From the NCBI GenBank assembly GCA_027487845.1, contig JAIYCV010000042.1:310001-374000 (forward strand): a DNA stretch of 64,000 nt, in the 5' to 3' direction. The DNA is from Flammeovirgaceae bacterium (GTDB lineage Bacteria; Bacteroidota; Bacteroidia; Cytophagales; Cyclobacteriaceae). This document shows positions 1-64,000 of this stretch, piece by piece (the first letter of the stretch is position 1; every line of letters begins with the position of its first letter). The notes under the pieces were generated by a model. The model made no database searches. It saw only the letters and a list, made by a program, of their open reading frames with translations, and was not told where the DNA came from. Both the position numbers and the translations under genes were made by a program.

Positions 1-640
1 CATCCACAAAACTGGTTAAGCTTCGTTTGCCCGATGTTAATGAATTCCGCAAAATATTCGATAACTGATTTATTGCGCGCTTCGACTTATCTGGATTTTC
101 ATCCACTAATGCACGAATGCTGTTGAGTGCATTGAAAATGAAGTGAGGATTGAGTTGGGATTTTAAATTATTCAATTCAATTTCCCTCACAGATGCTTGC
201 AGTTTTAATGACGTGTTGTACCGTTCAAAATAATTATAAACAAAATACATTACCGACCAGAGAAAGAATATGATTCCATAGAACAAAATTCCATTTATAA
301 TTTTAGTAAGCTCAAAAGCAGATTTTACAAATAACCCTAAAGAATACGAAATGGGGATTCTTAAAAAGTAAACCAATACTCCCAGGCAAAACACACCGGT
401 TATTACCCTTGGGATGAGCCTCTGTAGCCCAAGGGTTAGCCACCGCCACTCATTCATCAAAATTCGATACCCGTGTGTTACCAATAAACATGCAAATGCT
501 TCAAGAATCAAAAACAACACGCGTTGTTTACTAAGTCCTTGAATATTAGCCGCGATAAAACTGAAAACCAATTGGACAGTTGCATAAAATGTCCATCCAC
601 CAATTTGCAACGTCCAATAAAGCCTTTCTTTGTTGAGCAT
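1..640 (-). CDS. LytS/YehU-type sensor histidine kinase, 3' end cut by window
   Basis: Reading the minus strand from the ATG at 640 gives an open frame of 213 codons that runs off the left edge. The first half has several hydrophobic segments, as expected for the integral-membrane sensor part. The last part carries the histidine-phosphorylation motif of the His_kinase family, QLNPHFIFNALNSIRALV, with the phospho-acceptor His in PHFIFN. This family normally pairs with a LytTR response regulator, which would lie beyond the left edge. The ATPase domain is not in the window. The gene lies 89 bp downstream of uvrA on the same strand. The family call is firm; the signal sensed is unknown. Confidence 0.85.
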   Translation of the reverse strand, partial: MLNKERLYWTLQIGGWTFYATVQLVFSFIAANIQGLSKQRVLFLILEAFACLLVTHGYRILMNEWRWLTLGLQRLIPRVITGVFCLGVLVYFLRIPISYSLGLFVKSAFELTKIINGILFYGIIFFLWSVMYFVYNYFERYNTSLKLQASVREIELNNLKSQLNPHFIFNALNSIRALVDENPDKSKRAINQLSNILRNSLTSGKRSLTSFVD

Positions 641-729
641 TCTTTTTTGAGTTGAAAGTTTTCAGCTATGAATAACGGGCCGTTGATTTGCTTTATAATC
701 TCCCTGACTCTTAGAGAAAAACCGATGGC

Positions 730-3576
730 TTAATTCAATTCTTGCAGAAGATATTTCCCCGTAAAGCTCGCTGGATTTTTAGCAACTTCTTCGGGCGTGC
801 CTTTCGCTACTATACGTCCGCCTCCTTCTCCACCCTCTGGCCCGAGATCGATAATATGATCTGCGGATTTGATCACATCCATGTTATGTTCAATCACTAA
901 GACTGTATTGCCCTTATCTACTAACTTCTGCAGAACTTCTAACAAATGACTTATATCTTGAAAATGCAGACCCGTTGTTGGTTCGTCTAAAATGTAGAGT
1001 GTTTTGCCTGTGTCTCGCTTTGAAAGTTCAGTGGCCAACTTTACACGTTGTGCTTCGCCACCCGAAAGTGTAGTTGCGTGTTGTCCTAATGAGATATAGC
1101 CAAGACCTACTTCTCCCAATGTTTGGATCTTGCGCAAAATTTTTGGTTGATTTTCAAAAAAGGTAATCGCCTCTTCTACAGTCATATCGAGCACATCAGA
1201 AATAGACTTGCCTTTGAATCGCACTTCTAACGTCTCCCGATTGTACCGCTTGCCTTTACATGTTTCGCAGGGAACAAATACATCGGGTAGAAATTCCATT
1301 TCAATTAGCCTCAAGCCAGCGCCTTCGCACGTTTCGCAGCGACCACCTTTTACATTAAATGAAAATCTCCCCGTTTTGTATCCGCGTATTTTTGCTTCGG
1401 GAAGCTGAGAAAATAAATCGCGAATGTCAGTAAACACGCCCGTATAAGTTGCCGGATTCGATCTCGGTGTTCTACCTATTGGTGATTGATCTACCTCTAT
1501 CACTTTATCAATCAACTTAAGCCCTTCTATTTTTGTGTAAGGAAGTGGCTCTTTGTGTGAATTGAAAAAATGCTGATTAAGAATAGGGAACAAGGTATCA
1601 TGAATGAGGGTAGATTTCCCACTTCCAGAAACTCCCGTAATGCAAATGAATGTGCCCAACGCTAAATGAAGATCGACATTTTTAAGATTATTGCCTTTAG
1701 CGCCCAGCAACGAAAGTTCTTCACCACTTCCCTTCCTTCGTTCTTTCGAATAATGGATCCCAATTTTCCCACTTAAATATTGGGAGGTTGTTCCACTGCT
1801 TTTTAGAAACGTTTTTGGATCGCCTTCTGCTACCACATTACCTCCATGCCTTCCAGCGCCCGGGCCAATGTCTATTATGTAATCTGACTCCAGCATCATT
1901 TCCTTGTCATGCTCTACTACAATAACAGAATTACCGAGGTCGCGCAAATCTTTCAACGCCTTAATCAATTTGACGTTGTCGCGTGCATGAAGGCCAATAC
2001 TTGGTTCATCCAAAATATAAAGTACGCCAACCAGTTGCGTTCCTATTTGCGTGGCCAGCCGAATCCGTTGCGCTTCCCCACCACTTAGCGTTCGGAGCGG
2101 TCTGTTTAAATGTAAATACTCTAATCCAACATCTAATAAAAAACCAATCCTTTTTCTTATTTCTTTTAGTACCTCGGTGGCAATAAGTCGTTGCTTTTCA
2201 TTAATTCGATCTTCCAGATTGGTAAACCATTGTTGTAACTTCTTTATGTTAAGTGAAGCTAATTCAGCAATGTTTTTCTTATCGATTAAAAAGTGAAGCG
2301 ATTCCTTCTTAAGCCTCGCACCGTTGCATTCAGGACATGTTTTTGTAACCGTAAAATCTTCTACCCATTTACGGATTGCTTCTGAGCCATCGTCTTTTTG
2401 TTTTTGGAGAAAGTTGATAATCCCCTCAAACTGTGTGTTCCATTCTGTTCCTGGGTATTTAACAGAAGCGACCGCTACCGGCTCGTCATCACCATACAAC
2501 AAAACTTTCAATGCCTCTTTAGGAATTTCTTTTATGGGCGTATTTAAATTTAGCTTAAATCGTTTTAAGATAGCCTCGATCTTCTTAAAAATCCAGATAT
2601 CGCGATATTCACCCAGTGGCAAAATGCCCCCTCGGCTAATGCTAAGTTTTTTATCTGGTATTACGGAGTCTTCCGTAATTTCTTCTATTTGGCCTAGGCC
2701 ATTGCACGATGGACACGCACCGTAGGGCGAATTGAATGAAAAATTGTTCGGGGCAGGTTCATCATATGATAAACCTGTTTTAGGATCCATTAAAAACTTG
2801 GAGTAATGATGGACCTTCCCATTTTCCTCCATGATCATAATAATGCCCTTGCCTTCTTTTAACGCTTTGCTAACAGACTGGCTAATCCTAAAACGATCTT
2901 TAGCGTCTACCAAAATTCGATCAACAACAATTTCAATGTCATGAATCTTAAACCGATCCAGTTGCATTTTTGAGGTAATCTCTTGCACTACTCCATCCAC
3001 CCTCACTTTTAAGTAGCCTTGTTTGCGAATCTGCACAAACAGTTCTCGGTAATGGCCTTTTCTACCTTTTACAATGGGAGCAAGAAGTGTTAACTTCTTT
3101 CCTGCATAATTTTGAAAAATGGAATCCAGCATTTGGTCTTCCGACTGGCGCACCATCTTTTCGCCTGTCTGGTATGAGAACGCCTCACCTGCTCGCGCAT
3201 ATAGCAAGCGCATGAAGTCATAAATCTCGGTAACGGTGCCAACCGTAGAGCGCGGATTACGTGACGTTGTTTTCTGCTCTATGGAAATAACAGGACTCAA
3301 TCCATTTATCTTATCCACATCTGGGCGCTCCAAGTTGCCAATAAAACTTCTGGCGTAAGCCGAAAAACTTTCCATATACCTGCGTTGGCCTTCCGCATAA
3401 ATAGTATCGAATGCGAGCGAAGATTTACCGCTTCCGCTGATGCCGGTGAGTACCACCAGCTTATTTCGCGGAAAGCTGACGCTGATATTTTTTAAGTTGT
3501 GCTCGCGTGCGCCAATAATTTCAATAATGTCGTGGCCGCTTATATCAACGGCTTTTTGAGTAGTAGTTTTAGACAT
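730..3576 (-). CDS. uvrA: Excinuclease ABC subunit A (UvrA)
   Basis: A 948-residue protein of normal UvrA length, the DNA-damage recognition ATPase of nucleotide excision repair. There are two ABC ATPase modules: the first Walker A is GISGSGKSS near residue 45, the second GVSGSGKST in the C-terminal half, and both LSGGEAQR signatures are present. Zinc-finger cysteines are visible as CPSCNGLG and CPECNGARL in the first half and CETCEGAG...CETCKGKRYN in the second. It begins with ATG at 3576. UvrB and UvrC are not nearby, as is usual, because uvr genes are generally scattered. A candidate Bacteroidota-type promoter lies upstream. Confidence 0.98.
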   Translation of the reverse strand: MSKTTTQKAVDISGHDIIEIIGAREHNLKNISVSFPRNKLVVLTGISGSGKSSLAFDTIYAEGQRRYMESFSAYARSFIGNLERPDVDKINGLSPVISIEQKTTSRNPRSTVGTVTEIYDFMRLLYARAGEAFSYQTGEKMVRQSEDQMLDSIFQNYAGKKLTLLAPIVKGRKGHYRELFVQIRKQGYLKVRVDGVVQEITSKMQLDRFKIHDIEIVVDRILVDAKDRFRISQSVSKALKEGKGIIMIMEENGKVHHYSKFLMDPKTGLSYDEPAPNNFSFNSPYGACPSCNGLGQIEEITEDSVIPDKKLSISRGGILPLGEYRDIWIFKKIEAILKRFKLNLNTPIKEIPKEALKVLLYGDDEPVAVASVKYPGTEWNTQFEGIINFLQKQKDDGSEAIRKWVEDFTVTKTCPECNGARLKKESLHFLIDKKNIAELASLNIKKLQQWFTNLEDRINEKQRLIATEVLKEIRKRIGFLLDVGLEYLHLNRPLRTLSGGEAQRIRLATQIGTQLVGVLYILDEPSIGLHARDNVKLIKALKDLRDLGNSVIVVEHDKEMMLESDYIIDIGPGAGRHGGNVVAEGDPKTFLKSSGTTSQYLSGKIGIHYSKERRKGSGEELSLLGAKGNNLKNVDLHLALGTFICITGVSGSGKSTLIHDTLFPILNQHFFNSHKEPLPYTKIEGLKLIDKVIEVDQSPIGRTPRSNPATYTGVFTDIRDLFSQLPEAKIRGYKTGRFSFNVKGGRCETCEGAGLRLIEMEFLPDVFVPCETCKGKRYNRETLEVRFKGKSISDVLDMTVEEAITFFENQPKILRKIQTLGEVGLGYISLGQHATTLSGGEAQRVKLATELSKRDTGKTLYILDEPTTGLHFQDISHLLEVLQKLVDKGNTVLVIEHNMDVIKSADHIIDLGPEGGEGGGRIVAKGTPEEVAKNPASFTGKYLLQELN

Positions 3577-3610
3577 GAAAAAGGGCGTTGGGTATTCAGT
3601 AAGTTAACTA

Positions 3611-3641
3611 CAAAGATGCGGGTGAGAATGTTTTGATACAA
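3611..3641 (-). promoter_or_regulatory. Candidate promoter of uvrA (-33 TTG, -7 CATCTTTG)
   Basis: On the minus strand TTG (3641-3639) is followed after 20 nt by CATCTTTG (3618-3611), one base from the Bacteroidota -7 consensus TAnnTTTG. It lies 35 bp before the uvrA ATG. This is a pattern match only. Confidence 0.4.
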
Positions 3642-3664
3642 GGTAATTCAAAAACCTAGTGCTT

Positions 3665-4465
3665 TCAATTGTTATTTAATCCAAAAGAATTGGTTCCTAA
3701 CTTTCTTTTAAACAGCAATTCCTTGCTTATAGCTTCATCGGGAGTAACGGTTTTAGGGAGTAACATAAGAATTGAAAAACGAAAGTTGAATGCGTAATTT
3801 TCATCTTTGCTAACCAATTCCTTTAATGTTTTATTGTTTCCGTGGCCATTTGTAATAACATAATTTGACCATCGTCCCCAAATCCCGTCTTCGCCATAAG
3901 CCGAGCCCACATATAGCTTTCCTGTTTTACTGTCACTAATCAGATACACACCTTTAGTAATTGATAGCATTCTAACCCAATCAATATATTTATTGTAAAC
4001 GAGCTCTTTCAACTCTTTGAAATCAAGAATAAAATCAAAATAATCCTTAAATTGTTGGTGTCTTAATCCTTGATTAATTTCTATTACGGGCATTTCGTTG
4101 GAAATCCATTGATGCCAGGAGATCGGATTCTTCCAGTCAATAACTACTTTTTCAATTAGATCTTCAAAGCCCCTGACTTCATTCATTTCATAGATAAAGA
4201 ATCCATTCTTTTGTTGCGTGCAATTCAATATTTTGTATACACCAACAAATCTTGATCGGATACCTTCTTCGCCAACAAATGAAACTATGAAGTTTACCTT
4301 ATTGAAAACATCCTTCGCTTGCTCGTTTTGGTAGGCTAAAAACTCATTCCGATTATATCTATAAAGGTTATATAAATCATGGCCAGTCTGTTTATGCCTA
4401 ACAAGTTTTATTTTTGCTAGCTGATCAAGCCCCCGATTAAAAAGAAGTTCTTGGATCGTTATCAT
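3665..4465 (-). CDS. GIY-YIG nuclease domain protein
   Basis: A 266-residue protein if the ATG at 4465 is used. The first ten residues of the longer open frame would overlap the aldo/keto reductase gene and are not needed. The C-terminal third is a GIY-YIG domain: GVYLI...LYVGSA supplies the two short strands, GRWSNY the conserved Arg, and SKELLFKRKLGT the catalytic Glu, ending in the typical FGLNNN. The N-terminal 160 residues are an unassigned domain. Its start is only 2 nt after the reductase stop codon, so the two are probably co-transcribed. Stand-alone GIY-YIG proteins of this kind are common in Bacteroidota and have no settled role; DNA cleavage is inferred from the fold. Confidence 0.82.
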   Translation of the reverse strand: MITIQELLFNRGLDQLAKIKLVRHKQTGHDLYNLYRYNRNEFLAYQNEQAKDVFNKVNFIVSFVGEEGIRSRFVGVYKILNCTQQKNGFFIYEMNEVRGFEDLIEKVVIDWKNPISWHQWISNEMPVIEINQGLRHQQFKDYFDFILDFKELKELVYNKYIDWVRMLSITKGVYLISDSKTGKLYVGSAYGEDGIWGRWSNYVITNGHGNNKTLKELVSKDENYAFNFRFSILMLLPKTVTPDEAISKELLFKRKLGTNSFGLNNN

Positions 4466-4467
4466 TC

Positions 4468-5367
4468 TTAAGGTACATCCACCCCCGTAACCCATTTCAG
4501 CATTTCAAACCAATCTTGACGGTCAATGTCTATATCCAGTGCTTTAACGCTTTCTTCTATGCGGTCTGTTTTGGTAGTTCCAATTACTGGAAATAATTGT
4601 GAGGGGTGTTTTAGCAACCACGCTATCAATAATTGACTTGGCGTTGCCTGATATTTGTACGCCAATAAGTTTAAGCCATTTAACACTCTGCTTCCTATTT
4701 CGTTTTCAGCGGTTAAAAATCTACCTCCACCGAGGGGCGACCATGCCATGGCCGTAGCGCGGTGTTTCATTAGGTTGTCCAAGCTACCATCAAAGAACGG
4801 TTGAGGCACAAAAAGTGAAATCTCAATCTGGTTAGTTACCAATGGAAATGACAAGTAACTCTGTAGATTATCAAATTGGGCGGGAGTAAAATTAGAAACC
4901 CCAAAGTGTAGTACTTTGCCCGCATCTTTCAGCTCGCCAAATGCTTCGGCAATCTGCTCACAATCCATTAACGGATCGGGCCTGTGAATAAGTAGTAAAT
5001 CTAGATGATCGGTAGCTAATTGAGTGAGCGAATTTTCTGCCGACCAAACGATGTGTTCTTTTGATGTATCGTAATGTTTTACCCAAGTTGCAGGCCGGTG
5101 CGCAGATTGAAATTTTATGCCACACTTGCTCACCAACTGCATTGACTTTTTTAACGGTGGGTTTTTGCGCAGCACATCTCCAAACAACTTCTCATTCCCA
5201 TGATCGCCATAAATATCGGCATGATCAAACGTAGTAATGCCGGTGTCCAGCGAAGTTTTGATTAATCGTTCGAGGCCATCTTGCGAAACGGTGTGCCATC
5301 GCCAAGCTCCGGCAACAATACGCGAGAAAGTCGGACCAGAGGGATGGAGTGGTTGGTATTTCATCAT
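4468..5367 (-). CDS. Aldo/keto reductase (YdhF-like)
   Basis: A 299-residue NADPH-dependent oxidoreductase with a TIM-barrel fold. The active-site Tyr stands in DHADIYGDHGNEKLFG and the catalytic His in LLLIHRPDPL. HFGVSNF and NQIEISL mark the middle strands, and VIGTTKTDRIEE is the C-terminal cofactor-binding loop. The length fits the family. The start at 5367 gives two adjacent Met codons. It is followed 2 nt later by the GIY-YIG gene. The physiological substrate, a carbonyl compound, cannot be read from the sequence. Confidence 0.93.
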   Translation of the reverse strand: MMKYQPLHPSGPTFSRIVAGAWRWHTVSQDGLERLIKTSLDTGITTFDHADIYGDHGNEKLFGDVLRKNPPLKKSMQLVSKCGIKFQSAHRPATWVKHYDTSKEHIVWSAENSLTQLATDHLDLLLIHRPDPLMDCEQIAEAFGELKDAGKVLHFGVSNFTPAQFDNLQSYLSFPLVTNQIEISLFVPQPFFDGSLDNLMKHRATAMAWSPLGGGRFLTAENEIGSRVLNGLNLLAYKYQATPSQLLIAWLLKHPSQLFPVIGTTKTDRIEESVKALDIDIDRQDWFEMLKWVTGVDVP

Positions 5368-5373
5368 AGTCTA

Positions 5374-5441
5374 TCAGACTGAGTAGATCGAAGTCCGTTT
5401 ATTTTTGTTAGTATCCGCTTTCGACAAGCTTCAACTGAGAC
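5374..5441 (+). repeat. Degenerate inverted pair of TTCGA...CTCAGTCTGA intergenic repeats
   Basis: The minus strand of 5374-5394 reads ACTTCGATCTACTCAGTCTGA, and the plus strand of 5418-5440 gives a related unit, TTTCGACAAGCTTCAACTGA. Together they form an imperfect inverted pair between the aldo/keto reductase start and the next gene. Short intergenic elements of the TTCGACAAGCTCAGTCTGA type are recalled from many Bacteroidota genomes, and this looks like a worn pair. Only one pair was seen in the window. Confidence 0.35.
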
Positions 5442-5448
5442 CAATTTA

Positions 5449-5760
5449 TCAAGCCGTTTTATGCTGAAAACACTTGCCTTCTTTGCTGCCCGTCATGCGC
5501 TTGCAGCGAGTACCATCTGCTGTTTTGCTTGAACACTGAATAGTTTTATCTTTTAAATGCTCATCTGGCTTGCAAATACCACAGGAAGTTTTGCCTGCCT
5601 TTTTTGCAGCAGCAAGGGTTAAGTCCTTGGCATCACCCGATTGCTTGCAATCAGCTGTGTGGTATTTCTCGCCCTTATCGGAGGCATATACTGTTTGACT
5701 GAAACCTTTTAGAGCTAGGCCAAAGAAAAGAACGAATGCGATAACAATAATTTTTTTCAT
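5449..5760 (-). CDS. Small exported Cys/His-rich protein (Ada-like metal site plus DUF5763-like tail)
   Basis: A 103-residue protein with a signal peptide (hydrophobic residues 4-19, cleavage after GFSQ). The mature part has two Cys motifs. The first, KYHTADCKQ...TSCGICKP, resembles the small Ada-type metal-binding unit found at the ends of many secreted nucleases. The second, CSSKTADGTRCKRM...GKCFQH, resembles the DUF5763 Cys/His motif. Both suggest bound zinc. It lies 58 nt upstream of the efflux channel start-to-stop region on the same strand but has its own gap, so co-transcription is unclear. No function is known; the domain names are from memory of the motifs. Confidence 0.7.
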   Translation of the reverse strand: MKKIIVIAFVLFFGLALKGFSQTVYASDKGEKYHTADCKQSGDAKDLTLAAAKKAGKTSCGICKPDEHLKDKTIQCSSKTADGTRCKRMTGSKEGKCFQHKTA

Positions 5761-5817
5761 AGAAGTGAAGTTTGTTAAACACGAATTTGATAAAAAATAG
5801 AGAAAGAAAAAAGGTGT

Positions 5818-7137
5818 TTACTTTAACAGTGCTCCTTTTAATCTCAGCAATTCAATTTCAGCAACCTTAGTGTCAAAACGTGCAGCAATCAATTGATTGT
5901 AAACATCTGATAAACTTTGTTGTGCTGTTCGCAACTCTATGTACGTATTCACACCCCGTTTAAAACCCTCTAACGCAATCTTAACGTTTTCTTTTGCAAG
6001 AATCAAGTTTTCCTCCTGAATTACGAGCGTTTTCATAGCATTCTCATAACTGGAAAAGGCATTTTTTACTCCGACTAAAGCAACCGCCTTTAATTGTTCG
6101 AGCAGGAGTTTATTTCGCTCCAAGGTTATTTGGGCTTGTTCAACATTTCGTTTTACGTTAAATGCATTTAAGATGGGTATTGAAAGTGAAAGGCCAAAGT
6201 TATAGCCATTGGTTTGCGAATATCGCTGCGCCACCGGGTTGATCTGAAGCTTATTCTCTATTCTAACATAGTTATAGGCCGAGGTAAAATTGAGTGTTGG
6301 CGATCGTGTTGCTTTATTTTCCCAGACGGACGTAGTTGCAATTTCTACGCCCTTTTTTGCTACTAAAATAGATGGGTTATCCGTTTCGATATCTTGAATA
6401 ATTGACGCAAGTGTAAGATCATTATTTATGGGTATTGTATCCGACACTTCGTATGAATCAGGCAACGACATGCCCACCAAATTGTTTAATTGATCTTTTA
6501 ATTGTTGAATGGTAGTTTCTTGCAAAAGTGTTGCAACACGCTGTGCGTTAAGGTCCACTTTTGCTTGGAGAAGCTCGGGTTTACTTCCTGTACCCACAGC
6601 CAACTTTCGCTCTGCCAATTTCACCCGCTCTTCATTTACAGAAGTAACTTCCAAAATTGCCTTTAGCTGTTGTTTCTGCCTAATGATGTTAAAATAGTTA
6701 GTAGATACTGTTGCTACTGAGTTCATCATTTGATTGCGAACGTTTATTTCGCCCAGTTCTGCGAGTTGATTTATGCGTTTTCGAGTCGCAAACATTCTGG
6801 TGCCATCAAACAACGTCCAGACCAATTGTGCGGATGCGTTTTCGTTAGTAGTAACAGCGCCTTTTCGGATGGTCTCATCTCCCGCAAATGTAATGTTATC
6901 TGAATCGTTGGATGTCTGTGTGGCGTTTACAACTCCGTTAATTACTGGCAAAAAAGCCCCAAAAGCTAACTCTTTATTAGTATTGGCTGATAACGAGTTA
7001 TTCTTGAAAAGCTGCACATCGAAGTTCTTTTGAATGGCAATGGCCACCACTTCGTCAAGTGCTATTTCCTTTTGTGCAAAAACAGTTGTGGAAAAACCCA
7101 GGCAAATTATCGCTGGTACAAAAAAACTAACCTTCAT
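5818..7137 (-). CDS. TolC-family outer-membrane efflux channel
   Basis: A 439-residue protein when started at the ATG at 7137. A longer frame from 7179 would add 14 residues without signal-peptide character. The chosen start gives a clean signal peptide ending TTVFAQ. Two OEP-type helical repeats follow, with FGLSLSIPILNAF typical of the strand-turn region and long amphipathic helices at both ends. It forms the outer-membrane exit duct for the RND pump encoded just upstream. The start codon overlaps the end of the pump gene by 11 nt, which indicates translational coupling. Confidence 0.93.
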   Translation of the reverse strand: MKVSFFVPAIICLGFSTTVFAQKEIALDEVVAIAIQKNFDVQLFKNNSLSANTNKELAFGAFLPVINGVVNATQTSNDSDNITFAGDETIRKGAVTTNENASAQLVWTLFDGTRMFATRKRINQLAELGEINVRNQMMNSVATVSTNYFNIIRQKQQLKAILEVTSVNEERVKLAERKLAVGTGSKPELLQAKVDLNAQRVATLLQETTIQQLKDQLNNLVGMSLPDSYEVSDTIPINNDLTLASIIQDIETDNPSILVAKKGVEIATTSVWENKATRSPTLNFTSAYNYVRIENKLQINPVAQRYSQTNGYNFGLSLSIPILNAFNVKRNVEQAQITLERNKLLLEQLKAVALVGVKNAFSSYENAMKTLVIQEENLILAKENVKIALEGFKRGVNTYIELRTAQQSLSDVYNQLIAARFDTKVAEIELLRLKGALLK

Positions 7138-10100
7138 AAACAACTTCCTCTGGATGGGGTGCATTAATTTCTTTTTCAAAATCTATGTGTTTTCTTTTCC
7201 TAGATAAGTAAGAATACATAGCCGGGATCACAAATAAAGTAAGTACCAAAGAAAATGTTACTCCCCCAACAATAACAATTCCTAATGGAATACGACTGGT
7301 TGATGCATCGCCCAATGAAAGTGCGAGTGGCAATGAGCCTAGCAACATCGCTAAGCTAGTCATTAAAATAGGGCGCAACCGCAAGCGAGAAGCTTCCAGC
7401 ACGGCTTCCATTGCTGATAGTCCTTCTTCCCTTTTCTTATTTGCAAACTCTACAATTAAAATCCCATTTTTAGTTACAAGACCAATCAACATGATCATTC
7501 CAATTTGCGAAAAGATATTTAATGTTTGATTGAACAGCCAAAGTGAAATAAATGCTCCGCTAATTGCCAACGGCACGGTAAACATGATGGTAAGTGGGTC
7601 AACAAAGCTTTCAAACTGAGCCGCCAAGATCAAATAAATTAAAACTAGTGCAAGTATAAACGCAAACGAAGTATTGCTCGAGCTATCGGCAAAGTCGCGC
7701 GAAGAGCCGGCAAGAGAGGTTGTAAATGTTTCATCTAATTCTTTCTTGGCGATTTCTTGCATTACTTTTATTCCATCACCAATCGTTTTGCCTGGTGCCA
7801 AGCCGGCTGAAATTGTTGCTGATTTATATCTATTGAAATGGTACAGAGAGGGAGGTGTTGTCGATTCTTCTACTGACACCACGTTGTCAATGGAAACTAA
7901 TTCGCCTGATTTGGTGCGCACGTAAAGCTTCTTTAAGTCATCCGGATCGTCTCTGTTGATGCGTGTTACTTGCCCCATCACCTGATACTGTTTGCCTTCT
8001 TTGGTAAAATACCCAAACCTAAGATTACTGTAGGCCAACTGCAGTGTTTGAGAAATATCTTGCACGCTTATTCCTAGTTGAGTTGCTTTTAATCGATTGA
8101 TTTTGATTTTTAATTCTGGTTTATTGAACTTCAAATCAATATCAACGCCTTGAAGCGTAGCATTGCCGTTAGCTGCCTCCAAAAATTTGGGCAATACCTT
8201 CTGTAGTTTTTCAAAGTTGTTATTCTGAATAACAAATTGAACTGGTAAGCCACCCCTTCTATTTACCGAAATAGTTTGTTCTTGAATAGGAAAGGCGCGA
8301 CCTTCTTGAAACCTACCTAGGTTTTTACCCACCATATCCACCACTTGCTGTTGAGATCTTTTTCTATCCTTCGGATCAACTAAAGTGACCCTTACGAAGC
8401 CGCTATTGACCGAGCCGGAGCCGGTAAATCCAGGTGCTGTAACCGATAACGCTGTATTGTATTCTTTCACCGAGTCGATTACAAATTGAGTTAGTTTATC
8501 TACATAACTATCCATGTAATCATACGAGGTGCCTTCGGGTGCACTAACCGCCAACCTGAACTGGTTGCGATCTTCTAAAGGTGCCAATTCAGATTGAATA
8601 GTTGAACCGATGTAAACGATGGAGGCTACACACAGCGCAACAATAACAACAGCCAGTCTTCTTACTTTCATAAATCCGCCAAGCCAACGTTGATAGCCGC
8701 TTTCCATACCCACAAAAAATGGCTCGGTAACATTGTAGAACCAAGATTTTTTATGTGTGCTACGGGTAAGTTTAACACTCAATACTGGGGTAAGTGTTAA
8801 TGACACAAAAGCCGACACCAAAACTGCCCCCGCTACCACAATGCCAAACTCTCGAAACAGTCGACCAACAAACCCTTGAAGAAAAATAATCGGAAGAAAA
8901 ACTACCGCTAGTGTGATAGAAGTAGAGACTACGGCAAAGAAAATTTCCTTTGAACCTTCCTGCGCTGCTTGATACTTATTCATACCTTTCTCTAATTTTT
9001 TGTAGATGTTCTCGGTTACAACAATTCCATCATCTACAACAAGCCCGGTGGCGAGCACAATACCCAGCATGGTGAGTACATTGATTGAAAAACCCAACAA
9101 ATACATAATGAAGAAAGTAGCCACAAGCGATACCGGAATATCAATCAATGGGCGTAACGCAATTAAAAAATCGCGGAAGAACAGATAAATAATCAATACT
9201 ACCAGTATGATGGAAATCACCAGCGTTTCTTGCACTTCAGAAATCGATCTTCTTATGAATTTCGTTTGATCCATAATAATGTTCACGCGAATGTCATCGG
9301 GGATTTCTAGTTTAATTTGCTCATACCGTTTATAGAATGCATCGGCTATGGCCACATAATTAGAGCCGGGTAATGGGTTTATTGCCAAGCCAATCATGGG
9401 CACTCTGCTTTCCTTCAGTGCGGTCTCTTCGTTTTCAGGCCCCAGCATGGCCTGTCCGATATCTTTTAATTTTATTTCACCTAAAGCACCCGACTTTATG
9501 ATCACATCTTCAAACTCCTCCTCTGTATACAGTCTTCCAAAAGTGCGAACAGTTAACTCGGTTGCGTTCCCGGCTATTTTTCCGGAAGGCAGTTCCACGT
9601 TTTCTCTGTTTAACGCTTGCTGCACGTCCAATGCAGTTAAACTATAGGCGCTTAACTTTGCTGGATCCAGCCAAATCCGCATAGCGTATTTTTTCTCACC
9701 CCAAATACGAATGCTACTCACTCCGGGAATCGTCTGTAGCCTTTCTACCAATACATTATTGGCATATTCTGTAAGCTGCAGTGGGTTTCTGTTATTGCTT
9801 TGCACCGTCATGGTGATGATAGACTCACCGCCTGCGTCTCCTTTTGAAACTACTGGTGGTGAAGTAAGGTCTTGAGGTAACGCTCGCTGCGCCTGCGATA
9901 CCTTGTCGCGCACATCGTTGGCCGCAGCCTCTAAGTCAATACCTAAGTCAAACTCAACATTGATATTACTAGATCCTACACTTGACGTGGATGAAATGTT
10001 TTTTATGCCTGCTATGCCATTGATTGTCTTCTCAAGCTGCTCGGTTATTTGCGACTCAATTATATCTGCATTAGCACCTGCATAAGATGTAGAAACATTT

Positions 10101-10234
10101 ATTATGGGCGGATCAATGGCAGGGTAGTCTCTTACTCCCAAAAAGGTAAAACCGATATAACCGAAGATCAGAATCAGGACGTTCATTACAACAGTCAGGA
10201 CGGGCCTTCTTATGCTTAACTCCGAAATATTCAT
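7127..10234 (-). CDS. RND-family efflux pump, inner-membrane permease
   Basis: A 1035-residue protein of the AcrB/MexB hydrophobe-amphiphile efflux family. It opens with MNISELSIRRPVLTVVMNVL, the typical N-terminal amphipathic helix and first membrane segment. The proton-relay pair is present in TM4 as GLVVDDGIVVTENIY. Two large periplasmic loops separate the twelve predicted membrane helices. It uses proton-motive force to move small toxic molecules from periplasm or inner membrane to the TolC-like channel. It lies 11 nt after the adaptor gene and overlaps the channel gene, so the three form one operon. Substrate range cannot be inferred. Confidence 0.97.
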   Translation of the reverse strand: MNISELSIRRPVLTVVMNVLILIFGYIGFTFLGVRDYPAIDPPIINVSTSYAGANADIIESQITEQLEKTINGIAGIKNISSTSSVGSSNINVEFDLGIDLEAAANDVRDKVSQAQRALPQDLTSPPVVSKGDAGGESIITMTVQSNNRNPLQLTEYANNVLVERLQTIPGVSSIRIWGEKKYAMRIWLDPAKLSAYSLTALDVQQALNRENVELPSGKIAGNATELTVRTFGRLYTEEEFEDVIIKSGALGEIKLKDIGQAMLGPENEETALKESRVPMIGLAINPLPGSNYVAIADAFYKRYEQIKLEIPDDIRVNIIMDQTKFIRRSISEVQETLVISIILVVLIIYLFFRDFLIALRPLIDIPVSLVATFFIMYLLGFSINVLTMLGIVLATGLVVDDGIVVTENIYKKLEKGMNKYQAAQEGSKEIFFAVVSTSITLAVVFLPIIFLQGFVGRLFREFGIVVAGAVLVSAFVSLTLTPVLSVKLTRSTHKKSWFYNVTEPFFVGMESGYQRWLGGFMKVRRLAVVIVALCVASIVYIGSTIQSELAPLEDRNQFRLAVSAPEGTSYDYMDSYVDKLTQFVIDSVKEYNTALSVTAPGFTGSGSVNSGFVRVTLVDPKDRKRSQQQVVDMVGKNLGRFQEGRAFPIQEQTISVNRRGGLPVQFVIQNNNFEKLQKVLPKFLEAANGNATLQGVDIDLKFNKPELKIKINRLKATQLGISVQDISQTLQLAYSNLRFGYFTKEGKQYQVMGQVTRINRDDPDDLKKLYVRTKSGELVSIDNVVSVEESTTPPSLYHFNRYKSATISAGLAPGKTIGDGIKVMQEIAKKELDETFTTSLAGSSRDFADSSSNTSFAFILALVLIYLILAAQFESFVDPLTIMFTVPLAISGAFISLWLFNQTLNIFSQIGMIMLIGLVTKNGILIVEFANKKREEGLSAMEAVLEASRLRLRPILMTSLAMLLGSLPLALSLGDASTSRIPLGIVIVGGVTFSLVLTLFVIPAMYSYLSRKRKHIDFEKEINAPHPEEVVYEG

Positions 10235-10245
10235 GACTCCGTGCT

Positions 10246-11304
10246 TTACTTTTCTAGTCTCGTTACTTTCAACATTTTTATTTTGGAATTCGGTCTAATG
10301 GCCATTAATCCTGTAATGATCACAGTATCTCCTCTACTTAAGCCCGAAGTGATTTGAATAAATGACGAATCTCTTATACCTGTTTGAACCGTAATAAATT
10401 GAGCGCTGTCTTTTCTTAGAACCATCACTTGCTTCACCCGTGCCTTCGGTATTACCGATTGTGTGGGCACCATCAATGCCTCTAAGTCTTTTCCTAATTG
10501 TAAATTTACTTTCGCGAAAAGGCCCGGCACTAGCTCTGGATGAAGCTTCTCTACTAACGCTCGCACCTTAAGTGTTCTTGTCGATTGTTCTACATTTCCT
10601 TCCGTTGCCAACACTTTTGCTTGGTGAGTCTTTGAGCCGCCATCAACTTTAAATTTCACTTCATATCCCTTTGCTATAAACTTTGCATATTTCTCTGGGA
10701 TGGAAAATTCAAGCTTCAGTTGCCGTACCTGTCGAAGGGTGGTAATAATATCGCTGGGAGATAAGTAAGCTCCCAGGCTTACATTCCTCAAACCAATCTC
10801 TCCTTCATAAGGCGCCCTTATTTCAGTTTTGCCAATTTGAATTTTTGTTGTTTGGATGTCCGCTTTAAGATTATCTACGTTAAGTGAGATCAAATCAAAG
10901 TCTTGCTGACTAATTCCATTGATGGCAAGAAGTTCCTTCTGGCGTTCCACTGTTTTTATGCTGATTTGAAGCTGAACCTCTAGTTTCCGCAATTGAGCTT
11001 GAAGATCTTGATCAAAAAGCTTAGCTAATAGAAAACCTTTTGACACCACTGTACCCTCAGGCACATTCAGCGATACTAAACGCCCACTAACCTCTGCACG
11101 AATCTGTGTCTCCTCTACAGGTAATAACGTGCCCGGAACCTCCACATTTTCGCTGATCATTCTTGGTTGAACAAGAAATCCATCTACCCCAATCGGTCCT
11201 TTTGGTCGTACAAAAGTGCCCCCTTTATCTTCTTTTTTAGAACATGAAGTAAAAGCTACAAACCCGATTGAAAATACTACAACTACTCGAAAAACAAAGC
11301 GCAT
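10246..11304 (-). CDS. RND efflux membrane-fusion (periplasmic adaptor) lipoprotein
   Basis: A 352-residue adaptor, first gene of the efflux operon. Residues 1-21 form a lipoprotein signal ending in the lipobox FTSC, so it should be anchored by Cys21. It then has the split lipoyl domain (QIRAEVSGRLVSLNVPEGT early, EIRAPYEGEIGLRNVSLG later) around an alpha-helical hairpin, a beta-barrel domain, and a membrane-proximal domain (SGLSRGDTVIITGL). It links the pump and the outer-membrane channel. No regulator of the TetR or MarR type is next to the operon. Confidence 0.93.
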   Translation of the reverse strand: MRFVFRVVVVFSIGFVAFTSCSKKEDKGGTFVRPKGPIGVDGFLVQPRMISENVEVPGTLLPVEETQIRAEVSGRLVSLNVPEGTVVSKGFLLAKLFDQDLQAQLRKLEVQLQISIKTVERQKELLAINGISQQDFDLISLNVDNLKADIQTTKIQIGKTEIRAPYEGEIGLRNVSLGAYLSPSDIITTLRQVRQLKLEFSIPEKYAKFIAKGYEVKFKVDGGSKTHQAKVLATEGNVEQSTRTLKVRALVEKLHPELVPGLFAKVNLQLGKDLEALMVPTQSVIPKARVKQVMVLRKDSAQFITVQTGIRDSSFIQITSGLSRGDTVIITGLMAIRPNSKIKMLKVTRLEK

Positions 11305-11447
11305 ACAGCAAAATTAGAATTGCAAAGATCGTGTTTAAACCAGCAAAGTCCACTGAATAGTTTTATAAAATTGGTAGACGGTTGTTTAGTATGAATAACG
11401 GTCAATGGAGCTTTACCTGTAACTGAAACACAGAAGGTTAGTCTTTC

Positions 11448-11463
11448 TGTCGGTTCTCCGACA
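11448..11463. promoter_or_regulatory. Inverted repeat TGTCGG-TTCT-CCGACA between divergent genes
   Basis: A perfect 6-bp inverted repeat with a 4-nt loop in the 232-bp gap between the efflux operon and the divergent outer-membrane protein gene. It could be a protein-binding site or an RNA hairpin. Nothing else in the gap is distinctive. Confidence 0.3.
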
Positions 11464-11536
11464 AAGCCGATTAAATTGGGCAACTATTGGGGGTTAAACA
11501 TAGTTTGAATTCACATAACCTAAATGATCAACCTGT

Positions 11537-12253
11537 ATGAAACCTTTTCTTGCCTTTTTTATGGCCTCGCTGGTAACACTAACTCTTTCAGCACAGCAAA
11601 AAAAAACTTCTTTCAACAAAAGCCTTGATGCCAATTTCGCGATAGGCAACCAAGAAGGAAGCCTTGCGGTTCTTTTCTTAAGGAACTTCAGCGTTTTAAA
11701 GAACAAAAAACTTGAAATAGGAATTGGTGGCCGAGTTACATCATACGTTGGGTCAAATCAATATTACGTTACTGCACCTTCCATCATCACTTCAGGCAGC
11801 ATAAGCCCACTTATCTTTTTTCAAGAAATAAATAACCAGAATATCGATTCGGTAATTATAAAATCGGCAGTAACTACTTCTATTAATGCGGCAGTGAGCT
11901 TTAACTACAAATTTTCATCGAAACTTAATGTTGGGTTTAACATCGATTTAGTTGGCATTTCGTTTGGCGGATCAAGCTCTGCCAATTATAGAAACGGTGC
12001 AGTTCTGAAAAATACGACCGCATCGCCCGCTAACTTCAACGCCCTTCTTATCAGCGATAACGACCTGGGAAGCCTGAACTCAGAGTTTTATGGTCGCTAT
12101 AACTTCAATGAAAAGTGGGGAGTAAAAGTTGGTTTGCAATTCCTTTTTTCCGAGTTCAAAACAGCTACAAAAGTGCAGACTTTTCCGCAAGAAAACGATC
12201 GGTTCCGCTACAAATCCTACCTGCCAAGTGTGGGTGTGACGTACAGATTCTAA
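11537..12253 (+). CDS. Outer-membrane beta-barrel protein, hypothetical
   Basis: A 238-residue protein with a signal peptide (cleavage after TLSAQ). The mature part alternates hydrophobic and polar residues in many short strands and ends in YLPSVGVTYRF; a terminal Phe after a beta strand is the usual signal for outer-membrane barrel assembly. No characterised family was recognised. It is divergent from the efflux operon. It may be a small porin-like or structural barrel, but no substrate can be proposed. Confidence 0.7.
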   Translation: MKPFLAFFMASLVTLTLSAQQKKTSFNKSLDANFAIGNQEGSLAVLFLRNFSVLKNKKLEIGIGGRVTSYVGSNQYYVTAPSIITSGSISPLIFFQEINNQNIDSVIIKSAVTTSINAAVSFNYKFSSKLNVGFNIDLVGISFGGSSSANYRNGAVLKNTTASPANFNALLISDNDLGSLNSEFYGRYNFNEKWGVKVGLQFLFSEFKTATKVQTFPQENDRFRYKSYLPSVGVTYRF

Positions 12254-12368
12254 ACTTATTAAATAACTTAATTGCTATTGATTGTCGAAAAGTACCCAAA
12301 GGCGGGAGCTCGGTAATTGACTAATCCATCCAAAATGCCCGAAATTGTCTATAGGCGCCCCATGATTT

Positions 12369-12737
12369 CTATATAAACTTCATTTGTTTAGGCTGAATTC
12401 TTGAAGCAAGAAGCGGATCAATCTCCTGATAGAATGGCTCATTTGTTAAATGAACCACAGGCCTATTCATCAGTTGAGAAACTACATTTTCGTAATGCGG
12501 AAGGCCAACACCTGAGTTCTTAAGCGACATCAATTCTTCTTTTATCATTAATGAAGAATCTTTGCCCGGCTTGTACTGGAATTTGAAATCTAGGTAAACC
12601 AGAAGTTCACCTACTAACCGATCAATGATTAGAGCACGATGCTCTTTAATAATTTCCCTTAACTGTACTAAAAGAACTTCCTGATTGGTATCAATGAGAT
12701 TTTTTGAGCCTAACAAGGCACTTTTTACTGTTTTCAT
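12369..12737 (-). CDS. Hypothetical protein
   Basis: A 122-residue protein from the ATG at 12737; a TTG seven codons upstream is the only longer alternative. It appears mostly helical and soluble, with no signal peptide, membrane segment or metal motif. Two features stand out: a basic/hydrophobic helix (EHRALIIDRLVGELLVYLDF) and a C-terminal half rich in Pro and aromatic residues. It is divergent from the RecB-like nuclease/helicase gene with about 120 bp between the ATGs. The product was not recognised, and a link to the neighbouring nuclease is only positional. Confidence 0.5.
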   Translation of the reverse strand: MKTVKSALLGSKNLIDTNQEVLLVQLREIIKEHRALIIDRLVGELLVYLDFKFQYKPGKDSSLMIKEELMSLKNSGVGLPHYENVVSQLMNRPVVHLTNEPFYQEIDPLLASRIQPKQMKFI

Positions 12738-12860
12738 GATTGCTAATTTATTTAGCAATACTAATTAAAAACTATTCTATTTAGTAATTTATCAGTCTAA
12801 AAAGTTTAATAGGCCAATTTGGCTCACAAAACAACTTTTCCCACTAGCTTTATTCAACCC

Positions 12861-15800
12861 ATGCAGCTAACAAATTCCACATTCAAGCTTTCGGCATCAG
12901 ACCTCTCCAATCAGTTGTCATGCGATCACCTTACACAACTCAACCGCAAAGTTGCATTGGGTGAATTGAAGCGTCCTTCTTATCGCGATCCTTCCCTTGA
13001 TGTCCTCATTCAGCGCGGGCGTGATCATGAAGCTGCGTATGTGAATCATCTTTCTAAAGGCAAAAAAGTAGTCGACTTACGAGGTCAATCTCAATTGGCA
13101 ACACTTGAAGCGATGAAGGTGGGTGTGGATGTAATTGTGCAGGCCACCTTTGAGGATGGAGACTGGAATGGCATCTCTGATATTCTAATAAAAGTTGAAA
13201 AGGAAAGTAAACTAGGAACGTGGTCGTACGAAGTGCAAGACACCAAGCTGGCGCAAAACACAAAGGCTGCTACAATACTTCAATTGTGTTTGTACTCTGA
13301 CCTACTTGCAAAACTGCAAGGCACTGAACCAGATAAAATGTATGTAGTAAAGCCGGGTGAAAATTTTCCAACCGAAGAGTATCGATATGCAGAACTCAGC
13401 GCTTACTATCGATTGGTGAAAAAGAAACTGGAAGAGACAATTGCCAATGGAGAACAAAATACGTATCCCGATCCGGTTGAACACTGTGCCATCTGCCGAT
13501 GGTGGCAAGTGTGTGATAAGAGGCGACATGATGACGACCATCTTTCACTTGTAGCTGGTATTCGTTCGCTCCACATCGTTGAGTTGGAGAAGCAAAACAT
13601 CACTACACTCGAACAGTTTGCAAAAACCGAAAAGATTGAAAAGCCCGAGCGTGGCAACAAAGAAACCTTTCAGCGCAAACATCAACAAGCAAAAGTTCAG
13701 TTGGATGGACGCTATCAGAAAACCTATCTGCATCAACTTCTTCCTGTAGAACCCGGCAGGGGTTTTAACCGATTACCGGAGCCAAACACTGGCGATGTCT
13801 ATTTTGACATTGAGGGAGATGCTTACTACGAAGATGGCGGACTTGAATATATGCTGGGCTTTGCCTATCGTGAAGAAGGAGAGTTAGTTTATCAAAGAAT
13901 TTGGGCTACTAGCAGGCTGGAAGAAAAGAGATCCTTTTCTGAATTCATGGAGTTTCTCACAAAGCGGTGGAAGCGATATCCAACTATGTATGTTTATCAT
14001 TTTGCGCCTTATGAACCCACAGCAATTAAAAGGCTAGCGCGTGTGCATGCCATTTTTGAAAAGGAAGTGGATGACTTTTTACGTGCAGAGCGATTCATTG
14101 ATTTGCATTCTGTATTTAAGGAAGCCTTGCTTGCCAGCGTGGAAAGTTACTCGCTGAAAGAACTGGAGAAGTTTACACGCTATGTACGTAAAGTTGATTT
14201 ACACGATGCCAGCGCTGCGCGCAAAGCAGTAGAAGTTACGCTGGAACTTCATGACTTCAAATCATTGCCTGCCGAAACGATTACAACTGTTGAAGGGTAT
14301 AATGAGGATGACTGTTTAGCTACCGAGGCATTGCATCAATGGCTTGAAGAGCAACGCGCTGGTTTAGTAAAAGCAGGAACTGAGTTGCAGCGGCCTGAAA
14401 TAAAAACAGGAGAAGCGAGTGAGAATACACAGCATCTTGACACTAGATCGGAAGCATTATTTAAAGCACTCACTGAAAAACTACCAGAAGATCGAGCTAC
14501 TTGGAGCGATGAAGAAAAAGCAAAATGGTTGCTTGCCCACTTGATCGATTATTTCAGGCGAGAAGACAAAAGTGCCTGGTGGGAGTTTTATCGCGTTCAT
14601 GAACTCGAGCACGAAGAGTTACTCGATGAACGAAAAGCAATCACCGGATTACAGTTCGTAGCAGAATTACCCAAACAAGGCAAACAGCGTAATCCAACGC
14701 ACCGATATAAGTTTCCGGTTCAAGAGATAAGCATTGACGAAGGCGATGAACTGATTGAAGTGAAAGGAGAAAAAGTTGGCATGGTACGAGCGATCTCCCT
14801 TGAGCAAAATACAATTGACATTAGAAAGACTGCAAAGTCAATTGAGATTCATCCTTATGCTGTGCATGTGTCTGAGCGGGTTGACCCCGGATCGCTCATG
14901 ACTTCGTTAATGGATATTGCGCTGCAGGTCGATGAATATGGATTGCAGCACACGTGGCCTTACCGCGCTTCGAAAGATTTGCTGATGAAAAGGAAACCCA
15001 AACTTTTAGATGGTGAGGGTGCATATGTTTTGCAAGGCGAAGAAGTAGTGGATGCAGCTGTTCGGATTGCCCTGAATCTTGATCAAAGTGTGTTGGCCAT
15101 ACAAGGGCCTCCAGGCGCAGGGAAAACCTACACAGGCGCAATGATGATATTGGCCTTGGCCAAAGCCGGAAAAAAAATTGGCATTACCGCGGTAAGCCAT
15201 AAAGTAATTAGAAACCTGACAGAGGAAACCATTTCACTTTCAAAAAGAAATAATCAAAAAATTTCTTTTGTCCATAAGGTGAGCTCGTTTAGTGACAACC
15301 TTCCTGATGAAATCACAGAGGTAGATAAAGGGGACCAGGCACGCGATGCATTAAATGCCGGAAAAGTAGTTTGCGGCACTGCCTGGCTGTGGGCGGAAGA
15401 TGCCTCTAGTGAAAAACTCGACTATTTGTTTGTTGATGAAGCTGGACAGATGTCTCTCTCGCAAGTGTTGGCTGCATCACGAGCGGCAAAAAATTTAATT
15501 CTATTGGGTGATCCCCAACAACTGGAGCAACCACAGAAGGGAGCCCACCCAGAAGGCAGTGATGTGGCTGCGCTTACTTATTTACTCGATGGCCATGCCA
15601 CCATGCCAGAAGGCAAAGGATTGTTCCTTGATAACACCAGACGCCTGCACCCGAAGATATGCGAGTTCACTTCGCAGTTATTTTATGAAGGCAGATTGAA
15701 ACCCTTTGCAGGAACTGAAAAGCAGTTGATCAGTGGTAATACACCGTTTGATGGGGCAGGGCTTTTCTATGTGCCAGTGCAGCACAAAGGGAATCAGTTC

Positions 15801-16241
15801 CGTTCAATGGAAGAAGTGAATGTTGTTGCTAAAATCGTTTCTAAGCTCTTGGCTTCTGGTAAATGGACTAATAAAGATGGCTTGACCACTTCACTTACGA
15901 AAGAAGATATTTTGATTGTAGCTCCTTACAATGCACAAGTCTCCGCTTTGGCCGAAAAGTTGCCGGGCATGCGCATTGGCACGGTGGATAAATTTCAAGG
16001 GCAAGAAGCACCTGTTGTAATTTACAGTATGGCGGCATCCACGGTGGAAGAAGCACCTCGGGGAATTTCGTTTTTATTTAACCCCAACCGATTAAATGTT
16101 GCGACAAGCAGAGCAAAAAGCATTTGTATTTTGGTAGCCTCGCCTAAATTGTTTGATGCTGATTGTAGATCGATTGAGCAGATGAAGTGGGCAAATGCGC
16201 TTTGTAAGTTTGGGGAGATGGCTAATGCAACGAAAATTTGA
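12861..16241 (+). CDS. TM0106-type RecB-like nuclease fused to DNA2-type SF1 helicase
   Basis: A 1126-residue protein from the first ATG; a TTG 14 codons upstream would add an unneeded tail. The N-terminal part is RecB-like with a Cas4/AddB-style Fe-S set: C21 in QLSCDHL and C209, C212, C218 in HCAICRWWQVC. Next comes an RNase H-like nuclease segment, YFDIEGDAYYED, with D316 and E318. The C-terminal half is an SF1 helicase with Walker A GPPGAGKT (749-756), Walker B LFVDEAGQM (859-862) and a late motif GTVDKFQGQEAPVV. It probably processes DNA ends or R-loops. Related proteins are often near CRISPR or other defence genes, but no CRISPR array is present here. It is the left flank of the accessory region. 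Confidence 0.85.
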   Translation: MQLTNSTFKLSASDLSNQLSCDHLTQLNRKVALGELKRPSYRDPSLDVLIQRGRDHEAAYVNHLSKGKKVVDLRGQSQLATLEAMKVGVDVIVQATFEDGDWNGISDILIKVEKESKLGTWSYEVQDTKLAQNTKAATILQLCLYSDLLAKLQGTEPDKMYVVKPGENFPTEEYRYAELSAYYRLVKKKLEETIANGEQNTYPDPVEHCAICRWWQVCDKRRHDDDHLSLVAGIRSLHIVELEKQNITTLEQFAKTEKIEKPERGNKETFQRKHQQAKVQLDGRYQKTYLHQLLPVEPGRGFNRLPEPNTGDVYFDIEGDAYYEDGGLEYMLGFAYREEGELVYQRIWATSRLEEKRSFSEFMEFLTKRWKRYPTMYVYHFAPYEPTAIKRLARVHAIFEKEVDDFLRAERFIDLHSVFKEALLASVESYSLKELEKFTRYVRKVDLHDASAARKAVEVTLELHDFKSLPAETITTVEGYNEDDCLATEALHQWLEEQRAGLVKAGTELQRPEIKTGEASENTQHLDTRSEALFKALTEKLPEDRATWSDEEKAKWLLAHLIDYFRREDKSAWWEFYRVHELEHEELLDERKAITGLQFVAELPKQGKQRNPTHRYKFPVQEISIDEGDELIEVKGEKVGMVRAISLEQNTIDIRKTAKSIEIHPYAVHVSERVDPGSLMTSLMDIALQVDEYGLQHTWPYRASKDLLMKRKPKLLDGEGAYVLQGEEVVDAAVRIALNLDQSVLAIQGPPGAGKTYTGAMMILALAKAGKKIGITAVSHKVIRNLTEETISLSKRNNQKISFVHKVSSFSDNLPDEITEVDKGDQARDALNAGKVVCGTAWLWAEDASSEKLDYLFVDEAGQMSLSQVLAASRAAKNLILLGDPQQLEQPQKGAHPEGSDVAALTYLLDGHATMPEGKGLFLDNTRRLHPKICEFTSQLFYEGRLKPFAGTEKQLISGNTPFDGAGLFYVPVQHKGNQFRSMEEVNVVAKIVSKLLASGKWTNKDGLTTSLTKEDILIVAPYNAQVSALAEKLPGMRIGTVDKFQGQEAPVVIYSMAASTVEEAPRGISFLFNPNRLNVATSRAKSICILVASPKLFDADCRSIEQMKWANALCKFGEMANATKI

Positions 16242-16272
16242 CATAAGTGAAAAATTTATTCCTTTTTGCCCT

Positions 16273-16650
16273 TTATTTTTTTTTATCCTTTAATACTTTC
16301 TTTTCATCGCCTTCTAGTCTTCGCTGAACTTTCTTCAAATCTTCTGATGGTGGTAATTGCTCTGGTTTTACTCCACGTTCATACCTTGTAAGGGCGATGT
16401 CTTCGATTTCACGTTGAGCTCCTTTAGCCAAGTCTATCATTTTCCCGATATCGGCAAAATGATCTGAAACCGCGGCACCAGCATTTTCACACGCCTTTTT
16501 AGCTTTCTCAATTACGTTTAGAAAATTGTCCCATTTAGAATAGCCTAAAATGTTTTGTAGTTCCCGGGCACTCCAGCACTCAACGCTATTATAATCGTAA
16601 CAAGCATTTTCAAACTGGTTAAAAAGCTCCTGTATTTGCTCCTTTTTCAT
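16273..16650 (-). CDS. DinD-like protein with a large internal deletion
   Basis: A 125-residue product. Residues 24-90 match the N-terminal half of DinD-family DNA-damage-inducible proteins: CWSARELQNILGYSKWDNF, KKACENAG, VSDHFADIGKM, GAQREIEDIALTRY. After residue 90 the frame jumps to ERGVKPEQLPPSEDLKKVQ, which is how the family's C-terminus looks. The central 140-180 residues normally found between these parts (starting YACYL after the SRY/TRY position) are missing. The deletion is in frame, so a short protein is still made. DinD inhibits RecA activity in E. coli; this short form may be inactive or have kept only one module. The exact junction is a comparison from memory of the family. Confidence 0.7.
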   Translation of the reverse strand: MKKEQIQELFNQFENACYDYNSVECWSARELQNILGYSKWDNFLNVIEKAKKACENAGAAVSDHFADIGKMIDLAKGAQREIEDIALTRYERGVKPEQLPPSEDLKKVQRRLEGDEKKVLKDKKK

Positions 16651-16863
16651 GTGTTAATTATTGTTTGTCAGTTGCCACATTGCCTGTCCCGCTGCAAGCG
16701 GGGGAATCGCCATTCCAATTTTCATTACTTTGGGTGTAGGTATCTTTATGGCGATTTCATCGTACAAATTTAATCAATTGAGACCGGAACGAGAGGGGTA
16801 AGGATTGATTAGATGAGGTGGACTAATACGTTGTGCAGATTCAAAGAGCTTTCTAGTCCATAG

Positions 16864-17076
16864 TTAACCGACTCGCGATCCAGTATATTGATTTTTGATA
16901 TTTAATTGGAAATATCTGCCTATCGAACCAGACATCATTTCATAGTAAACACCTTCAGGAACATCATAATATTGCCATACCTCCCCATTCTTTTTGAACT
17001 CAACCTCAAGCACAGAAGTTGCGGCATCATATCCGATGCTATTTGCCATTGTAGAGTCAACAATTTGTCTGTCCAT
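16864..17076 (-). CDS. KTSC-domain protein
   Basis: A 70-residue protein consisting entirely of one KTSC domain: VDSTMANSIGYDAATSVLEV, then a WQYYDVPEGVYYEM turn and GSIGRYFQLNIKNQY. KTSC domains are small beta-rich units of unknown function, sometimes attached to tRNA synthetases or nucleases. Its ATG is 5 nt after the herA stop codon, so it is probably the last gene of the R-M/SIR2/HerA operon. Whether it is a working part of that system is not known. The family call is good; any role is open. Confidence 0.8.
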   Translation of the reverse strand: MDRQIVDSTMANSIGYDAATSVLEVEFKKNGEVWQYYDVPEGVYYEMMSGSIGRYFQLNIKNQYTGSRVG

Positions 17077-17081
17077 TTTAA

Positions 17082-18851
17082 TTATGATTTTTGTTGGCGA
17101 ATCCGTGTTACGATTGATTTATAGTTCTCCGGGTTTTCTGGATGGACTTTTTTCCATGCATCTACTAATTTAGGATCGTCACTTGTTGGTCTAGGGTTAT
17201 GCAATTTGATTCTGACACGTGAGGGAATTTTAATAGCTTCTCCAACTACTATTGCTTCACCAGTTCTCAAAGCAGGTAGTAAATCAATTAAACTATTTAG
17301 GTTGTCAGGCGCAGAAGACTTTACAATTGACTGGTCGCCTGAATTTGTAAGGCGCAAAGCTACAAATGTTCCAACCTGTGCTAAAATAGTTTCGGAAATT
17401 TCAGATGGTCGTTGTGAAATCACTAATGCACCTAAACCAAATTTTCTACCTTCTTTGAAAACTTGTTCAACGGCTTGCTTTGAATAACTACTGCTGTCAT
17501 TTTTGTTTAGATAGGTGTGCGCTTCCTCGAATGCAAGCAAAAGTGGTCTTTGCTTTCCTGTGTAGTTTTCATGTCCGCCCCAAAACATACTGTCATAAAC
17601 AAAACGAGTAATTAGCCCAACGGTAATGTCAAGTACTTCAAAAGGGACCCCGCTTAAATCTAAAATTGCAAGTTTCTTGTCGCTACCAATCCAATCATTG
17701 AGTAGTTGATGTAAGTCCTGTGTTCCTACAACTCCATTATAGCCGCCAGGATTAAATAGAAAATCATAGCGCCCGTCTTTTAATCTTGCTAATATTTTTT
17801 TCTCGTATGTAATAAACTCTTTGTGTTGCGAAACATGAGGGGACTTATCATTAAATGTGGTTTGATGGGAAGTAAATTTAGCACCGATTAAATTTTCAGC
17901 ATCACCATCATTTTCCTTTACAGCATTGTCTTTGTTCTGTTCATCCTTCTTAGTCGTAGTAAAACTTGCATTAAGCCACCAATTCATTTCATGCCACAGT
18001 TTTCTTGCACTAAAAGGAATTGGGGAATCTGCAGTTATTAGGTTTACATCAACTTCGCCTGCTTCAAGAATAAAATTTTCTTTCTTAAAATTCGTTACCA
18101 AATCTCTAAACATTCGGTAATCAATTCTCTGATCGTCTGTTGGTTTTGCCCCAACAAGAAAATATGCTAACTCGTCAAAGTTCATTAACCAAAACGGAAT
18201 GAATAAAGGATTGTCCGCATCATTTATTTTAAAAACTTTTGCTTCGGGAAATGCAGTACCATATTCTCCATGTGGGTCAACTAAAATAACTCTTGAACCA
18301 ACATAGTCAGTGAGAATTGCTTTAAGAATACCTACTGTAGTATTTGATTTTCCACTTCCTGTTGAACCGAGTATAGCGCAATGGCGTAAAACTAATTTAT
18401 GGATATTGACATAAACTGAAAGATTCTCAGACGATGAGTGCTTTCCAATTTCAATTGAGCCGTTATCTCGGTTTCCGTAAATATCAAAGAGGTCTTTCTC
18501 AATTACTAAATGTACTTCGTCATTTATCGTTGGATAAGTTCCAATTCCTTTTTCAAAATCATCGTCTCCAATTTTCTCTCCTACAAGTTGCACATATAAA
18601 AATCGTGAACCGAAATTATATCTAACTATTGTTTCATCTCCTTTGCTTGGTGTATTGCTAACAGAAGAAACAATTCCGTAAATTGTAATGTTGCCTATTG
18701 GCATTTTTACAAAGGTTCCTATCTGCCCGATTTTGTATAACCTCCCATTTATGATTGGTGCAGCTGAAGGAATGTCGTTTGACACTTCAACTTCAACCGT
18801 GCCTGAATCAACACGAATGATTTTACCTAAGTATGTGATGTCAGTTGTCAT
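17082..18851 (-). CDS. HerA-like hexameric ATPase/translocase, partner of SIR2
   Basis: A 589-residue HerA/FtsK-superfamily ATPase. Residues 1-150 form the HAS-barrel-type N-terminal domain. Walker A is GSTGSGKSN (162-170), followed by VDPHGEYG (191-198). Walker B is LLLAFEEAH (437-445), and ISQRPSEIS (478-486) is the sensor region. A charged insert near residues 300-325 (KKDEQNKDNAVKENDGDAEN) looks disordered. The start overlaps the SIR2 stop by 4 nt (ATGA). In characterised SIR2-HerA systems the HerA hexamer assembles with SIR2 and the complex degrades NAD and nucleic acid on phage infection. That activity is inferred here from family and gene order. Confidence 0.92.
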   Translation of the reverse strand: MTTDITYLGKIIRVDSGTVEVEVSNDIPSAAPIINGRLYKIGQIGTFVKMPIGNITIYGIVSSVSNTPSKGDETIVRYNFGSRFLYVQLVGEKIGDDDFEKGIGTYPTINDEVHLVIEKDLFDIYGNRDNGSIEIGKHSSSENLSVYVNIHKLVLRHCAILGSTGSGKSNTTVGILKAILTDYVGSRVILVDPHGEYGTAFPEAKVFKINDADNPLFIPFWLMNFDELAYFLVGAKPTDDQRIDYRMFRDLVTNFKKENFILEAGEVDVNLITADSPIPFSARKLWHEMNWWLNASFTTTKKDEQNKDNAVKENDGDAENLIGAKFTSHQTTFNDKSPHVSQHKEFITYEKKILARLKDGRYDFLFNPGGYNGVVGTQDLHQLLNDWIGSDKKLAILDLSGVPFEVLDITVGLITRFVYDSMFWGGHENYTGKQRPLLLAFEEAHTYLNKNDSSSYSKQAVEQVFKEGRKFGLGALVISQRPSEISETILAQVGTFVALRLTNSGDQSIVKSSAPDNLNSLIDLLPALRTGEAIVVGEAIKIPSRVRIKLHNPRPTSDDPKLVDAWKKVHPENPENYKSIVTRIRQQKS

Positions 18852-20041
18852 TTTACGATTGATTCAATTGCATCTTTTTTTCCTGAATTTGTAACTAGAA
18901 AATTCACGAGCGAATTGAAGTCGCCAAGAATTAGTTTGTTGTCTGCTTCATTCCAATAGTGGTCAAACTTTTCTGTCGATGTTTTAAATTCTGTTTTTGA
19001 AAATTCCCACTCACCCAAATTCCCATTGAAGATTGCCTTCTTAGGTCCAAAAACATTTAGGTTCATGTAGGAAGAAGTTATTTTATGTAAGCTCTCAACT
19101 TCCGTGTCTGTATAGAAAAACACTAAAACTGAAAGGCGGTTGTTCTGCCGAAGGCAGTTGAAAATTATTTCATTTATATGCTGGTCCGAAAAAGAATAAC
19201 CAGCAAAGATGAAAAGCAACTCGCCATTCAAAAGATAGTTTTTCAATCTGTCAAAGTATGCGATGAAAGGTTGTTTCCTTGATGAATCATATTTTTCTTT
19301 AGAAGGATAAATTACTAACTCGTCCTTTTCATCTTCAATTTTTTCAATCTTTCCTATTCTAACAATCTTCGGTGATTTTGATTTTGTATCTTTTTTCCAA
19401 AACCAACTTAATGAACCATGGATTTTCCAGAGCCGAATCCAGTTTTGTGTCAAATCGTCTTTTGTTACCAACTTGTCAATGCTCTCTTGCCAAAAGAAAG
19501 GTTCGTAAGAACCAACAAATCCGTCAAAGTAGGGGATATGACTTGATTCGAGAGATTTTTCAATTATCAAATCATAGTTGGTTGTAAAAACTTCCTTTGA
19601 AAAATCTCGGTTAAGAATACTCAACCATGCAAAAAACTTTTTGGTGTTGTCAAGGACTGCGACATTTTCTTTTTCTAAAATGATGTTGTAAATTTTTGTG
19701 CAAATTTCTTTGTCAAGTTTTTTTGCTGCTTCTCCACTTACGCCTTGATATTCTTTTAATGATTCTCCTGTCAGCTCTCGTATTCTTCTGATATGATTGA
19801 GTATGTCTTCAATGTTTACATTTCTTGGTTCAACTGCAGGGATTAAATCTGCTTTAATTAAATCGAAGTTTGCTTTGAAGTCGCCAATTAATAATGCTTC
19901 AATGCGGTCTGTAAGTTGTGCTACATTTGGAATACCTAAAGCACATGAAGTTCCTGCACCAAAGAAAAAGCCAATGTTCTTGGAATATGAAATATGGTTT
20001 TTAAGTTCTCGTATTTCTCCTACTAAATTTATTTTTTCCAT
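18848..20041 (-). CDS. SIR2-family protein of a SIR2-HerA defence pair
   Basis: A 397-residue protein from the ATG at 20041; a TTG 11 codons upstream would overlap the restriction gene. The NAD-binding SIR2 core is intact: FFFGAGTS (G28-S32), TTNYD (N155, D157), and the catalytic-site His in WKIHGSLSW (H208). FAGYSFSDQHINEIIF closes the fold. There are no zinc-binding Cys pairs, so it is a defence-type SIR2 (NADase) and not a protein deacetylase. It lies 19 nt after the type IIG gene and overlaps herA by 4 nt. Inferred role: NAD depletion or nucleic-acid cleavage on infection, together with HerA. Confidence 0.9.
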   Translation of the reverse strand: MEKINLVGEIRELKNHISYSKNIGFFFGAGTSCALGIPNVAQLTDRIEALLIGDFKANFDLIKADLIPAVEPRNVNIEDILNHIRRIRELTGESLKEYQGVSGEAAKKLDKEICTKIYNIILEKENVAVLDNTKKFFAWLSILNRDFSKEVFTTNYDLIIEKSLESSHIPYFDGFVGSYEPFFWQESIDKLVTKDDLTQNWIRLWKIHGSLSWFWKKDTKSKSPKIVRIGKIEKIEDEKDELVIYPSKEKYDSSRKQPFIAYFDRLKNYLLNGELLFIFAGYSFSDQHINEIIFNCLRQNNRLSVLVFFYTDTEVESLHKITSSYMNLNVFGPKKAIFNGNLGEWEFSKTEFKTSTEKFDHYWNEADNKLILGDFNSLVNFLVTNSGKKDAIESIVK

Positions 20042-20060
20042 AAAAATGGATTGTTTTAAA

Positions 20061-23000
20061 TTATGTTTTTTCAATAATTTTTATCTCCTCTTCTGTCAAC
20101 CCATAAGCCTGATAAACCAGTCTATCAATTTTAACTTCTAATTTATCCCCACCAGAGCTAGTTATTTGGTCAAGTATTCGATCTACTAATTTAGTTATCT
20201 CATCGTACTTACCTAGATTTTTCGGAATCGGCAGCTCCTTGATATCATTTGGATTTAACTTCGGAAAAATGTCTTTTCCGAAGTTCGATAGTGTGTATTT
20301 TCCATACCAGCTAACGAGCTTTGAGTTTACTATTCCAAGCAAATACTTTAAATCATTTTTGTTTTTTTCAAATGGTTTAAATGGAGAAATGCTATGACCA
20401 TGATAGTACAACTCTGCTGTAATTGCTGCTTGAATTCTTTTCCCTTTTCCTGGTACTTCTCTAAATAAAATTCTTGAACCTTCAAAGAATCTTTTTTCAC
20501 GGGGAGCTGCAAGCCAGTCGCCATAACTTAACCATTTGTTGTCCCAAACTATTGAATATCTATTCAGGTTCTTGCCTTCAAGCCACCTTCCACAAGTGTT
20601 ATCCTTTTTAAAGTCAAAATGAAAAGCACGATTTTCTATTATTTCTTTCGACTGACCTTGGTAGCTATCGTAAGGTGTTATTCCCTGTATTACATCACCA
20701 AACCCAGAAAGATAGACTGATTTCAATCTAATTTTGTCAATAACATTTTTAATTTCTGGAGAAAGACGATACTCAATTTTAAAGGTTTCCTTATCGATCC
20801 ATTCAAATTTATTGGCTGAAAACCTGAGTGGCTCATTAATGATTAATAACTCATTTTTAGGATTCGATTTTTGAATTTGAAATGATAATGTATTAACAAC
20901 CGCTTCATCAAATACCCCCTCTCCATGAATATAAATTCTCTTTAGATCATTTTGCTGAGAAACAATTGAACGAATAGGGTGACAATTATCTAATGTTAAC
21001 CACAAAATTGGAGTTATATACTCAAGAAAGCCATGTGGTTTTAAAATACTCAGTCCTAACTCGATAAAGTATACATAACTGTCATACTTGTATAGATAGG
21101 ACTTGTAGTTATCACGAATGTATTTCTTCTCTTGGTTTTTAAATTCAGCACCATAAGGTGGGTTTCCAATTAACGCATCAAAGCCAGTAAAACTGCCATT
21201 ATTATCTAAAACCTCGGGAAACTCAAACCGCCATTCAAATGCATCCTTGTAGATAGCACTACTTTTTATTTCTTCAATCTCTGTTGACAGCTTGTTAATC
21301 GCAACTTCAAGTGTCTCCTTTCGCTTATTACGTTCCTTTTTTTCTTTCTCACTAGGTTCAAACACACTTGCCTGGTTGAGCAAGTTGTACAATTCACCAC
21401 CAAGTTTATTTTTCTTCAATAACAAAGGGTCATTCTTTCCAATCTCGGTACGAAAGTCTGTCTTAATCTGGTTTATTAGCTTTTCAAATCCTCGCTTCTC
21501 TTCTTTATCACTTGCGTTTTTATAACTGTTTACAAATGAGCGGTAATCGTCAATACCGTATTTTATACTCTTCAATGCCTTACTCAAATCAGCATCCAGA
21601 GCAAAACGGCTAATCAATGAATTACCCTGCTTTATATTGATGTCAATATTGGGCAGTGTTTCTAACTCTGCATACTTGCTATCGGCAGTATAATAAGCGT
21701 TCTTCAACAACTCAATCCATAAACGAAGGCGGCATATCTTAACTGAGTTAGGGTTAATGTCAACGCCAAAAAGGCAGTTCTCAATAATGGTCTGCTTTTC
21801 GTGGAACAAAGCCTCCTGTACGCGTTGGCTCTCTTTATTGCCGGGCTTATATTCAAAGAATTCGGAGTGGTCTATTGAAATAATTAATTCATCATTGATA
21901 ACTTCAACAGAATATCCGCGCAAGACTTTACCGCTTCTATCGGAGAGTATATTTAATTCAGATTTTATGGCAATGATTTCATTCAATGCTGAAACTAAGA
22001 AGTGCCCTGAGCCAACAGCCGGGTCGCAAATCTTTAGGCTGTTAATAATAGCATTGGCCTCTTTTATATCTTTTATCTCATTGTATAGCTGATCAAACGA
22101 TTCTAACTTCCATCCCTTGGCTTCGTTGAATTTCTGCACAACAGCCCTGCGTATGGTTTCGCGGCACATGTACATGGTAATGAAGCCGGGCGTAAAGAAA
22201 GAACCGTCTTTGTAGCCATTGATCTTTTCAAATATAAGACCCAGCACAGAGGCATTGATCAACCCTTTATTTTCTTCTTGAATTTCTTCTTTGCCTTCCG
22301 AAGCAAAATCATACGCATCAAGAAATTCAAACAAGTATTGCAGCGTAGGCATATCACCGTCACGCTTTTTACCACCTTCGCTTTTTAAAACAGTATTTGA
22401 TGCAAGTTTCAATCTAAGACTATCATCCAAGCTTTTGATAAGGATTGAATCTTCTTCCAATGGAGTGAAGTCGAACAGCGAGCTATTCAAATAGGGCACG
22501 TGCGCATATTTCTTTCTGATGGCCTCCGGGCGCTTATCTGAAACTTTAGCAAGCACATCAAAGAAAAGCTTGTTCAGCTGATCGAAGTTGGATTGGTTTT
22601 TAAAATCAAGAAACCGATACTCCTTATCACCGCCATGATATATTAGCAATTGCCCTTCCAGGAGTTTAAGGAAAAGCACTCGGTTAATCCACGTGATACA
22701 AAGCTCCAAGGCCACATTGAATAGCCTTTCATCTTCTGTCGCTCCAAATGATTTTCCTCCTTCAGGTAGTTTGCGAAGTTTATCGTCAGACACAAGAGTA
22801 GCAATGGCATTTTCTAGCAGTGAAGCGGGGTCTGGTTTCTCTTTGCGCTGAATTATCTTTTTTCCTCCATCCTTTTTTTCTTCAAGACCAATGATGTGGA
22901 GAAGCTCGCTATAAAATTTGGTGTCGAGTGAGTTACTGTCATTAGCAAAGGGCTGCTTCAATAAATGAGCAGGCGACAAAAACTTAAAGACTGGAATTAG

Positions 23001-23651
23001 TTTATGATCATCAGCATTACTTTTATTAGCTGCTACTTTCTCGATTTCCCGTAAATCAAACTTGGTAAATGTGATCTCCTCTTTTAAGGACTTAAGGAAC
23101 TTAAATGCGATATCGGTGTAAAAGAAATCGGTTGTGTCGCCAGACTTTCGCCCATTCTTCCAATCGTTAAAATCCTTTGTCAATCCATGGTCTTTGTAAA
23201 ACAACTTTTCGAATACCAAGGCATCGAAAACAAACCACTCATACATATTCGTGGCAACCAAGAATTTTATATCGTTGTTGCCCTCTTCAATACGTTCGCG
23301 CAGGTAGTAAAGAATTAGCTCATGCATAGCCTTTGCATTCAGATTTTTGCTGCTCACCATGTCAGGTGAGTTTGGCCGCTTAGCTTCAATTATCACTACC
23401 GGCTTCTTATCCTCATAGATGGCTAGGTCTATGCGGCCTTTGGTGTTGATCTGGTTCTTTCCTTGGTAGTAAGTTTCGTAAAGAAATTTAGTGACGTTAT
23501 TCTTTACGTGCTCCTCACTCTCTTTTTCATTGATGCTTTCCAGAAACTCCGCGAGTTTTGATTTGAATAACTCAATATCCTTACGAGCTACCTTTTCCTT
23601 TCGGTATGCCTTATTTAGGGATTGATTTGGAGACAGAGAGTGATAGACCAT
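20061..23651 (-). CDS. Type IIG restriction enzyme/adenine methyltransferase, single chain
   Basis: A 1196-residue protein from the ATG at 23651. Three modules are seen. Residues 35-190 are an HsdR_N-like nuclease with the PD-(D/E)xK set RIDLAIY...IIEAKRPN (D75, E89, K91). The middle is an N6-adenine methyltransferase with SAM motif DPAVGSGHF (543-551) and catalytic NPPY (830-833). The last 300 residues look like a TaqI-C target-recognition domain (GRWLEGKNLNRY, ILFREVPGKG, LLGIVNSKL, FPKLNPNDIKELPIP). Cleavage, methylation and recognition therefore sit on one chain. It is the first gene of the operon with SIR2 and HerA, and its recognition sequence cannot be predicted. Confidence 0.92.
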   Translation of the reverse strand: MVYHSLSPNQSLNKAYRKEKVARKDIELFKSKLAEFLESINEKESEEHVKNNVTKFLYETYYQGKNQINTKGRIDLAIYEDKKPVVIIEAKRPNSPDMVSSKNLNAKAMHELILYYLRERIEEGNNDIKFLVATNMYEWFVFDALVFEKLFYKDHGLTKDFNDWKNGRKSGDTTDFFYTDIAFKFLKSLKEEITFTKFDLREIEKVAANKSNADDHKLIPVFKFLSPAHLLKQPFANDSNSLDTKFYSELLHIIGLEEKKDGGKKIIQRKEKPDPASLLENAIATLVSDDKLRKLPEGGKSFGATEDERLFNVALELCITWINRVLFLKLLEGQLLIYHGGDKEYRFLDFKNQSNFDQLNKLFFDVLAKVSDKRPEAIRKKYAHVPYLNSSLFDFTPLEEDSILIKSLDDSLRLKLASNTVLKSEGGKKRDGDMPTLQYLFEFLDAYDFASEGKEEIQEENKGLINASVLGLIFEKINGYKDGSFFTPGFITMYMCRETIRRAVVQKFNEAKGWKLESFDQLYNEIKDIKEANAIINSLKICDPAVGSGHFLVSALNEIIAIKSELNILSDRSGKVLRGYSVEVINDELIISIDHSEFFEYKPGNKESQRVQEALFHEKQTIIENCLFGVDINPNSVKICRLRLWIELLKNAYYTADSKYAELETLPNIDINIKQGNSLISRFALDADLSKALKSIKYGIDDYRSFVNSYKNASDKEEKRGFEKLINQIKTDFRTEIGKNDPLLLKKNKLGGELYNLLNQASVFEPSEKEKKERNKRKETLEVAINKLSTEIEEIKSSAIYKDAFEWRFEFPEVLDNNGSFTGFDALIGNPPYGAEFKNQEKKYIRDNYKSYLYKYDSYVYFIELGLSILKPHGFLEYITPILWLTLDNCHPIRSIVSQQNDLKRIYIHGEGVFDEAVVNTLSFQIQKSNPKNELLIINEPLRFSANKFEWIDKETFKIEYRLSPEIKNVIDKIRLKSVYLSGFGDVIQGITPYDSYQGQSKEIIENRAFHFDFKKDNTCGRWLEGKNLNRYSIVWDNKWLSYGDWLAAPREKRFFEGSRILFREVPGKGKRIQAAITAELYYHGHSISPFKPFEKNKNDLKYLLGIVNSKLVSWYGKYTLSNFGKDIFPKLNPNDIKELPIPKNLGKYDEITKLVDRILDQITSSGGDKLEVKIDRLVYQAYGLTEEEIKIIEKT

Positions 23652-23993
23652 CAACTTAACACTATTCAGCTTGTTGATGCTAAATATAGCGAATTAGTTA
23701 GTTTGGGTAGTTAGCCTTGCGTTATTTACGATGGATTAGTGCTGATTGCTGGTAGTTAAGATGGAATTCTTAAAATTGACTTTTTATGATCGCGCTTAAG
23801 CATTCCTGGTACAGCATCAGTTGGATTAGCCGGTAGTTTTCCAATGTTTATCGGAAACACCTCTCTCTACTCAGTTGAAAAGAGAGGGGTTCGATTTTAA
23901 GATAATTCGCTATAATTGGAAACCGTTGACACAATCTTTGGCACAAGAGGAAGAAAAAAGCTCTGTAAATCAAAGCTTTAGGATGGAAAAAAG
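23652..23993. other. Non-coding stretch between the restriction gene and tRNA-Leu
   Basis: About 340 bp with no convincing gene. On the minus strand a hairpin with 7-bp arms, CCTCTCT/AGAGAGG, lies near 23870-23898, followed by a 34-codon open stretch ending near 23760 without a good start. It is the likely promoter region of the defence operon and, lying just past the tRNA-Leu 3' end, is where a tRNA-targeted element would join the chromosome. No copy of the tRNA 3' end was found at the other side of the island. Confidence 0.5.
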
Positions 23994-24079
23994 TACCCGG
24001 GGCGGGAATTGAACCCGCACGACTATTACTAGCCACAGGATTTTAAGTCCTGCGTGTCTACCAATTCCACCACCCGGGC
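23994..24079 (-). tRNA. tRNA-Leu (anticodon TAA)
   Basis: An 86-nt cloverleaf read on the minus strand, starting GCCCGGGTGG. The anticodon stem-loop is CAGGA-CTTAAAA-TCCTG with anticodon TAA. There is a long variable arm, as expected for class II tRNA-Leu, and a T-arm GCGGG-TTCAATT-CCCGC. The acceptor closes with a G-T pair, and CCA is not encoded. Confidence 0.95.
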
Positions 24080-24086
24080 GAACCTT

Positions 24087-24123
24087 TAAAAAAAAACCCA
24101 CTCTAATCACTAGAGGGGTTTTT
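24087..24123 (-). terminator. Rho-independent terminator after tRNA-Gly
   Basis: On the minus strand AAACCCCTCTA-GTGAT-TAGAGTGGGTTT is followed by a run of T. It lies between tRNA-Gly and tRNA-Leu. A second small hairpin (24124-24139, arms ACCTG/CAGGT) precedes it directly after tRNA-Gly. The two tRNAs may therefore be separate or partly attenuated units. Confidence 0.7.
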
Positions 24124-24139
24124 ACCTGCTTTAACAGGT

Positions 24140-24213
<74 letters not shown>

Positions 24214-24275
24214 TTTTGATCCCTTAGTTCGTTCTAAGGGAGTGCAAATTTAATGGTCGTAAGTATATTTCCAAA

Positions 24276-24839
24276 TCAAAGTGTATCTGTAAAATGCCTT
24301 CTTTCCATTTCTTTGGAAAATTTTTCTCTATTGAACAGCTCCGAATTGCCTTTGGGTATCGATAAACTTTTAAAATCGAGACCACTCAATACTTTTGCCT
24401 GATATACCATTTGGCCTACGTGGTAGGGGTAATGAGCGAGCTGACGCTGAATTGCCTCCATTACAGTTTGCCCTTCGTTGCGTATATATATGATTTTTGC
24501 AAAATCTTCTGGTTTAAGGCTCTCTAAAGCCGAAAACAGGCATTCCCAACCCCTTTCCCAAGCGCGTAACATCTCTTCCCTTGAACGATAATTCTCTTCA
24601 AATTCACGCTCTCTATTTCTCCAAGTTTTTTCGCCATCAGAAGTCAAAAAGTCTGTCCATCGCGAAAGCATGTTTCCACTCATGTGGCTTACTATCAACG
24701 AAATGCTATTGCTCGCCAAATTAGGCTGTTGGAATAACTGCCCCTCGGTAAGCTGCGCCATAGCCTCATCTCCCAGCTTTTTGTAATAGGCAAAAAGCTT
24801 TTTTGAGGAGGTCAAAAAATCGTGTTCAATCGAGGGCAT
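24276..24839 (-). CDS. DUF1572/DinB-like four-helix protein
   Basis: A 187-residue protein of the DinB/YfiT-like superfamily, DUF1572 branch. The helical bundle has metal-ligand candidates in the expected places: SLIVSHMSGNM (helix 2) and LAHYPYHVGQMVYQAK (helix 4), giving three His. Superfamily members are metal-dependent thiol transferases or of unknown function. Its start overlaps the desaturase gene's end by 14 nt, so the two are translated from one transcript. No substrate is suggested by context. Confidence 0.83.
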   Translation of the reverse strand: MPSIEHDFLTSSKKLFAYYKKLGDEAMAQLTEGQLFQQPNLASNSISLIVSHMSGNMLSRWTDFLTSDGEKTWRNREREFEENYRSREEMLRAWERGWECLFSALESLKPEDFAKIIYIRNEGQTVMEAIQRQLAHYPYHVGQMVYQAKVLSGLDFKSLSIPKGNSELFNREKFSKEMERRHFTDTL

Positions 24840-25770
24840 CTACTGGTGTTGATTCGGTTGCAAACTTTTGTCGTAATTCGTTGGCGTGCGCCTTATCCTT
24901 CGAATATTTTATATGATCTGGCACTCCCTTTAAATCCCAAATAAGGCCAAACCAAGAAAATATTTTGAGAATGTACCAAGTAATATCAATTTCCCACCAG
25001 AAAAATCCTTGCCTGGATGCCACCTCATAATAATGATGGTTGTTATGCCAGCCCTCGCCCAGGGTAAGCAGCGCAAGCCATACGCTGTTTTTAGATTCAT
25101 CGCCAGTTTTGTAACGCTGATTTCCAACCTTATGCATAATTGAATTAATTGAAAACGTGCCGTGGTAAGTAATAACCGTGCTCAAGAAAAACCCTATAAA
25201 CAATGCCGAAAAACCGACCTTGGAAAACATCATGGTGATGCTTCCACCGTCCACTATCCCGCCAAGGGCCATTACAGCCAATGCCAAAACAGTAGGTGGC
25301 ACCAGATAATGTTTGTTGAGCCACACCAATTCGGGGTATTTGGCATAATCGCCAATGGTTTTAAAATCGGTCTCTTTATAATCAGGTCCAACAATCCAGC
25401 CTACATGCGAATACCAAAAACCATATAACTTCATAGAGTGTGGATCGGCAGGGGTGTCGCTATGGCGGTGATGGTGACGATGATGTGCCGCCCACCATAA
25501 TGCTCCCTTTTGGGCTGAAGTTTCGGCCATAAAAGCAATAATGAACTGAAACCAACGCGATGTTTTGTATGACTTATGGGCAAAATACCGATGGTATCCT
25601 CCGGTAATCCAAAACATCCTGAAAAAGTAAAAGAAAGCGCACATGACCCAATCAAACCAAGTTGCTCCCGTAAAGAGTGCCGCTAAGGGCAGCAGGTGCA
25701 CGATAATAAACGTAATTTCTGTTTTGAGATGAGGCTTACTCCTTTTTTCTAGCACAATCGGAATTTCCAT
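24826..25770 (-). CDS. Acyl-CoA/acyl-lipid delta-9 fatty acid desaturase
   Basis: A 314-residue integral-membrane diiron desaturase. All three His boxes are present: HRYFAH (residues 62-67), HRHHH (98-102) and HNNHH near 238. Four membrane segments surround them. It introduces a cis double bond into saturated acyl chains, probably to tune membrane fluidity. It follows scpA by 12 nt on the same strand and overlaps the DUF1572 gene. No regulator is adjacent. Confidence 0.94.
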   Translation of the reverse strand: MEIPIVLEKRSKPHLKTEITFIIVHLLPLAALFTGATWFDWVMCAFFYFFRMFWITGGYHRYFAHKSYKTSRWFQFIIAFMAETSAQKGALWWAAHHRHHHRHSDTPADPHSMKLYGFWYSHVGWIVGPDYKETDFKTIGDYAKYPELVWLNKHYLVPPTVLALAVMALGGIVDGGSITMMFSKVGFSALFIGFFLSTVITYHGTFSINSIMHKVGNQRYKTGDESKNSVWLALLTLGEGWHNNHHYYEVASRQGFFWWEIDITWYILKIFSWFGLIWDLKGVPDHIKYSKDKAHANELRQKFATESTPVDALD

Positions 25771-25782
25771 TTTTGAAAGAAT

Positions 25783-26562
25783 TTAGTTTACATCCGTTTC
25801 GATTACCGGTGCCGTTTCACTTGGGTTAGTGATCCAAAAATTATTGAATCCTTCACCCAACTGTATGCCCAACTGACCTAACGCCAACATTTCGAGAATA
25901 GCCAAAAAATTAAAAATTAAGCCAATTCTTGTTAGCCCTGTTTCAAATAACTCGGTAAAAGCCACTCGCGACTTTGTGAGCAGAACCGATCGAATGTGCT
26001 CTTTTTGACCCTCTACCGTAAATGGATATTGAATTACTTCGTGGACGGGTCTGTTTTTTACTTCTTCCGACCGTTTCAACACTTTCTCAAAAACAGTAAG
26101 GAGTTTGAACAAATCGATATCCTGAAGTTCCGCTTCCACATTGGTGCTTTCTGCCAAGGCTCTTAGTTCCTTCATTATATTACCCCGCTTTTCTTTTTGC
26201 AATTCAACTTCTTCCATTGAATGGAACTGTTGGATTACCGATTTATATTTCTTGTATTCCAGCAGGTGTTTCACCAATTCTTCACGTGGGTCAATTTCAT
26301 TGCCTTTCTCGTCTAATTGAGGCCGTGGCAAAAGCATTTTGGATTTTATCCGCATCAGCGTGGCAGCCACCAGAATAAACTCGCTGGCCACATCTACGTT
26401 CAACGTTTCCAAATGCCTTATATATTCCAAAAAATCATTTGTTATCTTGAAAATAGGAATGTCATAAATGTCCAATTCGTCACGCTCAATAAAAAACAAA
26501 AGCAAATCGAAAGGGCCTTCGAACAAGGGAAGCTTTACCTCAAAATTTTCGGGTGAATTCAT
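25783..26562 (-). CDS. scpA: Segregation and condensation protein A (ScpA)
   Basis: A 259-residue kleisin of the SMC-ScpAB condensin complex that helps compact and separate chromosomes. The N-terminus FEGPFDLLLFFIERDELDIYD is the hallmark SMC-neck binding helix. ATLMRIKSKMLLP lies in the second helix, and the C-terminal winged-helix part contains FTELFETGLTRIGLIFNFLA. The length is normal. scpB and smc are not in the window. It is the first gene of a minus-strand group with the desaturase and DUF1572 genes. Confidence 0.92.
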   Translation of the reverse strand: MNSPENFEVKLPLFEGPFDLLLFFIERDELDIYDIPIFKITNDFLEYIRHLETLNVDVASEFILVAATLMRIKSKMLLPRPQLDEKGNEIDPREELVKHLLEYKKYKSVIQQFHSMEEVELQKEKRGNIMKELRALAESTNVEAELQDIDLFKLLTVFEKVLKRSEEVKNRPVHEVIQYPFTVEGQKEHIRSVLLTKSRVAFTELFETGLTRIGLIFNFLAILEMLALGQLGIQLGEGFNNFWITNPSETAPVIETDVN

Positions 26563-26645
26563 AAGGACAAAATTAAGGCAGGATTATCCAAATAAAGACG
26601 TTATCTGATTTTAAATCTTCAGCAAACGAAAAGGGAGATAGAAAG

Positions 26646-26668
26646 TGTTTAAAATAAATCTATTTTTG
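26646..26668 (+). promoter_or_regulatory. Candidate dxs promoter with -7 TATTTTTG
   Basis: TATTTTTG at 26661-26668 matches the Bacteroidota -7 consensus TAnnTTTG exactly, with a TGTTT at 26646-26650 as a weak upstream element. It lies about 78 bp before the dxs ATG. Confidence 0.4.
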
Positions 26669-26745
26669 TGAGGTAAGCGTGCTTTTTATATCCTAAACAC
26701 TTAAAGATAAAGGTTGTTAATTTATTCACATATCATCGTAAAGCA

Positions 26746-28668
26746 ATGCTCATTACCCCAGGGAAATTATTAGCAAACATAAACAGTCCCGCTGACCTCA
26801 AAAAACTAGATCAAGCGGAGTTAGTAGAGCTTTGTAGTGAGTTAAGGCAATTTATTATCGACAACGTTTCGGTATACGGTGGCCACTTTGGTGCTAGTTT
26901 AGGGGTGGTGGAGTTAACGGTTGCACTCCACTTTGTGTTTAATACCCCAGAAGATCAGCTCGTTTGGGATGTAGGCCATCAAGCATATGGCCATAAAATC
27001 CTTACGGGAAGAAGGGATAATTTCTTTACTAATCGTGTTTACAACGGTATTTCTGGGTTCCCCAAAAGAAAAGAAAGTGAATATGATACCTTTGGTGTAG
27101 GGCATTCATCCACCTCGGTTTCGGCTGCTTTAGGTATGGCGATGGCCTCCAAATACCTTGGGTTAAACCAAAAACAACACGTTGCTGTGATTGGCGATGG
27201 GGCACTTACTGGCGGAATGGCTTTCGAAGGCCTAAACCATGCGGGCGTTTCTGATACCAACATCATCATTATTCTCAATGACAATTGCATGTCTATTGAC
27301 CCCAACGTGGGGGCATTAAAGGACTACTTGACAGATATCACCACGTCAAAAACATACAACAAACTGAAAGATGACGTTTGGAACTTACTGGGCAAGTTGA
27401 GCCATTTTGGAAAAAGTGCGCAGGAGATCGTATCTAAAGTCGAAAACGGCATTAAAGCAACCTTGCTCAGCCAAAGCAATCTATTTGAATCTCTTAATTT
27501 GAGATATTTCGGGCCAGTGGATGGCCATGATGTAGACCATCTGGTAGCCGTTCTAAACGACCTAAAGAATATTAAAGGGCCAAAAATTTTGCATTGTGTT
27601 ACCGTAAAAGGAAAGGGTTACGGCCCGGCAGAAAAGGGCAACGCCACCACTTGGCACGCGCCAGGCACATTCGACAAAATAACGGGTGAGATCTATAAAA
27701 AAACGTATGCCTTACCTCAGGCGCCAAAATACCAAGATGTTTTTGGGCACACTTTGGTGGAGTTGGCAAAAGCAAACGACAAGATAATGGGCATTACCCC
27801 TGCCATGCCCTCTGGCTCATCATTAAACATCATGATGAAAGAAATGCCGAATAGAGCTTTTGATGTAGGAATCGCAGAACAACACGCAGTTACCTTCTCG
27901 GCTGGTTTGGCAACGCAGGGATTGATCCCATTTTGTAATATCTACAGCTCGTTTATGCAGCGCGCGTACGATCAAGTTGTGCATGATGTCTGCATTCAAA
28001 ACCTTCCGGTCAATTTTTGTTTAGATCGGGCAGGATTTGCCGGGGCAGATGGGCCTACCCACCACGGAGCATATGACATTGCTTATTTTCGGTGTTTGCC
28101 AAATATGATTGTTTCTGCTCCTATGAATGAAGAAGAGCTGCGAAACTTAATGTACACTGCCCAACTTCCCCGAAAGGAGCGCGCTTTTTCGATACGATAT
28201 CCACGCGGACAGGGTGTTATGCCTCAATGGAAAACTTCGTTTCAAGAAATTGAGATTGGAAAAGGTCGTAAAGTTAAGGATGGAGAAGAAGTGGCCATCC
28301 TCTCGCTCGGTCATATAGGAAATTATGCCGTTGAAGTTTGTGAGAAACTTGATGCCAAAGGGATTTCGGTGGCGCATTACGACATGCGTTTTGCAAAACC
28401 GCTTGATACCGTTTTACTCCACCAAATCGCAACGAAATTCAAAAAAATAATAACATTAGAAGACGGCTGTATTCAAGGGGGCTTTGGCAGTGCTATTTTG
28501 GAATTCTTTGCAGATAACCATTATCAGTTGGAAGTTAAAAGGCTCGGAATACCAGATGCAATTATTGAACACGGTGATCAACTAGAACTTCACAAAGAAG
28601 TAGGTATAGACCCTGAAGGAATACTCAAAACGGTGCTTGAAATGGTAGAACCTGTCATTGTTCGGTAA
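26746..28668 (+). CDS. dxs: 1-deoxy-D-xylulose-5-phosphate synthase (Dxs)
   Basis: A 640-residue thiamine-diphosphate enzyme that joins pyruvate and glyceraldehyde 3-phosphate in the first step of the MEP isoprenoid pathway. VWDVGHQAYGHKILTGR holds the catalytic His. GDGALTGGMAFEGLNHAG with the following LNDN is the ThDP/Mg motif. GIAEQHAVTFSAGLA and FLDRAG-like CLDRAGFAGADGPTHHG mark the transketolase pyrimidine domain. Length and start are normal. A hydrolase gene follows directly after the stop codon, suggesting co-transcription. Confidence 0.98.
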   Translation: MLITPGKLLANINSPADLKKLDQAELVELCSELRQFIIDNVSVYGGHFGASLGVVELTVALHFVFNTPEDQLVWDVGHQAYGHKILTGRRDNFFTNRVYNGISGFPKRKESEYDTFGVGHSSTSVSAALGMAMASKYLGLNQKQHVAVIGDGALTGGMAFEGLNHAGVSDTNIIIILNDNCMSIDPNVGALKDYLTDITTSKTYNKLKDDVWNLLGKLSHFGKSAQEIVSKVENGIKATLLSQSNLFESLNLRYFGPVDGHDVDHLVAVLNDLKNIKGPKILHCVTVKGKGYGPAEKGNATTWHAPGTFDKITGEIYKKTYALPQAPKYQDVFGHTLVELAKANDKIMGITPAMPSGSSLNIMMKEMPNRAFDVGIAEQHAVTFSAGLATQGLIPFCNIYSSFMQRAYDQVVHDVCIQNLPVNFCLDRAGFAGADGPTHHGAYDIAYFRCLPNMIVSAPMNEEELRNLMYTAQLPRKERAFSIRYPRGQGVMPQWKTSFQEIEIGKGRKVKDGEEVAILSLGHIGNYAVEVCEKLDAKGISVAHYDMRFAKPLDTVLLHQIATKFKKIITLEDGCIQGGFGSAILEFFADNHYQLEVKRLGIPDAIIEHGDQLELHKEVGIDPEGILKTVLEMVEPVIVR

Positions 28669-29430
28669 GTGAGCCCTATTTTTTTCCTAGAAAAAGGGAA
28701 AGGACAATCCGTAATATTAATCCATGGATTCTGCGAAACCCACGAGATTTGGCTGGAAATTTCAGAATCACTTGCTGCTCACTATAAAGTGTTTTGTATT
28801 GATCTGCCCGGTTTTGGCAAAAGCCCGCTTCCCGCGACTCCATTTTCCATTTCTGACATCAGCAAACTAGTGCTTAATTGGATAAAAGACGAAGACATTG
28901 CCCGACCGGTGATTATCGGCCATTCATTGGGCGGCTATGTGGCACTTGAGATGGCGAGGCAAAAGCCTGATTGCGCTGCTGGCCTAGGGCTTTTTCATTC
29001 TACTGCCCAGGCCGACTCGCCAGAAAAAAAAGAAAATAGAAATAAAGTTGTCGATTTTGTTTCGAGAAATGGGGCAAAACCCTTTTTAGATTCCTTCGTC
29101 CCCACGCTGTTTTACAAAAAAGACCACCCGTCCGTTAACAAAATTCGAGAGATTTGTAACGGCACATCAAAAGAATCAATTATTAACTACGCCCTTGCGA
29201 TGAGAGATAGAATTGATTATCAATTTGTTATGGATGAGTTTACCGAGCCGATTTTATTTATTTGTGGAGGCAATGACAATTTTATTCCCGTTGAATTTTC
29301 GAAGAAGCAAGCTGAAAAATGCACCGATCCACATTTTTATGTTCTCAACGAAACCGGTCATATGGGCATGATTGAGAAGCCTGAAAATGCTGCAAAAGCA
29401 ATCAAAAGGTTTCTACAAATATGTTTTTAG
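28669..29430 (+). CDS. Alpha/beta hydrolase
   Basis: A 253-residue alpha/beta-hydrolase-fold protein. The oxyanion segment is VILIHGFCETHEIW, the nucleophile elbow GHSLGGYVALE (Ser), the acid lies in the strand ILFICGGNDNFIP, and the catalytic His is in NETGHMGMIEKP. It would start with GTG immediately after the dxs stop codon; no ATG is available at the N-terminus without losing the first strand. Likely an esterase or similar; the substrate is unknown. Confidence 0.88.
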   Translation: MSPIFFLEKGKGQSVILIHGFCETHEIWLEISESLAAHYKVFCIDLPGFGKSPLPATPFSISDISKLVLNWIKDEDIARPVIIGHSLGGYVALEMARQKPDCAAGLGLFHSTAQADSPEKKENRNKVVDFVSRNGAKPFLDSFVPTLFYKKDHPSVNKIREICNGTSKESIINYALAMRDRIDYQFVMDEFTEPILFICGGNDNFIPVEFSKKQAEKCTDPHFYVLNETGHMGMIEKPENAAKAIKRFLQICF

Positions 29431-29481
29431 GCAAAAGCTTTAAAAAGTCCTACCTATTTACATATCTTTGGATTAACTGGC

Positions 29482-29513
29482 TTGCAATTGGCAACCTCTG
29501 TTTATTATATTTG
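29482..29513 (+). promoter_or_regulatory. Promoter with -33 TTG and -7 TATATTTG
   Basis: TATATTTG (29506-29513) matches TAnnTTTG exactly, and TTG at 29482-29484 lies 21 nt before it, the spacing expected for Bacteroidota housekeeping promoters. It is 33 bp before the ATG of the next gene. Confidence 0.6.
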
Positions 29514-29545
29514 CTAACCTCTACAAAACGAAAATAAATAGTAAC

Positions 29546-30295
29546 ATGAATTTACAAGTTATTGATCCACACAAATTCGATGATTGGAATTTACTTGCAG
29601 CCAATATAGCCTACATTTGTTGGGCTGTGGGGTTGTTAATTGTCCTCGGGTATTTTATCCGCCTTGCCACAAATGGCGACAATAAAGACAAGTACGACTT
29701 TATTAATAAATACGAAATATCCGTATTGTGGATAGCTACTATCGTTATAATTACCGGTGCTGGGTTTTTCTTCAACTCCGCAATTATTGAATTAAAAACC
29801 ATTATGATTTTTGTAAGGTTATTCCTTACCATTATGATGGGAATAATTACTGCCGTAATTATTCAAAACTTGCTTAAATTCTATTATCCTTTTTACATCG
29901 AGAAGAGATTGAAAGTGCTGAGATACAAGCCGCGGGTGTCACCAAAAACTGGGAAACCTATGAAGCTGTTGAGCGAAGACGAGGAGGATGTTTATTTGGA
30001 TGAAGGGATGCAAGCAGAAGAAAACGTTTTTTCTGTCGACTATGACGTTTGGAAAGATGAGGAAACAGGCTTTATAAAAATTGAAAAATATTCTGGTCAC
30101 CTTCATGCAATTCAATGTCCTGAATGTAACTACCAAACTTTTAAAGTAGTAAAGGAGGAAGTAATAAGGCCAGCGACTTCCGATCAGGAAGGCGAATTGT
30201 TGAAGCATTATCAATGCGGTTATTGCCTTTACAAGGCGAAAAAGACCGTTATCCTTAAAATACCTTCTAAAGCTAAAGAGGCGGTAAACAGCTAA
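29546..30295 (+). CDS. Membrane protein with C-terminal zinc-ribbon-like domain
   Basis: A 249-residue protein with about three membrane segments (near residues 16-36, 54-74 and 82-105) and a charged cytoplasmic tail. The last 80 residues contain two Cys pairs, CPECNYQTF and CGYCLYKAKK, consistent with a zinc ribbon. No signal peptide is seen. A strong promoter match lies upstream and a terminator follows, so it is probably monocistronic. It resembles hypothetical membrane proteins of Bacteroidota; no function is known. Confidence 0.75.
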   Translation: MNLQVIDPHKFDDWNLLAANIAYICWAVGLLIVLGYFIRLATNGDNKDKYDFINKYEISVLWIATIVIITGAGFFFNSAIIELKTIMIFVRLFLTIMMGIITAVIIQNLLKFYYPFYIEKRLKVLRYKPRVSPKTGKPMKLLSEDEEDVYLDEGMQAEENVFSVDYDVWKDEETGFIKIEKYSGHLHAIQCPECNYQTFKVVKEEVIRPATSDQEGELLKHYQCGYCLYKAKKTVILKIPSKAKEAVNS

Positions 30296-30318
30296 TTTTT
30301 TTGGTAAATCTTTTTGAA

Positions 30319-30350
30319 GAGAGTCTCCGATTTGGGACTCTCTTTTTTTT
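30319..30350 (+). terminator. Rho-independent terminator
   Basis: The arms AGAGAGTC and GACTCTCT with a 10-nt loop are followed by eight T, 23 bp after the stop of the membrane protein gene. Confidence 0.8.
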
Positions 30351-30594
30351 AGATAGGAAGTTTTATTTGATCTTGATAAAATTTCATTCTCGTATGTTCA
30401 CTATCCAGCAGCTCCACCTTTTCGATAAGAGATAGTTTGTGCTTTACAAATACCTCTATGTAGGTGTGACCCAACAGGTATAAGTTCACTTTATAACTGT
30501 AATACCGAATAGACATAATGTAAGTACCCTTCTCATAAAGAAATTTAACTTTTGATTCTATCGGGGCTGACGTAAATTCTTCTAATGAAATCAC
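30349..30594 (-). CDS. Small hypothetical protein
   Basis: About 81 residues from a GTG at 30594. A longer frame continues upstream but would run through the tRNA-His gene, which is not credible. The core MSIRYYSYKVNLYLLGHTY with EVFVKHKLSLIEKVELLD and MKFYQDQIKLP looks like a small alpha/beta protein that recurs in Bacteroidota. The start is uncertain; an internal ATG would give only 55 residues. It ends at the terminator of the facing gene. No function is known. Confidence 0.55.
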   Translation of the reverse strand: MISLEEFTSAPIESKVKFLYEKGTYIMSIRYYSYKVNLYLLGHTYIEVFVKHKLSLIEKVELLDSEHTRMKFYQDQIKLPI

Positions 30595-30638
30595 AAACGA
30601 ATTTAAGAATTTTATCAAACAACTTGATTTGAGGCAAT

Positions 30639-30664
30639 AAAAAAGCCCTAAGACTAGGGCTTTT
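30639..30664 (-). terminator. Terminator of tRNA-His
   Basis: A perfect 10-bp hairpin (arms AAAAGCCCTA and TAGGGCTTTT, 4-nt loop) is followed on the minus strand by a T run. It lies 13 bp after the tRNA-His 3' end. Confidence 0.8.
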
Positions 30665-30676
30665 GCTTTTTTTATG

Positions 30677-30751
30677 GGTGAATGACGGGGCTCGAACCCG
30701 CGACCTCCAGAATCACAATCTAGCATTCTAACCAACTGAACTACATCCACC
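30677..30751 (-). tRNA. tRNA-His (anticodon GTG)
   Basis: A minus-strand cloverleaf with acceptor GTGGATG/CATTCAC, anticodon stem-loop CTAGA-TTGTGAT-TCTGG (anticodon GTG), and T-arm CGGGTTCGAGCCCCG. An extra 5' G (complement of 30751) faces discriminator C, the tRNA-His identity pair. Confidence 0.95.
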
Positions 30752-30799
30752 GTGTAATTTGGATCGCAAATGTAGCCAGACATGACCAATTTGCAAAAA

Positions 30800-32137
30800 T
30801 CATTTTTCGAAGAGTAGTCGTTGGCCTACTTGTGTTTCTTCAAATTTACCATTGTGATACGCCAAATGACCAGAAACAATTGTGCTTTTAACGCTAGATT
30901 TGAATTCAATTTTTTCAAACGGTGACCAACCGCATTTAGCTAAGATATTGGATTTGCTTACGGTCCACGATTCGTTCAGATCCGCAAGTACAAGGTCGGC
31001 ATAATACCCTTCACGAATAAAACCTCGATTTGAAACTCTAAACAGTATAGCTGGATTGTGACTCATCTTCTCCACAATTCGCTCAAGAGAAATCTTGCCT
31101 TGATGGTAAAACTCCAACATGGCAACTAGACTATGCTGAATCAGCGGCCCGCCACTTGGTGCCTTAAAATAAGTGTTCTGTTTTTCCTCCCAAGTATGTG
31201 GCGCATGATCGGTTGCAATTACATCTATCTTATTATCTAAAAGTGCTTGAAAAATAGCTTTTTGGTCTGTTGCCTTTTTAACGGCAGGATTCCACTTGAT
31301 AAGCGTGCCCAATCTTTCATAATCTTTATCGTTAAACCAGAGATGATGGATGCAAGCCTCAGAAGTGATCTTTTTGTCTTTCAGCGGCAAATCATTGCTG
31401 AACAGCTCAATTTCTTTTTCAGTTGAAATATGCAGTATATGAAGGCGTGTTCCCCATTTTTTCGCCAAGGAAGAGGCAAAAGAAGAAGACTTGTAACAGG
31501 CGTCCTCCGAGCGCAGAAGAGGATGAAATTTCATGGGTAAATCCTCACCATATTCCTTTTTAAAAAGTTCAGTATTAGCACGAATGGTTGGTTCATCCTC
31601 GCAATGGGTGGCAATAATGGAGGGAAATTTTGAGAAAAAACCTTCTAGGGTTTTAGGATTGTCCACCAATAAATTCCCTGTAGATGAACCCATAAAAATT
31701 TTAAGGCCGCATACTTTTGTGATATCGGTCTTCAACACCTCTTCGAGATTGTCGTTCGAGGCACCGATAAAAAAGGAATAGTTTGCCAACGAACTGTTGG
31801 CCGCGATGGCATATTTCTGTTCAAGGAGTTCTTGTGTAAAGGCGGGTGGAACAGTATTTGGCATTTCCATAAAACTCGTAACCCCGCCCGCGACAGCAGC
31901 TCTAGACTCAGTATATAGGGTAGCTTTATGTGTTAACCCTGGTTCGCGAAAATGAACCTGGTCATCAATTACGCCAGGAAGTAAATATTGACCTGTTGCA
32001 TCAATCACCTTTTCGGCAGATACATGCTGTAGGTCTGGTGCAATTCTGTCAATATAATTTCCTTTGATAAAAACATCCGATTCAAACACCTTACCTTCGT
32101 TGACTATTTTTGCATTTAAAATCAAAATCGAGCTCAT
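30800..32137 (-). CDS. pyrC: Dihydroorotase
   Basis: A 445-residue amidohydrolase that cyclises carbamoyl-aspartate to dihydroorotate in pyrimidine synthesis. The substrate motif is DDQVHFREPGLTHK (58-71), GLKIFMGSSTG gives the bridging Lys, IATHCEDE and LHILHIST supply His ligands, and DVIATDHAPHTWEEK the catalytic Asp. The usual first metal His of HxH is Gln60 here; homologues from Bacteroidota recalled from memory share this, so it is probably a lineage trait rather than damage. It is divergent from the RNA helicase gene with only 15 bp between start codons. Confidence 0.93.
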   Translation of the reverse strand: MSSILILNAKIVNEGKVFESDVFIKGNYIDRIAPDLQHVSAEKVIDATGQYLLPGVIDDQVHFREPGLTHKATLYTESRAAVAGGVTSFMEMPNTVPPAFTQELLEQKYAIAANSSLANYSFFIGASNDNLEEVLKTDITKVCGLKIFMGSSTGNLLVDNPKTLEGFFSKFPSIIATHCEDEPTIRANTELFKKEYGEDLPMKFHPLLRSEDACYKSSSFASSLAKKWGTRLHILHISTEKEIELFSNDLPLKDKKITSEACIHHLWFNDKDYERLGTLIKWNPAVKKATDQKAIFQALLDNKIDVIATDHAPHTWEEKQNTYFKAPSGGPLIQHSLVAMLEFYHQGKISLERIVEKMSHNPAILFRVSNRGFIREGYYADLVLADLNESWTVSKSNILAKCGWSPFEKIEFKSSVKSTIVSGHLAYHNGKFEETQVGQRLLFEK

Positions 32138-32152
32138 TTCTATACAACTTTT

Positions 32153-33412
32153 GTGTCCATAAATCTAACTAATCCTTGGGAAGCCTTCAAACTCAATAAG
32201 CAATTGCTTACTGCGATTGCCGATGCTGGGTTCGCTGCCCCAACCGAAATACAACAGAAGGCCATACCGGTAATTACGGCTGGCCAGCATGTAATTGGCA
32301 TTGCCCAAACAGGCACCGGGAAAACAGCCGCATACATGCTGCCCTTGTTAATGAAGATAAAATATGCGCAAGGCAACGAACCACGCGCGTTAATACTTGG
32401 GCCTACTAAAGAACTGGTGTTACAGCTTTCGGAACATGCAAAAATACTAGCCAAGAATACAGATCTAAGAATTGTTGCAATCTACGGAGGTGTAGGTCCA
32501 AAAACTCAACTTGAGCAAATAGCCAATGGTGTAGATATTCTGGTTGCCACACCCGGGCGGTTTATGGAGTTGTATTTAAAAAAAATAGTTGGAGTAAGTT
32601 TAATCAAAACGCTTGTGCTCGATGAAGCTGACCGGATGATGGACATGGGCTTTATACATCAGCTACGAAAAATTTTTGAAGTAATTCCATCCAAAAGGCA
32701 AAATTTATTATTCTCAGCAACTTTTCCAGCTAAGGTTGAAAAGCTATCGCAAGATTTTTTAGAATTTCCCGTAAGGATAGAAATAACACCGCAAGCAACC
32801 CCCTCAAAGCAAGTAGAGCAAGAGTTGTATCATGTACCGAACATGCGTACCAAGATTAACTTCGTAGATTTTTTGTTACAAAAAGAAGAATATAAACGGG
32901 TGATGATCTTTGCCAGAACCAAAGAATCGGCAGACAATATTTACAAGTTTATTGAACGAAAAGTTTCGGGGTCGGTGCGTGTTATTCATTCAAACAAAGG
33001 TCAAAATACAAGAATCAACGCGATCAATGAATTTAAGGAAGGGAGCCTGCGAGTGCTCGTTTCCACAGATGTTTCTGCGCGAGGCATTGATGTAGTTAAC
33101 GTGTCGCACGTGATCAATTTTGATGTGCCCAATTTATATGAGGATTACGTTCACAGAATTGGACGGACGGGCAGAGCGTTACAAGTAGGCAAGGCAATCA
33201 CCTTTGTTACCAAAGCGGAAGTGTATCATATCGGCAGGATCGAAAAAATTATAGGATTGAAAATCCCGATTAAGGAAATGCCTACTGGGGTAGAAATAGC
33301 CGAAACCACTCGCGAAGAAGCGCAGCTAATGGCAAGAGAGATTGATCGCCAAAAAAGGCTGGATGACCCTGCTTTTAAAGGGGCGTTTCATAAGAAGAAA
33401 TGGGAGGAATAA
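32153..33412 (+). CDS. DEAD-box ATP-dependent RNA helicase
   Basis: A 419-residue RhlE/DeaD-type helicase. In order: Q motif (WEAFKLNKQLL...PTEIQQKAIP), Walker A AQTGTGKT, VATPGR, VLDEADRMMDMGF, LFSATFP, and the helicase-C motifs VSTDVSARGIDV and HRIGRTGRA. The start is GTG at 32153; no ATG lies upstream of the Q motif. It probably unwinds RNA in ribosome assembly or decay. The short C-terminus lacks an RNA-binding extension. Confidence 0.95.
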   Translation: MSINLTNPWEAFKLNKQLLTAIADAGFAAPTEIQQKAIPVITAGQHVIGIAQTGTGKTAAYMLPLLMKIKYAQGNEPRALILGPTKELVLQLSEHAKILAKNTDLRIVAIYGGVGPKTQLEQIANGVDILVATPGRFMELYLKKIVGVSLIKTLVLDEADRMMDMGFIHQLRKIFEVIPSKRQNLLFSATFPAKVEKLSQDFLEFPVRIEITPQATPSKQVEQELYHVPNMRTKINFVDFLLQKEEYKRVMIFARTKESADNIYKFIERKVSGSVRVIHSNKGQNTRINAINEFKEGSLRVLVSTDVSARGIDVVNVSHVINFDVPNLYEDYVHRIGRTGRALQVGKAITFVTKAEVYHIGRIEKIIGLKIPIKEMPTGVEIAETTREEAQLMAREIDRQKRLDDPAFKGAFHKKKWEE

Positions 33413-33696
33413 AACTTCGATTGTGTTTCTTTTTTGAATTCTTTTCTCTCTTCGACATGAACCAATACATGTGTTTGAGATGATTAAATCAACGCATCAA
33501 TATGGATAATTAGGCTTTTTAGTATATTTCCGACACATGAGGCCATTTCGTAAAGCCATTATGCGAGGACGTAACGACATAATCAGTCGCGTTTTTTTGT
33601 TCCCACGCGGACTGTTTCCTTGTTATACCATTTGCCTCTGTGTTTTGCTTAACATCGGCAAATACTTACCTAAAGCCACTAGTTAAAATCCATCGC
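33413..33696 (+). other. Upstream region of the TPR/DHp cluster
   Basis: About 280 bp. TATATTTC near 33521 resembles a -7 element, which would leave an untranslated leader of about 150 nt. A short open frame at 33538-33687 has no recognisable product. An inverted pair ATTATG/CATAAT lies near 33560-33583. Nothing stronger was seen. Confidence 0.35.
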
Positions 33697-35160
33697 ATGA
33701 GAATTTCCTACGCCACATTCTTGCTAGCTTTTATATGCTCTTCTCTCGTTTCGCATGCACAAACCCCAAAGGTTCAATATAAAATTGATAGCCTATTGGT
33801 ACTGGCTAAATCTGAAAAAGATACGGATAAATTATCCCATTACTTTTTTACGATTAGTAAAGACTACAAAGATTTCAACAAAACCATATCATTAAAATAT
33901 GCTAAGCAAGCTTACAGTAATATACTCAATTCTAAAATTGACACCTTAAAACTTAGGGTACTGAGACGTGTAGCAATTGCATATTTTGAAACGGATGACT
34001 TGGCAAGTGCTTTCCAATTCTATAAAAAGGCATTAGCCTTAGAGAGAGAGTTAAACGATTTAAATGGTGAAGCTAGTTCAATCTATAACATAGCACTACT
34101 TTACCATGCCTGTGATGACCCTATAAACTCTCAAAAGTATTTAAAGAAGGCTTCCCAATTAATAAAGGAAAATAATATTCGCGATATGGATTTGGTAGCT
34201 GTTACATACCAAGCAATCGCCACCAATTGGTATAAGTTAGATAAATTGGATTCGGCTGAAAAATATTACCAAGTTTCATTAAATACAATTTCAAAAAATA
34301 AACTAACGCATCATCTAATTACGCATTACTATAACTCCGCAGAACTTCAATTTAAAAAAATGGACTATGTAGGCTGCATGAAGTATCTAGACCTGATGCA
34401 TGAAGCTGAAGTAGAACATAATGATTATTGGATGGATGGCTATCGTTTGCAGCTAAGCGCAAATTTAAACTTTGTTGCAGGTAATTTTAAGTTAGCTGAA
34501 AAGAATGCATTAGCTGCCATTAAGTTGGCAAAACAGAATAGCTACAAAGAGGCTTCCGAATTAGCCTACGCTGTGCTTGGTAAGGTCAAAGAAAAATCAA
34601 ATCAGCTCGATTCGGCTCTCTATTATAATAAGCTAAGCCAAGTATACCGCGACAGCTTAAAGGGTAATGCTGTAAAAAACTCGCTCCAGTTTGCTGATAC
34701 AGAAATGGAAGAATACGAATCAACATTATTAGACTTAAAGCTAAAAGACCAACACAAAACATTGGTCTTGTTAGCAGGGGGCTTAATAATGTTGGCCATA
34801 CTTTTGGGGGTTGCGTACAATTTTTTAAGAAGGGAAAAAAGCCTTAAGAATAATATTGAAATTAAGAACAAGGAAATAAATGGGCAGAATTTAAAATTGC
34901 TAACCCAAACAAACGAAATGAGTTCTTTAATGACTGAGATGGAAAAGATACTAAAAGAAAAAAGCTCGCAGCTCAACAACTACGCGTTCTATAACTCCCA
35001 TCGGCTTCGTGCACCTATAGCTCGAATTGTGGGGTTGGGAAAATTAGGAAAAATGAGTCCTACACCTGAAGAAAAACTTTTCATCTCAAGCAAGATATGC
35101 GAGGTAACCGAGGAGTTAGATGCCATGTCGAAAGAAGGGCAAAGGCTTTTGGATGAATGA
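33697..35160 (+). CDS. TPR-TM-DHp protein, histidine-kinase-like without ATPase domain (copy A)
   Basis: A 487-residue protein from the ATG at 33697; upstream codons lack signal-peptide character. It has a signal peptide ending VSHAQ, then TPR-like helical repeats (residues 40-330) that should lie in the periplasm. One membrane helix follows (VLLAGGLIMLAILLGVAYNF), then a cytoplasmic coiled coil and a dimerisation/phosphoacceptor segment YNSHRLRAPIARIVGL with His435. The protein ends about 50 residues later, so there is no HATPase domain, and none is found in another frame downstream. It may be phosphorylated by another kinase or act as a scaffold. Copy B is at 38297. Confidence 0.82.
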   Translation: MRISYATFLLAFICSSLVSHAQTPKVQYKIDSLLVLAKSEKDTDKLSHYFFTISKDYKDFNKTISLKYAKQAYSNILNSKIDTLKLRVLRRVAIAYFETDDLASAFQFYKKALALERELNDLNGEASSIYNIALLYHACDDPINSQKYLKKASQLIKENNIRDMDLVAVTYQAIATNWYKLDKLDSAEKYYQVSLNTISKNKLTHHLITHYYNSAELQFKKMDYVGCMKYLDLMHEAEVEHNDYWMDGYRLQLSANLNFVAGNFKLAEKNALAAIKLAKQNSYKEASELAYAVLGKVKEKSNQLDSALYYNKLSQVYRDSLKGNAVKNSLQFADTEMEEYESTLLDLKLKDQHKTLVLLAGGLIMLAILLGVAYNFLRREKSLKNNIEIKNKEINGQNLKLLTQTNEMSSLMTEMEKILKEKSSQLNNYAFYNSHRLRAPIARIVGLGKLGKMSPTPEEKLFISSKICEVTEELDAMSKEGQRLLDE

Positions 35161-35335
35161 TAGTTGTTAAATCGCGATCTATATAACCTCATTAAAATCA
35201 AATCCTTTCCTCACTATTTTTTTTCCGCGGGGTAAATTGATTTTGAAGATTTTTGGCCAGTTTTTTTTAGACGAGAACCATTTTCTAAGACACGATGTTT
35301 AGGTTACTTTTCAGAAACAAAATTTATTAAAAGAA

Positions 35336-36490
35336 ATGAAAAACAAATTATTCAAAAGTCTTCGTCATATATCAATTTTGTTCTTTATATCCTTATGCAA
35401 TTTTAATTTTTTGTTTTCTCAAGAAAACAATGCCCTCCTTCCCCCAAAATTGATTTCATTAAAGACGGAACTAGCGGAATATCAAAAAGCGGATGATTTT
35501 AACATGCAAGGCTTTTTATATGCCAAAATAGCAGAATACTATAAAAATGATGGAAATGAGGATGAAGCTGTACTAAATTATGAAAGTGCCTTGCGTTGTT
35601 ATACCAAATTAAAAAGTGCCAACGGTATTATAACCATTTCTGAAGTACTGGGGATGATCTACTTTGAGCAAAAGAAATATCAATTATCGATTGACCGATT
35701 TCAACAAGCACTAACCGCTAACCGTGAAACATCTGGTAAAAATGAAATAGCATTATCGCTTATCAATATTTCAAAACCACTTCTTGAACATGGTAAATTA
35801 GATGAAGCCTTAAAAACTTTAAAAGAGAGCCTTTCGCTGGGAAAAGAAATGGGTGATTTACCTATTATAAGCGAAAGTCATTACCTGCTAGCCAAAGTTT
35901 ATAAATCACTTAATAGTAATCAAGAATCTATGGCCAATTATGATAATTACTTGTTCTATAGCAAGAAAATTAATCAAAATTCGGTTAACAAAGCAGAAGA
36001 TAAAGTAAAAGCCGTCCTATTTGAGAAAAGTCAATTGCAAGAGGCTAAAGAGAGAATTCAGCAAAAGCTTGACTATACTTCTGTTAGATTATTGGAGTCG
36101 CAATTAAGGACACAAAAATTGGCCTATGATAACATGGCAAAAAAAATTGAACAACAAAAGCAACAAGATGCTGCCACTAAAGCACAAGCTAAACTCTCGG
36201 CAACCTATCGCCTTTACTATTATGGGTTAATTATGTTTTTGATTTTTACGTTTATCATTTTTGTGTCCATTAGTAAACTTAAAGTCCCGCTGGCACTTTC
36301 AAAGTCTGTTATTTTATTTTGCATCCTTCTTTCTTTCGAGTTCTTGTTAGTACTTGTTGACCGATATACGGATAACTTTGTTGACGGAAACCCTTTTTAC
36401 AAACTTGTTATCAATTTTATAATTGCCCTTGTGGTTTTAGTGCTACATAATTTTATAACAAAAACGGTTTCAAAAAAAGTAATGCTTTAA
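35336..36490 (+). CDS. TPR and coiled-coil membrane protein
   Basis: A 384-residue protein with a signal peptide (cleavage after LFSQ), TPR-like repeats over residues 35-215 (for example YAKIAEYYKNDGNEDEAVLNY), a long coiled coil (230-285, rich in Q, K and E), and about three membrane segments at the C-terminus. It resembles the sensor part of the flanking TPR proteins but lacks any phosphoacceptor motif. The C-terminal membrane part is unlike a kinase. It lies in a same-strand cluster with copies A and B and the OmpL47-repeat protein, which suggests one signalling or surface-sensing unit. No function is known. Confidence 0.72.
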   Translation: MKNKLFKSLRHISILFFISLCNFNFLFSQENNALLPPKLISLKTELAEYQKADDFNMQGFLYAKIAEYYKNDGNEDEAVLNYESALRCYTKLKSANGIITISEVLGMIYFEQKKYQLSIDRFQQALTANRETSGKNEIALSLINISKPLLEHGKLDEALKTLKESLSLGKEMGDLPIISESHYLLAKVYKSLNSNQESMANYDNYLFYSKKINQNSVNKAEDKVKAVLFEKSQLQEAKERIQQKLDYTSVRLLESQLRTQKLAYDNMAKKIEQQKQQDAATKAQAKLSATYRLYYYGLIMFLIFTFIIFVSISKLKVPLALSKSVILFCILLSFEFLLVLVDRYTDNFVDGNPFYKLVINFIIALVVLVLHNFITKTVSKKVML

Positions 36491-36510
36491 ATAATATAGA
36501 ATTGATTTGT

Positions 36511-38244
36511 ATGAAAACTGTAAAATATCTTGTTGCATTGCTATTTACTTTAGCAGTTCAAACCTATGTCAAGGGGCAAATTCAGGTGGCGCATCAAGCA
36601 AAAATTTATCAAAGCGAATCGGGTGATATTTATGTGAATGGAAATTCAGACTATTCACTTTACATTGCTGATAGCCAAGGCAACTCAGCACCCATAAAAA
36701 TACCAAAAAATAATATGCCCAAACCAAGACCCATGACTTTTAAGGAGACTGGGAAACACACCATTTCGCATAAAGATATTGTAGAAGATATTTTTCAGTT
36801 GTATTCCGATCTTGATGCCCCCGTTGTTAAGCTTTTCCTGAATAAAATTGCAGCAGCCGAAGATATGGCTTACCTCATTTTTAACCCCTCTACCGACACG
36901 CTAAGGCTAAAGGCGACAGACAATCTCTCCGGTATGGAAAATATCTATTATTCGCTCGATGGGCAATCTTATATACCCTACACCAGCCCAATTGTGCTTA
37001 GCGGAGAAGAGGTGCATAAACTTATGTATTATGCGGTTGATAATGTCGGCAATTCTTCTACAATAAAGACCTCAACTATAGATGCTCGGAAAAGCATAAC
37101 CAACTTAATGCTTTTAGACAGCTCCCTAAACGAAATACCAATGGGTGATGTTTTATCGAGATATCATCAAATCGAACTAAAAACCTCTATACCGCCAAGT
37201 AAAAAAACGAAGACCTATTACCGATTTGATGAAGGACAAAATAACTTATACACAAATAAAATAAAACTAGATGTATCAAATGGTGACCATACATTGGTTT
37301 ATTTTACAAAAGATAGTTATGGAAATACAGAGCAGCCCAACAAAATAAATTTTTATCTCGATAGGCGAGAACCTATTGTGCATGTAGAGCTTGATAAAAA
37401 TATTTTCCACATAACGTCAAAGGACGTTACTGACAAAGCCAAGCAAACACCCAAAACCTATATTTCGCCAAGAACAAAAATTCGGCTGATCTCCTATGAC
37501 GATAAAGCGGGTGTCAAGAAAATTTACTATTCATTAAATCCTGCTAAAAAAGAATTTTTAGAATATGAAGCTCCCTTCACAATAAGCCAACTTGGCAAGA
37601 ATTCAATATCCTATTTTGCTGTTGATTCATTGAATAATTCTGGGCGGCATTCTATGGGCATTAACAAAAATGGCGTCTTTTTCTTTGATGTGGATATAAA
37701 GGGACCAGAAATTAAGGCGAGCTTCAAAGAACCTTTATACCGCACAACAGATTCGCTTTTTGTCAGCAATAAAACCCTTTTACAAGTGACCGCTAACGAC
37801 ATGGAATCTGGCCTGAAAAAAATAACTTATCAAATTGATAATGGCAAAGAAATACTCTATGACTCGCCTTTTACAGTAAAAGAAAGTGGAGAACACACAA
37901 TTAAAATCTATGCCTACGATAACGTTCTCAATACAAACGAAAAGTCAATTTCATTGAAGGTGGACAATACACCGCCTACCATTGGGCATAATTTTGACGC
38001 TCCCTCTTATGTTGATAAAAATAAGCAGGTTTGCTATCCTAGCCACGCTACGCTTTTTGTTTACGTTTCTGATAATTTGGGGTACAGTAAAATATCATTT
38101 AAAATAAACAATGGGCCTGAAACAGCCTACACCAAACCAATAACCGATTTTTTAAAGAATAAAGATTACACAGTCTTTATAAGAGCAAGTGATAAACTAG
38201 GGAACGAACAAACTACCACATTGAATTTTCATATTGGTAATTAA
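36511..38244 (+). CDS. Exported protein with OmpL47-like beta repeats
   Basis: A 577-residue protein from the ATG at 36511, 20 bp after the preceding gene. The signal peptide ends YVKGQ. At least four repeats follow of the OmpL47 type, each with a D-x-x-S/A-G-x-x-x-I-x-Y-S-x-D/N core and ending in a P-F/I-x-I/V strand: SGMENIYYSLDGQSY, AGVKKIYYSLNPAKKEF, SGLKKITYQIDNGKEI and YSKISFKINNGPETA. Each is followed by YYAVDN/YAYDN-like turns. Such repeats are extracellular or periplasmic beta modules. Role unknown; it may be the ligand or surface partner of the adjacent TPR proteins. Confidence 0.72.
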   Translation: MKTVKYLVALLFTLAVQTYVKGQIQVAHQAKIYQSESGDIYVNGNSDYSLYIADSQGNSAPIKIPKNNMPKPRPMTFKETGKHTISHKDIVEDIFQLYSDLDAPVVKLFLNKIAAAEDMAYLIFNPSTDTLRLKATDNLSGMENIYYSLDGQSYIPYTSPIVLSGEEVHKLMYYAVDNVGNSSTIKTSTIDARKSITNLMLLDSSLNEIPMGDVLSRYHQIELKTSIPPSKKTKTYYRFDEGQNNLYTNKIKLDVSNGDHTLVYFTKDSYGNTEQPNKINFYLDRREPIVHVELDKNIFHITSKDVTDKAKQTPKTYISPRTKIRLISYDDKAGVKKIYYSLNPAKKEFLEYEAPFTISQLGKNSISYFAVDSLNNSGRHSMGINKNGVFFFDVDIKGPEIKASFKEPLYRTTDSLFVSNKTLLQVTANDMESGLKKITYQIDNGKEILYDSPFTVKESGEHTIKIYAYDNVLNTNEKSISLKVDNTPPTIGHNFDAPSYVDKNKQVCYPSHATLFVYVSDNLGYSKISFKINNGPETAYTKPITDFLKNKDYTVFIRASDKLGNEQTTTLNFHIGN

Positions 38245-38296
38245 AATGAACTAATTTAATCTTAATGAGGCAGCAATTTTGAATAGAACCCATCGC

Positions 38297-39763
38297 ATGA
38301 AAATTTCCTTTGCCACCCTTTTGCTAACGCTTACATGTTCGCTCTTTTCGCTCGCTGAACCCACAAAGACCCAACGTGAAATTGATAGCATTTTGATACT
38401 CGCTCAACGTGAAACGGATCCAAATAAGTTATCTTACTATTATTATACAATCTGTGAAGACTACAGGTTGTCATACAAAAACCTCGAATCATTACGTTAT
38501 GCCAAGAAAGCCTACGCCCTTGTTATTGATTTGAAGAACGATACATTAGAACATAAAATAGCCACTCGTTTAGCAATGGTCTATTTTGCATCAGAAGACT
38601 ATGCCAATTCATTCAAATTTTTTAAAAAAGCACTGGCTTTGGCAGAAAAATTAAATGATGTAAAAGCCCAGGCAATCTCCATTTTTAATATTGCAAATCT
38701 CTACGGAGAAATTGATGATCCGATAAATTCTCAAAAATATTTGGTAAGTGCTCTCGGCTTAATGAAAGAAAAAAACATCATCCACAACGTACTGACCATG
38801 GCAATTAACCAAGCTATGGGCAATAGTTGGGTAAAAATGAATGAATTTGATTCTGCCAAAAAATACCATCAAATTTCGCTAAGCATTATATTAAAGAACA
38901 AACTAACCAATCAACTCCCAACTCAGTATCTTAATTTAGCCACACTGCATTTAAAAATGGGGGATTATAAAAACTGCGCAAAGTACTTGGAGTTAATGCA
39001 TGAAGAAGAAGTAAAAGATAATGACTTCAGCAAAGAGGCGCTACATCTGGTGTATAGTGCCAATTTAAGTCATATTTCAGGCGACTATAAATTAGCAGAA
39101 AAAAAAGCACGATTTGCCATTCAGTTAGCAACTAAGAATGGTAATAGGGGGGCAATAGAACTGGCTTCTGAGTTGTTGAGTAAAATTAAAGAAAAATCAA
39201 ACCAAACTGATTCAGCACTTTATTACTTAAAATTAAGCCAATTATACCGCGACAGCTTAAAAGGCAGCACAATAAAAAACCTGCTCCAGTTTTCGGATAC
39301 AGAAATGGAAGAACATGAATCCACTGTGTTAGACTTAAAGTTAAAAGATCAACGAAAAACGATGGCTCTACTAACGGGAGGTGTGGTCATGCTGGCGATA
39401 CTCTTGGGGGTTACGTATAATTTTTTAAGAAGGGAAAAAATACTTAAGAGCAGCATTGAAAGTAAGAATAAGGAAATAAACGAGCAGAATTTAAAGTTAC
39501 TAACCCAAACAAACGAAATGAGCTCGTTAATGAGTGAGATGGAAAAGATACTAAAGGAAAAAAGCTCGCAACTCAACAACTATGCGTTTTATAACTCCCA
39601 CAGGCTGCGAGCACCTATAGCCCGAATTGTGGGGCTGGGCAAACTAGGAAAAATGACCCCCACACCCGAAGAAAAGCTTTTTATTTCTAGTAAAATATGT
39701 GAGGTAACCGAGGAACTGGATGCCATGTCGAAAGAAGGGCAAAGGCTTTTGGATGAAAGTTAA
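38297..39763 (+). CDS. TPR-TM-DHp protein without ATPase domain (copy B)
   Basis: A 488-residue paralogue of the protein at 33697. The ATG at 38297 lies in the same context, with CCATCGCATG just before and across the start in both genes. The order is identical: signal peptide, TPR region, membrane helix (VVMLAILLGVTYNFLRR), coiled coil, and YNSHRLRAPIARIVGL with His435, the same residue number as copy A. The last 270 nt of the two genes are nearly identical while the TPR parts differ more, which suggests recent gene conversion at the 3' end or strong selection there. It likewise ends before any HATPase domain. Confidence 0.82.
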   Translation: MKISFATLLLTLTCSLFSLAEPTKTQREIDSILILAQRETDPNKLSYYYYTICEDYRLSYKNLESLRYAKKAYALVIDLKNDTLEHKIATRLAMVYFASEDYANSFKFFKKALALAEKLNDVKAQAISIFNIANLYGEIDDPINSQKYLVSALGLMKEKNIIHNVLTMAINQAMGNSWVKMNEFDSAKKYHQISLSIILKNKLTNQLPTQYLNLATLHLKMGDYKNCAKYLELMHEEEVKDNDFSKEALHLVYSANLSHISGDYKLAEKKARFAIQLATKNGNRGAIELASELLSKIKEKSNQTDSALYYLKLSQLYRDSLKGSTIKNLLQFSDTEMEEHESTVLDLKLKDQRKTMALLTGGVVMLAILLGVTYNFLRREKILKSSIESKNKEINEQNLKLLTQTNEMSSLMSEMEKILKEKSSQLNNYAFYNSHRLRAPIARIVGLGKLGKMTPTPEEKLFISSKICEVTEELDAMSKEGQRLLDES

Positions 39764-39938
39764 AATACGTTTTGATAAACTCTTTTTTGCTTTTGGTCAA
39801 CTCCCACAAGGCCTAAATACAAATCACAATAAAGTGCTTACCTACAATTATGGAATGACCGCTTCAGGTGAGGTAGTTACCGAAGATCCACTATTAATTG
39901 AAAGGTTTTTTTACTCGATAAGGAAGATATTCAACTAA
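39753..39938 (+). CDS. Possible small protein overlapping the end of copy B
   Basis: A 61-codon frame starting with ATG 11 nt before the copy B stop codon, ending just before the rho terminator. The sequence (KVLTYNYGMTASGEVVTEDP and a basic start) is compositionally protein-like but matches nothing known. Copy A has no counterpart after its stop codon. It could be a translationally coupled small gene or chance. Confidence 0.3.
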   Translation: MKVKIRFDKLFFAFGQLPQGLNTNHNKVLTYNYGMTASGEVVTEDPLLIERFFYSIRKIFN

Positions 39939-39966
39939 TAAAAAAGCCAACACTTTCGCATTGGCT
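39939..39966 (-). terminator. Terminator of rho
   Basis: On the minus strand AGCCAA and TTGGCT arms with a 10-nt loop are followed by TTTTTTA. It lies about 30 bp after the rho stop codon. Confidence 0.7.
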
Positions 39967-39996
39967 CATCTTCAAATCAACCTATTTTCAAGTTAA

Positions 39997-41634
39997 CTAC
40001 CCATTCATCGAGATCAAAAACTCCTGGTTATTGCGGGTTCCTTTCATTTTGCTTTGCAGGAATTCCATTGCTTCTACCGAATTCATGTCACTCATATATT
40101 TTCTCAAAATCCAAACGCGGGCAAGTTCTTCTTCTTTCATCAATAAGTCTTCTCTGCGCGTACCAGAAGCTGGCACATCGATAGCAGGATAAACACGTTT
40201 GTTTGAAAGCTTGCGGTCCAACTGCAACTCCATGTTACCCGTGCCTTTAAATTCTTCAAAGATAACTTCATCCATTTTAGAACCCGTGTCAATCAACGCA
40301 GTGGCAATAATGGTAAGCGATCCGCCATTTTCAACATTTCGAGCCGCCCCAAAAAAACGTTTTGGCTTATGCAGCGCGTTGGCATCTACACCACCTGAAA
40401 GAATTTTTCCAGACGAAGGAACAACCGTATTGTAAGCCCTTGCTAAGCGAGTAATGGAATCCAATAGAATTACCACATCGTGGCCACACTCCACCAAGCG
40501 CTTCGCTTTTTCTAATACAATGGACGCCACCTTCACGTGCCTGTCGGCTTGCTCATCGAAGGTGGAGGCAATTACTTCACCGCGAACGCTTCTGGCCATG
40601 TCGGTAACTTCTTCAGGCCGTTCGTCAATCAGCAATACAATCAGATAAACTTCGGGATGGTTCTCTGCAATAGCGTTAGCTATTTGCTTCAATAAAACTG
40701 TTTTACCTGTTTTGGGTTGTGCCACAATCATTCCACGTTGACCTTTTCCGATAGGCGCAAATAAATCGAGAATACGGGTTGACATATTATCGGGTGTGGT
40801 GCTGAGTCTCAATTTTTCTTCAGGAAATAGCGGAGTTAAATATTCAAACGCCACGCGGTCGCGTATTTCTTCCGTAGTTTTTCCGTTTACACTTTCCACT
40901 TTGATCAGCGCAAAATATTTTTCGCCTTCCTTTGGCGGACGGATTTGTCCGCGCACAGTATCGCCCGTTCTTAAGCCAAATAATTTGATTTGTGAAGGCG
41001 ACACATAAATATCATCCGGACTAGCTAAATAGTTATAATCGGAAGAGCGCAAGAATCCATAACCGTCCTGCATAATTTCAAGAACACCCTCGTTGGTGAT
41101 TGCACCATCAAATTCTTTAATATTACTCTCCTTTTTTGGGTGGTGCTGTTGTGGTGCCCTAGGTTCAAACTCCTTATTGTCAGGAAGACCATCGTTCGAC
41201 TCCTGTTGGTCATCTTCTCTTGCAATGGTTGTTTCCACCATGGGTTCTATTGGTAAAGACGATGCCTCCGTTTCCGAAGGCTGAGCAAACGAGGTTACGC
41301 TTGGGTCAATATCTAAATCTACCGTCTTTAAAAGTTCCTCGCTTGAGAGCTCCTTTTCATTTGCTGGTTCTGGCGTTGGTGCAACGTTCTCCCTCCTACG
41401 CGGGCGCATTTTTCTCTCCATTTCTACATTAGTAACTATTGTTCTCTTTGATTGCGGCTCTGTTCTTTTTTCTTCCGGCTCGGGTGCAATTGAAGCTCCA
41501 CTCACCTGTATCTCTAAAATTTTAGTGATGAGATCCTGTTTAGTAAGCCTCTTGGCGTTTTTTACACCCATTTGTTCGGCAATTTCTTTTAACTCAGAAA
41601 GAAGTCTGAGGTTCAGGTCGTCAATTGTGTGCAT
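39997..41634 (-). CDS. rho: Transcription termination factor Rho
   Basis: A 545-residue hexameric RNA helicase that ends transcription of untranslated RNA. The N-terminal Rho_N helices ([20 protein letters not shown]) are followed by an extra acidic and Pro-rich linker of about 120 residues that E. coli Rho lacks. Then come the cold-shock RNA-binding domain ([20 protein letters not shown]) and ATPase motifs [15 protein letters not shown] and [16 protein letters not shown]. The linker, typical for Bacteroidota Rho, looks disordered. It is divergent from serS with 262 bp between start codons. Confidence 0.97.
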
Positions 41635-41869
41635 TAAGATAGTAAGCTAGGTTGGTTGGTTGAAAAAGTTGATGTTCAAAATAATTCGTTTAGTTAACGA
41701 GGCTTTTGTTCAAAGCGTAAAGGTCATTGGTGATTTCTAAAATAATTGAGATCGTAAATTCTGGGTTTATCTATTCTAAGGGCTTGGGAAAGCCGAATTG
41801 ACAGTGCAAGTATAGGGCAAATTTACCGATTATCAAATTTGGGGTAAAAAAAATGTCAATTTGGTTGAG

Positions 41870-41877
41870 TAATTTTG
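41870..41877 (+). promoter_or_regulatory. Candidate -7 element TAATTTTG of serS
   Basis: An exact TAnnTTTG match 19 bp before the serS ATG. It implies a very short leader. No good TTG at the right upstream distance was seen. Confidence 0.4.
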
Positions 41878-41896
41878 ACGACTTAAAAAATCAACC

Positions 41897-43171
41897 ATGT
41901 TACAAGTTTCTGCTATTAGAGAAGATGTTGAAAAAGTTATACAAGGACTAAAGAAAAGAAATATCAAAGATGTAGAATCACTCATTACTTCGGTTCTATC
42001 GATTGACGACCAGCGAAAGCTAACACAAAAAAATTTAGATGATGACAAGGCAAAAGTAAATGCAAACTCGAAATTGATTGGGGAGTCTTTAAAGAAAGGT
42101 GATGTGCAGGGGGCTGACAAATTAAAAGACAGCATAGGAACCCTGAAGACTTTGATTAGCAGTGCTGAATCAAATTTATTGCGATTTGAAACCGAGCTAA
42201 AAGAACTTCTTTATAAAATCCCAAATGTGCCGGACGAAAAGGTTCCATCAGGTTTTGGTGCTGATGATAATCAAGTAGTATTCACAACAGATTTATTACC
42301 AACGCTTCCTGAAGGAGCATTACCCCATTGGGATCTCATAAAAAAATATGACATCATTGATTTTGACTTAGGGACCAAGATAGCTGGCGCGGGCTTCCCT
42401 GTTTACAAAGGCAAAGGAGCTAAACTTCAGCGAGCGATGATCAATTTCTTTTTACAAGAAGCTGAAAATGCCGGCTATAGAGAAATTCAACCTCCGATTG
42501 TAGTAAACGAAGCTTCGGGTTATGGCACGGGTCAACTGCCAGATAAAGAAGGTCAGATGTATCATGCGACTGCCGATAATCTATATCTGATACCCACTGC
42601 CGAAGTACCGATAACTAATTTATATCGGGATGTAATTTTAACGGATGAAGATCTCCCAGTAAAAAACGCTGGTTACACGCCTTGTTTCAGGCGTGAAGCG
42701 GGCAGCTGGGGTGCTCATGTCAGAGGCCTTAACAGACTTCACCAATTTGATAAGGTTGAAGTGGTACAAATCCATAAACCAGAAAATTCATATGCTGCGC
42801 TGGAAGAAATGTGTAATCATGTAGAAAGCCTTCTTAGAAAACTTGAACTGCCGTATCGTAAGCTCTTGCTATGTAGTGGCGATATGGGTTTTACTTCGGC
42901 CATGACCTATGATTTTGAAGTCTACTCAGCGGCTCAGCAGCGATGGTTGGAAGTTAGCTCTGTTAGTAACTTTGAGACTTTCCAAGCAAATCGGTTGAAG
43001 CTACGGCATAAAAGCAAGGAAGGTAAAATGCAATTGCTTCACACATTAAATGGAAGTGCGTTGGCGCTTCCGCGGATAGTAGCGGCCATTTTAGAAAATA
43101 ACCAAACTGCGGAAGGCATTGTTATTCCAAAAGCATTGCTACCTTATTTGAACTTCGAAATGATAAACTAG
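41897..43171 (+). CDS. serS: Seryl-tRNA synthetase
   Basis: A 424-residue class II synthetase that charges tRNA-Ser. The N-terminal 110 residues form the tRNA-binding coiled-coil arm. Motif 2 is CFRREAGSWGAHVRGLNRLH and motif 3 LHTLNGSALALPRIVAAILE. The serine-binding TAEVPITNLYRD and the motif 1 region are intact. The length is normal. It is followed by a DUF4293 gene after about 95 bp. Confidence 0.97.
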   Translation: MLQVSAIREDVEKVIQGLKKRNIKDVESLITSVLSIDDQRKLTQKNLDDDKAKVNANSKLIGESLKKGDVQGADKLKDSIGTLKTLISSAESNLLRFETELKELLYKIPNVPDEKVPSGFGADDNQVVFTTDLLPTLPEGALPHWDLIKKYDIIDFDLGTKIAGAGFPVYKGKGAKLQRAMINFFLQEAENAGYREIQPPIVVNEASGYGTGQLPDKEGQMYHATADNLYLIPTAEVPITNLYRDVILTDEDLPVKNAGYTPCFRREAGSWGAHVRGLNRLHQFDKVEVVQIHKPENSYAALEEMCNHVESLLRKLELPYRKLLLCSGDMGFTSAMTYDFEVYSAAQQRWLEVSSVSNFETFQANRLKLRHKSKEGKMQLLHTLNGSALALPRIVAAILENNQTAEGIVIPKALLPYLNFEMIN

Positions 43172-43266
43172 TGAGGGTCTCCGTGCGGCTTTTGAAATTT
43201 TAGATAACGCTAACAAAATGTGAGAATTAAATATTAAATTTTGAATCTTAACTATTGAATTAACTT

Positions 43267-43740
43267 ATGTGGCAACGTGTTCAAACCATTTTCTTGGCAA
43301 TTACTTTTGGAAGTTTAGTGTTGGCCATTTTCTTCCCCATCTGGAGCACCACGGATTTAGCAACTGGTAGTAGCTATCGGCTTTACCCGATTTACTTTAT
43401 GATCAAACAAAACAATGTAATTACCTCAAGTGTATATATTCCATATTGCATAGTAGCATCCCTTATGGTGGCTGCGGCTACTATCTCCTTTATGGAGTTA
43501 AGACGATTTGACAACCGAATGCTGCAAGTAAAACTTGGTGTTCTTAATTCATTGATCTTAATGATCATTATGATTCTTTGCGTGGTGTTCTCCAATCAAA
43601 TGGCAAAGGCGTATCATTTTCCATGGAAGTACGATTACAGTCTATATTTAACGTTTGTGGCCGTGGCTTGCAATTGGCTGGCGATTCGTTTTATCAAACG
43701 TGATGAGAAGCTCGTAAAAGATTCCGATCGAATACGATAA
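43267..43740 (+). CDS. DUF4293 family membrane protein
   Basis: A 157-residue protein with four predicted membrane helices. It opens MWQRVQTIFL and ends FIKRDEKLVKDSDRIR, both typical of the DUF4293 family, which is confined to Bacteroidota. Function unknown. The 90 bp after it contains short AT-rich repeats (TTAAATCT) before tpx. Confidence 0.88.
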   Translation: MWQRVQTIFLAITFGSLVLAIFFPIWSTTDLATGSSYRLYPIYFMIKQNNVITSSVYIPYCIVASLMVAAATISFMELRRFDNRMLQVKLGVLNSLILMIIMILCVVFSNQMAKAYHFPWKYDYSLYLTFVAVACNWLAIRFIKRDEKLVKDSDRIR

Positions 43741-43830
43741 AATAAGTTATGAGTTATAAGTTAATCATTCTTGATAGAATACACCAAATCTTAAATCTAA
43801 ATTCTTAAATCTTAAATCTTCAATAAAATT

Positions 43831-44328
43831 ATGGCACACACACTTCTAGGACCCAATGCAGTAAATACGAACAGCGATCTTCCAGCAGTTGGCAGCGCAG
43901 CCCCATATTTTACGTTAGTTACAGCCGACCTACAAAACGTTGCACTTGCCGATTACGCAGGTAAAAATGTAATCTTAAATATTTTTCCGAGCATTGACAC
44001 CAACGTGTGTGCAACCTCTGTTCGCGAATTCAACAAGCGCGCTGCTTCATTGAACGATACTGTTGTTCTTTGCGTATCAAAAGATCTTCCTTTTGCTATG
44101 AAGCGTTTCTGTGGAGCTGAAGGTATTGATAAAGTAGTTACCGTTTCCGATTTTAGAAATAAAGGCTTCTCAAAAAATTATGGTGTTGAATTAGTTGATG
44201 GCGCATTTGAAGGTTTGGATGCACGCGCAATAGTTGTTATTGATAAGGTTGGCAAAATAAAATACACTGAGCTTGTTCCTCAAATCGGGCAAGAGCCCAA
44301 TTATGAGGCGGCTATCCAAGCGATTTAA
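43831..44328 (+). CDS. tpx: Thiol peroxidase (Tpx)
   Basis: A 165-residue atypical 2-Cys peroxiredoxin that reduces hydroperoxides with thioredoxin. The peroxidatic Cys lies in SIDTNVCATSVREF and the resolving Cys in DLPFAMKRFCGAEG. The conserved C-terminal Gln-Glu-Pro-Asn segment (IGQEPNYEAA) is present. It is followed 12 nt later by an exported amidohydrolase, so the two may share a transcript. Confidence 0.96.
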   Translation: MAHTLLGPNAVNTNSDLPAVGSAAPYFTLVTADLQNVALADYAGKNVILNIFPSIDTNVCATSVREFNKRAASLNDTVVLCVSKDLPFAMKRFCGAEGIDKVVTVSDFRNKGFSKNYGVELVDGAFEGLDARAIVVIDKVGKIKYTELVPQIGQEPNYEAAIQAI

Positions 44329-44340
44329 AAGGGTTGAACT

Positions 44341-45600
44341 ATGAAAAATTTTATCACCGCGGCATTGGTATTTGTTTCCCTCGTAGCATTTGCACAACAG
44401 CAATACTACCTTACGGCAGATCGCGTGTTTGATGGTGAAGTCATGCACGAAGGTTGGGCTGTGCTGGTTCAAGGTGATAAAATTATTTCCACTGGCGCAA
44501 AAGACAAAGTTGTTGCACCTGCAAATGCCATTAAAATTAATTACCCAAATTCAACGCTTACGCCAGGGTTAATTGAAGGGCATTCACATCTGTTACTTTA
44601 TCCGTACAACGTGACTGATTGGGATACGCAAGTTTTAAAAGAGTCGGATAGCTATCGGACTGCCAGAGCAACGGTACACGCGAAAAATACGTTGATGGCT
44701 GGCTTTACTACCGCTCGCGATTTAGGAACCGAAGGTGCGGGTTATTCTGATGTTGCGTTAAAAAGGGCAATCAATGAAGGTGTTATCCTAGGACCCCGAT
44801 TGATGGTAGCCGGCAGAGCCATTGTATCTACTGGCTCTTACGGACCAAAAGGGTACGATAGCGACCAGCAAATTATGCTTGGCGCGGAAGCTGCCGATGG
44901 TAATGACTTGATTAGAGTGGTGCGCGATCAAATCGGCAAAGGGGCTGACTTCATAAAAATTTATGCTGACTACCGATGGGGAATAAACGGTGAAGATCAA
45001 CCTTCTTTTACACTAGAAGAATTGAAATTGATTAATGAGGTTACCAGAAGCAGCGGCAGAGTTATTGTTTGTCATGCTAAAAGCAAAGAAGCAATTAAAC
45101 GTGCTGTATTAGCTGGGGCTGAAACCATAGAGCATGGCGATTTTATTGATGTAGAAATTGGCAAACTGATGAAAGAACACAATGTTACTTACATACCAAC
45201 GATAGCCGCGGTAGATATGATTAATCAATACCGAGGTTGGAAGAAAGGAACATTGCCTGAGCCTGCTGCTGTTACCAACAAAAAGAAAAGTTTTAAAGAG
45301 GCCATTGCGTCTGGCGTAACAATCGGAATGGGTGGCGATGTGGGTGTTTTTCCTCACGGGGAAAATGTGCTTGAGCTAGAGCTAATGGTAGAATACGGTT
45401 TACCCGTAATGGACGCACTAAAAGCGTGCACAAGCATAAATGCCAAAGCCTTTCATCTAGAAAAACAAGTAGGATCCATCAAAGAAGGTTTAAAAGCGGA
45501 TATTCTGGTCGTAACTGGTGATCCTTCCAAAAATATTTCCGATCTTCGAAAAGTGAAGTTGGTTATAAAGGATGGTATCATCTACCGACAGGAAAAATAA
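44341..45600 (+). CDS. Exported metal-dependent amidohydrolase
   Basis: A 419-residue protein with a signal peptide (after VAFAQ) and an amidohydrolase TIM barrel. Metal ligands: HxH in EGHSHLLLYP, the bridging Lys in FIKIYADY, His in VIVCHAKS and ETIEHGDF, and Asp in IGMGGDVG. It belongs to the imidazolonepropionase/Xaa-Pro dipeptidase-like branch, many of which act on peptides or N-acyl compounds in the periplasm. The precise substrate is unknown. An isomerase-like gene follows after 17 nt. Confidence 0.88.
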   Translation: MKNFITAALVFVSLVAFAQQQYYLTADRVFDGEVMHEGWAVLVQGDKIISTGAKDKVVAPANAIKINYPNSTLTPGLIEGHSHLLLYPYNVTDWDTQVLKESDSYRTARATVHAKNTLMAGFTTARDLGTEGAGYSDVALKRAINEGVILGPRLMVAGRAIVSTGSYGPKGYDSDQQIMLGAEAADGNDLIRVVRDQIGKGADFIKIYADYRWGINGEDQPSFTLEELKLINEVTRSSGRVIVCHAKSKEAIKRAVLAGAETIEHGDFIDVEIGKLMKEHNVTYIPTIAAVDMINQYRGWKKGTLPEPAAVTNKKKSFKEAIASGVTIGMGGDVGVFPHGENVLELELMVEYGLPVMDALKACTSINAKAFHLEKQVGSIKEGLKADILVVTGDPSKNISDLRKVKLVIKDGIIYRQEK

Positions 45601-45617
45601 TCTTTAGCAAACTAGTT

Positions 45618-46481
45618 ATGAATCGTAAGCAAGCAATCAAAACCATGGCCGCTTCTGCATTAGGTAGCATGGCTCTCCCACAAATTGCCAAGTCGATGGA
45701 TGCGCTGGCACCAGAAACAAAAGGCAATATCAATCACAGCGTTTGTCAATGGTGCTATGGTGATATCCCACTGGAAAAACTATGCGAGGAGTCGAAGGCA
45801 ATAGGGATTAAGTCAATTGATTTATTGAATTCAACACAATGGCCAGTTGCCTTGAAATACGGGTTGACGTGTGCTATGGCTTACGGAAGCGACCTTGGAT
45901 TGAACAAAGGTTTTAACGACCCGACACTGCACGAGAAATTTTTGAAAGATTATTCCACCAGCATTCCAAAAGCTGTAGATGCTGGTTTAAAAAACCTTAT
46001 TTGCTTCAGTGGAAATGCCAACGGCTTATCGTCTGAAAAAGGACTGGAAAATTGCGCGAAAGGGCTTGAACCTATCTTAAAGATTGCGGCCAAATACAAT
46101 ATAACGTTAACCATGGAACTTCTCAACAGCAAAGTTGATCACAAAGACTATCAATGTGACCATACAGATTGGGGAGTAAAATTGTGTGAAAAGCTTGGAG
46201 TCGACAATTTCAAGTTGCTATACGACATTTATCATATGCAAATTATGGATGGGGATGTTATTGCAACGATCAACAAAAACATAAAATACATTTCTCACTT
46301 TCATACAGGCGGTGTGCCGGGCCGGCACGAAATTGATGAAACTCAGGAGTTATACTATCCAGCCATAATGCAAGCAATTGTCAAAACTGGCTTTAAGGGG
46401 TACGTGGCTCAAGAATTTATACCTGCTAAAAAGGATAAGATTGCTTCCTTAAATGCAGCTATAAAAATTTGTGATGTTTAG
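45618..46481 (+). CDS. Hydroxypyruvate isomerase-like TIM-barrel protein
   Basis: A 287-residue AP-endonuclease-2/xylose isomerase-like barrel. It starts with a Tat-like leader (NRKQAIKTMAASALGSMALP), although only one Arg of the twin pair is kept, so export is likely but the route is unsure. LTMELLNSK, DIYHMQIMDGD and HFHTGGVPGRHEIDE carry the metal and substrate residues typical of hydroxypyruvate isomerase. Its stop codon abuts the stop codon of the converging Uma2 gene without any gap. Confidence 0.85.
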   Translation: MNRKQAIKTMAASALGSMALPQIAKSMDALAPETKGNINHSVCQWCYGDIPLEKLCEESKAIGIKSIDLLNSTQWPVALKYGLTCAMAYGSDLGLNKGFNDPTLHEKFLKDYSTSIPKAVDAGLKNLICFSGNANGLSSEKGLENCAKGLEPILKIAAKYNITLTMELLNSKVDHKDYQCDHTDWGVKLCEKLGVDNFKLLYDIYHMQIMDGDVIATINKNIKYISHFHTGGVPGRHEIDETQELYYPAIMQAIVKTGFKGYVAQEFIPAKKDKIASLNAAIKICDV

Positions 46482-47063
46482 TTACCGAAGTTTACAAAGA
46501 AAGAGTTGAAAACCTGAAAGAAGTTCACCTCCATCCAACGTGTTGTCAAAACCCGTAACCTCGAATTCAAAGCCATTCATTGTATAGACATAAGCCATCT
46601 CATCAATTGGATCGATCAACCATGCCAATTGACATCCATTTTTTATCCAATGCTTCATTTTCGATTTTAATTGCGCGAGCGAATCTGATTCAGAACGCAA
46701 TTCGATTACAAAATCAGGACAAATTGGAGCAAACTTCTTTTGCTGTTCAATTGTCAAACTTTCCCATCTTTCTTTTTTTATCCACGACACGTCCGGAGAG
46801 CGCATCGAATTGTCGGGTAAAGTGAAGCCCGCGGTAGAATCAAATCCGTATCCTAAATCAGGATTTCTTTCCACCCATTGCCAAAACATTCCTGCAAGGC
46901 GAAAATTTTTGTTGCCAGTAAAACTTCCTGTTGGTGACATAATGATCAATTGTCCGTATTCATCTCGCTCAATGCGTAATTCCTTATTGGCTGCACAAAA
47001 AGCGAACAATTCATCATCAGTCATGGGGTACTGATCTGGTATTTGTATTGTTAATGCATCCAT
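46482..47063 (-). CDS. Uma2 family (DUF820) putative nuclease
   Basis: A 193-residue PD-(D/E)xK-fold protein. The D in MRSPDVSWIKKERW and the E-x-R in DFVIELRSESDSLAQLKSKM are the usual catalytic line-up. LIDPIDEMAYVYTMNG is the following strand pair. Uma2 proteins are abundant in cyanobacteria and some Bacteroidota and have no proven function; DNase activity is assumed from the fold. It is transcribed towards the isomerase gene. Confidence 0.88.
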   Translation of the reverse strand: MDALTIQIPDQYPMTDDELFAFCAANKELRIERDEYGQLIIMSPTGSFTGNKNFRLAGMFWQWVERNPDLGYGFDSTAGFTLPDNSMRSPDVSWIKKERWESLTIEQQKKFAPICPDFVIELRSESDSLAQLKSKMKHWIKNGCQLAWLIDPIDEMAYVYTMNGFEFEVTGFDNTLDGGELLSGFQLFLCKLR

Positions 47064-47098
47064 GGTTCAAAAATAAACAAAAGAAGATAACCTATACA

Positions 47099-48316
47099 TC
47101 ATATCTTTTCTGCAATTGCTCTGAACAACGCAATCTCTAACTCATGAAAGATCCGCTTTTTATCGGTCTTAAAATGATAGTTAGAAGATAACTTTACGAT
47201 CACTAAATCTTTATCGGGATCAACGTAGATAAACTGATCGTAAATTCCTTGGGCGTCAAATTCATCTTTAGCCCCGAACGGAATCCACCACTGAAAACCG
47301 TAGCCATCTGCAAGAATAGCATTGTCTCTTTTGCCCGGCATAACATGGGGTGCATCGGGCGTAACAGAGGCACGCACCCACTGTTGAGGTACAATCTGCT
47401 TGCCTTTCCATTTGCCCGAATCCAAAAATAATTGCCCTACCTTGGCATAATCGCGCGCAGTCAAGTTCAATCCCCCAAGGGCGAATTCCATTCCCGCTTT
47501 GTCGACAATCCAATAAGCATCGTCCTCCGCATTTATTTGCGACCATAATTTTTCATTCATGTAATCGCTAATGCTTTTGCCCGTTGCCTTCACCAAAATC
47601 ATTCCTAGCACTTGCGTGTCTATGCTCACATAATGATTGAATGTGCCGGGCTCACGTTCACGTTTAAGTCGCTTTGCAAAATCGGCCATGGGCATGCCCA
47701 ACGCAAAGTATCGCCCCATCACATTTATGTCTGAATTGAAATCTCCATAGTCCTCATTAAAGCCAACTCCCGATGACATTTGAAGAACATCTTTAATCCG
47801 CACGTTGTCATAGCCCGTTCCCTTAAAGTCTGGCAGGTAATCCGTTACCGTTTGTTCAATGCTCTTTATCTTACCTTCTTGTATTGCTATACCAAATAGC
47901 GCAGAAACTACGGACTTCGCCATTGACCAACTGATGTGATGATCATTTTGCTTGAAGCCATTTCCGTAATATTCATACTTGATGGAATCGTGTTGAATAA
48001 TAAGCAACGCATCTGTAAGCGTAAAATCTAAAAACGCTTGTGTGGAAATTGTTGAATCATTCAATTGATAGCTATCTGGAAGGGCAAACTGTATTTTACT
48101 GACGGGAAACGACACCGAGTTACTTGGCTTCGGAATCGATCTTGTTTTAAAGATTGAACCAGTGCTTTTAAAATTATTGGAAATATTTTCCTTGTCGAAG
48201 AAGGTAAGAACCTTATAAAATTGATAGGCCTCCTGACGAAAAAACAGGCCAATAGTCAAGCAACCTACTGCTAGAACGATACCCAAACTTATCCCTATTC
48301 TTCGAACAATCTTCAT
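47099..48316 (-). CDS. Serine hydrolase, class C beta-lactamase family
   Basis: A 405-residue protein with an N-terminal membrane anchor or uncleaved signal (residues 9-27). The active-site S-x-x-K is in SMAKSVVSALFGIA and the second motif is HYVSIDTQ (Tyr). A WW-containing C-terminal segment (GYGFQWWIPFG) is typical of 6-aminohexanoate dimer hydrolase-like proteins. Acts on amide or ester bonds in the periplasm; resistance to beta-lactams is not implied. It is divergent from the sigma factor gene with 78 bp between starts. Confidence 0.9.
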   Translation of the reverse strand: MKIVRRIGISLGIVLAVGCLTIGLFFRQEAYQFYKVLTFFDKENISNNFKSTGSIFKTRSIPKPSNSVSFPVSKIQFALPDSYQLNDSTISTQAFLDFTLTDALLIIQHDSIKYEYYGNGFKQNDHHISWSMAKSVVSALFGIAIQEGKIKSIEQTVTDYLPDFKGTGYDNVRIKDVLQMSSGVGFNEDYGDFNSDINVMGRYFALGMPMADFAKRLKREREPGTFNHYVSIDTQVLGMILVKATGKSISDYMNEKLWSQINAEDDAYWIVDKAGMEFALGGLNLTARDYAKVGQLFLDSGKWKGKQIVPQQWVRASVTPDAPHVMPGKRDNAILADGYGFQWWIPFGAKDEFDAQGIYDQFIYVDPDKDLVIVKLSSNYHFKTDKKRIFHELEIALFRAIAEKI

Positions 48317-48394
48317 TTTCTATCGATTAGTATCCTCAAAGAAACGAGTTTATAGCCAGCTACTGAAAACTCTTTGAAATTAATTTTGTAACCT

Positions 48395-48985
48395 TTGAAA
48401 TTGCAGACAGTTACCCTGCATGAAACCCTGAATTTGGAAACTCTTTCTGACAATTATTTAATGAACAAGGTACGGGATGGCGATCCTGACAAACTTGGTT
48501 TGCTCTATGAGCGCTATAAAAGGCCGCTGCTGGGGTTTTTTATTGGGATGCTTCGCGATAAAGAATTAAGTGAGGACCTCGTTCAAAACACTTTTGCCAG
48601 AATATTGAAATACAGGCATCTCTACCGGGGAGATGGCGATTTCAGAACTTGGTTGTTCCACATTGCGCGTAATGTGAAGAACGATCATTTTAAGAAAAAG
48701 CGAGTAGACCAAGTACCTGTTGATATATGGACTGAGCGCATCGGCCATTCTGAAATAAGATCGGAAGAGATTCAACAAGAGGAAGAGCTGGGAATGCTTT
48801 CCATCGCCATGGAAAGATTGTCTGAAGAAAAAAGGGAAGTATTGTTATTGAGCAAGTATCAAGAAAAAAAGTACCAGGAAATTGGCTTGTTATTGGGCTG
48901 TTCAGAAAGCGCAGTTAAGGTAAAGGTGTTTCGGGCTTTGCAAGAACTAAAAGCAGTTTATCAACAATTGGAAAAGACTTATTAG
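48395..48985 (+). CDS. ECF-type RNA polymerase sigma factor
   Basis: A sigma-70 region 2/region 4 protein of up to 196 residues. Region 2 is NYLMNKVRDGDPDKLGLLYE with LSEDLVQNTFARILKYR and FRTWLFHIARNVKNDHF. Region 4 is RLSEEKREVLLLSKYQEKKYQEIG with a helix-turn-helix CSESAVKVKVFRALQEL. No ATG lies before region 2: the first is at 48461 inside it, so the start is probably a TTG (48395 or 48434). It is followed 3 nt after its stop by the anti-sigma-like gene. Confidence 0.9.
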   Translation: MKLQTVTLHETLNLETLSDNYLMNKVRDGDPDKLGLLYERYKRPLLGFFIGMLRDKELSEDLVQNTFARILKYRHLYRGDGDFRTWLFHIARNVKNDHFKKKRVDQVPVDIWTERIGHSEIRSEEIQQEEELGMLSIAMERLSEEKREVLLLSKYQEKKYQEIGLLLGCSESAVKVKVFRALQELKAVYQQLEKTY

Positions 48986-48988
48986 GCC

Positions 48989-49765
48989 ATGGAAAAAGAG
49001 AAAGTCAACGAACTGATTCTAAAGTACAATCAAGGTTTGGCTACCCAAAATGAAATTCTAGTGATCGAAAAATTGGTAGAAAGCAATGAAATTGATTTAA
49101 CTCAATTAGCAAGCCTCCATAAGTTAGATGAAAAAATAACGCATCAGCCAGATGTGGTTCCCTCCATCGAAATGGACCACCGATTTTATGAAATGCTTGG
49201 AAGGGAAAAACGGAAAGCAACTTCTTTCACCTTCTCATTCCCCGAATGGGATGTTCTTCTTCCAAGACTTGCATTAGGTTGCTTACTTATACTTGTTGGT
49301 TTTCTTAGTGGGGTTTGGATTAAGCAACCAACTGTAGGACGTGAGGTAACACAACTCACGCTGCAAGTCGCAGAATTAAAAGAAATGATGATGATTTCGC
49401 TGCTTGAAAAAGAATCAGCAACGGAAAGGCTCAAAGCGGTGAGCCTAACCCAAGAAATTACTGATCCTAGTAAAAAAGTAACAGCGGCTTTGTTAAAAAC
49501 GTTGAATGCGGATCCTAATGTGAACGTACGATTAGCGGCCTTGGATGCGCTACAAGGGTACGTCAATCGTGCAGACGTTCGCATAGGATTAGTAAGGTCA
49601 ATTGCCCTTCAAGAGTCGCCACTCGTGCAGCTGGCATTGGCCGAATTGATGGCTGTTATCCAGGAAAAGTCATCCGTGTCAGAATTGAAGAAAGTCTTGG
49701 ACAAGAAGGAAACACCCAAGGAAGTAAAGGAGAAAATTAAGAAAAGCCTTGATGTGTTGATTTGA
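48989..49765 (+). CDS. Anti-sigma-like membrane protein with HEAT repeats
   Basis: A 258-residue protein co-transcribed with the sigma factor. Residues 1-85 are cytoplasmic and probably bind the sigma. One membrane helix follows (LPRLALGCLLILVGFLSGVW, near 90-110), and the periplasmic part has a short coiled coil and HEAT-like helices: NVNVRLAALDALQGY and SPLVQLALAELMAVI. The classic zinc-binding anti-sigma motif is absent. HEAT-containing partners of ECF factors occur in Bacteroidota. The signal probably involves the two DUF4097 products encoded downstream. Confidence 0.78.
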   Translation: MEKEKVNELILKYNQGLATQNEILVIEKLVESNEIDLTQLASLHKLDEKITHQPDVVPSIEMDHRFYEMLGREKRKATSFTFSFPEWDVLLPRLALGCLLILVGFLSGVWIKQPTVGREVTQLTLQVAELKEMMMISLLEKESATERLKAVSLTQEITDPSKKVTAALLKTLNADPNVNVRLAALDALQGYVNRADVRIGLVRSIALQESPLVQLALAELMAVIQEKSSVSELKKVLDKKETPKEVKEKIKKSLDVLI

Positions 49766-49855
49766 TTTTTTGAGGTCTTTAACAAGGAATCCCCTTTGTT
49801 GCCCTCACAAAAAAATTCGTGTTAGTATATTTTTACTCCAAAGAAAATTAAAAAA

Positions 49856-50755
49856 ATGAAAACAAATATCATCTATACTATTTCAAAAAACCATTTGTGT
49901 ATAATCCTGATGTTGATCGTAGTATTGAAAATAAATGCGCAGACTTACACCGACAAATTAGTAAAGGAATTTTCGTTCGCGAAAGCTTCTACACAAAATA
50001 CGTTAATTGTCGGTAATATTAATGGCGCTATCCGCGTAGTTGGGTATGATGGCACCAAAATTCTGATAGAGGTGGAAAGAACTATAAAAGCAAAGACAAA
50101 CGAACGGTTAGAATTAGGGAAAAAAGAAATCCAGCTAACAACACAAGATTTGCTTGATACACTCATTGTTTCCGCGTCTGAGCGTTGTAATAAATTTCAA
50201 TTTATAAAAGATGAAGGAAGGAAAAGGTGGACCTATAATTGGGACACCAAAAAAGGTGACTGCACAATTCCTTACAGTTACTCGATGAATTTTACAATCA
50301 AAGTTCCATTCGGAATAAATGTAGCGGTGTCAACAATAAATGAAGGCGATGTGTTGATTGAAAAAGTAACTGGTCTCGTAAAAGCAAACAACATCAACGG
50401 GCACATCAAACTGACTTCCTTGAAAAGAGCTACGGAGGCACATACCATCAACGGAAATGTAGATTTAGAATATGAAGGGAACCCAATAGAGGCGAGTAAA
50501 TTTTACACACTCAATGGCGACATCAATGCGTGGTTTCAAAAAGGTCTTGCTGCTAACCTGAGTTTTAAAAGCTTTCAAGGTGAGCTATTCACAAATTTTG
50601 ATGAATTAGAATCACTTCCAACAGTGATTGAAAAAGAACCCCACAAAGACGGTGTAAAATATAAAGTTAACAATAGTCGGTTTAAGGTGAGCAAAGGCGG
50701 GTCAAACTTAGATTTCGAAACCTTCAATGGAAATGTAATTCTCAAAGAGCGATAG
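49856..50755 (+). CDS. DUF4097 family exported protein, first of two
   Basis: A 299-residue protein with a signal peptide ending LKINAQ. The rest is a repetitive right-handed beta structure of the DUF4097 (putative adhesin) type, with many x-N-x-N-G turns: VGNINGAIRVVGYDG, KANNINGHIKLTSL, AHTINGNVDLEYEG, YTLNGDINAWFQ, FETFNGNVILKE. DUF4097 proteins commonly sit behind ECF sigma/anti-sigma pairs in Bacteroidota and may sense or guard the envelope. Its own promoter seems to lie in the 90-bp gap after the anti-sigma gene. Confidence 0.82.
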   Translation: MKTNIIYTISKNHLCIILMLIVVLKINAQTYTDKLVKEFSFAKASTQNTLIVGNINGAIRVVGYDGTKILIEVERTIKAKTNERLELGKKEIQLTTQDLLDTLIVSASERCNKFQFIKDEGRKRWTYNWDTKKGDCTIPYSYSMNFTIKVPFGINVAVSTINEGDVLIEKVTGLVKANNINGHIKLTSLKRATEAHTINGNVDLEYEGNPIEASKFYTLNGDINAWFQKGLAANLSFKSFQGELFTNFDELESLPTVIEKEPHKDGVKYKVNNSRFKVSKGGSNLDFETFNGNVILKER

Positions 50756-50823
50756 AAAAATGAAAACAGAAGGCCTTGCCTGACAATGGCCTCTCGTAAA
50801 AATAACAACAAAATAAAATTCAA

Positions 50824-51681
50824 ATGAAAAAGCAATTAATAGCAATAACTCTAATCTGGATCAGCGCCACGTATGTAATCGGCCAATCCAATGAAATAAT
50901 AGTCCCCATCAGCGATCCAACAAAAAGAGGAAAACTTAAAGTAGATATTCACTATGGGTCAATTACCGTGAAAGGGTTGCCTCGGAAAGATGTATCGGTG
51001 AAATACGTAAGCGGAGAAGATGACGAGCGAGATGACAAGCCCTCACTTCCAAAGCTGCCTGCACTTGGCAGGCGAACAGATAATGGAAAAACTCCCTCTA
51101 ACAAAGATGGGCTCAAGAAAATTGCCGGTGGCTCTTTAGATTTAGAGATATCGGAAGATAAAAATGAAATTACGGTTGAGTCGAGTTCTTGGTCTAAAAA
51201 ACTAAACCTAACGATCGAAGTGCCGTCTGGTTTTGACCTCAACTTGAGTACCTACAACGATGGAGATGTAGTGGTGTCTAACATTCAAGGCAGTATTGAA
51301 ATTAGCGACTATAACGGTTCGATTATGGCTGAGAATATTTCAGGTTCTGTTTTGGCAGATTCCTACAACGGTGAAATCAAAATTACCTTTGATAAAATAA
51401 CCGAAGGTACACCCATGTCGTTCTCTACCTACAATGGCGATATCGACTTAACGTTTCCTGCTACACTAAAAGCTTCGTTAAAAATGAAAACCGAGCAAGG
51501 CGAAGTGCTCAGCAGCTTCGATATGAATGTAACTAAAAATGGGCCTATCCAAAAGAAAGAAGCAAAAGGTGGCGTGTATAAAGTGGTAGTGGATGAATGG
51601 GTGAAGGGAGACGTAAATGGTGGTGGCCCTGAGTTTACGCTGAAGAATTATAACGGAGACATCATTATTAGAAAGAAATAG
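50824..51681 (+). CDS. DUF4097 family exported protein, second of two
   Basis: A 285-residue protein with a signal peptide ending TYVIGQ and the same beta-turn ladder as its neighbour: VKVDIHYGSITVKG, NLSTYNDGDVVVSN, EISDYNGSIMAEN, LADSYNGEIKITF, FSTYNGDIDLTF, TLKNYNGDIIIRKK. The turn is Y-N-G here, against N-x-N-G in the first, so the pair diverged some time ago. It lies 68 nt downstream of the first copy. Confidence 0.82.
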   Translation: MKKQLIAITLIWISATYVIGQSNEIIVPISDPTKRGKLKVDIHYGSITVKGLPRKDVSVKYVSGEDDERDDKPSLPKLPALGRRTDNGKTPSNKDGLKKIAGGSLDLEISEDKNEITVESSSWSKKLNLTIEVPSGFDLNLSTYNDGDVVVSNIQGSIEISDYNGSIMAENISGSVLADSYNGEIKITFDKITEGTPMSFSTYNGDIDLTFPATLKASLKMKTEQGEVLSSFDMNVTKNGPIQKKEAKGGVYKVVVDEWVKGDVNGGGPEFTLKNYNGDIIIRKK

Positions 51682-51685
51682 CATG

Positions 51686-51722
51686 ATAAAAAAAGAATAG
51701 CCAGCACGTATGCTGGCTATTC
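51686..51722 (-). terminator. Terminator of the YHS protein gene
   Basis: A perfect 12-bp hairpin (arms GAATAGCCAGCA and TGCTGGCTATTC, 4-nt loop) is followed on the minus strand by a T run. It lies between convergent genes, 20 bp after the YHS gene stop. The plus strand has no T run, so it acts mainly one way. Confidence 0.85.
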
Positions 51723-51742
51723 CTAAAAAAACTAAAACCTGA

Positions 51743-52189
51743 TTACTTCTCTTTCTTAACCGTTGGCCAATTTTTATCAGCCTTCAATATTAACTCTTTC
51801 TGATTTTTACTCCACAGCTTTTTCACATCCTGGTTGTAGTTAAAATATAGCTTGTCTTCTACTACAGTCCACGTATCAACTTTAGTAGGCGCCTTGTGAC
51901 CATCGGCTGTTCCATAAGCGCAATAGCCACCATACTGCGGAGCATATTTTTCCGGATTTGCCTTAAATTCATTCAGATTGTTTTGAGAACTAAAATACCA
52001 TTTTGCCCCATTCCAATCGTAAACAATTTCTTTTTTACCCTTCATGGGTTTTTGTTCTTTGAAAAAAGCAACGGGGTCATACCCATCGATCGCCCCCTCT
52101 TTGGTTGTATATACTTCTCCGCTTTGAGCAAACACAAATAAAGGACCAACTAAAAACAATAGTAAAATAATTGATTGAATGTTCTTCAT
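51743..52189 (-). CDS. Exported YHS domain protein
   Basis: A 148-residue protein with a signal peptide (after LFVFAQ) and one YHS domain: IDGYDPVAFFKEQKPMKG, KWYFSSQNNLNEFKANPEKY, APQYGGYCAYG. YHS domains often bind metals, but the usual Cys-x-x-Cys is reduced here to a single Cys. Secreted forms like this are common in Bacteroidota with no assigned role. It is monocistronic, with its own terminator. Confidence 0.9.
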   Translation of the reverse strand: MKNIQSIILLLFLVGPLFVFAQSGEVYTTKEGAIDGYDPVAFFKEQKPMKGKKEIVYDWNGAKWYFSSQNNLNEFKANPEKYAPQYGGYCAYGTADGHKAPTKVDTWTVVEDKLYFNYNQDVKKLWSKNQKELILKADKNWPTVKKEK

Positions 52190-52289
52190 AGAATTGATTT
52201 TGTGATCAAATATATCGTCATCGTCAATCCTAAGAAGTCAGGCAGAAGACATTATTACAAGATGAAAGTGTCTCACAACCCTTTCTTTT

Positions 52290-53051
52290 TTATTGATAGA
52301 ATTCCTTGCTGTTTGTTTTCGCCACGTCAACAAAAAATTCAGCTACTTTTTGAGTAACGGCCTTAAAGAATCGTTCGCCTTTTTCGGCACTTGCTTTTCG
52401 AGGATCACCCACACCGGTATCTTTTGTTACCTGCATCCATTTACGTTCTGCCCAAGCCCAGCCTTCTTGCATGGCCTTAAACTTGAATTTTTTCGCAGCA
52501 CCATCTCCTGCTTCCGCTAATGGTAAAACCAACTCTGGTCTTAAATACATCAGCAAACTGGTTTCCATTTCGCCCGCATGATCATCTTTGTTTTCAAAAA
52601 ATAATTTTTGATCCATTGCTTGAAACCAATTACAGGAGCAAATAAACATCTTAGGAAATTTAAGCCCCAGTTCCCGAATCATCGTTTTAAAATCATTTCC
52701 TCCATGACTATTTAAAATGATGAGCTTCTGTATTTGTTGTCTATCCAACACTTCAATAATATCTCTCAGCACCATGAGCTGGGTACTCGGATTCATGTTG
52801 ATATCTAACGGAACATCAAACTGACCTGTATTTACGCCAAACGGAATCGTAGGCAGAACAATTACTCTACTTCCTAGTTCCCAGGAAATTCTAGCCGCTT
52901 CAGCAGCAATTAAGTCGGCCTCGATAATGTCAGTTCCATAAGGCAAATGATAGTTGTGGGCTTCGGTGGCGCCCCATGGAAGCACCGCTAATTGAAAAGA
53001 TGAATCTTTTATTGCCTTCCAGTTCGTTTCTGCAAGAATATAGGGTCTCAT
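52290..53051 (-). CDS. Creatininase family amidase
   Basis: A 253-residue protein. The creatininase metal residues are visible: Glu and His in WGATEAHNYHLPYGTD, the HGGN motif in ILNSHGGNDF, and Glu in HAGEMETSLL. The family includes creatininase, a mycofactocin peptidase and formamide hydrolases, all hydrolysing C-N bonds with a metal pair. No mycofactocin genes are near. The actual substrate is unknown. It is divergent from the GNAT gene with 66 bp between starts. Confidence 0.9.
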   Translation of the reverse strand: MRPYILAETNWKAIKDSSFQLAVLPWGATEAHNYHLPYGTDIIEADLIAAEAARISWELGSRVIVLPTIPFGVNTGQFDVPLDINMNPSTQLMVLRDIIEVLDRQQIQKLIILNSHGGNDFKTMIRELGLKFPKMFICSCNWFQAMDQKLFFENKDDHAGEMETSLLMYLRPELVLPLAEAGDGAAKKFKFKAMQEGWAWAERKWMQVTKDTGVGDPRKASAEKGERFFKAVTQKVAEFFVDVAKTNSKEFYQ

Positions 53052-53117
53052 AAATCGTTGAATAAGAAATAAAATTAATGTAAAATTTAGTTATTTAGCA
53101 ATGCTTAAAGATTCAAC

Positions 53118-53615
53118 ATGATTTCAATTAGACCGCTTAGAGAAGAAGACTATCCATCAGTAAAAATTATTTACGAACAAGGCATTGCTACAGGTAATGC
53201 CACATTCGAAACGGAAGCTCCACCTTGGCAACCGTGGGATAAAAATCATTTGGCTAAAGGTAGGCTGGTGGCAGTAAATGAACATAATTCAATTGTTGGC
53301 TGGGCTGCGTTAACTTCGGTTTCAGGACGGTGCGTATATTCAGGCGTTGCTGAATTGAGCGTTTACGTACATGCAGCCGCAAGAAATCAAGGTGTGGGGA
53401 AACTCCTACTAACGGAGTTAATCCTTGAAAGTGAGCGCCAAAACATCTGGACATTACAGGCCGGCATCTTTCCCGAAAATACGGCCAGCATAGAAGTGCA
53501 TAGGCGTTGTGGCTTCCGCCAGATCGGCTACCACGAAAAAATCGGAAAAATGAAAAATGTATGGCGCGACACTATATTAATGGAAAGAAGAAGTTTGACG
53601 ATAGGAGTAAACTAA
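53118..53615 (+). CDS. GNAT N-acetyltransferase (phosphinothricin acetyltransferase-like)
   Basis: A 165-residue acetyl-CoA-dependent transferase. The start MISIRPLREEDYPSVKIIYE and the segment NATFETEAPPW are typical of the Pat/MnaT branch, which acetylates phosphinothricin, methionine sulfoximine or similar amino acids. The acetyl-CoA loop is RNQGVGKLLLTELI, and HRRCGFRQIGYHEKIG follows. It ends 5 bp before the stop of the converging phosphatase-like gene. Confidence 0.9.
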   Translation: MISIRPLREEDYPSVKIIYEQGIATGNATFETEAPPWQPWDKNHLAKGRLVAVNEHNSIVGWAALTSVSGRCVYSGVAELSVYVHAAARNQGVGKLLLTELILESERQNIWTLQAGIFPENTASIEVHRRCGFRQIGYHEKIGKMKNVWRDTILMERRSLTIGVN

Positions 53616-53620
53616 TACTA

Positions 53621-54310
53621 CTATTTTTCAACTTGTGAGAACGCATACGCAATTTCCCTTCCAATTTCATGCACTCGCTCTTTGTATTTTGCAGCCTCCA
53701 GCGGAGTACCATCAAAATCTTTTGGATCATCGTAGTTGATTGAAATACGTGTGGATGCCCCAAACACCATCGGGCAATTTTCATCGGCATGCGAGCAAGT
53801 CATGATGGCAGCAAAATCTTTTAATGGGTTAAATGGATCGCTATACTTTTTTGAGAAAGCCACTATGGGGTTTTCTGAATCTGAAAACCGAACTTCATAT
53901 ATCGGATTCGATCCTTCTTTTGTTTTAGCGATCTTAAAACCAGCTTCTTCCATCGCCTTTACAGCCCGTGGATTAAATGCTGTAGCTTCTGTTCCTCCTG
54001 AATAAGCAACTACATTTGGCACATCATAATAAGCTGCTGCCGTTTGCGCCCATATCTGCGAGATATGACTTCGCCTAGAGTTATGCGTGCAGATAAAAGT
54101 CAATTCCACTTTCTGCTTGTTCTTTGTTTTACTTTCAACAAATGAGGTTAACTCCTTTAGCTGTTGTTTGCGCTCATTCGAGATTTGGTCAAATTCCTTT
54201 TCGAAGGCGTTGATGTTTTCAAGAATGGGCTTGTAAATAGTTGTTTTAGTTTCTTTTGTAAATGACATAGCAAATAAAATTACAGATAAGAATAAGATCA
54301 CTTTTTTCAT
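53621..54310 (-). CDS. Exported arsenate reductase/LMW phosphatase-like protein
   Basis: A 229-residue protein from the ATG at 54310. Residues 1-16 are hydrophobic like a signal peptide (MKKVILFLSVILFAMSF), then a 55-residue helical linker. The catalytic domain follows: FICTHNSRRSHISQIWAQ has the CX5R loop of low-molecular-weight phosphatases and thioredoxin-type ArsC. Later IMTCSHADENCPMV supplies two more Cys that could form the redox relay. It is downstream of arsM in the arsenic operon, favouring arsenate reduction. An exported location is unusual, since arsenate reductases are normally cytoplasmic. Confidence 0.8.
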   Translation of the reverse strand: MKKVILFLSVILFAMSFTKETKTTIYKPILENINAFEKEFDQISNERKQQLKELTSFVESKTKNKQKVELTFICTHNSRRSHISQIWAQTAAAYYDVPNVVAYSGGTEATAFNPRAVKAMEEAGFKIAKTKEGSNPIYEVRFSDSENPIVAFSKKYSDPFNPLKDFAAIMTCSHADENCPMVFGASTRISINYDDPKDFDGTPLEAAKYKERVHEIGREIAYAFSQVEK

Positions 54311-54358
54311 AAAAAACAATTGAGGTTTGTTTCACAGAACTGTCTTTGCTGTTCGCTG

Positions 54359-55207
54359 TTAATCGCAACAGCCAGGTGCGCAGCAATTCGATGGTTTTTC
54401 AGCGTAAACGGTAACGCTAAAAATTCCTGTACTGCCATTTTTAAACTCGTTGATTTCAGATGCTGATAAATACTCTTGTAAAATTTCATCTGGAAGATTT
54501 ATTCGCTTTTCCTTTTGAACAGTCACATTAGCAAATCCAACTTGCTTGATAATGGAGAGGTATTCGTTTTTTTGGATAGCGCCTGACACGCAGCCTGCAT
54601 ACATTTCAGCACTCTTCTGCAACCCTTCAGGCAAATCACCCACCAGAACGATGTCGGATACGCTGAAATGCCCTCCCTTTTTCAACACGCGAAATGTTTC
54701 CGCGAAAGCTTGTTTCTTATTTGGTACGAGGTTTAGCACACAGTTGCTGACTACCACATCGGCTACGTTGCCTGCTAATGGCATGTTTTCAATATCACCC
54801 TGACGGAATTCTACATTTTTGTAATTCAATTTCTCTGCGTTAGCTCGGGCTTTTGAGATCATCTTTTCGGTGAAGTCAATACCTATCACCTTTCCATTTT
54901 CACCAGCTATTGATCGCGCCACGAAGCAGTCATTTCCTGCACCTGAACCTAAATCCACCACAGTGTCACCTTCCTTAATTTGAGCAAATTCTGTTGGTAA
55001 GCCGCAGCCGAGGCCTAAGTCGGCAGTGGCCACATAACCCTTCAGCTGGGTGTAGTCATCTGCCATCACGGTATAGTCAATTGTACCACAACCTGTTGCG
55101 CCACAGCAACTCGATTCGTTCTGATCTTTGCTTTGATCAGCAAGTTGACCGTATTTTTCTTTTACTAATTGTTTTAATTGTTCGGATGTTTCTTGTGTTG
55201 TTTTCAT
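54359..55207 (-). CDS. arsM: Arsenite S-adenosylmethionine methyltransferase (ArsM)
   Basis: A 282-residue enzyme that methylates As(III), giving volatile or less toxic products. The SAM-binding motif is VVDLGSGAGNDCF, and the As-binding Cys positions are present: CCGATGCG near residue 35, the Cys of VVSNCVLNLVPNK in the middle, and a Cys-rich end, SNCCAPGCCD. GYVATADLGLGCGLPTEFA is a family hallmark. The gene is preceded by a near-perfect copy of the palindrome found upstream of arsR, so it can be repressed directly. Confidence 0.95.
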   Translation of the reverse strand: MKTTQETSEQLKQLVKEKYGQLADQSKDQNESSCCGATGCGTIDYTVMADDYTQLKGYVATADLGLGCGLPTEFAQIKEGDTVVDLGSGAGNDCFVARSIAGENGKVIGIDFTEKMISKARANAEKLNYKNVEFRQGDIENMPLAGNVADVVVSNCVLNLVPNKKQAFAETFRVLKKGGHFSVSDIVLVGDLPEGLQKSAEMYAGCVSGAIQKNEYLSIIKQVGFANVTVQKEKRINLPDEILQEYLSASEINEFKNGSTGIFSVTVYAEKPSNCCAPGCCD

Positions 55208-55228
55208 AAAAAGTAGTTAAAATTTATT

Positions 55229-55244
55229 ATCGTAATATTGCGAT
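55229..55244. promoter_or_regulatory. Candidate ArsR operator before arsM
   Basis: ATCGTAATATTGCGAT, one base off a perfect palindrome and off the copy at 55601. It lies 21 bp before the arsM ATG, downstream of the arsR stop codon. Confidence 0.75.
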
Positions 55245-55264
55245 ACCTTTGGTCAAAAAAATAG

Positions 55265-55591
55265 TTAGCAGCAGTTGATTCCTTTAAAGCTTTCAAATAA
55301 TTCGCCAATAACTTTTTTTGCTTTGCTCCATGCCTTTTCATCAATGCAATAGCAAACAGTAGGCCCTTCAATGTCGCCCTTAATGAGGCCAGCTTTCTTT
55401 AACTCATTCAAGTGCTGCGATACCGTAGATTGCGAAAGCGGAAGTTCATCTACAATGTCACCACAAACACAGGACTTCGATTTAATTAAAAATTGAAGGA
55501 TGGCAATGCGAGCGGGGTGGCCGAGTGCTTTAGTTAAGCTAGCGAGATCATTCTGCGCTTTTGTAAACTCTTCCGTTTTAGTAAGTCCCAT
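55265..55591 (-). CDS. arsR: ArsR/SmtB family repressor
   Basis: A 108-residue winged-helix repressor that leaves DNA on binding As(III). The metal site is on helix 3 as KSCVCGDIVDELP, a form of the ELCVCDL motif. The recognition helix is LSQSTVSQHLNELKKAG. A further Cys pair ends the protein (GINCC). It is the first gene of the arsR-arsM-reductase group and is preceded by a perfect 16-bp palindrome, its probable own operator. Confidence 0.93.
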   Translation of the reverse strand: MGLTKTEEFTKAQNDLASLTKALGHPARIAILQFLIKSKSCVCGDIVDELPLSQSTVSQHLNELKKAGLIKGDIEGPTVCYCIDEKAWSKAKKVIGELFESFKGINCC

Positions 55592-55600
55592 AACTATATA

Positions 55601-55616
55601 ATCGTAATATTACGAT
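55601..55616. promoter_or_regulatory. Candidate ArsR operator before arsR
   Basis: ATCGTAATATTACGAT, a perfect 16-bp palindrome, 9 bp before the arsR ATG. It overlaps the expected promoter. Confidence 0.8.
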
Positions 55617-55662
55617 AAAAGTTTCATCAAGCGAAAATTTTTTTGGTCCCATAGCAAAAAGA

Positions 55663-56415
55663 TCAAAAATTCGGTGATAGTAGGTACTTAGCGTAAAACT
55701 CATCGATTACTTCAACGGCTTCGTCAGCGGTGTCCACCAAGTTAAACAGATCGAGATCTTCTTCGCTAATCATCTTATCAGCCACCAGCACTTCCTTTAT
55801 CCAATCAATTATACCTGTCCAAAACTTTCTGCCTACTAATACAATTGGAAAGCGGCCGATCTTTTTTGTTTGAATCAGTGTCAATGCCTCGCTTAATTCA
55901 TCAATGGTTCCAAAACCACCTGGCATTACTATAAAGCCTTGTGAGTATTTCATGAACATCACCTTTCTCACAAAGAAATAATCAAACGTGATAAGTTTAT
56001 CCGGATCGATATAAGGGTTTCCCTTCTGTTCATGTGGCAAATAAATATTGAGCCCCACAGATTTTCCACCAGCACGCTTGGCACCCTTGTTACCCGCCTC
56101 CATTATGCCAGGGCCGCCACCTGTTATCACACCGTACCCTTGTTGCACCAATTTGTAGGCTATATCTTCTGCCATTGCGTAATACGGATGCTCTTGCTTA
56201 ACGCGGGCTGAGCCAAAAATAGTTACGCACGGCCCGATCTTAGCAAGCTTTTCAAAGCCCTCCACAAACTCACTCATTACTTTGAAGATAACCCACGAGT
56301 CTGAACTCTTAATCTCAGCCCAGTCCTTATCTTTAAATGCTTTTCTTATGCGATGTTCATCTTCCGATGTATGTTGATTCTTTTCAAGACCATTTTTCTC
56401 CATTTCAGTTTCCAT
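55663..56415 (-). CDS. LOG family protein (TIGR00730)
   Basis: A 250-residue Rossmann protein of the lysine-decarboxylase-like/LOG family. The signature GGGPGIMEAGNKGA binds the nucleotide phosphate, and PGGFGTIDELSEALTLIQT is the second hallmark. Family members cleave ribose-phosphate from AMP or cytokinin nucleotides. The first 45 residues are charged and extra. Downstream on the other strand starts a glycoside-hydrolase-like gene. Confidence 0.92.
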   Translation of the reverse strand: METEMEKNGLEKNQHTSEDEHRIRKAFKDKDWAEIKSSDSWVIFKVMSEFVEGFEKLAKIGPCVTIFGSARVKQEHPYYAMAEDIAYKLVQQGYGVITGGGPGIMEAGNKGAKRAGGKSVGLNIYLPHEQKGNPYIDPDKLITFDYFFVRKVMFMKYSQGFIVMPGGFGTIDELSEALTLIQTKKIGRFPIVLVGRKFWTGIIDWIKEVLVADKMISEEDLDLFNLVDTADEAVEVIDEFYAKYLLSPNF

Positions 56416-56467
56416 ATCTTTCTACTTCTTTTTACCTACCTTGTTAAACACTTTGAAAGTTAAAGAA

Positions 56468-57556
56468 ATGATCCGAAAAACAAATGGTTGCTTAGTTATC
56501 CTGCTATTTCTACTTTTTTCGTGTGATAAAAAGAAAAGTGTTACCGCTGATGACTGGGCGATTCTGCCCTTTACAAAAGTTGACAGCGTGAATCCCATAA
56601 TAAGTGCAGGCTCCGGAGAATTTTTTTGCCCCATCTTAAAGCAAAACATAAAATGGGAAGAGAAAGACGTGTTTAACCCTGCCGCTGTGGTTAAAAACGA
56701 CACCCTCTTTCTTCTCTACCGGGCCGAAGACGTGATTGGAAAATATGCTGGCACTTCCAGAATCGGTCTGGCTTATTCATTGGATGGCCTGCATTTTACA
56801 CGATATGCTGCTCCCATTCTTTTTCCGAACGAAGACTTTATGAAAAAGTATGAATGGGAGGGTGGCATAGAAGATCCGCGCATTATTGAAGATGAAAGGG
56901 GTACTTATTTTCTTACCTACACCGCTTATGACGGCAAACTTGCGCGGCTCTGTATTGCTTCATCAGTCGATTTAAAACAATGGACAAAACAGGGCTTAGT
57001 TTTAAACGGAAAATATACTGATGCATGGAGCAAGTCTGGAGCAATTGTCGGCAAACTCGTAGGAGACAAGGTGATTGCTCAAAAGATAAATGACAAATAC
57101 TGGATGTACTTTGGCGATACCGACTTATTTATGGCAACATCCGATGATTTAATTCATTGGCAGGCAGTTGAAGAGAATGGAAAACTAAAATCTGTAATTC
57201 AACCTAGAAAAGGTTACTTTGATAGTCGGTTGGTAGAAAGCGGCCCGGCTGCTATGATTACCCAAGAAGGGATCTTACTTTTTTATAACGGTATGAACCT
57301 AGCTACAAATGGCGACAGCACTATCGCCAAGGGGGCGTACTGTTCTGGCCAAGCTTTGTTCGATTTAAAAGATCCAAGCAAGCTGATAGCACGACTCGAA
57401 AAAAACTTTCTACGTCCCGACCAGCCCTATGAGATTAACGGACAAGTAAACCAAGTTTGCTTTATAGAAGGGCTAGCTGCCTATCATGGCAAATGGTTTT
57501 TATACTTCGGCACTGCTGATTCTAAAATTGCAGTTGCAACAAGTGAAGTAAAATAA
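56468..57556 (+). CDS. GH130-like glycoside phosphorylase/hydrolase lipoprotein
   Basis: A 362-residue protein from the ATG at 56468. The lipoprotein signal ends LLFSC (Cys19). The rest looks like the five-bladed propeller of GH130: NPAAVVKNDTLFLLYRAED, SRIGLAYSLDGLHFTR, EWEGGIEDPRIIEDERGTYF and YWMYFGDTDLFMATSDDLIHW. GH130 enzymes act on beta-1,2- or beta-1,4-mannosides. A surface or periplasmic lipoprotein form suggests glycan scavenging, but no SusCD pair is adjacent. The exact linkage is unknown. Confidence 0.87.
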   Translation: MIRKTNGCLVILLFLLFSCDKKKSVTADDWAILPFTKVDSVNPIISAGSGEFFCPILKQNIKWEEKDVFNPAAVVKNDTLFLLYRAEDVIGKYAGTSRIGLAYSLDGLHFTRYAAPILFPNEDFMKKYEWEGGIEDPRIIEDERGTYFLTYTAYDGKLARLCIASSVDLKQWTKQGLVLNGKYTDAWSKSGAIVGKLVGDKVIAQKINDKYWMYFGDTDLFMATSDDLIHWQAVEENGKLKSVIQPRKGYFDSRLVESGPAAMITQEGILLFYNGMNLATNGDSTIAKGAYCSGQALFDLKDPSKLIARLEKNFLRPDQPYEINGQVNQVCFIEGLAAYHGKWFLYFGTADSKIAVATSEVK

Positions 57557-57558
57557 CG

Positions 57559-58464
57559 CTATTTATGCAGCAGATTTATCAGCACTGATTGGAGAGAAGG
57601 ATATTTCGGAATAAATCCAAGTTGTTGTATTTTTTGTGAGGTTACCTTACTTCCGTTAATAATCATATCCGCCATTTCACCAACTATTAATCTCAACATA
57701 AAAGCCGGAACGTTTGGCAACCAGATTGGCTTATGCACCACTTTGGCGATTGCAGAGGTAAGCTCTCTGTTCGAAGCCCACGCTGTGGTGGCGTTAAATG
57801 CTCCACGCATACGAGTATCTTCTATCGCTTTAATGAACATCAAACATAAGTCATCAATATGTATCCACGATAAGAATTGTTTACCCGTTGCCAAGGGTGA
57901 GCCAACTCCCAATTTAATAGGCATTGCCATCTGAACTAACGCACCGCCTTCATCGCTCAATACAATCCCAATCCTTAATTTCACCATACGCAGGTTCAGC
58001 AAATTAAATTTATCCACTTCGTGTTCCCAGTGTTTGGTTACATCTGCCAAAAATCCGATGCCTGACTCAGCATCCTCAGTAAACACTTCGTCACTTTCCG
58101 AAAAACCATAATAGCCAATCGCGGATGCTGAAACAATTGATTCGACCCCATGTGCAGTATTCTTCAACACGTCAAAAAGCAACGCAGTTGATTTAATACG
58201 ACTTTGAAGTATTTCTTGCTTCCGTTTTTTTGTCCAGCGTTTGTCTGCAACACCGGCTCCCGCCAAATGAATAATAGAGGTAACTCCCGCCAAAGCCGAT
58301 TTATCAAATGCCCCCGTCTCTATGTTCCAAACAAAAGACTTGATTTTGCCTGATTTTTTTGATCTGCCCAAATGGCAAACTTCATACCCTTGGTCTACCA
58401 ATAATTCTGTGAGTCGAGTCCCCACCAAGCCAGAAGCGCCAGTAATCAATATTTTCTTCTCCAT
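57559..58464 (-). CDS. TIGR01777 family NAD-dependent epimerase/dehydratase (YfcH-like)
   Basis: A 301-residue SDR-fold protein with the NAD loop GASGLVGTRL at the N-terminus, IHLAGAGVADKRW, and SASAIGYYG as the Tyr region. The C-terminal DUF1731 part is seen as VPAFMLRLIVGEMADMIINGSK. Family members, called SulA or YfcH, have no fixed substrate. Its stop codon lies 2 bp from that of the converging GH130-like gene. Confidence 0.92.
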   Translation of the reverse strand: MEKKILITGASGLVGTRLTELLVDQGYEVCHLGRSKKSGKIKSFVWNIETGAFDKSALAGVTSIIHLAGAGVADKRWTKKRKQEILQSRIKSTALLFDVLKNTAHGVESIVSASAIGYYGFSESDEVFTEDAESGIGFLADVTKHWEHEVDKFNLLNLRMVKLRIGIVLSDEGGALVQMAMPIKLGVGSPLATGKQFLSWIHIDDLCLMFIKAIEDTRMRGAFNATTAWASNRELTSAIAKVVHKPIWLPNVPAFMLRLIVGEMADMIINGSKVTSQKIQQLGFIPKYPSLQSVLINLLHK

Positions 58465-58505
58465 TCTTCGTAGTTTTGAACTTACAACAATGTAACATTT
58501 ACAGT

Positions 58506-59201
58506 ATGATTAAGTTTATTTTTCTTCTTTCGCTCGTTTCATTAAGTGCAGAACTGTCCGCACAGACAGTAACCGTAAAAAAAGCGAGCGAAAAAGTAAA
58601 GGGTGAAAGCATGGATGGCTTTGCTACCGACCTAAAAGGTAGCCGTAGCGATGCAAGCAATACACTGACAAAAATCTTAAAAGAGCATGGCAAGATAAAG
58701 TTTCTTTCTGCCGACCCTATAATAGTTACCAATCCGATATTAAATGGGGCACTTTATGAGAAAGGCATTATTTATGGGCTTATCAAAGAGGAAAACTCAA
58801 CCATCACTATTTGGATAGGCAAGAAAGCGAGTGACTGGACGGAAGGACAACATGAAACGGTGGAAAAAGAAATTGAGAAGTTAGTTTATCAAGTGGGCAT
58901 CCAATTTTATCGCGACCTAGTTCAAAAAGATGTTGATCAAACCCAACAAGCAATTGATGCGGTGGTGAAACAAATTTCGAGAGCTAATGGGCTGGGAAAA
59001 GACCTCGTTAAAAGGCTCGAAAATAACGACCAAGAAAAAATAAAATTGACAAAACTGATGGAAGCCAACACATTGGAAGATGCCGTTTTAAAAGTAAAAA
59101 TCGAAAACAACAAAAAGGCGCAAGACTCGCTCGCCAACGCGCTGACGCGCATCCAAGAAATGAAAAAAGTGCACGAGGAAAAGATGAGGAAGATTAATTG
59201 A
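58506..59201 (+). CDS. Exported coiled-coil hypothetical protein
   Basis: A 231-residue protein from the ATG at 58506. The signal peptide ends AELSAQ. The central part (residues 30-120) is alpha/beta; from 125 on it is a long coiled coil ending KKVHEEKMRKIN. No characterised family was recognised. The last 90 nt recur in damaged form at 60593-60674, so the gene or its 3' end was once duplicated. It lies just before parDE. Confidence 0.65.
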   Translation: MIKFIFLLSLVSLSAELSAQTVTVKKASEKVKGESMDGFATDLKGSRSDASNTLTKILKEHGKIKFLSADPIIVTNPILNGALYEKGIIYGLIKEENSTITIWIGKKASDWTEGQHETVEKEIEKLVYQVGIQFYRDLVQKDVDQTQQAIDAVVKQISRANGLGKDLVKRLENNDQEKIKLTKLMEANTLEDAVLKVKIENNKKAQDSLANALTRIQEMKKVHEEKMRKIN

Positions 59202-59244
59202 CCAGCTCACACTGGAAATCTATTGCCTCAAACACTTCTTCATC

Positions 59245-59263
59245 TATACCAATTCTTGGTATA
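59245..59263. promoter_or_regulatory. Candidate ParD operator/promoter
   Basis: A perfect inverted repeat, TATACCAA-TTC-TTGGTATA, 25 bp before the parD ATG. Its right half overlaps a TATATTG stretch that may be the -7 box. Type II antitoxins with ribbon-helix-helix folds usually bind such sites to repress their own operon. Confidence 0.65.
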
Positions 59264-59288
59264 TTGTGGCTTCAATTTAATATAAACT

Positions 59289-59531
59289 ATGGCAAAAAAT
59301 ACCTCTGTCCTTATTGGAGAACATTTCGAAAAATTCATTGAAAATGAAGTAGCCTCTGGACGATATGGATCTGCCAGCGAGGTTGTGCGAACCGCTTTGC
59401 GGTTACTTCAATCAGAAGAGGAAAAAAAGTCAGTTTTGCTTAAAGCGCTTGTACGAGGGGAGAAATCAACGAGAGTTGAAAATTTTGACCCCAAAGCTCA
59501 CTTGGCAAACCTTCATAAAAAGTATTTATGA
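59289..59531 (+). CDS. parD: ParD-family antitoxin
   Basis: An 80-residue ribbon-helix-helix antitoxin (CC2985 branch). MAKNTSVLIGEHFEKFIENE forms the DNA-binding strand and first helix; GRYGSASEVVRTALRLLQSEE is the second helix. The C-terminal tail would cover the toxin. The stop codon overlaps the parE start (ATGA). The family and arrangement make the call secure. A palindrome upstream fits autoregulation. Confidence 0.92.
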   Translation: MAKNTSVLIGEHFEKFIENEVASGRYGSASEVVRTALRLLQSEEEKKSVLLKALVRGEKSTRVENFDPKAHLANLHKKYL

Positions 59532-59830
59532 AGAAATTGAAAATCATTCTTCGCGAACAAGCGATGAATGATTTGGAGGAAATTTGGTTGTACACCTATG
59601 AGGCATGGTCACTCGAACAAGCGGACCGATACCATAAACTCATTTTTAACGAGATTGAATTTCTTTCCACTCGACCCGAGCATGGCAAAAATCAGAATCA
59701 CCTCCGAAAAGGCTACCGCTCTTCTCAAGTGAAAGCACACCTAATTTTCTACAGATGCTCCGACTCAGAAATTGAAATCGTAAGAATACTTCACGAGAAT
59801 ATGGATATCCCGAATCGCTTACATGAATAG
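59528..59830 (+). CDS. parE: ParE-family toxin
   Basis: A 100-residue RelE/ParE-fold toxin, the second gene of the pair. The N-terminal helices LREQAMNDLEEIWLYTYEAW are typical, as are HLRKGYRSSQVKAHLIFYR and EIVRILHENMDIPNRL at the C-terminus with the conserved Arg and His-x-x-x-D. ParE toxins poison DNA gyrase. The frame is intact, so the pair is probably active as a stabilising module next to the RAYT element. Confidence 0.93.
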   Translation: MKKLKIILREQAMNDLEEIWLYTYEAWSLEQADRYHKLIFNEIEFLSTRPEHGKNQNHLRKGYRSSQVKAHLIFYRCSDSEIEIVRILHENMDIPNRLHE

Positions 59831-59892
59831 CGTACTTGATACCGAATGGAGGATGCCCGACCTTCATCAGACTAATCGACCATTTAGTCTCA

Positions 59893-59909
59893 CTAAGTGC
59901 TGCACTTAG
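59893..59909. repeat. Palindrome CTAAGTGC-T-GCACTTAG
   Basis: A perfect 8-bp inverted repeat around one base, between parE and the left REP-like repeat. No T run follows, so it is not a normal terminator. Function unknown. Confidence 0.4.
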
Positions 59910-59925
59910 AGCAAGAAAGTAATTT

Positions 59926-59952
59926 TGCTGTTCGACATTTGTAATGTCGAAC
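59926..59952 (+). repeat. REP-like palindromic repeat, left copy
   Basis: A 27-nt unit: tag TGCT, then the 10-bp arms GTTCGACATT and AATGTCGAAC around TGT. The same unit occurs in inverse orientation at 60564-60590, the only difference being one loop base. It lies 29 bp from the RAYT stop codon. A short tag at the foot of a hairpin is what RAYT proteins recognise in known REP systems. Confidence 0.75.
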
Positions 59953-59981
59953 TTCTGATAAAAAGGATTTATAATCCCACA

Positions 59982-60572
59982 CTAAAAAGGCTCTAACTCC
60001 AATAACCCTTTCCTTGTTCCATAAAAATCACCACAACTACTCAGCAAATACTCTTCCTCTTTTTCGACCATCCCAGCCCTAACCGGATTAAGATGAATGT
60101 ATCTTACTTTGGTATCAAAAAATCGCCTGCTTGTAATCCCCTCGCCATGGTAACCTTCCCAGAACCATTTCACCTCACCTTTCATTAAAGGCCAAAGTAG
60201 CCATCGCTTTCTGCTTTCCGTCTCGCTGTTTTCAATAGCTTCGATTAACTTTTTAGAGGTGTGCTTTTTGAAATCGCGGATCACATCGCTTAGCTTAAAG
60301 CCTTCGCTTCGGACTATCAAATGACAATGATTGGTCATAATAACCCACGCATAAATTTTTAACCCTTTATGCTGTTGACAATAGTGTAAATTTTCTAGCA
60401 GCATATCCGCATACGCTTTGCGGCTAAAGACATCCACCCCCTGATGCACCGTGAATGTGACAAAGTACGTGCCTTCCTGATCATGGATAGTATAGGCATT
60501 AGCCATGCGATTAAAAATACTAAAAGTTTTGTAGCTGCTGGATTGCAAATCCTCTTTATCTAGGTTCGACAT
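59982..60572 (-). CDS. REP-associated tyrosine transposase (RAYT)
   Basis: A 196-residue Y1-transposase of the IS200-like HUH superfamily. The metal-binding HUH motif is MTNHCHLIV and the nucleophile Tyr is in VRYIHLNPVRAGM. YFVTFTVHQGVDVF is the first strand pair and KWFWEGYHGEGITSRRF lies between. The ATG at 60572 is inside the right palindromic repeat, so translation may start at Met23 (60506), where similarity begins. Flanking inverted repeats mark it as a RAYT and not a free IS200. It may mobilise its REP sequences. Confidence 0.9.
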   Translation of the reverse strand: MSNLDKEDLQSSSYKTFSIFNRMANAYTIHDQEGTYFVTFTVHQGVDVFSRKAYADMLLENLHYCQQHKGLKIYAWVIMTNHCHLIVRSEGFKLSDVIRDFKKHTSKKLIEAIENSETESRKRWLLWPLMKGEVKWFWEGYHGEGITSRRFFDTKVRYIHLNPVRAGMVEKEEEYLLSSCGDFYGTRKGLLELEPF

Positions 60573-60590
60573 TGCAAATGTCGAACAGCA
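60564..60590 (-). repeat. REP-like palindromic repeat, right copy (inverted)
   Basis: The same 27-nt unit as at 59926 but on the opposite strand, so the tag TGCT faces outward at both ends of the RAYT gene. It begins 3 nt before the decayed copy of the upstream gene's tail and holds the first ATG of the RAYT frame. Confidence 0.75.
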
Positions 60591-60592
60591 GG

Positions 60593-60674
60593 CAACAAAA
60601 GGCGCAAGACTCGCTCTCCAATGCGCTAACGCACATACACGAAATGAAAAAAGTGCATGAGGAAGATTAATTGA
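60593..60674 (+). pseudogene. Decayed copy of the 3' end of the exported coiled-coil gene
   Basis: These 82 bp match 59108-59201 closely: 71 nt align with about eight differences, one A is lost, and 11 nt are missing near the end. The readable part is AQDSLSNALTHIHEMKKVHE, followed by an early stop. No upstream part of the gene is present; instead the right REP-like repeat ends 3 nt before it. It is a remnant, not a gene. Confidence 0.75.
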
Positions 60675-60676
60675 GG

Positions 60677-61246
60677 TTACCTAAAATTCATCACCGAATC
60701 TAAATACCGATCGCTCCATTTTCTCTTTTCTTTATTCCACAGGTTACGATCATCTGGAAATTCAATATAGCGGTCGCCTTTGTATTTAGTGCGAAAGGGG
60801 GTTAAGTCTTCTCCTTTTGTCATGCGGTCAAACAACTCGAATGCTCTCGTGTTAAGGGTGTCCTCCGTCATTTTCCAAGTTCTGAAAACTTCTTGATAGT
60901 CTAACAACTTACCCTCTTTATTTACTTTCATTTTTCCGCCAATGGCCTCCCGAGCTGGCCAAATGCTTCTCGCTTTTCTGGTCATTAAAAAGAAATAGTT
61001 ATCATCGCTTTCTTTAAAGCACCTTCTAAAATCGGTCTCTTTCGCGGCCAAAGAATAATACTCATCAAACTCCGCTTTGAACTTTGTTTCGTGGGTAGCA
61101 TTAGGTGCGCGCTTCGCAGAATAACGCACACATTGTAAAACGATATAATCTTGATCCTCTTTAGAGAAATAGGTAGACGGCTCTTTTGGGTCTCCGCAGG
61201 CAGCAAGAAGAATAATGATAACCCCTGAAAAAATACATTTATTCAT
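60677..61246 (-). CDS. Hypothetical lipoprotein
   Basis: A 189-residue protein with a lipoprotein signal ending LLAAC (Cys17). The mature part is charged and rich in aromatic residues (YFSKEDQDYIVLQCVRYSAK, RKARSIWPAREAIGGKMKVN), probably mixed alpha/beta. No family was recognised. Its stop codon lies 3 bp from the decayed gene tail. A strong hairpin terminator of the next minus-strand gene lies upstream, so it has its own promoter. Confidence 0.65.
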   Translation of the reverse strand: MNKCIFSGVIIILLAACGDPKEPSTYFSKEDQDYIVLQCVRYSAKRAPNATHETKFKAEFDEYYSLAAKETDFRRCFKESDDNYFFLMTRKARSIWPAREAIGGKMKVNKEGKLLDYQEVFRTWKMTEDTLNTRAFELFDRMTKGEDLTPFRTKYKGDRYIEFPDDRNLWNKEKRKWSDRYLDSVMNFR

Positions 61247-61285
61247 AGTCCAAAAATAGTAAATATGTGTTGATACCCTTCCATA

Positions 61286-61319
61286 AAAAAAGCCCAGAGA
61301 ATTTCTCTCTGGGCTTTTT
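61286..61319 (-). terminator. Terminator of the beta-helix lipoprotein gene
   Basis: A long hairpin (arms AAAAAGCCCAGAGA and TCTCTGGGCTTTTT, loop of 5-6 nt) with T runs on both strands. It lies 24 bp after the stop of the gene at 61343. Confidence 0.85.
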
Positions 61320-61342
61320 CTATAATTTAAACTGACGAATAA

Positions 61343-63442
61343 CTAGTAAGCAGTGTTATTCGGATCGTAGTTTGTCCAAGTGCTAGATGACCAATTATTG
61401 GTTGCATCAAATGCACCTCTGTAATTCACTGTTTGGAAAGTGAATCCTGTTGTTGACGCAGGGATAGCGACAGCTCCTGTTAACAACGATGAAGTAGTAG
61501 ACAACAAAGGATTAGGAGTATTCAAGTTCCATAATACTTTTGTGAGAGACAGTGCTGCTCCGCCAGTTCCGGAACCACCTGAAGTCCAACTAAAGTCAAT
61601 AGCTCCACCAGCGAAATTCGCAGAAAGATCAAGAGCAGTTGTAGTTACGTTGTTTGGAGATGTAAGAGGACTAGTGGGAGTGTATCCATTTACCGTGTTA
61701 TCTGCGAAGAAATTGTCGTTGTAACCTGTCGCTCCGCCTAGACTGTTGACAGTATACAATTTAATGTTACCAGAATGGCGTGCTAAATAGTTTCCTTTTA
61801 CTACAGCCGCACCGTTGGTTTGGTCAAAGAAGATACCGTCTCTGTAACCAATAAAAACGCTATTAACTACGTCCATCGCTGTATTTCTTCTGATGTGAGC
61901 AGCACGTTGGTAGTTGCTGCTAATGTTCGAAGTATTTAACGCTCCAGCAGTATTTGTTGTACTGTTGCTAGGGTTTGCAAAAGCAAATGGACCGAAGAAC
62001 GAAACGTTTGCGAAGATAGGGGCCGTTAAAGGAGTTTTTGCATCTCCTTGTGCGTTGTTATCCGACTCAAATCCATTTGAACCTGATTTATCGGCAATGT
62101 TAGGATCACGATAAGAAACCAAGAATTGGTTAGATCCTGTATATCCAAAATCAGTATCAAATTCATCATCCCAGCCTCTATAGGCAATCAAATTACTTCC
62201 ATTCACAGTTCCGCCAAACCACTCATAAGAATCATCGCCAGAGTAAGAAACTTGGATATTATTAATCTTAGTTGTACTGCCTACGCTACCTAGGGTAAGG
62301 CCGTTCAACTCGTTATCAGTCGATAAAGCAATACCTGCAAACTCAATGCGAGCGTATGACAATTCACCGCTATCATCGTTTTCTGTTGTAGTTGCACCTA
62401 CTGTTTTAGTTCCAATACCATATTTTCCGTTATCGCCAGTTGGTGCCGATATACCTTCAATTGCTTGATCGGCAGATTGATTGTTTTGAGCAAATCCTAA
62501 AATTACTACACCTCCCCAGTCACCATAATTGCGGAAACCTTGAGGCGCACTGGATGTAAAAACAATGGGGCTTGTAGCTGTACCTTTAGCTATGATTTTA
62601 GCACCACGGCTAATAATCAGTGCCCCTTTAGTCAATTTGTCTCCAAAAATTACTGTACCCGCCTCAATAGTAAGTACCGCTGGAGCTTGTACATACACAT
62701 TACCAGATAATATGTATTTATTATTCTTTGTCCAAGATGTATTTGCTGATATAATACCTGTAACATTAACAGGTGCAGGTAAAGAAACACTTGTAACCGC
62801 AGTTGCAAAGCTTGTTAAGTTGTTTACATCTTTTACTGTCAATGTAACAGATCCTGCGCCTGCAGTCGTTCCAGTGTAAGTAACTACAATGTCTCCAGAA
62901 GTGGCATTAGCTGCAAGAGGAGTCTTAACAACGGCTGTACCGCCAGTAGCAGTTACAGTCGCAGAGCTAAATTTACCAGGAACGGTTGTCGCGAATGTAA
63001 TATCAACAGGAGTTGTTGTAACTACAGCCGTGGTCGTTGTAGGTGCCGTCACCGTTGGGGAACCAGGAATGGTAATGCTAAGCACCGCTGTGGCAGTACC
63101 GGTCTTTGAATTGTTATCCGTTGTTGTAATAGAAACCGAACCAGCACCAGCTGTAGCACCAGCCGTAAACGTAACCACCACAGACGCTGTTGTCTGGCCA
63201 ACTGTTCCGTCTGTTTTTATCGAAGCTGTACCACCATTAGCAGCTACTGTAGAAGACTTGTACCCACCTGGGATAGTCACTGTAAAAGTGATGTCAGATG
63301 AAGCCCCAGCTTGAACTGCTGTTACTGCAGCGGGCCCAGCTACTGTTGGCGCATCTGGCTTTACCTCGTCTTTACAGGCGTTAAATGCAAATGGCAATGC
63401 AAGTAGCAATGCAAATGCAAGAATGGAATTAAATTTTTTCAT
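61343..63442 (-). CDS. Large surface lipoprotein with Ig-like repeats and beta-helix
   Basis: A 699-residue protein with a lipobox LPFAFNAC (Cys23). Residues 35-225 hold two Thr/Ala/Val-rich Ig-like repeats, each with a GG-T-A-x-V/I-K core and TAGAGSV strand. The C-terminal 460 residues are a beta-helix-like region: YVQAPAVLTIEAGTVIFGD, SRGAKIIAKGTATSPIVFTS and GDWGGVVILG. Proteins of this type are often next to a TonB-dependent receptor in Bacteroidota, and here the receptor gene lies upstream on the same strand (160 bp). They are probably surface partners; the cargo is unknown. It has no T9SS tail. Confidence 0.8.
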   Translation of the reverse strand: MKKFNSILAFALLLALPFAFNACKDEVKPDAPTVAGPAAVTAVQAGASSDITFTVTIPGGYKSSTVAANGGTASIKTDGTVGQTTASVVVTFTAGATAGAGSVSITTTDNNSKTGTATAVLSITIPGSPTVTAPTTTTAVVTTTPVDITFATTVPGKFSSATVTATGGTAVVKTPLAANATSGDIVVTYTGTTAGAGSVTLTVKDVNNLTSFATAVTSVSLPAPVNVTGIISANTSWTKNNKYILSGNVYVQAPAVLTIEAGTVIFGDKLTKGALIISRGAKIIAKGTATSPIVFTSSAPQGFRNYGDWGGVVILGFAQNNQSADQAIEGISAPTGDNGKYGIGTKTVGATTTENDDSGELSYARIEFAGIALSTDNELNGLTLGSVGSTTKINNIQVSYSGDDSYEWFGGTVNGSNLIAYRGWDDEFDTDFGYTGSNQFLVSYRDPNIADKSGSNGFESDNNAQGDAKTPLTAPIFANVSFFGPFAFANPSNSTTNTAGALNTSNISSNYQRAAHIRRNTAMDVVNSVFIGYRDGIFFDQTNGAAVVKGNYLARHSGNIKLYTVNSLGGATGYNDNFFADNTVNGYTPTSPLTSPNNVTTTALDLSANFAGGAIDFSWTSGGSGTGGAALSLTKVLWNLNTPNPLLSTTSSLLTGAVAIPASTTGFTFQTVNYRGAFDATNNWSSSTWTNYDPNNTAY

Positions 63443-63602
63443 GTTTATTTTTTTAGTTGAAATTAATACAAAGCTAGATGGAAGCTATTACCTAAATATT
63501 ACCAGTGTGTTAGCAGTAATTTAATTAAACAGATTGAACCGCTGCTTTTAATGAAAATATCCACTCAAACTTAATTTGACTGGCTATTATCTTAACATTA
63601 AC

Positions 63603-64000
63603 TTAAAGTTTCCAGATCACCCCTAGTGTAGTATACTGACCAAATTTATAAGCCTGAATAACCTCGTCAACATCTGTAATTTCTTTATCACGATTGGAGT
63701 CTTGAATAAGCCTGTACTGCTGGTTAATAATGTCTTGAATACCAAATCTTAATTCGAAATGTTGATTGATTTCCTTGGTAATTGTTAAGTCAACCTGATT
63801 TCTTGGCATTTCATACTGATTTGGATTTGCGTCTTTATCTCCTACAGCAAAAATTCGCTTTCCAAAAACATTGTACTGAAGGCTCATCTGGAATCCTTTG
63901 TCAGGATGGTTGTAATATGCTCCTGCATTAAACACATACGGAGATTGCCCTTGCAATGCACGATTTTTGTCCAGGTTACTTAAGCTTGCTGGCAGTTCCA
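63603..64000 (-). CDS. TonB-dependent outer-membrane receptor, C-terminus only
   Basis: The last 131 codons of a TonB-dependent receptor, open at the right window edge. Reading past the first Met gives LPASLSNLDKNRALQGQSPY, so the frame continues upstream. The seen part is barrel strands: QSPYVFNAGAYYNHPDKGF, MSLQYNVFGKRIFAVGD and FGIQDIINQQYRLIQDSN, ending with YTTLGVIWKL. This pattern of paired strands and a late short strand is typical of the barrel end. It probably works with the lipoprotein encoded after it. Confidence 0.88.
   Translation of the reverse strand, partial: ELPASLSNLDKNRALQGQSPYVFNAGAYYNHPDKGFQMSLQYNVFGKRIFAVGDKDANPNQYEMPRNQVDLTITKEINQHFELRFGIQDIINQQYRLIQDSNRDKEITDVDEVIQAYKFGQYTTLGVIWKL

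Follow-up and report, generated by a model that had tools for sequence, protein, structure and literature searches.

A conserved SIR2-HerA-KTSC gene cassette lying beside a type IIG restriction-modification gene in a Flammeovirgaceae bacterium

The window analyzed here, a stretch of 64,000 nucleotides of contig JAIYCV010000042.1 (Flammeovirgaceae bacterium, assembly GCA_027487845.1), contains four contiguous genes transcribed from the minus strand that code for a restriction-methyltransferase, a SIR2-like protein, a HerA-type ATPase, and a small KTSC-domain protein (Table 1). The IIG and SIR2 genes are separated by 19 nt, the SIR2 and HerA genes overlap by 4 nt, and the KTSC gene begins 5 nt after HerA; the positions and spacing described in an earlier note on this DNA were thus confirmed from the coordinates. 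The start of the IIG gene was assigned to the ATG at 23651, a TTG at 23654 being a possible alternative. The dinD-like gene shows two matching stretches to PRK11525, the best one aligning residues 1-90 with model positions 1-91 of 288, and it is probably a remnant lying between the SIR2-HerA-KTSC cassette and the TM0106 gene.

Table 1. Genes and other features at the SIR2-HerA-KTSC locus (window coordinates).
Feature	Position	Strand	Family match or remark
TM0106-family RecB-like nuclease + helicase, 1140 aa	12819..16241	+	TIGR03491 E 1e-73; convergent to cassette
Shortened dinD-like gene, 125 aa vs 288-position model	16273..16650	-	NCBIfam PRK11525 E 8.2e-37
KTSC-domain protein, 70 aa	16864..17076	-	PF13619 E 1e-19; no PADLOC model
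HerA-type ATPase, 589 aa	17082..18851	-	DUF87 + HerA_C; PADLOC HerA PDLC04105 E 2.3e-154
SIR2-like NADase, 397 aa from ATG at 20041	18848..20041	-	SIR2_2; PADLOC SIR2 PDLC04093 E 6e-133
Single-chain type IIG restriction-methyltransferase, 1196 aa	20061..23651	-	DUF7149 + DUF7814 + Eco57I + TaqI_C; PADLOC REase_MTase_IIG PDLC03612 E 4.7e-241
tRNA-Leu (taa)	23993..24079	-	synteny marker upstream of IIG
tRNA-Gly (gcc)	24140..24213	-	synteny marker upstream of IIG

The predicted IIG protein combines a nuclease, an adenine methylase, and a TaqI-like specificity domain in one chain, the same organization as in type IIG restriction-modification (R-M) enzymes (PDLC03612; Eco57I-like), and its catalytic motifs are present: nuclease residues D76, E90, and K92 are identical in all 12 aligned rows covering them (the window protein included), and the methylase motifs are DPAVGSGHF (544-552) and NPPYG (831-835). 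Its sole oddity is its position in front of SIR2-HerA. The SIR2 protein contains the motifs TTNYD and KIHGS, aligned with those of Protein Data Bank chain 8w9l and including the conserved Asn and His of SIR2-HerA systems, and the adjacent HerA contains the Walker-type motifs GSTGSGKS and LAFEEAH. Family matches and motifs therefore supported the earlier view of these two genes as a SIR2-HerA defence pair with intact catalytic motifs. As in SIR2-HerA (Gao_19, Nezha), a SIR2 NADase gene is followed by an overlapping HerA ATPase gene, with conserved motifs and matches to the PADLOC models; that system is presented as a two-gene one in the available text of PMC11559045, whereas in the window a third gene, KTSC, lies directly behind HerA.

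A crude scan for minus-strand terminator-like sites revealed none in the IIG-SIR2 gap and some inside genes. Sigma-70 promoter-like sites occurred at chance level (22, vs 22.5 in shuffles), and a Bacteroidota-type promoter pattern matched three times, where shuffled sequences averaged 7.4. Since spacing is tight and no obvious terminator lies in the gap, one transcript and some joint function are compatible with this layout, and judging from the nucleotide sequence it is plausible that all four genes share one transcript. Defence genes are commonly packed close together, R-M and NADase genes among them, and such proximity alone is no proof of a joint mechanism.

Comparison with the Protein Data Bank identified 8wiv as the closest solved chain to HerA (E 5.1e-117) and 8w9l as the closest to SIR2 (E 5.3e-42). 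Both best matches come from a solved SIR2-HerA complex (HerA in 8wiv, 8wj3, and 8wk0; SIR2 in 8w9l, 8w9x, and 8yqf; both proteins in 8wld, 8woc, 8wod, and 8wof), which we take to be that of Paenibacillus sp. 453MF (Liao et al. 2024). In this complex KTSC is fused to the HerA C-terminus, whereas in the window it is a separate protein of 70 aa, which matches residues 629-696 of 8wiv HerA, the C-terminal KTSC domain (E 9.5e-11). Because the solved HerA carries KTSC at its C-terminus, the small protein appears to be that HerA domain in detached form. Its single-sequence fold prediction (mean pLDDT 63) gave no structural match at E <= 0.001.

In a HerA tree of 62 rows, 26 sequences with KTSC behind HerA and 34 without it were split across one 100/99 branch; the two other rows, L072 and L076, were unlabelled. 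Near copies (L003, L004), HerA pieces shorter than 480 aa (L046, L067, L164), loci with no HerA (L092, L097), and L169 were left out, as was chain 8wiv. The KTSC side covers Bacteroidota, Pseudomonadota plasmids, and one haloarchaeon. KTSC behind or fused to HerA thus defines a SIR2-HerA-KTSC subgroup corresponding to one HerA clade, the 8wiv fusion itself not being part of the tree. Among 395 genomes of the phylum, 47 SIR2 places other than that of the window were found, of which 40 were fetched and seven were omitted as weak (E 5.6e-9 or worse). Using a search profile made from six KTSC proteins, which could miss very divergent ones, KTSC was detected directly after HerA in 10 of the 12 strongest places (E <= 1e-44) and in none of the 28 weaker ones fetched. 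The other two strong places were L072, where the start of KTSC is seen before the contig end, and L076, with a truncated HerA and no KTSC. At family level, SIR2 was recognised in 11 of 12 loci, the exception being L057; KTSC was present in the three closest of these 11 and absent in eight. KTSC was present in each of the 18 plasmid loci examined on account of a strong SIR2 or HerA match, and in the one where HerA is split by an insertion (L164/L174) it stays with the HerA 3' piece (L174). A peptide-pattern scan of viral contigs found no close SIR2 or KTSC relatives.

Clade linkage and the presence of the domain in the solved complex supported the assignment of the KTSC gene to the SIR2-HerA system; its portrayal as a non-standard addition had to be given up, since KTSC is the hallmark of one HerA clade and forms part of HerA itself in that complex. 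SIR2-HerA-KTSC is best read as a conserved three-gene system with KTSC as its third component. As this conserved third gene corresponds to a fused domain in the solved relative, expression of a clade member without KTSC may miss a subunit. Because KTSC has its own gene here, it could be deleted or supplied in trans, which offers a direct test of the function of the HerA C-terminal domain. HerA coupled with a KTSC gene and an endoDNase is mentioned as an unpublished observation in the available text of PMC9503650; HerA goes with a KTSC gene in both cases, but there the endoDNase replaces the sirtuin that is present in the window.

The IIG gene showed a different distribution. Within 98 genomes of the family, SIR2 was found in 12 and IIG in 19, and the two lie together only in the window. 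Across the 395 phylum genomes, SIR2 occurred in 45, IIG in 39, and both in at least eight, lying together in at least two including the window; these searches scored up to two IIG and up to four SIR2 candidates per genome, so co-occurrence may be undercounted. SIR2 was beside IIG in none of seven family IIG loci fetched and near one of 15 IIG relatives from the genome scan, and the 16 plasmid records with IIG and the 32 with HerA had none in common. In two further loci a member of the same IIG family precedes SIR2 and is read in the same direction. In L025 the interval consists of 157 nt, a gene for 191 aa, and 26 nt, and the SIR2 is 63% identical over 123 residues before the contig end; in L079 three small genes intervene (gaps of 6, 21, 32, and 25 nt), and the SIR2-HerA is distant and without KTSC. 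TM0106 adjoins IIG with no SIR2 or HerA match in L033 and L036. In the latter, a syntenic Cyclobacteriaceae locus, IIG is 5 nt from the convergent TM0106 gene with no SIR2-HerA-KTSC between them; its IIG is split into two overlapping frames, so this copy may be broken or misassembled. The notion that the type IIG enzyme works together with SIR2-HerA was therefore not sustained, SIR2-HerA being rarely beside this family and the syntenic locus having IIG without SIR2-HerA. Most likely, IIG is an older, independent neighbour of SIR2-HerA-KTSC and not its partner, and TM0106 a long-standing neighbour of IIG.

R-M linkage was compared with that of an unrelated defence nuclease, OLD-like TOPRIM (PF20469). 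An R-M gene in a shared operon was found in 11 of 49 SIR2-HerA loci and 7 of 39 control loci (p 0.79; p 0.44-1.00 at other gap limits), with genes called by a greedy longest-frame rule, which can overlook small genes or call spurious ones. Of 51 SIR2 loci entered, L092 and L097 were dropped as having no HerA, and L057 was unused. The control set used 40 of 81 listed places, from which L118 was dropped because no frame lay over the match; it holds an EcoKI-R-like gene, so the control lost one locus from its tally of those with an R-M gene at any position. The SIR2 side was favoured in that its loci supplied eight of the 12 seeds used to detect R-M genes. The expectation that R-M genes co-occur with SIR2-HerA above chance was accordingly not upheld, and no recurrent linkage of IIG with SIR2-HerA beyond general defence-gene clustering emerged, the small samples allowing for a modest excess. 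The control nuclease and IIG were in the same genome in 9 of 395 cases and within about 3 kb in two (G344, G379), so that IIG adjoins this nuclease no less often than it adjoins SIR2.

We consider it very likely that the locus comprises an autonomous SIR2-HerA-KTSC anti-phage system beside a stand-alone type IIG R-M enzyme. SIR2 (NADase) and HerA (ring ATPase) would assemble into a large complex, and phage infection would switch on its NAD+ destruction, by which the phage would be blocked. Both NADase activity and complex formation are attributed to the window proteins by analogy with published relatives: the available text of PMC11559045 describes how SIR2-HerA protection in Vibrio cholerae depends on the NADase and how 12 SIR2 and 6 HerA make up the complex. 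We infer that KTSC would act as a separate subunit standing in for the C-terminal HerA domain of the solved relative; its task there would be to stabilise or regulate the ring of HerA, or to make contact with DNA. The IIG protein would be an ordinary R-M enzyme, which we infer to be independent of the cassette. The cassette would have come to lie between IIG and the convergent TM0106 gene, presumably by insertion rather than by loss elsewhere, and it may use the IIG promoter without common function; a search for flanking repeats marking the insertion gave none convincing.

A joint system, in which IIG is the first line and its cleavage products, or phage inhibition of IIG, trigger SIR2-HerA-KTSC as an NAD+-depleting back-up, seems quite unlikely. 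It would suit the tight co-directional spacing in the window, the same IIG family upstream of SIR2 in L025 and L079, an N6_N4 methylase gene overlapping SIR2 by 4 nt from upstream in L072, and other R-M genes upstream of SIR2-HerA in L103 (two Eco57I enzymes), L056, L081, and L100 (HsdS), and L099 (type III Res-like). However, these partners differ in type among loci, R-M genes were not significantly enriched over the control despite the seeds favouring SIR2 loci, the IIG family adjoins the control nuclease too, and IIG relatives mostly occur, as in L036, without SIR2-HerA; genome co-location and the control comparison both left the joint system unsupported. Very unlikely is the more specific mechanism in which DNA ends made by IIG on unmodified phage DNA load the HerA ring, free KTSC acts as a gate, and restriction products, instead of a phage protein, trigger NAD+ depletion by SIR2.

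It is highly improbable that KTSC merely rides along as a passenger, or that it is an unrelated RNA-binding protein which does no more than share a transcript with HerA. The available text of PMC7824862 applies the term lysyl-tRNA synthetase RNA-binding domain to KTSC, which also occurs in other settings, for instance within a J-domain-like protein encoded by the same genome and in genes overlapping ThiF genes on haloarchaeal plasmids; yet its HerA linkage tracks one HerA clade with no intact exception in the sample, crosses phyla and domains, persists beside the HerA 3' piece in the insertion-split L174, and is a fusion in the solved complex. That the TM0106 nuclease/helicase, and not IIG, is the functional neighbour, forming a larger unit with SIR2-HerA-KTSC, appears extremely improbable. 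Of the 32 plasmid records with this HerA, 4 have a TM0106 relative no more than about 6 kb away from SIR2-HerA-KTSC, a count confounded by large defence-rich plasmids, but orientation and side vary, and TM0106 is found with IIG and no SIR2 or HerA match in L033 and L036 and elsewhere beside McrBC, BREX, and other genes.

The 3' half of the IIG gene and SIR2-HerA are both AT-rich. Joint import of this half with SIR2-HerA was considered and judged unneeded, since the C-terminal part is also clearly AT-richer in three of five IIG relatives compared (L025, L036, and L037; slightly in L026, not in L033). The target recognition region of IIG is divergent in all relatives aligned.

The earlier note had described four tightly spaced genes, coding for a single-chain type IIG restriction-methyltransferase (IIG), a SIR2-like NADase (SIR2), a ring ATPase (HerA) and a 70-aa KTSC-domain protein (KTSC), as one operon, with joint action in defence as an inference. 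Their order and spacing (19 nt between IIG and SIR2, a 4-nt overlap of SIR2 and HerA, and 5 nt between HerA and KTSC) were confirmed by the open frames and their coordinates; family searches agree with the assignments, and inspection of the protein sequences showed the catalytic motifs. A HerA search of the genome identified this HerA as its sole copy. The shortened dinD-like gene matched the start of its model and, by eye, the end, and has the look of a remnant with an internal deletion, bordering the SIR2-HerA-KTSC cassette.

Features of the locus (positions in the window)
Feature	Position	Strand	Location and evidence
IIG	20061-23651	minus	open frame; Pfam, PADLOC, NCBIfam searches
SIR2	18848-20041	minus	open frame; Pfam, PADLOC, NCBIfam searches
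HerA	17082-18851	minus	open frame; Pfam, PADLOC, NCBIfam searches
KTSC	16864-17076	minus	open frame; family search match, no match in PADLOC search
dinD-like gene, shortened	16273-16650		downstream of KTSC; 125 aa vs 288-position model
TM0106 RecB-like nuclease/helicase	12819-16241	convergent to four-gene run	downstream
tRNA-Leu, tRNA-Gly			upstream of IIG

The best Protein Data Bank matches of the window HerA and SIR2 were 8wiv (E 5.1e-117) and 8w9l (E 5.3e-42), respectively, and the two match lists had four entries in common. Within the 696-residue HerA chain of 8wiv, residues 7-604 matched the window HerA and residues 629-696 the window KTSC (E 9.5e-11), indicating that KTSC is fused to the HerA C-terminus in this solved SIR2-HerA relative, whereas in the window it is a free protein. 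Liao et al. reportedly found in 2024 that a C-terminal extension stabilises the HerA spiral. According to a review (PMC12198126), SIR2-HerA showed no C-terminal hook of the HerA-DUF4297 kind. Our literature search, with most subscription papers outside its reach, returned no paper recognisable as a description of a three-gene SIR2-HerA-KTSC system. The window's genome (G000) carries a second KTSC domain in a J-domain-like protein, as judged by eye (L106 6571-7017, contig C49), and its only HerA match lies on a different contig. In haloarchaeal plasmids (H131, H132, H140) the KTSC match fell on two genes, one for KTSC and one for a ThiF-family adenylyltransferase, another KTSC context, and a HerA-like protein of Blautia phage Montmirail (ON453898.1 8767-10113, H31) is annotated as terminase large subunit.

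The closest relatives found were the SIR2-HerA-KTSC sets of G318 (L066), a genome of the same phylum (identity 70% for SIR2 and 76% for HerA), and those carried by plasmids of enterobacteria and Aeromonas (66% and 71%); the stretches examined around them had no IIG match. A survey of 395 genomes of the phylum gave SIR2 matches in 45, and 40 of the 47 SIR2 places outside the window were examined. Of the 12 strongest places, ten had KTSC directly behind HerA; in the other two, the contig of L072 ends with only the KTSC start covered, and L076 has a truncated HerA and lacks KTSC. None of the 28 weaker places had it. In the family, 11 loci had a recognised SIR2, with KTSC in the three closest and absent from eight; a twelfth locus examined (L057) had no recognised SIR2. 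All 18 plasmid loci examined for strong SIR2 or HerA matches, picked from the best matches (381 plasmid records had SIR2 matches overall), carried KTSC, including one of Natrinema, an archaeon, and in one plasmid locus an insertion splits HerA and the 3' piece keeps KTSC. In a HerA tree of 62 rows, a 100/99 branch parted 26 KTSC-bearing from 34 KTSC-less rows, two incomplete loci being carried without a KTSC label. By sequence comparison, the survey, the plasmid loci, the tree and the domain in the solved chain assign KTSC to the SIR2-HerA system. In Citrobacter, Klebsiella and Aeromonas plasmids (L002-L005), a gene ahead of SIR2-HerA-KTSC is annotated as a recombinase family protein, and transposase genes, of the Tn3 family or others, are close by; the cassette may thus move as a transposon passenger. 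An ADP-ribosylglycohydrolase gene was located directly behind KTSC on a Natrinema plasmid (L156 9024-10001), and another on a Paracoccus plasmid (L162 1481-2506) precedes SIR2-HerA-KTSC by a few kb, neighbours that might have a bearing on ADP-ribose products of SIR2.

R-M genes were present in the same operon at several SIR2-HerA loci, and PMC11514479 reports that in Streptococcus thermophilus SIR2/HerA has inserted either between R/M systems or on their downstream side. As a control we used an unrelated defence nuclease, the OLD-like TOPRIM nuclease (OLD-TOPRIM; PF20469). With a gap limit of 250 nt, an R-M gene was in the operon at 11/49 SIR2-HerA loci vs 7/39 control loci (Fisher p 0.79; p 0.44-1.00 at other gap limits); anywhere in the stretch, the counts were 15/49 vs 7/39 (p 0.22), leaving out control locus L118, which has an R-M match. 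Within the KTSC clade, one of 15 loci had R-M in the operon, and three at 300 nt (L071, L072, L073). A modest excess of R-M beside SIR2-HerA may exist at these sample sizes; the comparison marks the IIG/SIR2 juxtaposition as of a common kind, with no special link shown.

A genome scan gave 15 IIG loci, two of them with the contig stopping inside the gene (L030, L031), and SIR2 was nearby in one (L025); seven further family IIG loci had neither SIR2 nor HerA match. SIR2 and IIG were present in 12 and 19 of 98 family genomes, and together only in the window; two genomes of the same genus (G017, G094) had no match to either at the limits used. Across the 395 phylum genomes SIR2 was found in 45, IIG in 39 and both in eight, these counts being lower bounds since at most two IIG and four SIR2 candidates were scored per genome. 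IIG and SIR2 lay together in two of them, the window's and G128. In the latter the order is IIG, three small genes, SIR2, HerA, with gaps of 6-32 nt as far as SIR2. As a matched control, OLD-TOPRIM and IIG co-occurred in nine of the 395, and in two of these (G344, G379) one contig held both, no more than about 3 kb apart, so that IIG is accompanied by other defence genes about as often. In these two, the distance between IIG and the OLD-like TOPRIM gene is about 2-3 kb, and both have the same orientation (G344:C1:487261-493360, G379:C13:1879-8125). On plasmids, the 16 IIG records (E <= 1e-40) shared none with the 32 of window-type HerA (E <= 1e-75), and a 15.5-kb Bacteroides plasmid with IIG had no other annotated defence gene within the 9.6 kb examined. 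Uncharacterised small genes separate IIG from a downstream SIR2 in L025 (191 aa, 13827-14402) and L079 (249, 138 and 109 aa, 8559-10108).

In L036, from a Cyclobacteriaceae MAG, tRNA-Gly (gcc), tRNA-Leu (taa) and IIG are followed after 5 nt by a convergent TM0106 gene (69% identical) and then by relatives of the three genes at 0.7-5.8 kb of the window, which identifies it as the same genomic place without the cassette; its IIG gene is divided between two overlapping frames. IIG also adjoins TM0106 in L033. From this pair, and from the lack of a nearby SIR2-HerA at most other IIG relatives, we infer that the cassette was probably gained by insertion between IIG and TM0106 and not lost from L036. 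Relatives and synteny suggest that the type IIG enzyme is separate from SIR2-HerA-KTSC. The earlier note's reading is partly supported: the SIR2-HerA pair has its motifs intact and KTSC belongs with it, and joint action with IIG was not borne out, its relatives being mostly without SIR2-HerA, L036 lacking the cassette and R-M not being significantly enriched. The locus holds a three-gene SIR2-HerA system in which the KTSC domain is split off as a protein of its own, next to an ordinary type IIG enzyme, a variant of known SIR2-HerA. In published relatives, PMC11559045 describes a large complex of SIR2 and HerA in which SIR2 destroys NAD+. The window proteins would likewise form a large complex with SIR2 breaking down NAD+; KTSC would bind HerA at the position of the fused domain in 8wiv, where it could stabilise or gate the ring or contact DNA, and IIG would methylate and cut DNA by itself. 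Relatives of TM0106 lay no more than about 6 kb from SIR2-HerA-KTSC in four of the 32 plasmid records with window-type HerA (L157, L159, L161, L169), and elsewhere beside McrBC, BREX and others.
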